Below, one piece after another: positions 1 through 31,095 of a stretch of 31,095 nucleotides of DNA. The position numbers and the translations under genes were made by a program. The notes beneath the pieces are model-generated. The model made no database searches, was not told the origin of the DNA, and saw nothing but the letters and a program-made list of their open reading frames with translations. Position 1 is the first letter of the stretch; each line of letters opens with the position of its first letter. Source of the stretch: a virus; the IMG/VR virus record IMGVR_UViG_3300046692_000202, positions 1 through 31,095 of that record, one strand, 5' to 3'.

Positions 1-26
1 AGAGCCGGCGCCTTTCTGAAAGGCAC

Positions 27-52
27 AAAAAAGCCCGGCGATTGGCCGGGCT
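27..52 (-). terminator. Intrinsic terminator of the leftward immunity operon
   Basis: An 8-bp perfect stem (32-39 pairing with 45-52, loop GATTG) is followed, reading leftward, by a run of six T on the minus strand (27-32 on the plus strand is all A). It lies just past the stop codon of the leftward gene ending at 55. A second small perfect stem (10-15 with 19-24) lies further downstream. Confidence 0.85.
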
Positions 53-54
53 AT

Positions 55-753
55 TTATTGGGGCTTGTTTTCGGTCTGAGGGGGTTTTGCCTGGTCCCGA
101 GCCTGCATCTCCAGCAAAAGCTTATATGTTGCATCGCTCTGTGCTTTTGCATCGATAATCAGCTTTTCTGTTACTTGTTGCCGCTGAAGGGTGGATTGCC
201 CAGCGTCAAAAAAACCGGTCACCGAGCCTACGATTGTTGAATTGACACCCCAAATCCCAACAACCGTTGCCGCGGCAATAGCAAGTGTCGCCCAGCGTGC
301 ACTGCGGTTCGAGCTTTTCACCTCATCCAATTTTTTATCAAGTCGAACCTCAAATCCGTCAACGGTCTGAGTCATCAGCTTCACAGACGAACTCATCGTA
401 TCGAGTTTTGAATCGATGATCGCATCTCGATCCTCAAGACGTTTGTGCATTGCCTCAAATCGCTCGGTATAGAGCTTATCTCTTGCTTCCTGCTCCCGAC
501 GATACGATTCTGATCTCTTCTCCTCGGTTGACTCCATTCTGTCGATGCGTTTGTCCATCCGGCTTTCAATTGCGGATAAGGTCAGGCTCAATTCTTCGCG
601 CGTGATGTCATTCATGAACAGAGTATCTCTCGCAGAAGAAGGACTGTCATCCGTAGAGTTCGTATCGCTCTGTGGCGGCGCGCGAAACATTGGAGTGATC
701 TTTTCGAAATGGTCCCGTACGGCGTGCGGAGTTTCAAATTTACTCGGATTCAT
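55..753 (-). CDS. Membrane-anchored coiled-coil protein, unknown function
   Basis: A 232-residue protein, last gene of the leftward operon that starts with the repressor. Residues about 50-150 are highly charged (K/E/R/D rich) and read as a long coiled coil. Residues about 154-172 are hydrophobic (ATLAIAAATVVGIWGV) and look like one transmembrane segment. A second helical charged stretch (about 185-232) ends in a proline- and glutamine-rich tail. There is no signal peptide. The start overlaps the end of the upstream zinc-ribbon gene by 14 bases, suggesting translational coupling. Because it is co-directional with the repressor it is probably expressed in the lysogen, which makes a superinfection-exclusion or other lysogenic-conversion role possible, but that is inference. 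I do not recognise a named family. Confidence 0.8.
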   Translation of the reverse strand: MNPSKFETPHAVRDHFEKITPMFRAPPQSDTNSTDDSPSSARDTLFMNDITREELSLTLSAIESRMDKRIDRMESTEEKRSESYRREQEARDKLYTERFEAMHKRLEDRDAIIDSKLDTMSSSVKLMTQTVDGFEVRLDKKLDEVKSSNRSARWATLAIAAATVVGIWGVNSTIVGSVTGFFDAGQSTLQRQQVTEKLIIDAKAQSDATYKLLLEMQARDQAKPPQTENKPQ

Positions 754-1075
754 CGGGAGTCATCTCGTCCAACTCAAGCTGTTCAGGCTCTGGGTTTTCA
801 TCGACCCACCGCTTCACCACTTTTGCAATGTGCTGCCGAATAAATCCGCACTCATTGCAATATATACCAAGAGAATTGACGTACGTGGGATTGGGGCCGT
901 CGCGCATTGGAGTAACCAATCGGTACGTCATTTCAGTATCACCGGATCCAATAACCGTCCAAGCTGCTGAATCGCATGCAGGGCACTTGGATTCAAAGCT
1001 TTTTGCTTCCAAAAAACGAATAAAATCGTCAACAGTGACTGCGTATTTGTGGCGTTTCACACCTTCGTTCGACAT
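740..1075 (-). CDS. Small zinc-ribbon protein, unknown function
   Basis: A 111-residue protein with two CxxC pairs, C31-P-A-C34 and C73-N-E-C76, spaced as in a four-cysteine zinc ribbon. The C-terminus is acidic (EPEQLELDEMTPDESE). It lies 38 bases downstream of the repressor stop and overlaps the following coiled-coil gene by 14 bases, so the three genes probably form one transcript. The start follows an A/G-rich stretch (AATGAGG) about 6 bases upstream. Zinc ribbons of this size bind nucleic acid or protein; nothing in the sequence tells which. The operon position suggests expression from the prophage. Confidence 0.75.
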   Translation of the reverse strand: MSNEGVKRHKYAVTVDDFIRFLEAKSFESKCPACDSAAWTVIGSGDTEMTYRLVTPMRDGPNPTYVNSLGIYCNECGFIRQHIAKVVKRWVDENPEPEQLELDEMTPDESE

Positions 1076-1113
1076 TAGAGCCTCATTAAATTAGCGCGTT
1101 AACGATGGGCGCA

Positions 1114-1968
1114 TCACACAAGATGAGCATTCCAAACGAGCAACACCCGTGCCTGGATGTAGGTCTCGTCTGCCCTAATCGTCTGCGGCGGATGTCTATC
1201 GTTATCGGAAAGCATCTTGATCTGATCATCACCAATCCACTGAAGACGCTTTATGTACAGATGCCCCTCCCAAGAGAACATGTAGATCCCATCGCCGGCG
1301 AACTCTCGGACGCTGACATCGACTAGGAGCGGGTCGCGGTGCTTGATCGTGGGCGCCATCGACTGGCCCCAGCCGGTCACCATCTTGAGGTGGAAGTGCT
1401 CTTTGAACTCGACACCCATCTCGCGCAGGTGCTGGGGGCTGACGCGCACGTCCTGAAACATCTCGGGATAGTCGTGTGGGATCTGACCGCCACCCATTGC
1501 CGCGCGGACATCGTAATGCGCGATCCAGACCTCGTCGCCCATTGCTCCGGGCCGATAGTGGTCAATCTCAATGGCGCCGCCTTCGTCCGCTTCAGCAACT
1601 GCCAGTAGCCGCCGGCGCGCATCTTCAGACAATCCTTTCCCTTGCTTGGCGAGCATGTTCCTAACGATGTCCGCTGCCGATGGGCTTTGATCGCCCGCGG
1701 CGCCGTCAGATAGCTTAGAAAAGCCAGGTTCTTCACCCGCGCCATGCTGCAGCCACTCGATTTTTACGCCTAGGGCATCAGCGATGGCGTTCATCTTTGC
1801 GGGGCCAGGCAACCACTCACCATTGAGCCATTTGCTCGATGCTTTTGGGGTTACCCGAGCTATTTCCGCCAAGCGTGCACCTGCCCCCCATTGATCAATT
1901 CCATGGGCGGACAGGGCCTTTTTAAGGCGCGCTACGAAAGCGGAACGAATATCTTCTATGTGAACCAT
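1114..1968 (-). CDS. CI/LexA-type phage repressor with S24 peptidase domain
   Basis: This 284-residue protein maintains lysogeny by binding operators between itself and the divergent Cro-like gene. The N-terminus (about residues 10-75) is a helix-turn-helix of XRE type, with the recognition region around VTPKASSKWLNGEWLPG. A linker follows, then an S24/LexA-like domain (about 145-284) with the serine in GQS203MAP and the lysine in YIK240R, the usual Ser-Lys dyad. RecA-stimulated self-cleavage after DNA damage is therefore expected from the family; the cleavage bond is not identified (the A-M-G-G stretch at 157-160 is a possible location). I chose the ATG at 1968 because the HTH begins just after it. 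An in-frame ATG at 2013 would add 15 residues but runs into the operator region. Confidence 0.9.
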   Translation of the reverse strand: MVHIEDIRSAFVARLKKALSAHGIDQWGAGARLAEIARVTPKASSKWLNGEWLPGPAKMNAIADALGVKIEWLQHGAGEEPGFSKLSDGAAGDQSPSAADIVRNMLAKQGKGLSEDARRRLLAVAEADEGGAIEIDHYRPGAMGDEVWIAHYDVRAAMGGGQIPHDYPEMFQDVRVSPQHLREMGVEFKEHFHLKMVTGWGQSMAPTIKHRDPLLVDVSVREFAGDGIYMFSWEGHLYIKRLQWIGDDQIKMLSDNDRHPPQTIRADETYIQARVLLVWNAHLV

Positions 1969-1980
1969 TGGTTCAGCATC

Positions 1981-2024
1981 GCATGTCCTTGCATGTACTT
2001 TCAGTTCCGACATAATATGTACCG
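1981..2024. promoter_or_regulatory. Operator region between repressor and cro-like gene
   Basis: The divergent gap is packed with related half-sites: two GCATGT direct repeats (1981-1986 and 1991-1996) that also form CATG-N6-CATG, the perfect palindrome ACATAATATGT (2010-2020), and ATGTAC at 1993-1998 and 2017-2022, 24 bases apart. These are plausible binding sites for the repressor and the Cro-like protein. Which sites bind which protein cannot be told from sequence. Confidence 0.55.
1989..2016 (+). promoter_or_regulatory. Probable early rightward promoter (PR-like)
   Basis: The -10-like CATAAT at 2011-2016 (five of six to consensus) lies 16 bases after a weak -35-like TTGCAT at 1989-1994. 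It would start transcription near 2023, upstream of the Cro-like gene, and it overlaps the operator repeats as expected for a repressor-controlled promoter. Confidence 0.45.
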
Positions 2025-2052
2025 CAAGTTCATATTTGACTCGGAGGGCCTT

Positions 2053-2292
2053 ATGCGGCCGCTCAAGAAATCGATTGATGATGCTGGCGGCGTCCCCGCC
2101 GTGGCCCTGGCCTGCGGGAAAACTCCGAGAGCTATTTACAAGTGGCTGGTGGCTGATGCCTTGCCGCGTACCGAGTACACCGGAGAGACCCAGTACGCAA
2201 AAAAGATCGCAGAGCTGGCAGCTGCGAAGGGTAAGCCGTTCGAGGCCGATTGGCTGCTCGCTGAAGCGCACCCCAAAAAGTCTGCCGCCTAA
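2053..2292 (+). CDS. Cro-like helix-turn-helix regulator
   Basis: A 79-residue protein, divergent from the repressor and first gene of the rightward early operon. Residues about 8-40 (DDAGGVPAVALACGKTPRAIYKWL) form a helix-turn-helix of the YdaS/Cro type, with KTPRAIYKWL as the likely recognition helix. The C-terminus includes ADWLLAEAHPKK, typical of these small phage repressors. The ATG at 2053 is preceded by GGAGGG at 2043-2048. The open frame extends upstream through the operator region, but that part cannot be coding given the promoter. Expected role: repress the repressor promoter and damp early transcription during lytic growth. Confidence 0.85.
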   Translation: MRPLKKSIDDAGGVPAVALACGKTPRAIYKWLVADALPRTEYTGETQYAKKIAELAAAKGKPFEADWLLAEAHPKKSAA

Positions 2293-2358
2293 CCCGCTGA
2301 CCAAATAATCGCCCAAGCCCTACGTGGGCACCACGGAAACAAATTTGAGGTTTTACGA

Positions 2359-2781
2359 ATGGAAGATTTCTTGAGGGCTTGCCACACCACCGTCAAGGAA
2401 AGCGGGGCGGAGGAACTGGCCGGGAAAATGTGCATGGCCCATGTGAGCCTGCTGCAGCGATCGAACCCTGACAACGCAGCCCATCACCTGACTATTGAGC
2501 ATCTGTTCGGGATCCTGCTGCACACCGGCGACATGCGCCCATTGATGACCCTGGCAGATCAGTTCGGTTTTGAATTGATCGCGAAGGTGGCACCGCAGCC
2601 GAAGGCGTTGACTGCCTCGCTCATCCATGTGGGCAAAGAGGTTGCCGATCTGACCATCGCCATCCACGAAGCCCTGGACGACAGCCACGTATCCAGCACT
2701 GAGAAGTTCGAAATTCTCACGGAAATCACGCATGTCCGCGAAAGCCTTGCGGAGTTGGAAAGCTCGGTTAAGGCCGCATGA
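2359..2781 (+). CDS. CII-like phage regulatory protein (PF06892 type)
   Basis: A 140-residue protein that I recognise as the phage regulatory CII/CP76 type common in Pseudomonas prophages, from the opening MEDFLRACHTTVKESGAEEL and the segment HLTIEHLFGILLHTGDMRPL. The first 70 residues carry an HTH-like helical region; the second half (DLTIAIHEALDD..., ending in ESSVKAA) is helical and probably mediates oligomers. By position it follows the Cro-like gene, as cII follows cro in lambda, and it likely activates lysogeny promoters. Its target promoters are not identifiable here. The assignment rests on remembered family sequences, not on a search. Confidence 0.8.
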   Translation: MEDFLRACHTTVKESGAEELAGKMCMAHVSLLQRSNPDNAAHHLTIEHLFGILLHTGDMRPLMTLADQFGFELIAKVAPQPKALTASLIHVGKEVADLTIAIHEALDDSHVSSTEKFEILTEITHVRESLAELESSVKAA

Positions 2782-2792
2782 ATTTCAGGCAC

Positions 2793-2817
2793 AAAAAAGC
2801 CGGGCTGCAACCCGGCT
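2793..2817. terminator. Hairpin, intrinsic terminator after the CII-like gene
   Basis: Arms AGCCGGG (2798-2804) and CCCGGCT (2811-2817) enclose a 6-base loop, 17 bases after the stop of the CII-like gene. Rightward, the tail is only CTTTC, so termination would be partial. Leftward it has a run of six T. The core (GGCACAAAAAAGCC) resembles the hairpin at the left end of the window (22-36). Confidence 0.6.
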
Positions 2818-2850
2818 CTTTCAAAACGATAAAACACTTGAGGGGCCATT

Positions 2851-3549
2851 ATGAACACGATCGTCGCTCCAAGCAATACGGTCACCATGTCGAGCCGTGA
2901 GATCGCCGACCTCACGGGCAAGCACCACCACCACGTTGTCCGCGACATCAAACGCAACCTTGCCGAGCTGAATATCGATGTATCCACTTTTGGATGTATC
3001 TACCGGGACGAGCGCAACCGCGCACAAACCGAATATTTCCTTGGTCACGACCTGGTCATGACCCTACTCACCGGTTACAGCACCCCGCTGCGCCACCGTG
3101 TCGTGACACGTTTGGGCGAACTCGAAAACGTGTCACGACATGTTGTCGCGGTTCCGCAAACTCTCCCTGAGGCCCTAAGGCTCGCAGCTGATCAGGCAGA
3201 ACAAAATCTTCAGCTGCAGGCCGTCATCCAAAAGCAGGCACCAAAGATCGAGGCGCTGAATCGCCTTGCCAATACTCATGGCTCCGTATGCATCACCAGC
3301 GCTGCCAAGCAGCTTGGGGTGGCGCCTCTACGGCTATTCAAGTGGCTGAGTGACAACCGTTGGATTTACCGCCGGACCAGCCACTCCAGTTGGTCTGCAT
3401 TCCAGCCTCGACTTTCGAGCGGTCTGCTCGAGCACAAGCTGGTGAAGGTCGGCGTCGACCGCGAAGAGCTCAAGGTTGTCGAGCAGGTCATGGTCACGCG
3501 CCGCGGTATCACCACCCTGGCCGAACAACTTCAAGGAAACTCGTTGTGA
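2851..3549 (+). CDS. Rha-family phage antirepressor with KilAC domain
   Basis: A 232-residue protein. Residues about 8-95 match the Rha (pRha/phage regulatory) fold: MSSREIADLTGKHHHHVVRD, then TEYFLGHDLVMTLLTGYS and RHRVVTRLGELE. Residues about 130-228 look like a KilAC/ANT DNA-binding domain (SAAKQLGVAPLRLFKWLSDN, RITTLAEQL-like ending). A charged linker joins them. In other phages Rha-KilAC proteins act as antirepressors or interfere with host functions during infection; the exact target here is unknown. The ATG is preceded by GAGGGG. The last four bases overlap a GTG start of the next gene (GTGA), so the two are probably translationally coupled. Confidence 0.88.
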   Translation: MNTIVAPSNTVTMSSREIADLTGKHHHHVVRDIKRNLAELNIDVSTFGCIYRDERNRAQTEYFLGHDLVMTLLTGYSTPLRHRVVTRLGELENVSRHVVAVPQTLPEALRLAADQAEQNLQLQAVIQKQAPKIEALNRLANTHGSVCITSAAKQLGVAPLRLFKWLSDNRWIYRRTSHSSWSAFQPRLSSGLLEHKLVKVGVDREELKVVEQVMVTRRGITTLAEQLQGNSL

Positions 3550-4346
3550 GCGTTCAAGCAATGTCCTGGGCGCTCTCTCTGCCCACCCAATCCCTGAAAG
3601 ACTCGAGCGCGCGCCATGTGCTGTTGTGCCTTGCCAACTACGCCGGCTCGAACGGCGCTGGTGCTTTCCCATCAGCTTCAACTTTGGCTCAAGACACCGG
3701 CCTGTCCGAGCGCACGGTCCGTTACAAGCTGGACGATCTGGAGAAGTTCGGGCTGATCCAGAAGGGTAACCAAGCAATCGCCGCCGTGCACATCGATCGT
3801 CATGACCGCCGTCCAGTCGTCTACGACCTTCAACTAGCGCGGGGTGCAAATCCTGCACCCCGTACAAAACGGGGTGCAGATGACGCAACGGGGTGCAACT
3901 CACAACAGAACGGGGTGCAGCCTGGAACAGAACGGGGTGCAGAGGCTGCACCCAATCCATCACTTAACCATCAAGGAACCGAAGAGCAGCAGCAGCGCGA
4001 GATTGATGATCTGGTTGCCCGGCAAGACCGGGCCGCCATCGAGGACCTGGATCACCGCCAGCGCTTCGCCATGTTCGCCGAGTGGCAGATCCCGGAAAAC
4101 TACATGGCCACCCAGCTGAAGATCGCCGGCCTACCAGGTGAGTCGATAACCGAGGAACTGCTTGCTGGCTTCATGGGCTTCTTCGTCGCCAAGTCATCGA
4201 CCCTCGATACTGCTGCGGGCTGGTGCTTTCGGCTGGCCAACTGGATTAAGCGTGACCGCGTGAAGTCCGCCGCCGCCGCTTCTGCTGACGGCTCAGACGA
4301 GTTTGATGACGACTGCACTGCGTGGATGAGGGAGGGCACCCAATGA
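3546..4346 (+). CDS. Replication initiator, winged-helix with DnaT-like C-terminus (O-like)
   Basis: A 266-residue protein, analogue of lambda O. Residues about 40-75 (PSASTLAQDTGLSERTVRYKLDDLEKFGLI) form a winged helix-turn-helix. Residues about 100-150 are a low-complexity linker encoded by a DNA repeat cluster. Residues about 165-240 (FAEWQIPENYMATQLKIAGL, FVAKSSTLDTAAGWCFRLANWIKRD) resemble the DnaT-type ssDNA-binding/primosome domain. I chose GTG at 3546, which overlaps the upstream stop and has AAGGAA 8-13 bases upstream; ATG at 3561 is the alternative. It is followed with an ATGA overlap by a P-like helicase loader. The gene likely contains the origin it recognises, as lambda O does. 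Confidence 0.85.
   Translation: MSVQAMSWALSLPTQSLKDSSARHVLLCLANYAGSNGAGAFPSASTLAQDTGLSERTVRYKLDDLEKFGLIQKGNQAIAAVHIDRHDRRPVVYDLQLARGANPAPRTKRGADDATGCNSQQNGVQPGTERGAEAAPNPSLNHQGTEEQQQREIDDLVARQDRAAIEDLDHRQRFAMFAEWQIPENYMATQLKIAGLPGESITEELLAGFMGFFVAKSSTLDTAAGWCFRLANWIKRDRVKSAAAASADGSDEFDDDCTAWMREGTQ
3840..3953. repeat. Iteron cluster, putative replication origin
   Basis: The 9-mer CGGGGTGCA occurs five times in direct orientation (3840-3848, 3870-3878, 3889-3897, 3911-3919, 3933-3941) and twice inverted (3854-3862 perfect; 3947-3953 seven bases). Direct copies are 19-30 bases apart, the last three at 22-base spacing, i.e. about two helical turns. The cluster lies within the linker of the initiator gene, exactly where lambda-type origins lie within O. 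It is the only repeat cluster of this density I see in the window. Confidence 0.75.
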
Positions 4347-5038
4347 AAACGGTATCCAACGTAGCAGCCCAAGCGATGACCAAAGCTCGCCACGGCGAAT
4401 TCATCGAGTCGCACTCCGAAGTGTCTGCTCAGGTACAGCAGGATCTGGCTCACGAGACGGGCAAGGTGATCAACCATTTGTTCCGCCAGCTACGATCAAT
4501 CAGGACTGCCTGGCACCAGGCGTGGCCGGACGCGAAGGCCTACAAGGAATCCAAAGCCACTTGGCTGAAGGCGTTCATTGAGAACGGTATTCGCACCCAG
4601 GAGCAGATCGATATCGGCCTGATCCGCTGCCGTGCCGAGCCTTCTGACTTCATCCCGAGCGTCGGCAAGTTCATACAGGGTTGCGTGCCTTCGCCTGAAA
4701 TGCTCAAGCCGCCGCTGCCAAGCGTTGAGGCTGCCTACAAGCAGGCTCTGCGCAACTGCCACCCGACCATGTACGGCGTAGCGAAGTGGTTTCACCCGGC
4801 CGTCTACCACGCAACGGCTGCGGCGGGTTTTAACAGCCTGCCGCTGCTCAGTCGGGAGTTGGGGCTGGCCAGTTTCGAAAAGCGCTATTTGGAGCAGGTC
4901 CGCAAGGTCTGGATGGGTGAGCTGTTGGCGCCTGTGCCGGTAGCTGAACTGCCGCCACCGTCCGAGCGCACTCCCGAAGTTGGCAACCAAGCGCTGGCCG
5001 CTCTACGGGCGATGCGTTCGGGAGGTGCCCGTGCCTGA
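4343..5038 (+). CDS. Replication protein P-like helicase loader
   Basis: A 231-residue protein of the lambda P type (PF06992). The central segment WHQAWPDAKAYKESKATWLKAF and the region FIPSVGKFIQGCVPS are typical of this family, as is HPTMYGVAKWFHPAVYHA in the C-terminal half. It would recruit the host DnaB helicase to the origin bound by the upstream initiator. The ATG at 4343 overlaps the initiator stop (ATGA) and has GGGAGGG at 4330-4336. An in-frame upstream ATG at 4322 lies inside the previous gene and lacks such a site. The C-terminus overlaps the next small gene by 8 bases. Confidence 0.88.
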   Translation: MKTVSNVAAQAMTKARHGEFIESHSEVSAQVQQDLAHETGKVINHLFRQLRSIRTAWHQAWPDAKAYKESKATWLKAFIENGIRTQEQIDIGLIRCRAEPSDFIPSVGKFIQGCVPSPEMLKPPLPSVEAAYKQALRNCHPTMYGVAKWFHPAVYHATAAAGFNSLPLLSRELGLASFEKRYLEQVRKVWMGELLAPVPVAELPPPSERTPEVGNQALAALRAMRSGGARA

Positions 5039-5240
5039 TTCCCGCCTGGCGCCGACCAATCCCGTCGATTACCGATTCGCCGTGCACTGCTGCGCGCACA
5101 AGTTGGACCTGACCGATAAGCCAGATCGCGCCGTAGCGCTCTTCGAGCATCAGGTTCTCGCGTTTCAGTTCGGGCGGGCTATGTGGCCAGAGCATTTCGA
5201 GGTGATCGACGTCATCACCGGGGAGCGGGTATGCGCGTGA
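5031..5240 (+). CDS. Small hypothetical early protein
   Basis: A 69-residue protein (with a GTG start) that I do not recognise. It begins VPDSRLAPTNPVDYRF and contains a basic/aromatic stretch (HKLDLTDKPDRAVALFEHQ, FQFGRAMWPEHFEV). The GTG at 5031 follows GGAGGT at 5021-5026 and overlaps the P-like gene stop by 8 bases. It also overlaps the next gene (ATG at 5231) by 10 bases. Tight packing on both sides argues that it is translated. No membrane segment or metal motif is visible; two adjacent cysteines (HCCAHK) are the only notable residues. Confidence 0.65.
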   Translation: MPDSRLAPTNPVDYRFAVHCCAHKLDLTDKPDRAVALFEHQVLAFQFGRAMWPEHFEVIDVITGERVCA

Positions 5241-5533
5241 CCTCGAAGAAGCTCCGCGCCTCGGCCAATGGGCAGGACTGCACCGTTCGCATGGCGGGCT
5301 TCTGCAACTTCGATCCAGCCACCACCGTGCTTGCTCATCTGCCTTGTGGCCAGAAGGGCATGGGCATGAAGGGCTTCGACACCGTCGCGGTGTACGCGTG
5401 CAGCGCCTGCCACGACGTCATCGACGGCCGCGCCGCCGGCGACATCGATTGGCAGGACATGCCGCGGGCCATCGCCGAAACACATGAGGCCCTGATCCGG
5501 GCCGGAATCCTTACCGTGAAGGGGGCAGCATGA
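5231..5533 (+). CDS. YbcO-like (DUF1364) nuclease-domain protein
   Basis: A 100-residue protein. The opening MRVTSKKLRASANGQDCTVR and the segment MAGFCNFDPATTVLAHLP fit the DUF1364/YbcO family of lambdoid phages. C17, C25, C57, C60 and H61 (ACSACHD) are candidate zinc ligands and H36 (LAHLP) a candidate catalytic or metal residue. YbcO-type proteins are small HNH-like nucleases that sit in the nin region and act in phage recombination; the activity here is inferred from the family. The start at 5231 has GGGAGCGGG upstream. The stop overlaps the ATG of the next tiny gene (ATGA). Confidence 0.82.
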   Translation: MRVTSKKLRASANGQDCTVRMAGFCNFDPATTVLAHLPCGQKGMGMKGFDTVAVYACSACHDVIDGRAAGDIDWQDMPRAIAETHEALIRAGILTVKGAA

Positions 5534-5643
5534 TTGACCCAGAAACCTTGCTCGTACTGATGATCCTGGCCTGCTGGGGTCTCTTCGAAGTGTGCCGCCT
5601 GATTGATCGCCGGCAGCGCCGGGCGCGGGGTGACCGCCGATGA
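5530..5643 (+). CDS. 37-residue membrane peptide
   Basis: A very short gene. The product has one hydrophobic stretch at residues 7-19 (LLVLMILACWGLF) followed by a strongly basic tail (RLIDRRQRRARGDRR), which fits an N-out/C-in single-span membrane peptide. It is joined to both neighbours by ATGA overlaps: its ATG overlaps the YbcO-like stop and its TGA overlaps the ATG of the VRR-NUC gene. This exact fit on both sides is the main evidence that it is real. Function unknown. Confidence 0.65.
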   Translation: MIDPETLLVLMILACWGLFEVCRLIDRRQRRARGDRR

Positions 5644-6071
5644 AGGCGCTTACGCTCAAACCGTTCGCTTCGAAACCGGTGCGCGCCAAATCCATCGACA
5701 GGGAAGGTCTCGAACAGGCCGCTTTGATGGCCGAACTCCGCGCCCGTATGCCAGCCGTTGCCGACCTGATTTATCACGTTCCGAACGGCGGTCATCGTCA
5801 CAAGGCAGTAGCGGCGAAGCTCAAGCAGCAGGGCGTGGTGGCGGGCATTCCTGACCTCGTCCTGACGATGGCCCGCGGCGGGTACTTCGGTCTGTACATC
5901 GAGTTCAAGGCCACCCCGCCGAATGACGCCGCAATCTCGGCCAGCCAGCACGAGCGCATCCGCAAGTTGAACGACCAGGGCTATCTCGCCGTGGTTTGCC
6001 GTGGGCACTTCGACGCGATGGAGCAGATCCGCGCCTACCTGCGTCTCGCTCCTACAGTGGTGGCAGCGTGA
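5640..6071 (+). CDS. VRR-NUC domain nuclease
   Basis: A 143-residue stand-alone VRR-NUC protein. The family's active-site residues are visible: E25 (EQAALM), HVPNGG at 46-51, GIPD72L and E88-F-K90 (YIEFKA), making a PD-(D/E)xK-type metal site. In other phages stand-alone VRR-NUC enzymes act on branched DNA and often replace RusA or endonuclease VII-like resolvases. Its position at the end of the replication/nin-like region fits a role in processing replication or recombination intermediates before packaging. It overlaps the upstream membrane peptide (ATGA) and ends at a GTGA overlap with the possible start of the integrase. Confidence 0.9.
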   Translation: MKALTLKPFASKPVRAKSIDREGLEQAALMAELRARMPAVADLIYHVPNGGHRHKAVAAKLKQQGVVAGIPDLVLTMARGGYFGLYIEFKATPPNDAAISASQHERIRKLNDQGYLAVVCRGHFDAMEQIRAYLRLAPTVVAA

Positions 6072-6073
6072 CT

Positions 6074-7354
6074 ATGACCGTGGCCTTCTCCGATGCCGAG
6101 CTGCGCCGTCGCGCTGAGGACCCTGCCGCTGTGTTGATGCGTGACCCTCGGCACCCGGGGCTGTATTTCCGCTTCACCGAAGCGCGGCCGCGTGGAACGT
6201 GGAGCCTGGTGGTGCGCAAGAAGTGGAACCGGATCGGCGCTTATCCCGACTTGTCGGCGAAGGCTGTTTTGGCCGCGCTGCCCGATCTTCGTATGCGGCT
6301 GGGCACTGATCCGGATGCAGGGGCAGCTGTATCGCCCTGGGCAACGCTGGGTGAGTTGCTGAGGTGGTACGCCGACCGAATGAGCCGTGACCGCAGCCTG
6401 TCAGACGAGCGCAAGGCCACCGGGAAGTCTGCAATTGCCCGTCACCTGATACCGCGTGTTGGCGATCTGGCACTGGTCGATGTACGTCACGGCACGCTCG
6501 ACACCCAGCTGATGTGGCCGCTGCAGGAGACACTGTCACTCGAATTCGTGCGGTTGATCTTCGGTCTCTTGGTGGTTGCCTGCCGCCAGGCTCACACGTT
6601 GGGCCTGATCCCGGCCAACCCTATGACAGGCATCAAGTTCAGCGACTTCTCCAAGACCAAGATCAAGGCTAAACCGGCGCGCCTGCGTGGCGTGCAAATC
6701 GAACATCTGTTGACGCAGCTGCATGCGCTGTTTGATGCCGACCAGCAGCCCGCAATGCTCGCGCTGATGATGCTCTGCCACGGCACCCGGATAGGCGAAA
6801 CCCGCAAAGCTCAGTGGTCACACATCAGTATCGCCGAGCGCACCTGGTATCTGCCGGTGGGCAACACGAAGACCCGCGTCGAGCACTCGCTCCCACTGAC
6901 CGAGCAGGTGAGCGCCCTGTTGATGGGATACCGCGCTCACCAGAAAGCATGCGGGTACGAGGGTCAGTTCCTTTTTCCATCCAAAAACGGGAAGGGCATG
7001 AGCAAGGCGCAGGCCAGCGCCGTGTTCACCGGACTGGGGAAGGGCGAGTGGAGCAGTCACGACTTGCGCAAGTTGGCCAGGACTGGATGGGCAGACCTCG
7101 GGGTCGACTTCCTGATTGGGGAGATGCTGATCAACCACGCGATGGGCCACAACGTGCAGGCCTACATCCACACCACGGTTGAGGAGCGTAAGCGCTCAGC
7201 CCTCGAACTGTGGCACGGCCATTTAGACCTGAAGGGGTTTTACCTGATTCATGGGTTGGAGGAAGGTAGAAACGAAAATTCGGGTAATGCCCTGCAAGCC
7301 ACGGAACACAAGGCCTGCGAGGCCCTTCAAGAATCAACCATAGGCGAGGTTTAA
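6074..7354 (+). CDS. Tyrosine recombinase (phage integrase) in mid-operon
   Basis: A 426-residue tyrosine recombinase. An N-terminal arm-binding-like part (about 1-80) is followed by a core-binding domain (about 88-195) and a catalytic domain (about 205-390). The catalytic set is complete: R239 (GTRIGE), K266 (NTKTR), H329-xx-R332 (SHDLRK), H355 (INHAMG) and Y364 (AYIH). ATG 6074 is used; GTG at 6068 overlaps the VRR-NUC stop and is an alternative. It lies within the early operon between a nuclease and the late regulator rather than at a prophage end. Either it is the prophage integrase with attP elsewhere, or a second recombinase acting on phage DNA (for example dimer resolution). No att-like repeat is visible next to it. 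Confidence 0.92.
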   Translation: MTVAFSDAELRRRAEDPAAVLMRDPRHPGLYFRFTEARPRGTWSLVVRKKWNRIGAYPDLSAKAVLAALPDLRMRLGTDPDAGAAVSPWATLGELLRWYADRMSRDRSLSDERKATGKSAIARHLIPRVGDLALVDVRHGTLDTQLMWPLQETLSLEFVRLIFGLLVVACRQAHTLGLIPANPMTGIKFSDFSKTKIKAKPARLRGVQIEHLLTQLHALFDADQQPAMLALMMLCHGTRIGETRKAQWSHISIAERTWYLPVGNTKTRVEHSLPLTEQVSALLMGYRAHQKACGYEGQFLFPSKNGKGMSKAQASAVFTGLGKGEWSSHDLRKLARTGWADLGVDFLIGEMLINHAMGHNVQAYIHTTVEERKRSALELWHGHLDLKGFYLIHGLEEGRNENSGNALQATEHKACEALQESTIGEV

Positions 7355-7356
7355 AA

Positions 7357-7677
7357 ATGATGAAAAAGCAGCATGGGCCCGCCTTAGTGCGCAGTTTGAT
7401 ACCGATGATTGAGTGTCCGTCATGTGCCGGGAAGGGGTTGATCAAAGGGTTGCTCCACGAGCTCGACTGCATCGGCTGTCACTCGTCCGGGTTCGTCCAT
7501 GCCGAGACGCTGGAGTCGCTGTTGATTGAGGACCTGGTGATTCAGCTCGGCCTGAAGGTCCGTAGCCTGGTCGCACAAATGAAGAAGCTCGACTGCTCGG
7601 TGCCCAGCGCTGAAGCCAGGCACTACCAGCAAGACAATACGCGCGGCGCCGGCCGCACGACTTTCCGGGGGGATTGA
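7357..7677 (+). CDS. Small DnaJ-type zinc-motif protein
   Basis: A 106-residue protein with C20-P-S-C23-A-G-K-G and C38-I-G-C41-H-S-S-G, which is the CxxCxGxG pattern of one DnaJ-type zinc module. The C-terminal half is helical (ESLLIEDLVIQLGLKVRSLVAQMKKL) with a basic end. It lies two bases after the integrase stop and just before the Q-position gene, as in many Pseudomonas phages where this place holds small zinc proteins linked to late regulation. I cannot assign a function. A second ATG (7360) directly follows the first. Confidence 0.75.
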   Translation: MMKKQHGPALVRSLIPMIECPSCAGKGLIKGLLHELDCIGCHSSGFVHAETLESLLIEDLVIQLGLKVRSLVAQMKKLDCSVPSAEARHYQQDNTRGAGRTTFRGD

Positions 7678-7680
7678 GTC

Positions 7681-8244
7681 ATGGGCATCTATAAAGACGT
7701 GATGAGCACATTGGTCCGGGTATTGGCCGCCGACAACATCGACAACAGCACGAAGCAGTCCTGGCAGAAGCTGATCGACGCCGATCTGCGCCAGGGTGGC
7801 ACCGGCAGTTCGCTCTCGGTGCGTGACAAGTTCGATTACGACTGCTGCCTCTACGCGCTCCTGCATCGGCAGCTCGATCCGGCGCAGTGGGACGTGCTGG
7901 TCGCGAAGTACTCGACGCACAAGGCCAACAAGGTCGCCGCCATCGGCCGGCTCGTGGCTCGCACGACGTCACCGGCTCCGCAACTGTTCATCTATAAGGC
8001 GCTGACCGCCTGGGCCATTCCGAAGCTGAAGGGCATCCAGACCGGCAAGCGGTCCACCGACATGATCGTGCTGCCCGCCGAGTTCTACGACATGAACAGC
8101 TGGGATACGGAAGGCAAACCCGAGTCGACGCGCCGCCGCTGGAAGACCGGTATCGCGAAGCGTTTGGAGTCGCTGGAAGAGGCTGCAGTGATTCACGCAA
8201 CAGAGATTTTCGACCGCGAACAGATCTTCATTGACGCCGCTTGA
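7681..8244 (+). CDS. Probable late-gene regulator at the Q position
   Basis: A 187-residue protein I recognise as a conserved Pseudomonas phage type (opening MGIYKDVMSTLVRVLAADNI; KFDYDCCLYALLHRQLDPAQWDVL; STRRRWKTGIAKRLESL near the end), with mixed helical and basic segments and no catalytic motif. It is the last gene before a promoter-like site and two tandem terminators that precede the lysis and head genes, which is where lambda Q or an equivalent late activator sits. A role in antitermination or late activation is therefore inferred from context, not from a domain. The start follows a GGGGGG stretch 10 bases upstream. Confidence 0.65.
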   Translation: MGIYKDVMSTLVRVLAADNIDNSTKQSWQKLIDADLRQGGTGSSLSVRDKFDYDCCLYALLHRQLDPAQWDVLVAKYSTHKANKVAAIGRLVARTTSPAPQLFIYKALTAWAIPKLKGIQTGKRSTDMIVLPAEFYDMNSWDTEGKPESTRRRWKTGIAKRLESLEEAAVIHATEIFDREQIFIDAA

Positions 8245-8267
8245 CGTAGTGGCGGAATGATCATAAA
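8241..8267 (+). promoter_or_regulatory. Possible late promoter (pR'-like)
   Basis: TTGACG (8241-8246) and CATAAA (8262-8267) are separated by 15 bases, a little short of the usual 16-18. Transcription would begin near 8274 and meet two intrinsic terminators within 60-100 bases, the same order as lambda pR'-tR'. The -35 overlaps the stop codon of the Q-position gene. Confidence 0.4.
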
Positions 8268-8313
8268 TTAGCCCCATCATGTCGATCTTGCGCGTTATGA
8301 GAGACGACACCAA

Positions 8314-8337
8314 AGCCCAGCCCTAGCTGGGCTTTTT
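8314..8337 (+). terminator. Intrinsic terminator, tR'-like
   Basis: AGCCCAGC (8314-8321) pairs perfectly with GCTGGGCT (8326-8333) across a 4-base loop, followed by TTTTT (8333-8337). It lies between the Q-position gene and the holin. Confidence 0.9.
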
Positions 8338-8351
8338 GCTTTCTCTATACG

Positions 8352-8377
8352 AGCCTCGCCACTGTGCGGGGCTTTTT
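8352..8377 (+). terminator. Second tandem intrinsic terminator
   Basis: AGCCTCGC (8352-8359) pairs with GCGGGGCT (8366-8373) with one G-U pair and a 6-base loop, followed by TTTTT (8373-8377). It is 15 bases after the first terminator; together they should block late transcription unless polymerase is modified. Confidence 0.85.
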
Positions 8378-8418
8378 CATTTCTGCTCCCAGAACGGGAG
8401 GTCAGTCGGATCTACCAA

Positions 8419-8736
8419 ATGCCTGAGAAAAATCCTGACTTCTGGGCGCAGGTCTGGCTCGTCCTCAGTACGCCGCTCTGGCAAGGAGCGATCATGGCCG
8501 CAACCATTTCACTGTTACGCGTGCTGTACGAAGGCAAGGAAGCCAATAAATGGCGCGTGATCCTCGAGGCGCTGATCTGCGGCGCGCTCAGCCTTTCTGC
8601 AAGCAGCATCATTGAATGGATGGCCTGGCCGTCGAGTCTCTCGGTAGCTGCCGGCGGCACCATCGGGTTCATCGGTGTGACCGCGATCCGGGAGCTGATT
8701 ATCAAGTTCCTCGGACGCAAGGCGGATGCAGCATGA
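8419..8736 (+). CDS. Holin, lambda S family
   Basis: A 105-residue protein with three hydrophobic segments (about residues 14-36, 47-67 and 73-97), a charged start (MPEKNPDFW) and a basic C-terminus (RELIIKFLGRKADAA). This is the class I holin layout and matches the lambda-type phage holin family (PF05106). It opens the inner membrane at a set time in lysis. The ATGA overlap with the Rz gene forms a holin-Rz-Rz1 cassette; no endolysin is next to it, the likely one lies at 30193-30618. An upstream GGGAGG at 8396-8401 is rather far from the start. Confidence 0.88.
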   Translation: MPEKNPDFWAQVWLVLSTPLWQGAIMAATISLLRVLYEGKEANKWRVILEALICGALSLSASSIIEWMAWPSSLSVAAGGTIGFIGVTAIRELIIKFLGRKADAA

Positions 8737-9119
8737 AGGCCATCGCCACAGCAATCATCATTGCCTTGGTCGCCGTCCTGCTCGTTGGCATCCAGCAATA
8801 CCGCGTCATCGCCCTCAGCGGCGCGATGCAGATCGAGACCAAGAGCAAGAACGACGCAATCGCGGCCAACACCGAGAGCCAAGCGACGATCACCACGCTG
8901 CGAGCGGAAGCCCAGCGCAACGCTGACTACCAGCGCGACCTCACTAAGCGGTTACAGGCCAGTCAGGCCAAGGCCAGAAAGGCGGAGAAGAACTTTGAAG
9001 ACCTCAAACGCAACAGCCCGGCTGTTCGTGATTGGGCTGCTCAGCCTCTTCCTGACGGCCTGCGCGGGAAAGCTGCCAGTGGTAACAAAGACAACGGCGG
9101 TAAGAGTCGAGCCCCCTGA
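8733..9119 (+). CDS. Rz-like inner-membrane spanin
   Basis: A 128-residue protein. Residues about 4-20 (IATAIIIALVAVLLVGI) are the N-terminal membrane anchor and residues about 40-100 are a periplasmic coiled coil (TESQATITTLRAEAQRNADYQ..., KARKAEKNFEDLKR). The C-terminus (PAVRDWAAQPLPDGLRG) is the conserved ending of Rz proteins. With the outer-membrane lipoprotein encoded in another frame within it, it spans the periplasm and fuses the two membranes in the last step of lysis. ATG 8733 overlaps the holin stop (ATGA). It replaces a longer open frame that would start inside the holin gene. Confidence 0.9.
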   Translation: MKAIATAIIIALVAVLLVGIQQYRVIALSGAMQIETKSKNDAIAANTESQATITTLRAEAQRNADYQRDLTKRLQASQAKARKAEKNFEDLKRNSPAVRDWAAQPLPDGLRGKAASGNKDNGGKSRAP

Positions 9120-9267
9120 GCTGATCCCGTGCGAGCGCGTTGATGAAGGCGCTTACGACCTGCGCCTCAATGGCGATGTGTGGCAACTCAAAGATCAGGC
9201 CATCAATCTGCTGGACACGTGCGCCGACCAGGTGGACGCCCAGATCAAACGCAGCCAAACGAGGTAA
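8995..9267 (+). CDS. Rz1-like outer-membrane spanin lipoprotein, nested in Rz
   Basis: A 90-residue protein read in the +1 frame relative to Rz. A lipoprotein signal (ARLFVIGLLSLFLTAC) ends with the lipobox LTAC, placing the modified cysteine at residue 23; the mature part begins CAGKLPVV and is short. The start appears to be TTG at 8995, with GGAG at 8984-8987 seven bases upstream; no ATG lies close to the signal sequence. The first 125 bases overlap Rz and the rest extends 148 bases past the Rz stop, so it is an overlapping rather than fully embedded Rz1. Partner of Rz in the spanin complex. Confidence 0.85.
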   Translation: MKTSNATARLFVIGLLSLFLTACAGKLPVVTKTTAVRVEPPELIPCERVDEGAYDLRLNGDVWQLKDQAINLLDTCADQVDAQIKRSQTR

Positions 9268-9273
9268 GTGGAC

Positions 9274-9357
9274 ATGCTCAGCCATTGGCCAATGTGGATC
9301 GTGCTGGTGTTCGCCGCTGGCTTGGCAGTCGGCAGCAAGATGGTAGGAGGTTGGTGA
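9274..9357 (+). CDS. 27-residue membrane peptide
   Basis: A tiny gene coding for a peptide with one hydrophobic segment (MWIVLVFAAGLAVG). GAGGTAAG lies 6-13 bases upstream of the ATG and the stop overlaps the next ATG (ATGA at 9357). It belongs to the lysis cluster by position. Function unknown; the evidence is packing and the ribosome-binding site only. Confidence 0.45.
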   Translation: MLSHWPMWIVLVFAAGLAVGSKMVGGW

Positions 9358-9596
9358 TGAAGCTGGTACTGAAGCGAATAGAAGGAACGATTGAGTCCAC
9401 CTCGCTGAGTGATTGTGAGCCCCAGCATCACAAGACTGGCCTGTCCGGGCCATTCGCCTTGCATACCGAAGACGGTGCATTGCTGCCCTGCCAGGTATCT
9501 ACCAACCTTGATAGCAGTGGTGGTGGGCATCCGGTAAGGCTGACCGTCACATTCACGGTGGATGGTGATCGGATCCGGGTAAAGGATGACCAATGA
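9357..9596 (+). CDS. Small hypothetical beta-rich protein
   Basis: A 79-residue protein beginning MKLVLKRIEGTIESTSLSD, with alternating polar and hydrophobic residues (PVRLTVTFTVDGDRIRVKDD) that suggest beta strands. I have no family for it. GGAGG lies at 9346-9350 seven bases upstream of the ATG, and it is joined by ATGA overlaps to the tiny genes on both sides. Small late-operon genes of this kind between Rz1 and HNH are common in Pseudomonas phages. Confidence 0.65.
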   Translation: MKLVLKRIEGTIESTSLSDCEPQHHKTGLSGPFALHTEDGALLPCQVSTNLDSSGGGHPVRLTVTFTVDGDRIRVKDDQ

Positions 9597-9736
9597 TGGC
9601 ATGCAGTGGATGCGCAGCCCGCCGCGCCCGGGCAATCAAGTGGGCGCAGGTGGCTATCGAGCGGGCCAAGAGCCTGGTCAAGCCGGCACCAACGAATCAA
9701 CCCGAGGGCAAGACCGATGGCAGCCAGGCCCTGTAG
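9593..9736 (+). CDS. 47-residue basic peptide
   Basis: A short gene whose product begins MMACSGCAARRARAIKWAQVAIERAKSL (only the CxxC at residues 4-7 and the basic helix are notable). Its ATG overlaps the upstream stop (ATGA) and its end overlaps the HNH gene start by 20 bases. It may be a small zinc- or DNA-binding protein, but nothing proves it; translation is inferred from the tight packing. Confidence 0.5.
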   Translation: MMACSGCAARRARAIKWAQVAIERAKSLVKPAPTNQPEGKTDGSQAL

Positions 9737-10082
9737 ATCAACGCGCTGTCCCAACTTAGTGAAGTCGAAGGCCGAGCAAGGCTTTTGCGATGTACATGCA
9801 TCACAGCGGGGAGCCTGGGTCAGAGAGAGAAGGGCAGGCAGCACGACCTCGCGCGGGTACGGTGCGGCATGGCAACGATTGCGTGCATCGGTCCTCAAGC
9901 GTGACCACTACATCTGCCAGTGCTCTGTCTGCACCGGCCTCGGGCGCGTGCGTGAGGCGACCGAGGTCGACCACATCATTGGCAAGGCCAATGGTGGAAC
10001 AGACGATCCCGGCAATCTTCAGGCCATCAACCACGACTGCCACAAGGAAAAGACCGCTCGGGAGTCGAATAGGCGCGAATAA
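9717..10082 (+). CDS. HNH endonuclease of the packaging module
   Basis: A 121-residue protein. The HNH motif is seen as EVDH86IIGKANGGTDD, N100 (DPGNLQAI) and H109 (CHKEK), with cysteines C69/C72 (CSVC) and C108 as zinc ligands. Small HNH proteins encoded directly before P27-type TerS and TerL are required with the terminase for cos cleavage in HK97-like phages. This gene has exactly that place, with the presumed cos region just downstream. The ATG at 9717 overlaps the preceding small gene; an upstream extension in the same frame would lie in other genes. Confidence 0.92.
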   Translation: MAARPCRSTRCPNLVKSKAEQGFCDVHASQRGAWVRERRAGSTTSRGYGAAWQRLRASVLKRDHYICQCSVCTGLGRVREATEVDHIIGKANGGTDDPGNLQAINHDCHKEKTARESNRRE

Positions 10083-10260
10083 TTCTCATATCAGGTCGCA
10101 AAGGTCTGTATTTCATGCAAAACGCACGGAAAATTGCAAAATCTATCGATATCACACTATTGATAGGGGGTAGGGTCAGAAGTCTGGGCCTTTTGGCTCG
10201 CTGACCGCGCTGAGGTCTCGTTTACACGACCGCGAAAAATGAAATTCAGGAGTCTCGCCG
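10083..10260 (+). other. Probable cos region between HNH and TerS
   Basis: A 178-base non-coding gap. It contains an imperfect stem (10143-10150 with 10159-10166, one G-T pair), a G-rich stretch (GGGGGTAGGG, 10166-10175), and two direct copies of GACCGCG (10203-10209 and 10228-10234) 25 bases apart flanking a GAGGTCTCG element, ending in CGCGAAAA. This order (G-rich run, GACCGCG..., CGCGAAAA before TerS) is what I know from cos regions of HK97-like phages. The exact nick positions cannot be given. Confidence 0.6.
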
Positions 10261-10740
10261 ATGCCGGGGGTAAAGGGGCGGTCCGGCCGTCGCCCCAAAC
10301 CCACGGCCAGCAAGGAGTTGGCCGGTAACCCTGGCAAACGAAAACTCAACAAGAACGAGCCCGACTTTGCGCTAGTTACCAAAATTGAACCCCCAGAGTG
10401 GCTATGTCCCAACTCGCAAGAAATGTGGTCCAGGGTCGTTCCTTCGCTACTGGCGGAGAAGATTTTGTGCGTTACCGATCTGCATAACGTCGAGGCGTTT
10501 TGTACGGCTTATGCAAACTGGCGTGCAGCCCAGGCATCGGTCACACAGTTCGGGATTGTTGTTCAGTCAGCGATGGGGTCGCCCATCAAAAACCCAGCTT
10601 TGACCGCCGCAAAGGAGGCCATGGCGCAAATGGTCACGTTCGGCTCACTCCTGGGGCTCGATCCTTCGAGCCGGTCCCGTCTCACCGGCGGGAAAAAGCC
10701 GGCCGGTACAAACGAATTTTCAGCACTTCTCAACGGATAA
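10261..10740 (+). CDS. Terminase small subunit, P27 family
   Basis: A 159-residue protein. The basic start ([14 protein letters not shown], then [15 protein letters not shown]) and the central region [37 protein letters not shown] are typical of P27-family small terminases. It recognises the packaging start site, presumably the cos region just upstream, and recruits the large subunit. The C-terminal [10 protein letters not shown] is the usual family ending. AGGAG lies at 10247-10251 before the ATG, and the large subunit starts two bases after its stop. Confidence 0.92.
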
Positions 10741-10742
10741 CC

Positions 10743-12461
10743 ATGGCCTACAAGCACCCCAACGTCGAAGCGGCGAACCGCTGGGCGCGGGATGTTGTGC
10801 GAGGCCGTAAGCCTGCGTGCCGTTTTGTGCAGCTCGCTTGCCAGCGGCATCTGGACGATCTAGTGAAGAGCAAGTCGGCCGGATTCCCTTACAAGTTCAA
10901 CCCCAAAGCCGCCGAGAAGAAACTGGCGCTTGCTCAGATGATGCCGCACGTAAAAGGGGAGTGGGCATTCAAACGTCAACTGATCACCCTGGAGCCGTGG
11001 CAAAAATTTGGCCTGGCCGTGACCTTCGGCTGGGTGAAAAAGAAATCGGGATTGCGCCGGTTTCGCGAAAGCTACTGGGAAGTGCCGCGCAAGAATGGCA
11101 AAAGCGTGATCGCCGCCGCGGTTGGCATCGGCATGTTCGTCGCTGACAACGAGTTCGGTGCCGAGATCTACAGCGGTGCGACCACCGAGAAGCAGGCGTG
11201 GGAAGTGTTCCGACCCGCTCGCTTGATGGTGAAGCGCTCGCCAATGCTGATCGAGGCCGCGGGTATCGAGGTCAACGCCTCGAACATGAGTCGTCCAGAG
11301 GATGGCGCGCGGTTTGAAGTCGTCATCGGGAATCCTGGTGACGGTGCTTCGCCGAGCTGCGCGATCGTGGACGAATACCACGAGCATGACAGCGCGGCCC
11401 TGTATGAAACCATGCTCACGGGCATGGGGGCACGACGGCAGCCACTGATGTTCATCATCACTACTGCCGGCAGCAACATCGAAGGCCCGTGCTACGACAT
11501 GCGCGGCCGGGTCGTTGAAATGCTCGAGGGCACCGTCCCAGATGACGAATTGTTCGGCTGGGTCTGGACGATCGACGAGGGCGATGACTGGACCGATCCC
11601 AAGGTCATGGCCAAGGCCAACCCGAACATGGGGGTTTCGGTCTACGAAGACTATTTGATCAGCCAGCAACAGAAGGCGATCAAGAACGCGAGCTTTCAGA
11701 ACACCTTCAAGACGAAGCATTTGAACGTCTGGGTATCGGCCCGCGAGGTTTATTTCAATATGGAAGCCTGGCGCGACTGCGCTGATCCAGGCTTGGCCAT
11801 GGAAGACTTCGAGGGCAGCGAATGCTTGATGTGTCTCGACTTGGCGTCGAAGACCGACATCTGTGCACGCATCAATTTGTTCTACCGCGTGATCGATGGC
11901 GTCCTCCATTACTACAGCGTTGCGCCGCGCTTCTACCTGCCGGATCAAACGATCCAATACGGCAGCGAGAAGTCGGTCGTCGAGCGCTATCAGAAGTGGG
12001 TGAACATGGGGCTTTTGACCTCACACGACGGCGCCGAGGTGAGCTTCAACCAGGTGCGCGACGATTTGCTGGCAGACGCGAAAACTGTCTCCCTCACTGA
12101 AATTCCGCACGATGAATGGGGTGCGTTTCAAATCGCCCAGGACTTCGAGCAGGAGGGGTACACACCGGTGAAGATCCCCAAGACGACCAAGACGTTTTCC
12201 CCTGCAATGAAAGAGGTGAACGGCGCCATTCTGAACGGCCGTTTTCACCATGACGGCAACCCAATCCTCACCTGGATGATGGGAAACGTCACCGCCAAAC
12301 CAGATGCCAACGAAAACGTTTTTCCAAGAAAAGAGAAGTCCGCCAAAAAGATCGATGGCGCAGTGGCTCTTCTGATGGGCGCGAACCGGGCAATGCTGCT
12401 TGCGGGAACGCAAGGCGGGTCAATTGGCGACTTCTTCTCAAACCCTATTATTGTTGGATAA
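10743..12461 (+). CDS. Terminase large subunit, HK97/lambdoid type
   Basis: A 572-residue protein. The ATPase part shows a Walker A-like PRKNGKS (115-121), Walker B CAIVDEYH (206-213, with D210/E211) and a coupling motif IITTAGS (238-244). The nuclease part follows with LDLASKTD (D366 and D372), the usual first acidic site. It drives ATP-powered DNA translocation into the prohead and cuts concatemers together with TerS and HNH. I chose the ATG at 10743, two bases after the TerS stop; the open frame extends upstream inside TerS but that part is not coding. Length is normal for the family. Confidence 0.95.
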
Positions 12462-12468
12462 CTGAACC

Positions 12469-12633
12469 ATGGATACAGGCCTGATCCTCTTCATCGTGAC
12501 GGCCGTGGCCGCGCTGTGCCTGTTTGTCGCCGGCGTATTTGTCCTGGCCGGCCTCGGATGGTCCCTGATCGCCGGAGGCGCATCTTTTTTGGCGGGCGCT
12601 GGATTCATTCGCAAGGGGCTGACCGGTGAATAG
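12469..12633 (+). CDS. 54-residue two-span membrane protein
   Basis: A small gene between TerL and portal. Two hydrophobic segments (LILFIVTAVAALCLFVAGVF and LAGLGWSLIAGGASFLAGA) make up almost the whole protein. It begins 7 bases after the TerL stop and overlaps the portal start by 8 bases. Similar tiny membrane proteins occur at this place in other HK97-like phages; function unknown. Confidence 0.6.
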   Translation: MDTGLILFIVTAVAALCLFVAGVFVLAGLGWSLIAGGASFLAGAGFIRKGLTGE

Positions 12634-13963
12634 ACCTCTCAAGTCAGTACTGCGCCAGGCGCTGGTCAAATCGGCAGAGCCTGGACTGGTCAAGTCTTCG
12701 TTGGCTGGCTGGGTAGGTCGACGGATTGGGTTGGGTGATGCAGCGTTTTGGAACGGTTACAACGGTACCGATTCTGCTTCCGGTAAAACCGTGAGCCAGC
12801 AGACAGCACTTCAATTGTCGACGGTCTGGGCCTGTGTCCGGCTCATTGCCGAGACATTGGCCACTCTCCCGATCGCGCTCTACGAAGACAAAAACGGCGT
12901 GCCCGAAGTTGCAACGTCCCACCCGGTTCACCGAGTCATCAGCCAGCAGCCGAACGCGGATCAGACACCGGTCGAGTTTTGGGAATGTGTAGTGGCCAGC
13001 CTTCTGCTCAGCGGGAACAGTTTCAATGAGCCGCATTTGGTTGGCCGTGATCTCTCATCGCTCGAGTTTATCTTGCCTCAGTCGGTTTCACCGCCAAGGC
13101 GAACGAGCAGTGGCGCGATCGAATACCGATTCATCGACAGCGAGGGCAAGCCTCACACACTGCTTGATGAGCAAATGATGCACACGCGGGGGTTCGGTAC
13201 GGATCCCATGTTCGGCTTGAGCCCGGTTGCCATGGGTCGCAATGTATTCGGCGCTGCGATGGCTGCCGATGAGTCGGCCAGCAAGATGTTCGCCAATGGC
13301 ATGAAACTTGGCGGTGTGCTCTCCACGGATCAGATCCTGAACAAGATCCAGCGCGAGGACATCCGCGAAGACATGGCGAACAAGTTTGCTGGCGCCGTGA
13401 ACACCGGCAAAACGATGGTGTTGGAAGCGGGAATGAAATATCAGCAGGTGTCCATGTCGCCTGAAGATGCCCAGATGCTGCAAACCCGAGCGTTCAACGT
13501 CGAAGAGATTTGCCGATGGTTCCGTGTTCCACCTTGGATGGTTGGCCACACCTCGAACAGCACCAGCTGGGGTACGGGCATGGAGCAGCAGATGCTCGGT
13601 TTCCTGAGCTTCACGCTGCTCCCCTGGATGAAGCGCATCGAGCAGAGCATTAATCGGCGCCTGTTGCGCCCCGATGAGCGCCGCCGGTTCTACGCAAAGT
13701 TCAACCCTGAAGGCTTGCTTCGTGCCGATAGCGCGGCTCGCGCAGCCTTCTACAGCTCAATGACCCAGAACGGTATCTACACCCGCGACGAGTGCCGGAT
13801 CAAAGAGAACCTCGCACCCAAAGGCGGCAACGCCGCACAGCTCACAGTTCAGTCAAACATGCTGCCTATCGACAAACTCGGCGGCGATGCCGGCGATGCC
13901 CAGCAGGCGCGTTCAGCGCTGATTGATTGGCTCAACGACAAGCCCAAAGGTAATTCTGAATGA
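12626..13963 (+). CDS. Portal protein, HK97 family
   Basis: A 445-residue protein that forms the dodecameric channel at one capsid vertex. Recognisable segments are LSTVWACVRLIAETLATLPIALYED, HPVHRVISQQPNADQTPVEFWE and, later, RWFRVPPWMVGHTSNSTSW (GTGMEQQMLGF), all characteristic of HK97-type portals. The start is GTG at 12626 with AAGGGG about 8 bases upstream, overlapping the preceding small membrane gene. The end overlaps the protease start (ATGA). Length is normal for the family. Confidence 0.95.
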   Translation: MNRPLKSVLRQALVKSAEPGLVKSSLAGWVGRRIGLGDAAFWNGYNGTDSASGKTVSQQTALQLSTVWACVRLIAETLATLPIALYEDKNGVPEVATSHPVHRVISQQPNADQTPVEFWECVVASLLLSGNSFNEPHLVGRDLSSLEFILPQSVSPPRRTSSGAIEYRFIDSEGKPHTLLDEQMMHTRGFGTDPMFGLSPVAMGRNVFGAAMAADESASKMFANGMKLGGVLSTDQILNKIQREDIREDMANKFAGAVNTGKTMVLEAGMKYQQVSMSPEDAQMLQTRAFNVEEICRWFRVPPWMVGHTSNSTSWGTGMEQQMLGFLSFTLLPWMKRIEQSINRRLLRPDERRRFYAKFNPEGLLRADSAARAAFYSSMTQNGIYTRDECRIKENLAPKGGNAAQLTVQSNMLPIDKLGGDAGDAQQARSALIDWLNDKPKGNSE

Positions 13964-14667
13964 ACCGAAAAGACCAATCGGTGGCGGTGAAGTACCGCTC
14001 ATTCGACTACGACGTGAAGGCTGTCAGCGATGACGGCCTTTTTTCTGGCTACGGTTCCGTGTTTGGCGTCATCGACAGCTACAACGAGGTCGTCGCGGCG
14101 GGCGCATTTCTGGAGTCCATCGCCGAACTCAAAGCGAAGGGTCGCTCGCTGCCGGTTCTGTGGCAGCACCGCACTGCCGAACCGATTGGCTCCTGGTCCA
14201 TGGATACCTTGAAAGAGGACACCAAGGGTTTGTTCGGTGATGGAGAGCTCTGGTTGGCTGAGGCACCGTATGCGCGAATCGCCATGCGAGGCATGCAGTC
14301 CAGATCCATCACTGGGCTTTCAATCGGCTACTACGTTCGCGAATCGAGCTTCGACGAGAAGACCCGAATTCGCACCCTGACCAAGCTTGACCTGGTCGAG
14401 ATTTCCATCGTGACGGTACCGGCCAACGACGAGGCTCGTACCGACACGATCAAGTCGAAGCTGGCCCATGGCGGCCTGCCTTCGCTTCCTGAATTTGAGT
14501 TGCTCCTGCGCGAGGCAGGCTTCTCGAAAACTCAGTCCGCGGTGATTGCCAATCGCGGCCTGCAGCATCTGCTCCGGAGTGAGTCCGTGGGCGACCAGGC
14601 TGAAACCCAAGTTGCCAAGGCACTGCATGCGCAGTTGAGCCAAGGCCTGTCTCTCCCGTCTTTTTGA
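13960..14667 (+). CDS. Prohead protease, HK97 family
   Basis: A 235-residue serine protease of the U35 family. The catalytic His is in LWQH70RT and the Ser in TGLS121IGY. The surrounding FSGYGSVFGVIDSYNEVVAAGAF and KLDLVEISIVTVPAN are typical. It removes the capsid N-terminal delta domain during prohead maturation and then degrades itself. It overlaps the portal by 4 bases and precedes the capsid gene, the canonical order. The C-terminal third (LLREAGFSKTQSAVIANRGLQHLL) is a helical extension that may help targeting to the prohead. Confidence 0.93.
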   Translation: MNRKDQSVAVKYRSFDYDVKAVSDDGLFSGYGSVFGVIDSYNEVVAAGAFLESIAELKAKGRSLPVLWQHRTAEPIGSWSMDTLKEDTKGLFGDGELWLAEAPYARIAMRGMQSRSITGLSIGYYVRESSFDEKTRIRTLTKLDLVEISIVTVPANDEARTDTIKSKLAHGGLPSLPEFELLLREAGFSKTQSAVIANRGLQHLLRSESVGDQAETQVAKALHAQLSQGLSLPSF

Positions 14668-14676
14668 GGATTCACC

Positions 14677-15930
14677 ATGCAGAACGCAATGAGCAACGAT
14701 GCTCGCTCCGAGCATCGCCAGTTTCAGCGCAAAGAGCGCGCTGACGATCAACTCGAACTGAAAGATGTAATGGAAGCGCTTCAAAAGCGCGACCAGGACA
14801 TCAAATCCTTTGCCGAGAAAGCCGGCGAAGAGATCAAAAGTCACGGCAAAATCCTGGACGACACCAAGACCATCCTCGATGGCTTGACCAAATCCGGCCT
14901 CGATTTGCTGGATCGTCTGCAGGACGTAGAGCAGAAGCTCGCACGCCGAGGCAACGCCAGTGAGGAAGGCGCCAAGTCCATCGGCGAGCAGTTTACCGAC
15001 GGCGATGACTTCAAAGGATTGGCCGAGAAGGGCCGCGGTGTTGCACGGATGCGCCTCAAGGCAGTAACCAGCATCACCAGCGCAACCACCGGTACCGGAG
15101 GTGTTGGTGTGGCCATCGAGCCTACCCGCGTACCAGGCATCATTCAGGGGCCGGATCGCCCGTTCACCATTCGTGACTTGATCATGCCTGGCCGGACCAA
15201 CTCGAACGCAATCGAGTATGTGCGCGAGTCGGGCTTCCAGAACATGGCAGCTCCGGTTGGCGAGACCCTGGCGAAACCTCAGTCCGACCTTTCGTACGAA
15301 CTGATCACCACCACCGTCAAGACCATCGCGCACTGGTTCCGGGCCTCCAAGCAGGTCCTGGCTGACGTCCCGTTGCTGCAAAGCTACATCGACGGCCGCG
15401 CGATCTACGGTTTGAAGTACGTCGAAGAGAACCAGATTCTGGCCGGTAACGGTACTGGTCAAAATCTCCTGGGCCTGATCCCTCAGGCGACTCCGTTCAA
15501 CGAAGCTCTCCGCAAAAACGGCGACACCAAGATTGACTTGCTGCGCCGCGCCATCCTCCAGGTGCGTATCGCTGAGTATCGTGCCAGCGCAATTGTACTG
15601 AACCCGGTTGACTGGGCTGACATGGAGTTGGCGAAAGACAGCACCGGCAGCTACATCTGGGTCAACGTGCAAGAGGGCGGTCAGCCTCGCATGTGGCGCC
15701 TGCCCGTTGTCGATACCAATGCCATGCCGCAGGGCGAGTTCATGGTCGGCGCTTTCGACATGGCGGCTCAGGTCTTCGACCGTGAAGACGCAAACGTCGA
15801 AGTCTCCACCGAAGACGCTGACAACTTCACCAAAAACATGGTGACCATTCGTGCCGAAGAGCGGCTGGCGTTGGCGGTATACCGTGCACAGTCGTTCGTC
15901 CACGGCCCTTTCACCGACCCTACGCCGTAA
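14677..15930 (+). CDS. Major capsid protein, HK97 fold with delta domain
   Basis: A 417-residue protein. Residues 1-115 are charged and helical (DDQLELKDVMEALQKRDQD, LDGLTKSGLDLLDRLQDVEQKL), i.e. the scaffold-like delta domain. The HK97 fold begins about residue 125-145 and includes PTRVPGIIQGPDRPFTIRDL, IEYVRESGF, the spine region and the end RLALAVYRAQSFVHG. The upstream protease probably cuts between the two, about residues 110-130; the exact bond is not visible. A hairpin sits just after its stop. Length fits the family. Confidence 0.96.
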   Translation: MQNAMSNDARSEHRQFQRKERADDQLELKDVMEALQKRDQDIKSFAEKAGEEIKSHGKILDDTKTILDGLTKSGLDLLDRLQDVEQKLARRGNASEEGAKSIGEQFTDGDDFKGLAEKGRGVARMRLKAVTSITSATTGTGGVGVAIEPTRVPGIIQGPDRPFTIRDLIMPGRTNSNAIEYVRESGFQNMAAPVGETLAKPQSDLSYELITTTVKTIAHWFRASKQVLADVPLLQSYIDGRAIYGLKYVEENQILAGNGTGQNLLGLIPQATPFNEALRKNGDTKIDLLRRAILQVRIAEYRASAIVLNPVDWADMELAKDSTGSYIWVNVQEGGQPRMWRLPVVDTNAMPQGEFMVGAFDMAAQVFDREDANVEVSTEDADNFTKNMVTIRAEERLALAVYRAQSFVHGPFTDPTP

Positions 15931-15957
15931 CAGGCTTGAGCAATCACTGAAGGAGAG

Positions 15958-15977
15958 GCCCGGGCAACCGGGCTTTT
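15958..15977 (+). terminator. Hairpin between capsid gene and next gene
   Basis: GCCCGG (15958-15963) pairs with CCGGGC (15968-15973) around GCAA, followed by TTTT. As a terminator it is weak. The ribosome-binding sequence AAGGAG (15950-15955) lies before the hairpin and the next ATG (15984) after it. Confidence 0.6.
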
Positions 15978-15983
15978 GTGCTT

Positions 15984-16211
15984 ATGACCGACATAGAACT
16001 GAAAACCATCAAGGGCTTCGAGTGGAATGGCGCGTACGCACCACCCAGGTCGGACATCGTTGCTTCTGAATCGGCTGCTCGTGAGCTGCTGATTAATGGT
16101 CTGGTTGAGGACTACACCGTGAAGGCCGCAGATCCCGTCGAAAACAAGAAGGCGCCGGAGCCAGATAACAAAGCAGCCCCGAAATCCGGCACCAAGAAAA
16201 AGGCCGAATAA
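15984..16211 (+). CDS. Small head-region protein with charged tail
   Basis: A 75-residue protein beginning MTDIELKTIKGFEWNGAYAPPRSDIVASESAARELL, with a lysine/proline-rich disordered tail. Genes of this type follow the capsid gene in many Pseudomonas HK97-like phages and may be minor head or connector proteins; function not established. ATG 15984 is chosen over GTG 15978. Its only good ribosome-binding sequence is AAGGAG at 15950-15955, on the far side of a hairpin. Confidence 0.7.
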   Translation: MTDIELKTIKGFEWNGAYAPPRSDIVASESAARELLINGLVEDYTVKAADPVENKKAPEPDNKAAPKSGTKKKAE

Positions 16212-16213
16212 CC

Positions 16214-16690
16214 ATGAGCGTGATCGACATCGCCGTAGGCATGGCCCATCTCTTGGCAGAACCGGAAGACCAGGGCATGGTGCAGATAAAACTCAATGCG
16301 GCCGAGGATTCTGCCGTTGAGTATCTCCAGCGCCGGTTCTTTGTCGATCAGCTCGCCCTGAATGCCGCTCGCGCCATGGTGCCAGCGGCAATTACCCAGA
16401 CTCGAAGTGACTTCGATGCCGCTGTAGCGGCTGCCGAGATCATTGATAACGCCTGCGATCGTGAGTCTGCGCTTGATGTGGCGGCGCGCACCTTCAAAGA
16501 GGCTCGGACCGAGATCAACCGAATCTCTCGCGGCATGGTCATCAACGACGCGATCGTTTCGGCCTGCTTGCTGATTCTTGGAAATCTGTATGCAAACCGG
16601 GAGGACGTCGTGATTGGCACGATATCTTCAGTTCTTCCCAAAGGCTCCAGCTCGTTGCTGACGCCTTACCGCATTGAAATGGGTGTGTGA
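16214..16690 (+). CDS. Head-tail connector protein (gp6-like)
   Basis: A 158-residue helical protein: residues 1-45 (IAVGMAHLLAEPEDQGMVQIKLNAAEDSAVEYLQRRFF) and the end region (ISRGMVINDAIVSACLLILGNLYANREDVV) match the HK97 gp6-type connector family (phage gp6-like/QLRG packaging proteins), with an unusually long middle helix-rich insert. It forms a ring under the portal. It starts two bases after the previous stop and overlaps the head-closure gene. The last part, LTPYRIEMGV, is the typical connector ending. Confidence 0.85.
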   Translation: MSVIDIAVGMAHLLAEPEDQGMVQIKLNAAEDSAVEYLQRRFFVDQLALNAARAMVPAAITQTRSDFDAAVAAAEIIDNACDRESALDVAARTFKEARTEINRISRGMVINDAIVSACLLILGNLYANREDVVIGTISSVLPKGSSSLLTPYRIEMGV

Positions 16691-17025
16691 TGAGAGCCGG
16701 CGGCTTGCGGCACCGGGTCACCATCCAGACACTTAGCTTGGTTCAGGATCCTGAATCCGGCGAGATGATTCCCGGCTGGGTTGATGAGTGGGAAAAAGTC
16801 CCTGCGAAATTTGAGTATTTGAACGGTCGCGAATTGCTCGCGGCCCAAGCAGTACAGTCCGAGGTGACTGCCCGCATTACCATCCGATATCGCGCTGGTG
16901 TTCTGGCGACGATGCGCGGGCTTTACCGCGGCGAAATTTGGAATTTCACCAAGCCACTACCTGACAACAACTCAGGCCTGGATTACTTGGTGATTCCTGT
17001 ATCAGCGGGGGTTAACGATGGCTGA
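16690..17025 (+). CDS. Head closure protein (SPP1 gp16-type)
   Basis: A 111-residue beta-rich protein: RAGGLRHRVTIQTLSLVQDPESGEM, GWVDEWEKVPAKFEYLNGREL and ITIRYRAGVLATMRGLYRGEIWNF are the standard segments of phage head closure/head-tail adaptor proteins. It seals the connector after packaging. ATG 16690 overlaps the upstream stop (TGATG); GTG at 16687 is an alternative start. The end overlaps the next gene by 8 bases. Confidence 0.92.
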   Translation: MRAGGLRHRVTIQTLSLVQDPESGEMIPGWVDEWEKVPAKFEYLNGRELLAAQAVQSEVTARITIRYRAGVLATMRGLYRGEIWNFTKPLPDNNSGLDYLVIPVSAGVNDG

Positions 17026-17461
17026 CTGGGTGAGCTACAAGCTGACCGGCGCCGATGAGCTTTCCGCCAAATTCCGCGAGTTGTCTCAAGGCATGCGCAG
17101 CCAAGTCGCTGTGCCAGCGGCAAAGGACGCGATGGAGTTGGTCATGATCGATGCCAAAAGTCGTGCAGACCGCATCGATGACCCCGAAACCAGAAACCAA
17201 ATCTCCGCCAACATCGCGATGATCGAGCAGAAGAAACTCGGCGAGGAGCTGGGCGCGGCCATTGTTTCGGTTGGCGTCAAGAAGTCGCGATCCGGCCAGC
17301 GCGGTGGCAACACGTTCTACTGGTGGTATGTCGAACTGGGCACCGAGCATTCCGCGGCCTTTCCGTTTATGCGCGGCGCGCTGGCCAGCAAGCGCGAGGA
17401 AGTCTTCAAAGAGTTCCTCAGTTCGGCCAAATATCAGTTGATCAAGTTGGGAGCGAATTGA
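17018..17461 (+). CDS. HK97 gp10-like tail-joining protein
   Basis: A 147-residue protein of the HK97-gp10 family: the opening WVSYKLTGADELSAKFRELS, the centre PAAKDAMELVMIDAKSRAD and the end FYWWYVELGTEHSAAFPFMRGAL are characteristic. It belongs to the neck/tail-completion set between head closure and tail terminator proteins. It overlaps its neighbours on both sides (8 bases before; TGATG-like overlap with the next ATG at 17461). Confidence 0.9.
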   Translation: MADWVSYKLTGADELSAKFRELSQGMRSQVAVPAAKDAMELVMIDAKSRADRIDDPETRNQISANIAMIEQKKLGEELGAAIVSVGVKKSRSGQRGGNTFYWWYVELGTEHSAAFPFMRGALASKREEVFKEFLSSAKYQLIKLGAN

Positions 17462-17826
17462 TGGCGGCACCAATCTTCAAGGTCTGCGCCGCGGCGCCGG
17501 CGGTGACTGCATTGCTCGGCGCGTCACCGGTACGTCTCTATCCGTTCGGTGAAGCGCCTCAAGGTGTGGCCAAGCCCTACGCGGTCTGGCAGTGCATCAG
17601 CGGATCGCCGATCAACTACGTCAGCGGCCGTCCAGACACTGACCGCTACGGACTTCAGGTCGATGTGTATGCCGATACCGGTGCCGTGGCTGACCAAGTT
17701 GCCGCCGCCATTCGCCGCGCAATCGAGCTGCAGGCTCATGTCACCGGATTCAACTTGGAGGGGAGGGACCCCACCACGAAAAACTATCGCAAGAGTTTCG
17801 ATGTTGCCTGGCTGGTGAGCCAGTAG
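17461..17826 (+). CDS. Tail terminator protein (DUF3168)
   Basis: A 121-residue protein of the DUF3168 family (lambda gpU-like fold): PIFKVCAAAPAVTALLG, VRLYPFGEAPQGVAKPYAVWQ and DTDRYGLQVDVYADTGAVADQVAAAIRRAI. It caps the growing tail tube and joins tail to head. It overlaps the gp10-like gene by one base and is followed by a strong terminator. Confidence 0.92.
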   Translation: MAAPIFKVCAAAPAVTALLGASPVRLYPFGEAPQGVAKPYAVWQCISGSPINYVSGRPDTDRYGLQVDVYADTGAVADQVAAAIRRAIELQAHVTGFNLEGRDPTTKNYRKSFDVAWLVSQ

Positions 17827-17845
17827 CCGGAAACCAGAAAGAACG

Positions 17846-17867
17846 ACCCGCTTCGGCGGGTTTTTTT
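17846..17867 (+). terminator. Intrinsic terminator inside the structural operon
   Basis: ACCCGC (17846-17851) pairs with GCGGGT (17856-17861) around a TTCG tetraloop, followed by seven T (17861-17867). It lies between the tail terminator gene and the tail tube gene, so late transcription must read through it or be lowered here. Confidence 0.85.
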
Positions 17868-17883
17868 ATGCCCGCCCAACTGT

Positions 17884-17900
17884 GATTTTCCAAGAAAATC
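17884..17900 (+). promoter_or_regulatory. mRNA hairpin directly before the tail-tube ribosome-binding site
   Basis: GATTTTC (17884-17890) pairs perfectly with GAAAATC (17894-17900) around CAA, and the ribosome-binding sequence GGGGAG (17901-17906) follows at once. It could protect or expose the translation start of the tail tube mRNA. Confidence 0.5.
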
Positions 17901-17912
17901 GGGGAGTATCAA

Positions 17913-18653
17913 TTGACCATTAAGACCCAAGGCACCGATCTGTACGCGATCGATCCGGCGACCAACACCATCCTCGATGTCGGCTGTTTCACTTCGCTGG
18001 ACGGCATCGACACGGCGATTGCGCAGATCGAAACCACCTGCTTGAACAAAAAATCTCGCACCTACGAAGCCGGCTTGGGTGAGCCAGGTTCAGCGTCTTT
18101 CGGGATCAACATCGATACACAGAATGCCGCTCATATCCGACTTCACCAGCTGAAGACCGCCGGCGCTAGCTTGGTCTGGGCCGTGGGGCTTTCGGACGGC
18201 CGTTTCATTGACAGTTCTGGCGAGGATGTCGGTATCCCGCCCACCGTGGCAGCCATTCACGGCCTTTCTGCGTTGAACCTCACCAGCCCAGGCACTGGTT
18301 ACACCAGTGCGCCGACCGTGGCCATCACTGGCGGTGGTGGGACTGGCGCGACTGCGACCGCGACCGTGTCTGCCGGCGCCGTAACGGGCTTCACCATTAC
18401 TAACCCGGGCTCCGGTTACACCAGCCCTCCAACTGTTGCGCTCACAGGCGGTGCTGGTACCGGCGCCGCGGCAACGGCGGTGGTGAACGCAGAGGTTGAT
18501 TTCGACCTGCCGACCACCCGCAGCTGGATCACCTTCGAAGGTTACATGAACAGCTTCCCGTTCAGTTTCGCGCTGAACGACGTAGTGAAATCAACCGTCG
18601 GCATTCAAGTGTCTGGCGATCCTGTTCTGGTACCGAAAGTCATCACTCCGTAA
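17913..18653 (+). CDS. Major tail tube protein with inserted glycine-rich repeats
   Basis: A 246-residue protein. Residues 1-112 and 195-246 fit a siphophage tail tube protein ([37 protein letters not shown]; ending [12 protein letters not shown]). Between them, residues about 116-192 hold two copies of a unit reading about G-T/S-GYTS-A/P-PTVA-I/L-TGG-G/A-GTGA-x-ATA, likely an outward-facing decorative domain. The start is TTG at 17913, unusual for a protein made in many copies; GGGGAG at 17901-17906 is 6 bases upstream and no usable ATG exists. It is preceded by a terminator and a hairpin. Confidence 0.88.
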
Positions 18654-18662
18654 GGACGCCTC

Positions 18663-19022
18663 ATGGAACTTAGCATCAGCTCTCTGAAAGCCGCCGGCGC
18701 CTTCGTCGCGGCGCCGGTCAAGAAAAACATCGCATGGCATGCCGCCGGAAAGTTGCACGAAGCGACGATCTATGTTCGCCAAGACTCTTTTCATACGCTC
18801 ACGCAACGCTGGGAAGAGCAGCGCGAAGGTGCAGATGCCACGTCGCACCGGATCGCATCTAGTATCTGCAATGAAGCGGGCGAAGCGGTCTTCACGACTG
18901 AAGACATTCTCGGCTCGGAAGCCTCAGGGCATGGCCCGCTTACCGCTGAACTGACCATCGCTCTGTTGGCAGCTATCCAGCAAGCCAACGGCGTCAGCAA
19001 GGAAGATGCAGAAAAAAAATAG
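18663..19022 (+). CDS. Tail assembly chaperone G-like
   Basis: A 119-residue protein made from the zero frame. It resembles lambda gpG-type chaperones: KKNIAWHAAGKLHEATIYVRQDSF near the start and a helical end (LTAELTIALLAAIQQANGVSKEDAEKK). It binds the tape measure protein before tail assembly. It ends directly after a run of eight A (19012-19019), where part of the ribosomes should shift to the -1 frame and make the longer GT-type protein. The ATG follows AGGACGCC. Confidence 0.88.
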   Translation: MELSISSLKAAGAFVAAPVKKNIAWHAAGKLHEATIYVRQDSFHTLTQRWEEQREGADATSHRIASSICNEAGEAVFTTEDILGSEASGHGPLTAELTIALLAAIQQANGVSKEDAEKK

Positions 19023-19330
19023 AGCCCGCCGATGAGTTCTGGCATGAGCTGGTGCTCAACGGCATTGGCGGGCGATCAATTGCCGAAGCTAAGGCCAGCC
19101 TCAGTTACCCCGAGGTTATATCGTGGATGGCGTACGTCAGGCAAACCGGATCACTGAACCTCGGGAAGCGGCTTGAGCAGGGCTTCGCCTTGCTGGCCAC
19201 GGTGCTGAATCGGATCAACGGTGGCACGGCAGAGCTTTCCGATTTTCTGCCCGATCGAGAGCCTGGCCCTGAACCGGACGTGGCGACGGCAGACGACATC
19301 ATGCGGCTGCTGCAGTCGGTGAAGAGGTGA
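18663..19330 (+). CDS. GT-type tail assembly chaperone by programmed -1 frameshift
   Basis: The downstream reading frame (codons from 19019, stop 19328-19330) has no good start codon of its own and lies exactly in the -1 frame of the G-like gene. With slippage on A AAA AAA (19013-19019) the zero-frame product continues as IEPADEFWHELVLNGIGG..., giving 119 + 103 = 222 residues. The T part (EVISWMAYVRQTGSLNLGKR, ALLATVLNRINGG) is of the kind seen in Pseudomonas siphophages. G and GT together load onto the tape measure protein encoded next, as known for lambda. Confidence 0.85.
19013..19019 (+). promoter_or_regulatory. -1 frameshift slippery heptamer A AAA AAA
   Basis: In the zero frame the sequence is GAA AAA AAA TAG, so the heptamer 19013-19019 has the X XXY YYZ form and is followed at once by the stop codon. 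Both tRNAs can re-pair perfectly after slipping one base back. No obvious strong stimulatory stem is visible in the next 30 bases. Confidence 0.85.
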
Positions 19331-19333
19331 TTT

Positions 19334-22123
19334 ATGGCTGTTGATTCACTGGGCCAGCTGACGGTCGACCTGGTTGCGAACACGGGCGGCTTCGAAAAGG
19401 GGATGGACCGGGCGCAACGTGCGCTCAAATCAGCAACGAAGGAAGCTGCCTACCAGGCAGGCCAGCTGGATAAGCTGGTTGGCCAGATTGACCCGGTGGT
19501 TGCTGCCTATGGTCGCTTGGACAAAATGGAAGCCCAGCTGCGCGCGCATCGCGCGGCCGGACGGTTGGATGATGCTGATTTCAAGGGCTATCTCTCCAAG
19601 CTGACAGAACAGCGCGATGCCCTGACTAAAACCGATGCGATTATGCAGAAGGGTGGCCAGTCGGCGAAAGCCTACGCGGCAGCCCTACGTAACGTGCCGG
19701 CGCAGTTCACGGACATCGCTGTTTCCCTTCAGGCCGGTCAAAACCCTTTCACGGTGTTTCTGCAGCAGGGCGGCCAACTCAAGGATATGTTCGGCGGTAT
19801 CGGGCCGGCGGCCAAAGCGCTGGGCGGTTACGTCCTCGGATTGGTCAATCCGTTCACCCTGGCAGCGGCGGCGGGTGCTGTTTTGGCCTTGGCCTATAAG
19901 CAAGGCTCTGACGAAGCGACCGCATTTAGAACTTCTTTGGTCCTGACAGGTGGCGCTTCGGGTGCGACGGTTGATTCCCTGGGCAGTCTCGCCAGGACTG
20001 TCAGTACTACGACCGGAACCGTCAGTGCTGCCGCCGAAGTGCTGAATCGACTGGCAGCTTCTGGAAAAATCCCAGTAGAAAGCTTTGACAGCATTGCCGT
20101 CGCAGCGCTGCGAATGCAGGAAGCCACGGGTAAGGCCGCGACCGACACGGTTGCCGATTTCGAGAAATTGGCCAAGGACCCGGCCAAGGCATCGAAAGAG
20201 CTGAACGATCAGCTCGGTTATCTGACGGCCAGTACCTACGCCCAGATCGCCGCCTTGGAGCAACACGGCGACCGCCAGGCAGCTGCCAACCTGGCAGAGT
20301 CAACCTACGCGGAGGCGCTGAAATCTCGCGCTGACAAGATCATCGACAACCTTGGGTTGGTCGAGTCTGCTTGGCACCTGGTGAAGCAGGCCGCGAAGGA
20401 AGGGTGGGATTCCATCCTCGATATCGGTCGTGAATCGACACTTGATGAAAAGCTGAAAACGCTCCGCGAGCAGATGCAGGCTATGACCCGCGATGGGCGC
20501 AATGCAGCCGTTGAGGACCCGTTTCGCTTCGAGCAGAACCAGAAAGACACCACCAACATTCTTGTGCAGAAAACCGAGGACGAGCGCCGGGCGAAAGCCA
20601 AGTCGCAGATTCTCAACCTTGAGAAGCAGTCCATTGCCGCCCAAGACGCGCTCAATCAGTCGCTCAAGGACGCAGCGCCGAACGCTGAAAAACTGCGACT
20701 GCGGTATGCAGAGATCGAGAAGCAGGTCGAGCTGGCTCGGCAGAAAGGAAAGTTTTATTCCGAGGACCAGGTCAAACAGTTGCGCGATGCGGCGGAAAAG
20801 CAATTTGCTGACCCCAAAGCGTCGAAGACCCCCAAGGCAAAGGCTTACACCGAAGACGCAGGGATGCGCATGCTCGACAGTCTTCGCGAACAAAACGCCG
20901 CGTTGCAGGCTCAAGACGAAAGCTCTCAAAAGCTGAATCAGTCCCAGCAGGCGCTGGCGAAATGGGAGCAACAGATCGCCGACATCAAAACTAAGCAGGT
21001 TTTGACCGCTGATCAAAAGTCCCTCCTGGACAGCGAGGCGTTGATCACTGCACAGCTCAAGCGAAACGCCTCTCTAGAGCAGGAAGTCGATCTGCGGAAA
21101 AAGGCAGCTGATGAGGCGAAAAAACTGCTCGCATTCCAGGAGAATCTGAGCAGCCAACTTTCCAGCGCCCAAACCGGGCTCAACAACAGCCTGGCCGGCC
21201 AGGGCCTGGGCGAGCAGCAAAAGCAGCGATTGCAGGAGCAGTTGGCTATTCAGCAATCCTATCAATCCCAATTGGACAGACTGGAGTCGCAGCACAACAA
21301 AGGACAAATCACCGACGACCTTTACACCAAGGAAACTTCCGCTCTTCAGTCGGCGCTCGATCAGCGCCTGTCCATGCAAACCAAGTACTACGAGGATCTG
21401 GATGCCGCGCAGTCTGACTGGTCGCTGGGCGCGAGCTCTGCGTATCAGGATTACCTCGAAAGCGCCCAGAACGTGGCAGCGCAGACCAAAAGTCTGTTCG
21501 CCAACGCCTTCAGCTCGATGGAAGACGCGATCGTTAATTTCGCCATGACCGGGAAGTTATCGTTCGCAGACTTCGCGAAATCCGTTCTCGCTGATATGGC
21601 GCGCATCGCGGTGCGGCAGGCCAGTTCGTCGGCTTTGAGCGGGCTGTTCGGTTTGGCTGCCAGCGCGGCGGGTTCCTACTTCGGGGGGGCTCCATCTTCC
21701 GCTGGCTCGACTACTGCTGGTTACAGTTCGCAGTACGGTTTTGATGATGGTGGTTATACCGGCAGCGGTGGGAAGCACGAGCCAGCAGGCATTGTCCACG
21801 GTGGCGAGGTCGTGATCCGGAAAGAGGTGGTTGATCGTCCCGGGATGAAAGATTACCTGGTTAATCTGAACAAGCGCGGATATGCAGATGGCGGGTACGT
21901 GGGGCTCGCCAAGGCCCCGTCAGCCGCCTCTGATGCTGCATCTGTACCTGGACAGCCAACCACACGCAATGCCAATGGTAGCCAATTCAGCATGACCTTT
22001 TATATCGATGCCACCGATGGTGGTAGCGCTATGCCTGATCCTGCGAAGTTGGCGAAAGCAGTTGAGACTGTGACCAAACAGGTAATCGCGCAAGAGCGCC
22101 GTAACGGTGGGCAATTCACATAA
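19334..22123 (+). CDS. Tail tape measure protein
   Basis: A 929-residue protein that sets tail length. The opening DSLGQLTVDLVANTGGFEKGMDRAQRALK is the lambda H/TMP type. Residues about 118-165 (RNVPAQFTDIAVSLQAGQNPFTVFLQQGGQLKDMFGG) are the conserved TMP core, followed by a hydrophobic segment (about 164-188). Long coiled-coil regions occupy about 370-720, and the C-terminus holds AIVNFAMTGKLSFADFAKSVLADMARIA, typical of lambda TMP C-termini, then a glycine/serine-rich part and GGYTGSGGKHEPAGIVHGGEVV. It lies after the G/GT chaperones, as expected. Confidence 0.95.
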   Translation: MAVDSLGQLTVDLVANTGGFEKGMDRAQRALKSATKEAAYQAGQLDKLVGQIDPVVAAYGRLDKMEAQLRAHRAAGRLDDADFKGYLSKLTEQRDALTKTDAIMQKGGQSAKAYAAALRNVPAQFTDIAVSLQAGQNPFTVFLQQGGQLKDMFGGIGPAAKALGGYVLGLVNPFTLAAAAGAVLALAYKQGSDEATAFRTSLVLTGGASGATVDSLGSLARTVSTTTGTVSAAAEVLNRLAASGKIPVESFDSIAVAALRMQEATGKAATDTVADFEKLAKDPAKASKELNDQLGYLTASTYAQIAALEQHGDRQAAANLAESTYAEALKSRADKIIDNLGLVESAWHLVKQAAKEGWDSILDIGRESTLDEKLKTLREQMQAMTRDGRNAAVEDPFRFEQNQKDTTNILVQKTEDERRAKAKSQILNLEKQSIAAQDALNQSLKDAAPNAEKLRLRYAEIEKQVELARQKGKFYSEDQVKQLRDAAEKQFADPKASKTPKAKAYTEDAGMRMLDSLREQNAALQAQDESSQKLNQSQQALAKWEQQIADIKTKQVLTADQKSLLDSEALITAQLKRNASLEQEVDLRKKAADEAKKLLAFQENLSSQLSSAQTGLNNSLAGQGLGEQQKQRLQEQLAIQQSYQSQLDRLESQHNKGQITDDLYTKETSALQSALDQRLSMQTKYYEDLDAAQSDWSLGASSAYQDYLESAQNVAAQTKSLFANAFSSMEDAIVNFAMTGKLSFADFAKSVLADMARIAVRQASSSALSGLFGLAASAAGSYFGGAPSSAGSTTAGYSSQYGFDDGGYTGSGGKHEPAGIVHGGEVVIRKEVVDRPGMKDYLVNLNKRGYADGGYVGLAKAPSAASDAASVPGQPTTRNANGSQFSMTFYIDATDGGSAMPDPAKLAKAVETVTKQVIAQERRNGGQFT

Positions 22124-22132
22124 GGTGAAACT

Positions 22133-22462
22133 ATGTTTGAGTTCACGTGGCTGGCCAGCTATGACGCCACCAAAACAGTCACCCCGACCGTCAAGCCCAT
22201 AAAGTTCGGCGATGGGTACGAGCAGCGACAGGGGAGTGGCATCAATCGCCAGCCACGCAAGTTTGACCTGACGTTCACGAGAAAAATCGAAGAAATTGAT
22301 GCCATTGAGTCCTTCATATCCGCCCGAGGCGCTATTGAGGCCTTCAAGTACACACACCCCGGCCAAGCAGCCGGGGTTTTTGTTTGCCGTGAATGGAAAC
22401 GAACAGATATTTACTTTGATGTGCACGGGTTTGCGGCGACGTTTGAGGAGGTTTACGAATGA
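22133..22462 (+). CDS. Minor tail protein M-like
   Basis: A 109-residue protein of the lambda gpM type (PF05939): FEFTWLASYDATKTVTPTVKPIKFGDGYEQR, then KFDLTFTRKIEEIDAIESFISARGAIEAFKYT and the end GFAATFEEVYE. It is part of the tail tip. It overlaps the L-like gene by 4 bases (ATGA). A terminator-like hairpin (22356-22381) lies inside its coding region. Confidence 0.92.
   Translation: MFEFTWLASYDATKTVTPTVKPIKFGDGYEQRQGSGINRQPRKFDLTFTRKIEEIDAIESFISARGAIEAFKYTHPGQAAGVFVCREWKRTDIYFDVHGFAATFEEVYE
22356..22381 (+). terminator. Terminator-like hairpin inside the M-like gene
   Basis: ACCCCGGC (22356-22363) pairs perfectly with GCCGGGGT (22370-22377) around CAAGCA, followed by TTTTTG. It has all the marks of an intrinsic terminator but lies within codons 75-83 of the gene. 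Confidence 0.6.
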
Positions 22463-23151
22463 GTGAGCTTCAGGGGCAGCTGTCGCTGGCGAAGGGGCTG
22501 ACGATCTGGGAAGGCTTCGATCTTGTCCTTCCCGACCAGACATTCCATTTCCACGCGGGGACCAATCAGTTACTGGGTTCGGTTATTTGGCAAGGGGTCA
22601 CCTATACGCCTTGGCCACTTCAGGCTGTGGATTTCGGCACGCCGAGCCAAGGCTCGCCCGCCAGACCAAAATTTCAGGTAGGCAACTTCGGCGGCACGAT
22701 TTCGGCTCTGTGTCGCGAATACGAGGACTTGTTGAGCGTGAGGCTCAAACGCCGCCGCACCCTGGTTAAATACCTGGACGCTGTGAATTTCGCGGGAGGC
22801 AACCCTACGGCCAACCCGGCTGAAGAGTATCCGGTTGAAACGTGGATCATCACGCGCAAGGTCAATGAGACGCCTGCCGCTATCGAATTCGAGCTTGGCT
22901 CGCCGCTAGACCTTCAGGGCGTTAAATTGCCTCGGCGTCAGGTGGTGGCCGGCACTTGCCTCTGGGCTTATCGCTCAGGTGAGTGCGGCTATGCCGGTCC
23001 GCCCGTGGCCGATTACGCCAATAACCCCACCAGCGACCCGGCCAAAGACCAATGCAGCCGCGCGCTTAGCGGGTGCAAGTTACGCTTTGGAGAGAACGGT
23101 GAGCTTCCATTCGGCGGCTTCCCTGGCATCGCCCGCGTTCCGAGACTCTGA
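22459..23151 (+). CDS. Minor tail protein L-like with four-cysteine cluster
   Basis: A 230-residue protein of the lambda gpL type. The N-terminal part (LQGQLSLAKGLTIWEGFDLVLPD, YTPWPLQAVDFGTPSQGSPARPKFQVGN) is beta-rich; the C-terminal part holds C167, C176, C199 and C206 (GTCLWAYRSGECGY; QCSRALSGCKLRFG). Lambda gpL carries an oxygen-sensitive [4Fe-4S] cluster on the equivalent cysteines, so the same is likely here. It builds the tail tip with M, K, I and J. The ATG overlaps the M stop. Confidence 0.93.
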   Translation: MSELQGQLSLAKGLTIWEGFDLVLPDQTFHFHAGTNQLLGSVIWQGVTYTPWPLQAVDFGTPSQGSPARPKFQVGNFGGTISALCREYEDLLSVRLKRRRTLVKYLDAVNFAGGNPTANPAEEYPVETWIITRKVNETPAAIEFELGSPLDLQGVKLPRRQVVAGTCLWAYRSGECGYAGPPVADYANNPTSDPAKDQCSRALSGCKLRFGENGELPFGGFPGIARVPRL

Positions 23152-23153
23152 CC

Positions 23154-23924
23154 ATGACCGAATTGCTCAATACATGCCGGGCAGATGCCGTCGCGCATGC
23201 GCTTGCTGAATATCCCAAGGAATCGGTCGGACTAGTTATCAATGTGCGAGGAAAGCCGCGGTATGTGCCGTGCCGAAATCAAGCCGAGGATCCGGCTATC
23301 TTGGCTATGTATCACTCTGTCTTGCCAGATGGTACTGGCGCTGATCCGTTCGACAGGCCTGATTTCATACTCCACCCAGAGGACTATGCCGCCGCCGAGG
23401 ACATGGGCGATATCATCGCTGTCGTTCACTCTCATCCAGATTCCGGTCCAGAGCCGAGCTTGTTCGATATTGCAGTCCACGCGAAAAGTCGAATGGTGTG
23501 GTGGATCGTTGGTTTGAAAGACGGGGTACCAACTTGGCATGAGATGCCGGCCGCCGGCGAAATGCCGCTGGAGGGACGTGTGTTCGTCCACGGCGCCATC
23601 GACTGCTACACGCTGATCCGCGACTACTACCGGCAGGAGCGTGGTATCGAGTTATTGGACTTCTACCGCCAGGATGACTGGTGGCACAAAGGGGGGAACC
23701 TCTACGTCGAAAACTTCGCCAAGGCCGGCTTCGTTGAGACTAGTACGCCGAGCAATGGTGACGTGGTCATCATGGCGATCGGTAGCCCGACGCCATGCCA
23801 CGGTGCGATATGGCTGGATGGCGACATCCTATTGCATCACCTATATGGTCGCCTGAGCTGTCGCGATGTGTACGGAGCAGCATTTCGCGAACGCACGACG
23901 CACTTCCTCACCTACAAAGGGTAG
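23154..23924 (+). CDS. Tail tip protein K-like, JAMM plus NlpC/P60
   Basis: A 256-residue two-domain peptidase. Domain one (about 1-130) has a JAMM zinc site: E23 and H92-S-H94-P followed by S102 and D105. Domain two (about 140-256) is NlpC/P60 with C151 (DCYTLIRDYY) and H216 (CHGAIW). In lambda-type phages gpK has both domains and is needed for tail tip assembly and probably for cutting peptidoglycan at entry. Both catalytic sets look intact. It begins two bases after the L-like stop. Confidence 0.95.
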   Translation: MTELLNTCRADAVAHALAEYPKESVGLVINVRGKPRYVPCRNQAEDPAILAMYHSVLPDGTGADPFDRPDFILHPEDYAAAEDMGDIIAVVHSHPDSGPEPSLFDIAVHAKSRMVWWIVGLKDGVPTWHEMPAAGEMPLEGRVFVHGAIDCYTLIRDYYRQERGIELLDFYRQDDWWHKGGNLYVENFAKAGFVETSTPSNGDVVIMAIGSPTPCHGAIWLDGDILLHHLYGRLSCRDVYGAAFRERTTHFLTYKG

Positions 23925-23982
23925 GTCCTGTATTTGTTCGCGCCTTCCCTGCTAGAGTCGCCAAAACACATGGAGGTTCACT

Positions 23983-24411
23983 ATGCGCAAAACACTCGTA
24001 GCTCTGTCTTTGATCGCGCTGGCAGGATGCTCGACAACTCAGGTGCCGACCGATAAAGCAGTGCGAGTTCCTACCGACAGAGTTCTCGCTTATGCATCGA
24101 AGCCGACAGAACCTTACGGGACGATTGTCGTAACTCGCGACACTGGTCTAGTCGGTGGTGCGTGCTATGTGGGTATCCTGGTTGACGGGAGGTTCTCGGC
24201 GCGAATCGATACCGGCGAAATAGTAAGCCTGTATGTACCTGTCGGAGAGCATCTGGTCGGCTTGGTAGGCGACGAGCAAAGCGGCGGCGTCTGCGGTTGG
24301 GGCGAGTTGCGCAAGGAGCAGTCAACGACTCTTTCGACTGGGCAGGTGAAGCGCTTCCGTATAGGCGGAGACACGAACATCGGGCTCGACATAAGGCCCT
24401 CGTCAACCTGA
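23983..24411 (+). CDS. Small lipoprotein, moron between tail genes K and I
   Basis: A 142-residue protein with a lipoprotein signal (MRKTLVALSLIALAGC; lipobox LAGC, Cys16), then a beta-rich domain (PYGTIVVTRDTGLVGGACYVGILVDGRF, SLYVPVGEHLVGLV, QVKRFRIGGDTNIGLDI). This kind of domain occurs in DUF2846-like lipoproteins of Pseudomonas. It breaks the usual K-I-J order, has its own ribosome-binding site (GGAGG, 23972-23976) and ends before an intrinsic terminator, so it looks like an accessory (moron) gene. It may be exposed at the outer membrane of the lysogen, for example to block superinfection, but that is inference. Confidence 0.85.
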   Translation: MRKTLVALSLIALAGCSTTQVPTDKAVRVPTDRVLAYASKPTEPYGTIVVTRDTGLVGGACYVGILVDGRFSARIDTGEIVSLYVPVGEHLVGLVGDEQSGGVCGWGELRKEQSTTLSTGQVKRFRIGGDTNIGLDIRPSST

Positions 24412-24429
24412 TCAGAATTCAAAAAATGG

Positions 24430-24450
24430 CCGCCTCCGGGCGGTTTTTTT
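24430..24450 (+). terminator. Intrinsic terminator after the lipoprotein gene
   Basis: CCGCC (24430-24434) pairs with GGCGG (24439-24443) around TCCG, followed by seven T (24444-24450). The stem can lengthen with A-T pairs on each side. It lies just before the I-like gene. Confidence 0.85.
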
Positions 24451-24466
24451 ATGCCCGGAGAAAAGT

Positions 24467-25090
24467 ATGACCGCTGCCCAACAAAAAGCCCTGACCAGGA
24501 TTTTGCTCTCTGGCAGCCTGGCTAAAGCTTTCGGCCGTGAGCATTTTCGCCTACTTGAAACGGGTACGACCGCCGAAGCATTCAGTGCGCTGAAGCATAC
24601 CGTAGAAGGTTTCGAGGACTTCATCCGAGACTCCGCACGCCGAGGCATTCGCTATGCGATTTTCCGGAACCGAGAAAACGTTAAAGAAGACGGATTCACT
24701 CTGAGCGGGACCACTGAGGTTCGAATTGTCCCGGTCATCGCGGGCAGCAAGAGCGGCGGGATTTTCCAGACTGTTGTGGGGGTTGTCCTGATTGTCGCGT
24801 CGGTGGTTATTACAGCTTTGTCTGGGGGCACGGCAACGCCATTTACTGCCGGGCTTATGTCCGTGGGTATTGCTATGACTATTGGCGGGGTAATTCAAAT
24901 GCTCACACCGGTCCCCAAAGCGCCAGGACAGCAAGAGCAGGGTGTCACGGAGAATAAGCCGAGCTACCTGTTCAACGGTGCGTTCAATTCCACCCAACAA
25001 GGGCTTCCAGTCTCGCTGATTTTCGGTGAAATGTTGACCGGCTCAAGCGTTGTCGCTATCGGCACTTGGGCAGAGGCGATTCCCGTATGA
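24467..25090 (+). CDS. Tail assembly protein I-like
   Basis: A 207-residue protein of the lambda gpI type. Residues about 17-90 are a ubiquitin-like part (GSLAKAFGREHFRLLETGTTAEAFSAL; ending TTEVRIVPVIAG), residues about 99-146 hold two hydrophobic glycine-rich segments, and the C-terminus (NGAFNSTQQGLPVSLIFGEML) is typical. GGAGAAAAGT lies just before the ATG. The end overlaps the J-like gene (ATGA). It is needed for assembly of the tail tip. Confidence 0.93.
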   Translation: MTAAQQKALTRILLSGSLAKAFGREHFRLLETGTTAEAFSALKHTVEGFEDFIRDSARRGIRYAIFRNRENVKEDGFTLSGTTEVRIVPVIAGSKSGGIFQTVVGVVLIVASVVITALSGGTATPFTAGLMSVGIAMTIGGVIQMLTPVPKAPGQQEQGVTENKPSYLFNGAFNSTQQGLPVSLIFGEMLTGSSVVAIGTWAEAIPV

Positions 25091-28000
25091 GCGAAGTCAT
25101 TGTTGGTTGCAAGGGTGGTGGCGGGAAAGGCGGTGGTGGCAGCGGTTCTGCACGTGCCGCCGTAGAGGCTCCGGATAGTTTTCGCTCTCGGCAGCATGTG
25201 CGCGTGCTTCATGCGATTTGCGAAGGTGAGATTGAAGGGATTGTCGGTGGCGACCAAGGTGTTTTCTTCGACGACGTTCCCCTGCAAAACACCGACGGTA
25301 GTTACAACTTCACGAACGTCGGTATTGATTTTCGCCCAGGTACGCAGTGGCAGGCATATATGCCGATCACGGGCTTGGAGGCTGAGCAATCCGTGGGAGT
25401 GGAGATGAAGCTCGCCATCCCAATTGAGCGGGCCGTCACCGACTCGGATGTTGACGCGGTTCGCATCACCGTCAGTACGCCTCAAATGTTCCAGCAAAGC
25501 ACATCGAACGGCGACTACAGCGGTTCGTTTGCCGCTTTTCGAATTGAGGCAAAGGTGGGTAGTGGTGGGTGGATTCCGCTGTGCGCTGACTTGACGCTCA
25601 ACGGCAAAACCATGAGTCGAACCCAGTTTTCTTACTACTTGCGCTTGCCGTTGTCCGGTGGGCTGCCGCGCTACGTCCGGGTTACGCGGGCTTCAGCTGA
25701 CTCGACCAGTGCCGCCATCCAGAACCGAACCTTCTTTGACAGCATGACGCTTATCTGGGACGAGAAACTGCGTTACCCGAACACGGCGATGGTGGGTCTC
25801 TCGATCGACGCCCAACAGTTCGCCAGCATTCCGCGAATGGCGTTCCTGATCAAAGGCATCAAGGTTTTGGTGCCGAGCAACTACAACCCATTGACACGGG
25901 TGTACACCGGTTCTTGGAACGGCACCTTTATCCGCGCCTGGACCGATAACCCTGCATGGATCTGGTACGACTTGCTCACCAACACCCGCTATGGGCTTGG
26001 TGCGTTGCTCGACTCGACGCTTATTGAGAAATATTCGCTGTACAGCATCGCCCAGTATTGCGACGTGCTGGTGCCGGACGGATACGGCGGCATGGAGCCG
26101 CGCTTTACTTGCAACCTGGCTCTGACTGTTCAAGCGGATGCCTGGAAACTAGTCAACGATATGGTTTCGGTCTTCCGCGCGATCTGTTTCTGGGCTGGCG
26201 GATCACTAACTGCCGTCCAAGACGCGCCTCGGGCTAGTAGTCGCTATCCGTTTAACAATTCGAACGTGGTGGGTGGGGAGTTCAATTACCAGTCGGTCGC
26301 TTCCGATCAGCGCTTCAACGTAGCTGCGGTCACATGGAACGACCCACTGCAGCAATATAAACAGTCGGTTGAGATCGTAGAGCGTCCGGAACTGATCGCG
26401 AAGTGGGGACGGATCCAACAAACCGACGTTGTGGCTGTTGGCTGTACTTCTCGCGGACAGGCGCGCCGCCTGGGCCGCTGGCTGTTATATGCCGAAAGCG
26501 AAGCGGTGACGTTTGCCACTGGCGCGGATGGGGCTTTGCCTCTGCCGGGCGACATCATTGATATCGCGGACGCAAATCGAGCAGGCGCCAGAAACGGTGG
26601 ACGGCTTCTGCCCGATAGCACCGCTTCGATGCTTCGTCTTGACGCGCCCATAGGCTTCGCTGGTGCTGGCGTGATTGGCGTGGTGCTATCGGATGGCAGC
26701 TATGCGACCGCGGCAGTCAGCATTGCTGCCGGTGCTTCGACTGTCGCCGTTTCCCCGCCGCTTGCGTCCAGTCCTTTGGCGTCCGCCCCGTGGACTTTCT
26801 CTACGGCGGCGCTAGAAACGCAGAAGTTTCGCGTTATCGGTACATCCGAAGGCGACGACGGCACCTACGGTATCAGTGCTCTCGCCTATGACCCCGACAA
26901 GTTCGACGAAGTCGAGTTTGGGACGCCTGACGTGGACAACCCGACCAGCATCGTCAACTTCGGTGCCCCGGACGCTGTAGGGCAACTGACGTTCCTTGAG
27001 TCGCTTTACGACACCGGCACCGGGCTGGCCGCGGCCAGGCTGACGGTCAGCTGGACACAGCCGGCGCGTGCGATGCGTTATGCGATTGAGGTCAAAAAGC
27101 CGGGCGGTAACTGGGAGTTTGTTGCTGAACTGTCGACGCCAAGCATTGATTTCGAGGCGGCCTCTTCCGGTGAATGGTCGGTCAGAATTACTCCGAAGTC
27201 AGTGCTTGGCATTCTAGGCCCAGCCTCTGTACAGACCTACCTGGCGCAAGCGTTGCTCGCTCCGCCCTCGGCGCTGGTCGGTCTGCGTCTGGACGTCATT
27301 AGCAGCGTGGCCACATTGGCATGGGATCCAGCTCCAGAGCTGGACGTGAAGCTTGGCGGTAGCATCAGTGTTCGCCATTCGCGCAACACGTCGTCGAACT
27401 GGGATGCTGCATTGCCGCTGACTGAAGTGGCCGGCCGCTCTACGTCCGCTGTGGTGTCGTTGCTGCCCGGCAAATACCTGGCGCGCGCCGTCGACTCCTC
27501 TGGCGTCGGCGGTCCGGTGACTGAGGTCTGGTCCGATGCTCAGGTGCCGCTGCCCACTAACGTGGTACTGACGGTTGCTGAATCGCCTGATTTCTTGGGC
27601 GTGGCCGTCAATGCCGAGGCTGTAGACGGCATTCTCAAACTGTCCGGTTCCGGCTTCTTCGATGACGTCCCTGACGTTGATGCGCTGGTGCCGGAGGTGG
27701 ATAAATCTGGCGGCTCTTTACTCCAGTTCACCTACAGCTTCACCGCGCCTTCTGACCTCGGCTACGTCTACGACTGCCGGCTGACGGCCAACATCGAGGC
27801 CGCGCTTTACGACGACGGCACCTACATCGACTCCGTGGCGGATTTCGATTCGCTCATTGGTATTGATGGCGATCCGCCGAATGGGGCCTCTCTGTCGCTG
27901 TGGGTGCGCACCTCGGATGTGTCGCCTGCCGTGTGGTCGGCTTGGAAACCGTTTGTTGTCGGCGATTACCGAGCGCGACAGTTCGATTTTGAGCTGCGTG

Positions 28001-28299
28001 GTTCGGTGCTGCAGGGCAGTAACTGGATTGACGTCTCGACGCTTGAAGTTGTGATCGATATGCCTGATCGCATCGAGAGCGGGAATGACATCTCGGTGCC
28101 TGTCGGCGGTCGGACGATTACCTACGCCCCGCCATTCAATGCGCCGCCGGCCGTAAGCCTAACCGCGCAAGGCCTTGCGCCTGGCGATTACTTCGACGTT
28201 TCCGCCAAGACCGCCACGGGCTTCACGGTCTTCATTCGCAATTCCAGTGGGGTCGCCCAGTCAGGCCGCTCGATTGACTACATCTCAAAGGGATACTGA
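25087..28299 (+). CDS. Tail tip / host specificity protein J-like
   Basis: A 1070-residue protein. A glycine-rich start (CKGGGGKGGGGSGS) is followed by the conserved J core (about 20-520: VRVLHAICEGEIEG, PRYVRVTRASADSTS, IWYDLLTNTRYGLGALL), fibronectin-type segments (about 630-820: LTVSWTQPARAMRYAIEVKKPGG) and a C-terminal distal region ending VAQSGRSIDYISKGY. J forms the hub of the tail tip and its last part binds the receptor. ATG 25087 overlaps the I-like stop; an upstream in-frame ATG lies inside that gene. The final domain (about 995-1070) resembles a small beta domain found at the ends of many phage tail tips. Confidence 0.94.
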   Translation: MSEVIVGCKGGGGKGGGGSGSARAAVEAPDSFRSRQHVRVLHAICEGEIEGIVGGDQGVFFDDVPLQNTDGSYNFTNVGIDFRPGTQWQAYMPITGLEAEQSVGVEMKLAIPIERAVTDSDVDAVRITVSTPQMFQQSTSNGDYSGSFAAFRIEAKVGSGGWIPLCADLTLNGKTMSRTQFSYYLRLPLSGGLPRYVRVTRASADSTSAAIQNRTFFDSMTLIWDEKLRYPNTAMVGLSIDAQQFASIPRMAFLIKGIKVLVPSNYNPLTRVYTGSWNGTFIRAWTDNPAWIWYDLLTNTRYGLGALLDSTLIEKYSLYSIAQYCDVLVPDGYGGMEPRFTCNLALTVQADAWKLVNDMVSVFRAICFWAGGSLTAVQDAPRASSRYPFNNSNVVGGEFNYQSVASDQRFNVAAVTWNDPLQQYKQSVEIVERPELIAKWGRIQQTDVVAVGCTSRGQARRLGRWLLYAESEAVTFATGADGALPLPGDIIDIADANRAGARNGGRLLPDSTASMLRLDAPIGFAGAGVIGVVLSDGSYATAAVSIAAGASTVAVSPPLASSPLASAPWTFSTAALETQKFRVIGTSEGDDGTYGISALAYDPDKFDEVEFGTPDVDNPTSIVNFGAPDAVGQLTFLESLYDTGTGLAAARLTVSWTQPARAMRYAIEVKKPGGNWEFVAELSTPSIDFEAASSGEWSVRITPKSVLGILGPASVQTYLAQALLAPPSALVGLRLDVISSVATLAWDPAPELDVKLGGSISVRHSRNTSSNWDAALPLTEVAGRSTSAVVSLLPGKYLARAVDSSGVGGPVTEVWSDAQVPLPTNVVLTVAESPDFLGVAVNAEAVDGILKLSGSGFFDDVPDVDALVPEVDKSGGSLLQFTYSFTAPSDLGYVYDCRLTANIEAALYDDGTYIDSVADFDSLIGIDGDPPNGASLSLWVRTSDVSPAVWSAWKPFVVGDYRARQFDFELRGSVLQGSNWIDVSTLEVVIDMPDRIESGNDISVPVGGRTITYAPPFNAPPAVSLTAQGLAPGDYFDVSAKTATGFTVFIRNSSGVAQSGRSIDYISKGY

Positions 28300-28302
28300 C
28301 TT

Positions 28303-29622
28303 ATGTCGCAACATGATATGACGCTGGATAACGCCCCGGGCGTGGTGTTCCGAGGTGACGCGAATAACGCGCTCAAGGCTCTGGCATCTCAGAGTGGCGG
28401 CCCGTCAGCACCTGGTGCCACGTTTCCAAGCCAGCTCTGGGCGGATACCGGTACTGGTCGACTGAGGCAGCGCAACGCTGCGAACTCGGCCTGGCTAGAC
28501 CGTGGTCCGCTCGACGCAACGCTGCGCGACGCCGCTTCAGAAGGGACTTATGCCGCTGATACCGGCGCCGTGAATGCTTTCGCCTGCAGTTTCGTGCCAG
28601 CGATCACGGCTCGAAACGAAACCACACCCCTGCGATTCAAGGTTGCCAATGGCAATACCGGGGCGTGCACCATCAATGATGGGGTCGGCACTGCTCCGCT
28701 GGTTGGTCCAACGCACGCGGCGCTGCAAGGGGGAGAGACCGTTGCCAACGGTATAGCGCTGATCCAGTGGAACAACTCGATTGGCGGTAGCGGCGCGTAT
28801 GTCCTGGTGTTCTGCACTGGCGCTGCGGGGCAGGTTGTAAATCAGCAGCTCATTGCATTTACCACCGCGGGAACAGCGCCTGCCTTCACGTTGACGCCTG
28901 TTCCAGCCATTCCCGGGTATGCAGCCCCTCAGCGGTTCAGCGTGAAGTTCAGTGCAGCGGCCCTGACAGGTGGGACCTTGAACGTTTCGGGTCGGGGTCC
29001 AAAAAACCTGAAGCAATACGACTCAGCAGGCAACAAAGTTTCCGCAATTATCGCTTCGGGGCAAATTTCAGACGTTGAATATGACGGCACAGACTGGTTG
29101 GTGCGTGACCCGCTTCCTCCAGCGTCTTCTGTAGATCCTTGGCTCATGCAGCCAATTGGCGTACCGATCCCTGTCTTTGACCACTTGGCGGGTGTCTCCA
29201 TCCCGTCGACGACGGCCGCCTATCGGTACATCAAGTTGACCGCGTCAGACAGCTACAACTCGGGCGTATTGACGTCGGAGAGCGTGACCGGATCGGCACC
29301 GCTGGTGCTGGCTTCAGCGACAATTAACTTGGCTGGCAGCCCTATCAACGGACTGTCGGTCAGCTTGATCAATACCGAGCGCCGCTCGCTCCGCCCCGGT
29401 TCGAGCGGCACGCTCGAAAACGACCAGGCGCAAAGCCACACGCACGGTCCATTGCTTTTCTGGACCACTGGGTCGGGCGCTCTTGCAGGTGGCGGCGGTA
29501 TTGGTTACTACCAAAGCATCACTGCTGGCGCGCCAGTAGACGTAGGTTCTGGCACCCCGCGAGTTGGTTCTGAGAATCGGCCCAAGAACATCGGCGCCAC
29601 CTACTATATGAGGATCAAATAA
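28303..29622 (+). CDS. Tail fibre protein
   Basis: A 439-residue protein beginning SQHDMTLDNAPGVVFRGDANNAL, a start I know from Pseudomonas phage tail fibres that attach to the tip. The middle is repetitive beta structure (ALVGPT..., TGGTLNVSGRGPKNLKQYD). The C-terminus ENRPKNIGATYYMRIK is of the phage tail collar type. It lies right after J and before a fibre-assembly gene. It probably contacts the host surface; the receptor is unknown. Confidence 0.88.
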   Translation: MSQHDMTLDNAPGVVFRGDANNALKALASQSGGPSAPGATFPSQLWADTGTGRLRQRNAANSAWLDRGPLDATLRDAASEGTYAADTGAVNAFACSFVPAITARNETTPLRFKVANGNTGACTINDGVGTAPLVGPTHAALQGGETVANGIALIQWNNSIGGSGAYVLVFCTGAAGQVVNQQLIAFTTAGTAPAFTLTPVPAIPGYAAPQRFSVKFSAAALTGGTLNVSGRGPKNLKQYDSAGNKVSAIIASGQISDVEYDGTDWLVRDPLPPASSVDPWLMQPIGVPIPVFDHLAGVSIPSTTAAYRYIKLTASDSYNSGVLTSESVTGSAPLVLASATINLAGSPINGLSVSLINTERRSLRPGSSGTLENDQAQSHTHGPLLFWTTGSGALAGGGGIGYYQSITAGAPVDVGSGTPRVGSENRPKNIGATYYMRIK

Positions 29623-30134
29623 TGCCGTATGCAGCGGATGGGAAGATCGCCGTCGATGATTTTGATGGGTCTATTGAAATCACCGAAGCGCAATATGCGG
29701 AAGCTCTGGAAGGGATGCTAAATGGACTTTGCGTGACGATAAGCGGCGGTTTTAAAGTCGCGCCGCCTGAGCCGCTTCCAATCCCGCCTGAGCCAGAACT
29801 GACCCCAGCTGAAATCGAGGCGACGGCCTTCGCGGTTCTGTATTCGAAGCAGCGGCAAGCGCTTGCGCAGATCAGCGCAATTCAGTCGCGGGTTGATGCG
29901 CTGAATTACCTGATTAACGACCAGGATCCTGACGACCCCGATTATCTGGAGCCGACTGGAGCAGAGATTGCCGAGCTTCCGGTGCGTAAGGCTCAACTCA
30001 AACTGTGGAATTCCTACCGCGCCAAGCTGGGACGGGTAACCGGACTTGCCGGCTGGTATCAGACGCCAGCTTGGCCGGTGATACCGGAGCCGTATACCTC
30101 TGAAATGTCCGCAGAGGTTCCTCTAGCCTCTTAA
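29622..30134 (+). CDS. Tail fibre assembly chaperone-like protein
   Basis: A 170-residue protein. It has a short N-terminal beta part, a proline-rich linker (PPEPLPIPPEPELTP), then a helical part (FAVLYSKQRQALAQISAIQSRVDALNYLI) and an end with KLWNSYRAKLGRVTGLAGWYQTPAWPVIP, which matches the tail fibre assembly family (PF02413): the Y/W-rich PxWP ending is typical. The ATG overlaps the fibre stop (TAATG). It should help folding or attachment of the upstream fibre. Confidence 0.85.
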   Translation: MPYAADGKIAVDDFDGSIEITEAQYAEALEGMLNGLCVTISGGFKVAPPEPLPIPPEPELTPAEIEATAFAVLYSKQRQALAQISAIQSRVDALNYLINDQDPDDPDYLEPTGAEIAELPVRKAQLKLWNSYRAKLGRVTGLAGWYQTPAWPVIPEPYTSEMSAEVPLAS

Positions 30135-30154
30135 CTAACCACCCAAAATCACAC

Positions 30155-30175
30155 AACCGCAAAAGCGGTTTTTTT
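30155..30175 (+). terminator. Intrinsic terminator before the endolysin gene
   Basis: AACCGC (30155-30160) pairs with GCGGTT (30165-30170) around AAAA, followed by T to 30175. The sequence after it (GTGCCTGGAGAAAAGTTATG) is nearly the same as after the terminator at 24430-24450. Confidence 0.85.
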
Positions 30176-30192
30176 GTGCCTGGAGAAAAGTT

Positions 30193-30618
30193 ATGCCCGC
30201 AACCGAAAATGATCGCGACATCCTTGCGCGCACCATCTGGGGCGAGGCTCGCGGCGAGTCGATGGCCGGCAAAATCGCCGTGGCCTGGACGATCCGCAAT
30301 CGCGTTTTCGATGGAAAGGATAAGTCGTGGTGGGGTGAGGGGTACGCCGGTGTCTGCCAGGCCAAGTACCAGTTCAGCTGCTGGAACAAGGGCGACCCGA
30401 ATTACCCGTTCCTGAGTGGCGCGCGGCAGATCCCGTTCCGCGAGTTGGCTCAGTGTCGCGTTGTGGCTGACCAGGTGGTTGACGGCAACGTGCCGGATCC
30501 TACCAGCGGCGCCACTCACTATTACGCGATCGCAATGAAGGTGCCGCCAGCCTGGGCGTCGAAGGCTAAGCAGACGCTGCATCTCGGCGGCCACGTTTTC
30601 TTCAAGGATGTGCCCTGA
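30193..30618 (+). CDS. Endolysin, SleB-type cell wall hydrolase
   Basis: A 141-residue protein of the Hydrolase_2/SleB family (PF07486). The catalytic Glu is probably E18 in IWGEARGE; other family segments are WTIRNRVF, VCQAKYQFSCWN and GATHYYA. SleB-type enzymes are lytic transglycosylase-like and cut peptidoglycan. There is no signal peptide or membrane anchor, so it needs the holin encoded at 8419-8736 for release. It is 21 kb from the holin and spanins in this window; the likely reason is gene order, as it is the last gene of the late operon. Confidence 0.92.
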   Translation: MPATENDRDILARTIWGEARGESMAGKIAVAWTIRNRVFDGKDKSWWGEGYAGVCQAKYQFSCWNKGDPNYPFLSGARQIPFRELAQCRVVADQVVDGNVPDPTSGATHYYAIAMKVPPAWASKAKQTLHLGGHVFFKDVP

Positions 30619-30620
30619 GC

Positions 30621-30947
30621 TCAGGGCTGATTTTTTCTGAATGCTTCCTGCAATTGCCGTTGCAGTATGTCGTTCTGTGATTTGACCAACCTCAGGCTGT
30701 TGATCTGGCTCAGCTGCTCCGACGTTTCGGCCTGCAGGTTGGCCATCCAAATGTTCTTCCGCTGGATCTCGGCGGACAACTGGTCGTTCATGGCAATGAG
30801 CCCGGTAATGTTTTCCTTCGCTGCGCGCAGTTCCAGCTTCAGCGCCTGGATGTCTTCCTCGAGCATGCTCGCGTAATGCTTCACGGTTTCGAGCTGGGTC
30901 GGACACCCAAGCCAATCGCTGGTGTCTTCGATTTCGTACGGTTCCAC
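30621..30947 (-). CDS. Coiled-coil protein behind a LexA box
   Basis: A 108-residue protein, convergent with the endolysin gene. Nearly all of it is predicted helix with heptad-like spacing (SMLEEDIQALKLELRAAKENITGLIAMNDQL, AETSEQLSQINSLRLVKSQNDILQRQL). The start is GTG at 30947, with AAGG about 8 bases upstream. A LexA box lies 19-34 bases before the start, so the gene is probably SOS-induced. I do not know its function. It has no membrane segment. Confidence 0.75.
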   Translation of the reverse strand: MEPYEIEDTSDWLGCPTQLETVKHYASMLEEDIQALKLELRAAKENITGLIAMNDQLSAEIQRKNIWMANLQAETSEQLSQINSLRLVKSQNDILQRQLQEAFRKNQP

Positions 30948-30965
30948 GGTGAGGCCTTATCGATA

Positions 30966-30981
30966 CTGTTTGTATATACAG
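30966..30981. promoter_or_regulatory. LexA (SOS) box
   Basis: CTGTTTGTATATACAG fits the CTGT-N8-ACAG LexA consensus exactly and is AT-rich in the middle. It lies upstream of the leftward gene at 30621-30947. Confidence 0.85.
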
Positions 30982-31028
30982 TAATCGAGGCGTGCTGATT
31001 GGGCGAGGGGTGGGCGACGAACAGCTCA

Positions 31029-31095
31029 TCAGTCCGGCGTCATGAGTACGGCCAGCGTCAGTTTGATGAACTCCTCGTTCTTGTCGATGGTGTCC
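31029..31095 (-). CDS. Partial leftward gene at window edge
   Basis: The last 21 codons of a leftward gene (ending ...DKNEEFIKLTLAVLMTPD, stop at 31029-31031) run off the right edge of the window. Too little is present to identify it. The intergenic gap before the LexA-box gene is 47 bases and shows nothing else. Confidence 0.5.
   Translation of the reverse strand, partial: DTIDKNEEFIKLTLAVLMTPD

Follow-up and report, generated by a model that had tools for sequence, protein, structure and literature searches.

The DNA analysed here, referred to as the window, is a stretch of 31,095 nucleotides from an IMG/VR virus record (IMGVR_UViG_3300046692_000202) that represents a temperate phage, with the genes of a lambdoid early region read from the sequence. 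The host is probably Pseudomonas, to judge from the nearest named relatives of the window. An O-like replication initiator gene is followed directly by a gene for a P-like helicase loader, and the two genes share a four-base overlap (ATGA). By profile searches, an antirepressor and a CII-like activator are encoded upstream of the initiator gene, and a CI-like repressor on the opposite strand. Judged from these assignments, the neighbourhood of replication and regulator genes is a lambdoid early region. The antirepressor gene (2851-3549), which adjoins the initiator gene on its upstream side, consists of a Rha domain and a KilAC domain. The integrase gene (5996-7354) is located between the replication genes and the terminase, away from the repressor region.

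Table 1 Features of the initiator locus, with nucleotide positions numbered along the window.
Feature	Location	Strand	Description
O-like replication initiator gene	3546-4346	+	GTG start, 266 aa; profile matches, predicted model, fold match
Lambda-P-like helicase loader gene	4343-5038	+	Phage_lambda_P, E 2e-28; phrog_109 P-like helicase loader, E 1e-52
Winged-helix HTH domain	initiator residues 1-98		
Linker encoding the DNA element	initiator residues 99-150		
DnaT-like ssDNA-binding domain	initiator residues about 168-247		
Iteron array	3840-3953	+	CGGGGTGCA copies; positions conserved in 80 relatives
Tandem 11-mers	3954-3986	+	AATCCATCACT / TAACCATCAAG / GAACCGAAGAG; degenerate (G/T)AACC(A/G)TC(A/C)NN
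Whole DNA-constrained element (proposed origin)	3840-3995	+	codons 99-150; synonymous diversity about 0.05

A sequence-only reading of the window had placed a repeat array within an initiator gene, and the identity of this gene is confirmed by its profile matches. Among phage families, phrog_1032 (replication initiation protein) matches the product best, over nearly its full length (residues 1-252, E 2.6e-74). The only Pfam profiles above cut-off are HTH_36, at residues 21-71 (E 3e-11), and DnaT (PF17948), at residues 174-244 (E 1.5e-8, 34.6 bits against a cut-off of 25). At E ≤ 0.1, there was no match to the lambda O family (Phage_rep_O) or to the Rep_3/TrfA-type initiators of iteron plasmids, and an RP-C N-terminal match was seen below threshold only. 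In the AlphaFold model of the initiator, residues 100-152 have a pLDDT under 50 and lie between two folded domains. This segment coincides with the constrained DNA described below (codons 99-150), so that the linker is predicted to be disordered where the DNA is constrained. A fold search with the C-terminal domain gave the ssDNA-binding domain of DnaT as best matches (6aeq and 4ou6, Z 8.5-8.6). The DnaT-ssDNA complex 4ou6 aligned with a Z of 8.5 and an rmsd of 2.3 over 69 residues; this Z is middling, but the DnaT profile match in Pfam points the same way. The N-terminal domain gave general winged-helix matches only and resembles MarR/CRP-type regulators. A sequence search of the PDB with the initiator family profile gave no match. 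Proteins with the same N-terminal HTH are encoded on plasmids of Streptomyces, Rhodococcus, Gordonia, Kineococcus and Thermobispora (H107, H113-H130), and the initiator family may therefore extend to plasmids.

The iteron array is composed of copies of the unit CGGGGTGCA. Five direct copies start at 3840, 3870, 3889, 3911 and 3933 on the plus strand, and one inverted copy occupies 3854-3862, which makes six exact copies. The earlier count of five direct and two inverted copies thus stands for the direct copies and for one of the inverted ones; the second inverted copy, TGCACCC at 3947-3953, is partial and matches 7 of 9 bases. The direct copies are separated, start to start, by 30, 19, 22 and 22 bp, and the exact 22-base spacing noticed earlier is confirmed for the three copies at 3889, 3911 and 3933. 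Each end of the array is bounded by an inverted pair, with the direct steps of 19, 22 and 22 bp between them. When the whole window was shuffled 100 times with its dinucleotide composition kept, exact matches averaged 0.39 and never exceeded 3, against the six observed; when the protein was recoded synonymously 5000 times, they averaged 0.09, with a maximum of 2. In the other 114-base stretches of the 31-kb window, no 9-mer occurs three times. The direct copies fall in all three reading frames and for this reason encode, in order, RGA, RGA, TGC, GVQ and RGA. Across 80 relatives from viruses, which are 73-88% identical, the positions of the copies are kept with hardly any loss: single copies are missing in a few, and none of the 80 keeps the linker while losing the repeats.

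Synonymous variation was compared in 62 dereplicated relatives. It is about eightfold lower over exactly codons 99-150 and recovers on both sides. The synonymous diversity is 0.27-0.48 over codons 1-98, 0.048 over codons 99-136, 0.055 over codons 137-150 and 0.34-0.50 from codon 151 on. At the immediate flanks, it is 0.32 (codons 81-98) and 0.34 (codons 151-165). Third positions within the iterons have a diversity of 0.005, compared with 0.371 in the upstream N-terminal codons. From this profile, the constrained DNA corresponds to 3840-3995. The sequence-only reading, which ended its element at 3953, had stopped short of the last part of the constrained DNA and had overlooked the 11-bp repeat next to the array. 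As a cause of the constraint, an antisense ORF that overlaps the gene on the minus strand (3334-3963) was rejected, because segment 3546-3840, which also lies under this ORF, has normal synonymous diversity, the trough starting at 3840, and because the trough continues beyond the ORF start at 3963. A structured RNA was rejected, as the element had no match in Rfam. A terminator was also rejected: there is one minus-strand hairpin-plus-T match, at 3935-3953, which the last iteron pair forms, and such matches are fewer than in shuffled sequences.

The 11-mers adjoin the array on its 3' side. Across the family, their consensus is that given in Table 1, with spacings of 10-12 bp and with all three reading frames in use. 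In 42 non-redundant genes, picked by protein homology alone, pairs of AACC 11 bp apart were observed 40 times against 3.9 expected from synonymous recoding, and pairs 22 bp apart 14 times against 2.5. The exact pattern AACC-N7-AACC is absent from 15 of these 42 genes, so that the 11-mer element is widespread without being universal. Viral DNA was also searched blindly for three exact 11-mer units, a pattern that the degenerate 11-mers of the window would escape; this returned 119 stretches, compared with 31 for the reversed pattern. Among the matches listed, 57 of the 72 ORFs that hold 11-mers match phrog_1032 and 54 match HTH_36, while only one or two of 10 control ORFs match replication families. 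One reversed-pattern control ORF (L515) also matches the replication initiation family phrog_6643. An 8-mer repeated at least 4 times within 150 bases is found upstream of the 11-mers in 50 of 77 matches and downstream in 1 of 80; for the reversed pattern, the same criterion gave 1/29 upstream and 1/30 downstream. The iteron-like units upstream of these blind matches are highly varied, and the 11-mer therefore outlasts changes of the iteron. A scan of a genome collection for three 11-mers was noisy, with many Bacteroidetes and archaeal matches that resemble unrelated tandem repeats, and was used only for range and for additional family members. Enteric and Vibrio phages have a 12-bp-spaced variant, GAACCAGTCA or close to it, behind different iterons (mEp460, L543; RothD, L547; SI5, L549; Vibrio D72, L541). 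In Burkholderia phage Bcep176 (L548), gene 11 (1132-1938) has GGAACAGTCCCAAA repeats and then units of GAACAGTAG; this may be a diverged version of the design in which AACAG replaces AACC. A peptide of the form NR/NH-xx-TV/TI-x-EPS recurs in O-like initiators (L280, L294, L295, L323 and most blind matches). It is the 11-bp unit read in three frames, and hence is not to be mistaken for a protein motif.

The 11-mer tract is only mildly unstable. At 36 bp, it is about the least stable duplex near the array, at the 95th percentile of the window for instability and the 99.5th of segment 3000-5200; at 45 bp, it is at the 76th percentile of the window, with 51% GC. Segment 3880-3999 has an AT skew of 0.52 (99.5th percentile), which corresponds to an A-rich strand bias.

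Relatives carry other repeat units, and the whole array switches together from one lineage to another. The unit is CGGGGTGTCA in L147, L152 and L154, GGGGTGAAC in Arthrobacter phages, CGGGGTGACA in Gordonia phage DatBoi, GGCGCA in L173 and GGGGTCAGAA in Pam5, with further units elsewhere. A comparison of 85 dereplicated genes showed that iterons are more alike where the HTHs are more identical (r 0.57, Mantel p 0.0005), with hardly any such relation to identity of the C-termini (0.16); the partial correlations are 0.55 for the HTH and 0.02 for the C-terminus. The expectation that repeat unit and HTH vary together was thus borne out. Part of this correlation is physical linkage, because the HTH and the iterons are neighbours in the gene. 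Within this region, repeated 6-mers correlate with HTH identity at 0.66 and non-repeated ones at 0.49. Gene pairs whose HTHs are 50-70% identical have an overlap of 0.24 for repeated and 0.09 for non-repeated 6-mers. As judged from these correlations, the repeat unit tracks the N-terminal DNA-binding domain and not the C-terminal domain, partly by linkage. Natural swaps are seen in the relatives of Bifidobacterium phage Bbif-1 (L087, L173-L176). Their C-termini are 89-96% identical, while the HTHs are 32-50% identical between the three groups L087, L173-L175 and L176, and the arrays differ. Bbif-1 itself (L087) has 11 copies of GTGCA, L173-L175 have 6-7 copies of GCGCA and lack GTGCA, and L176 has 12 copies of GTGCA in a context different from that of the other groups. 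Furthermore, the change of GTGCA to GTGTCA coincides twice, in separate lineages, with Ser in place of Arg in the recognition helix (SER to SES), between the window type and L152 (64% HTH identity) and between L326 and L280 (68%). However, L289 and L455 carry the Ser and depart from the GTGTCA pattern. The two events are suggestive of a link between recognition helix and unit, and are not proof of it.

Taken together, segment 3840-3995 is very probably a phage replication origin located inside its own initiator gene in the manner of lambda. The gene identities, the near-invariant array in 80 relatives, the tracking of unit and HTH and the adjacent least stable duplex all support this interpretation, which had been put forward for the array alone. 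In the proposed mechanism, the N-terminal winged-helix domain would bind the CGGGGTGCA iterons, as suggested by covariation. The assembled initiator complex would then melt the adjacent 11-mer tract, which is probably a strand-opening element. The DnaT-like C-terminal domain and the P-like loader, from the families to which they belong, would place host DnaB on the opened strand. The same design appears general in the hundreds of relatives compared: a variable iteron array, whose unit tracks the HTH, comes first, and an 11-bp repeat comes after it that hardly changes even between phages of distant hosts.

The repeats could instead serve as an intragenic operator, through which the initiator or another regulator controls transcription of the O/P genes while replication starts elsewhere. 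The resemblance of the winged-helix domain to MarR/CRP-type regulators would suit such a role, and iteron-type initiators are often autoregulators too. We nevertheless regard an operator as improbable: seven sites at fixed spacing and a conserved low-stability 11-mer tract within a coding region are better suited to an origin, no other iteron-like array is present in the window, which may be less than the whole phage, and no sigma-70-like promoter was found in segment 1800-4500, although this is a weak test. Selection on a repetitive linker peptide, rather than on DNA, would account for the conservation of the linker among close relatives, and it has next to no probability. One DNA unit is read three ways, as RGA, TGC and GVQ, third positions are frozen, the linker is predicted to be disordered, and the peptides change wholesale with the repeat unit. 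The reading frames and the synonymous-site data thus led us to reject selection at the protein level; together with the recoding expectation (0.09 against 6 observed), they uphold the earlier view that the repeats are selected as DNA.

Within the origin interpretation, the 11-mers may have a role other than unwinding, either in helicase loading, as a signal, or as double-strand sites to which some widely shared factor of the host or the phage binds. This is a variant of the origin explanation, with which its probability overlaps, and we consider it less likely than not. The 11-mers persist alongside differing HTHs and C-terminal domains, so that neither variable domain obviously reads them, and the unit, with its invariant CC, is not particularly AT-rich. 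On the other hand, the position at the edge of the iterons, the tandem layout and the lowest local stability match known unwinding elements. Returning to strand opening, we put forward tentatively, at somewhat less than even chances, that the AACC(A/G)TC 11-mer serves phages generally as a code for strand opening. It would be recognised in a single step, either by a host factor or by some conserved segment of the initiator, and this step would be common to O-like initiators of phages from Proteobacteria to Actinobacteria, with each lineage coupling its own iteron/HTH pair to it. If so, the 11-mer would play in phages the part of the DnaA-trio or of the plasmid 13-mers, and the recurring NRxxTVxEPS peptide would be explained as a DNA code.

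The layout of an origin within the initiator gene is already known from lambda; the 11-mer component is apparently undescribed. In the full-text papers searched, from which most subscription journals are missing, neither the AACC 11-mer nor a covariation of iterons and HTH was described for the O-like family, which is weak evidence of absence. HTH-tracking iterons followed by a near-constant 11-bp repeat give a rule by which sequence can point to the origins of many phages and prophages that are still uncharacterised. The domain swaps and the repeated Arg-to-Ser differences in the recognition helix are natural experiments on change of winged-helix specificity. What recognises the constant 11-mer across phyla is a question that can be tested.

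Unlike iteron plasmids, the window has an initiator with no Rep-family match above threshold, and iteron plasmid origins are usually located outside rep. Iterons that adjoin tandem short repeats are shared with the origins of RK2/TrfA iteron plasmids, whose 13-mers open as the 11-mers would here (PMC4980987, PMC5043065). In lambda, the initiator binds the iterons, the tract beside them opens, and P brings DnaB (PMC5043065, PMC7466680); a strand asymmetry is reported for the tract, which the A-rich strand bias of the window recalls (PMC5043065). As in the lambda origin within O (J02459; PMC5043065, PMC7466680), several iterons are located inside the initiator coding sequence, between the N-terminal DNA-binding and C-terminal parts. 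Both have direct iterons near 20 bp with dyad symmetry, a strand-asymmetric tract directly 3' of them, which opens easily in lambda and may do so here, and a P-like helicase loader next. They differ in the initiator family, which here combines HTH_36 with a DnaT-like domain, in the iteron, and in the tract, which consists of 11-bp AACC repeats in the window and is strongly A+T-rich in lambda; the chain of AACC 11-mers was not found at the lambda origin. The C-terminal domain has the ssDNA-binding fold of DnaT, the primosomal protein of E. coli and Salmonella (6aeq, 4ou6), but here it is part of the same protein as an iteron-type HTH, and its partner is a P-like loader. The design is also close to that of the O-like initiators of phrog_1032, phrog_678, phrog_391 and phrog_270, for example those of Pseudomonas phages JBD68 and MD8, Arthrobacter phage Andrew and Bordetella phage PHB09. 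These lineages have a homologous N-terminal domain, internal iterons and 3' AACC repeats, and differ from one another in the iteron unit and in the C-terminal domain.
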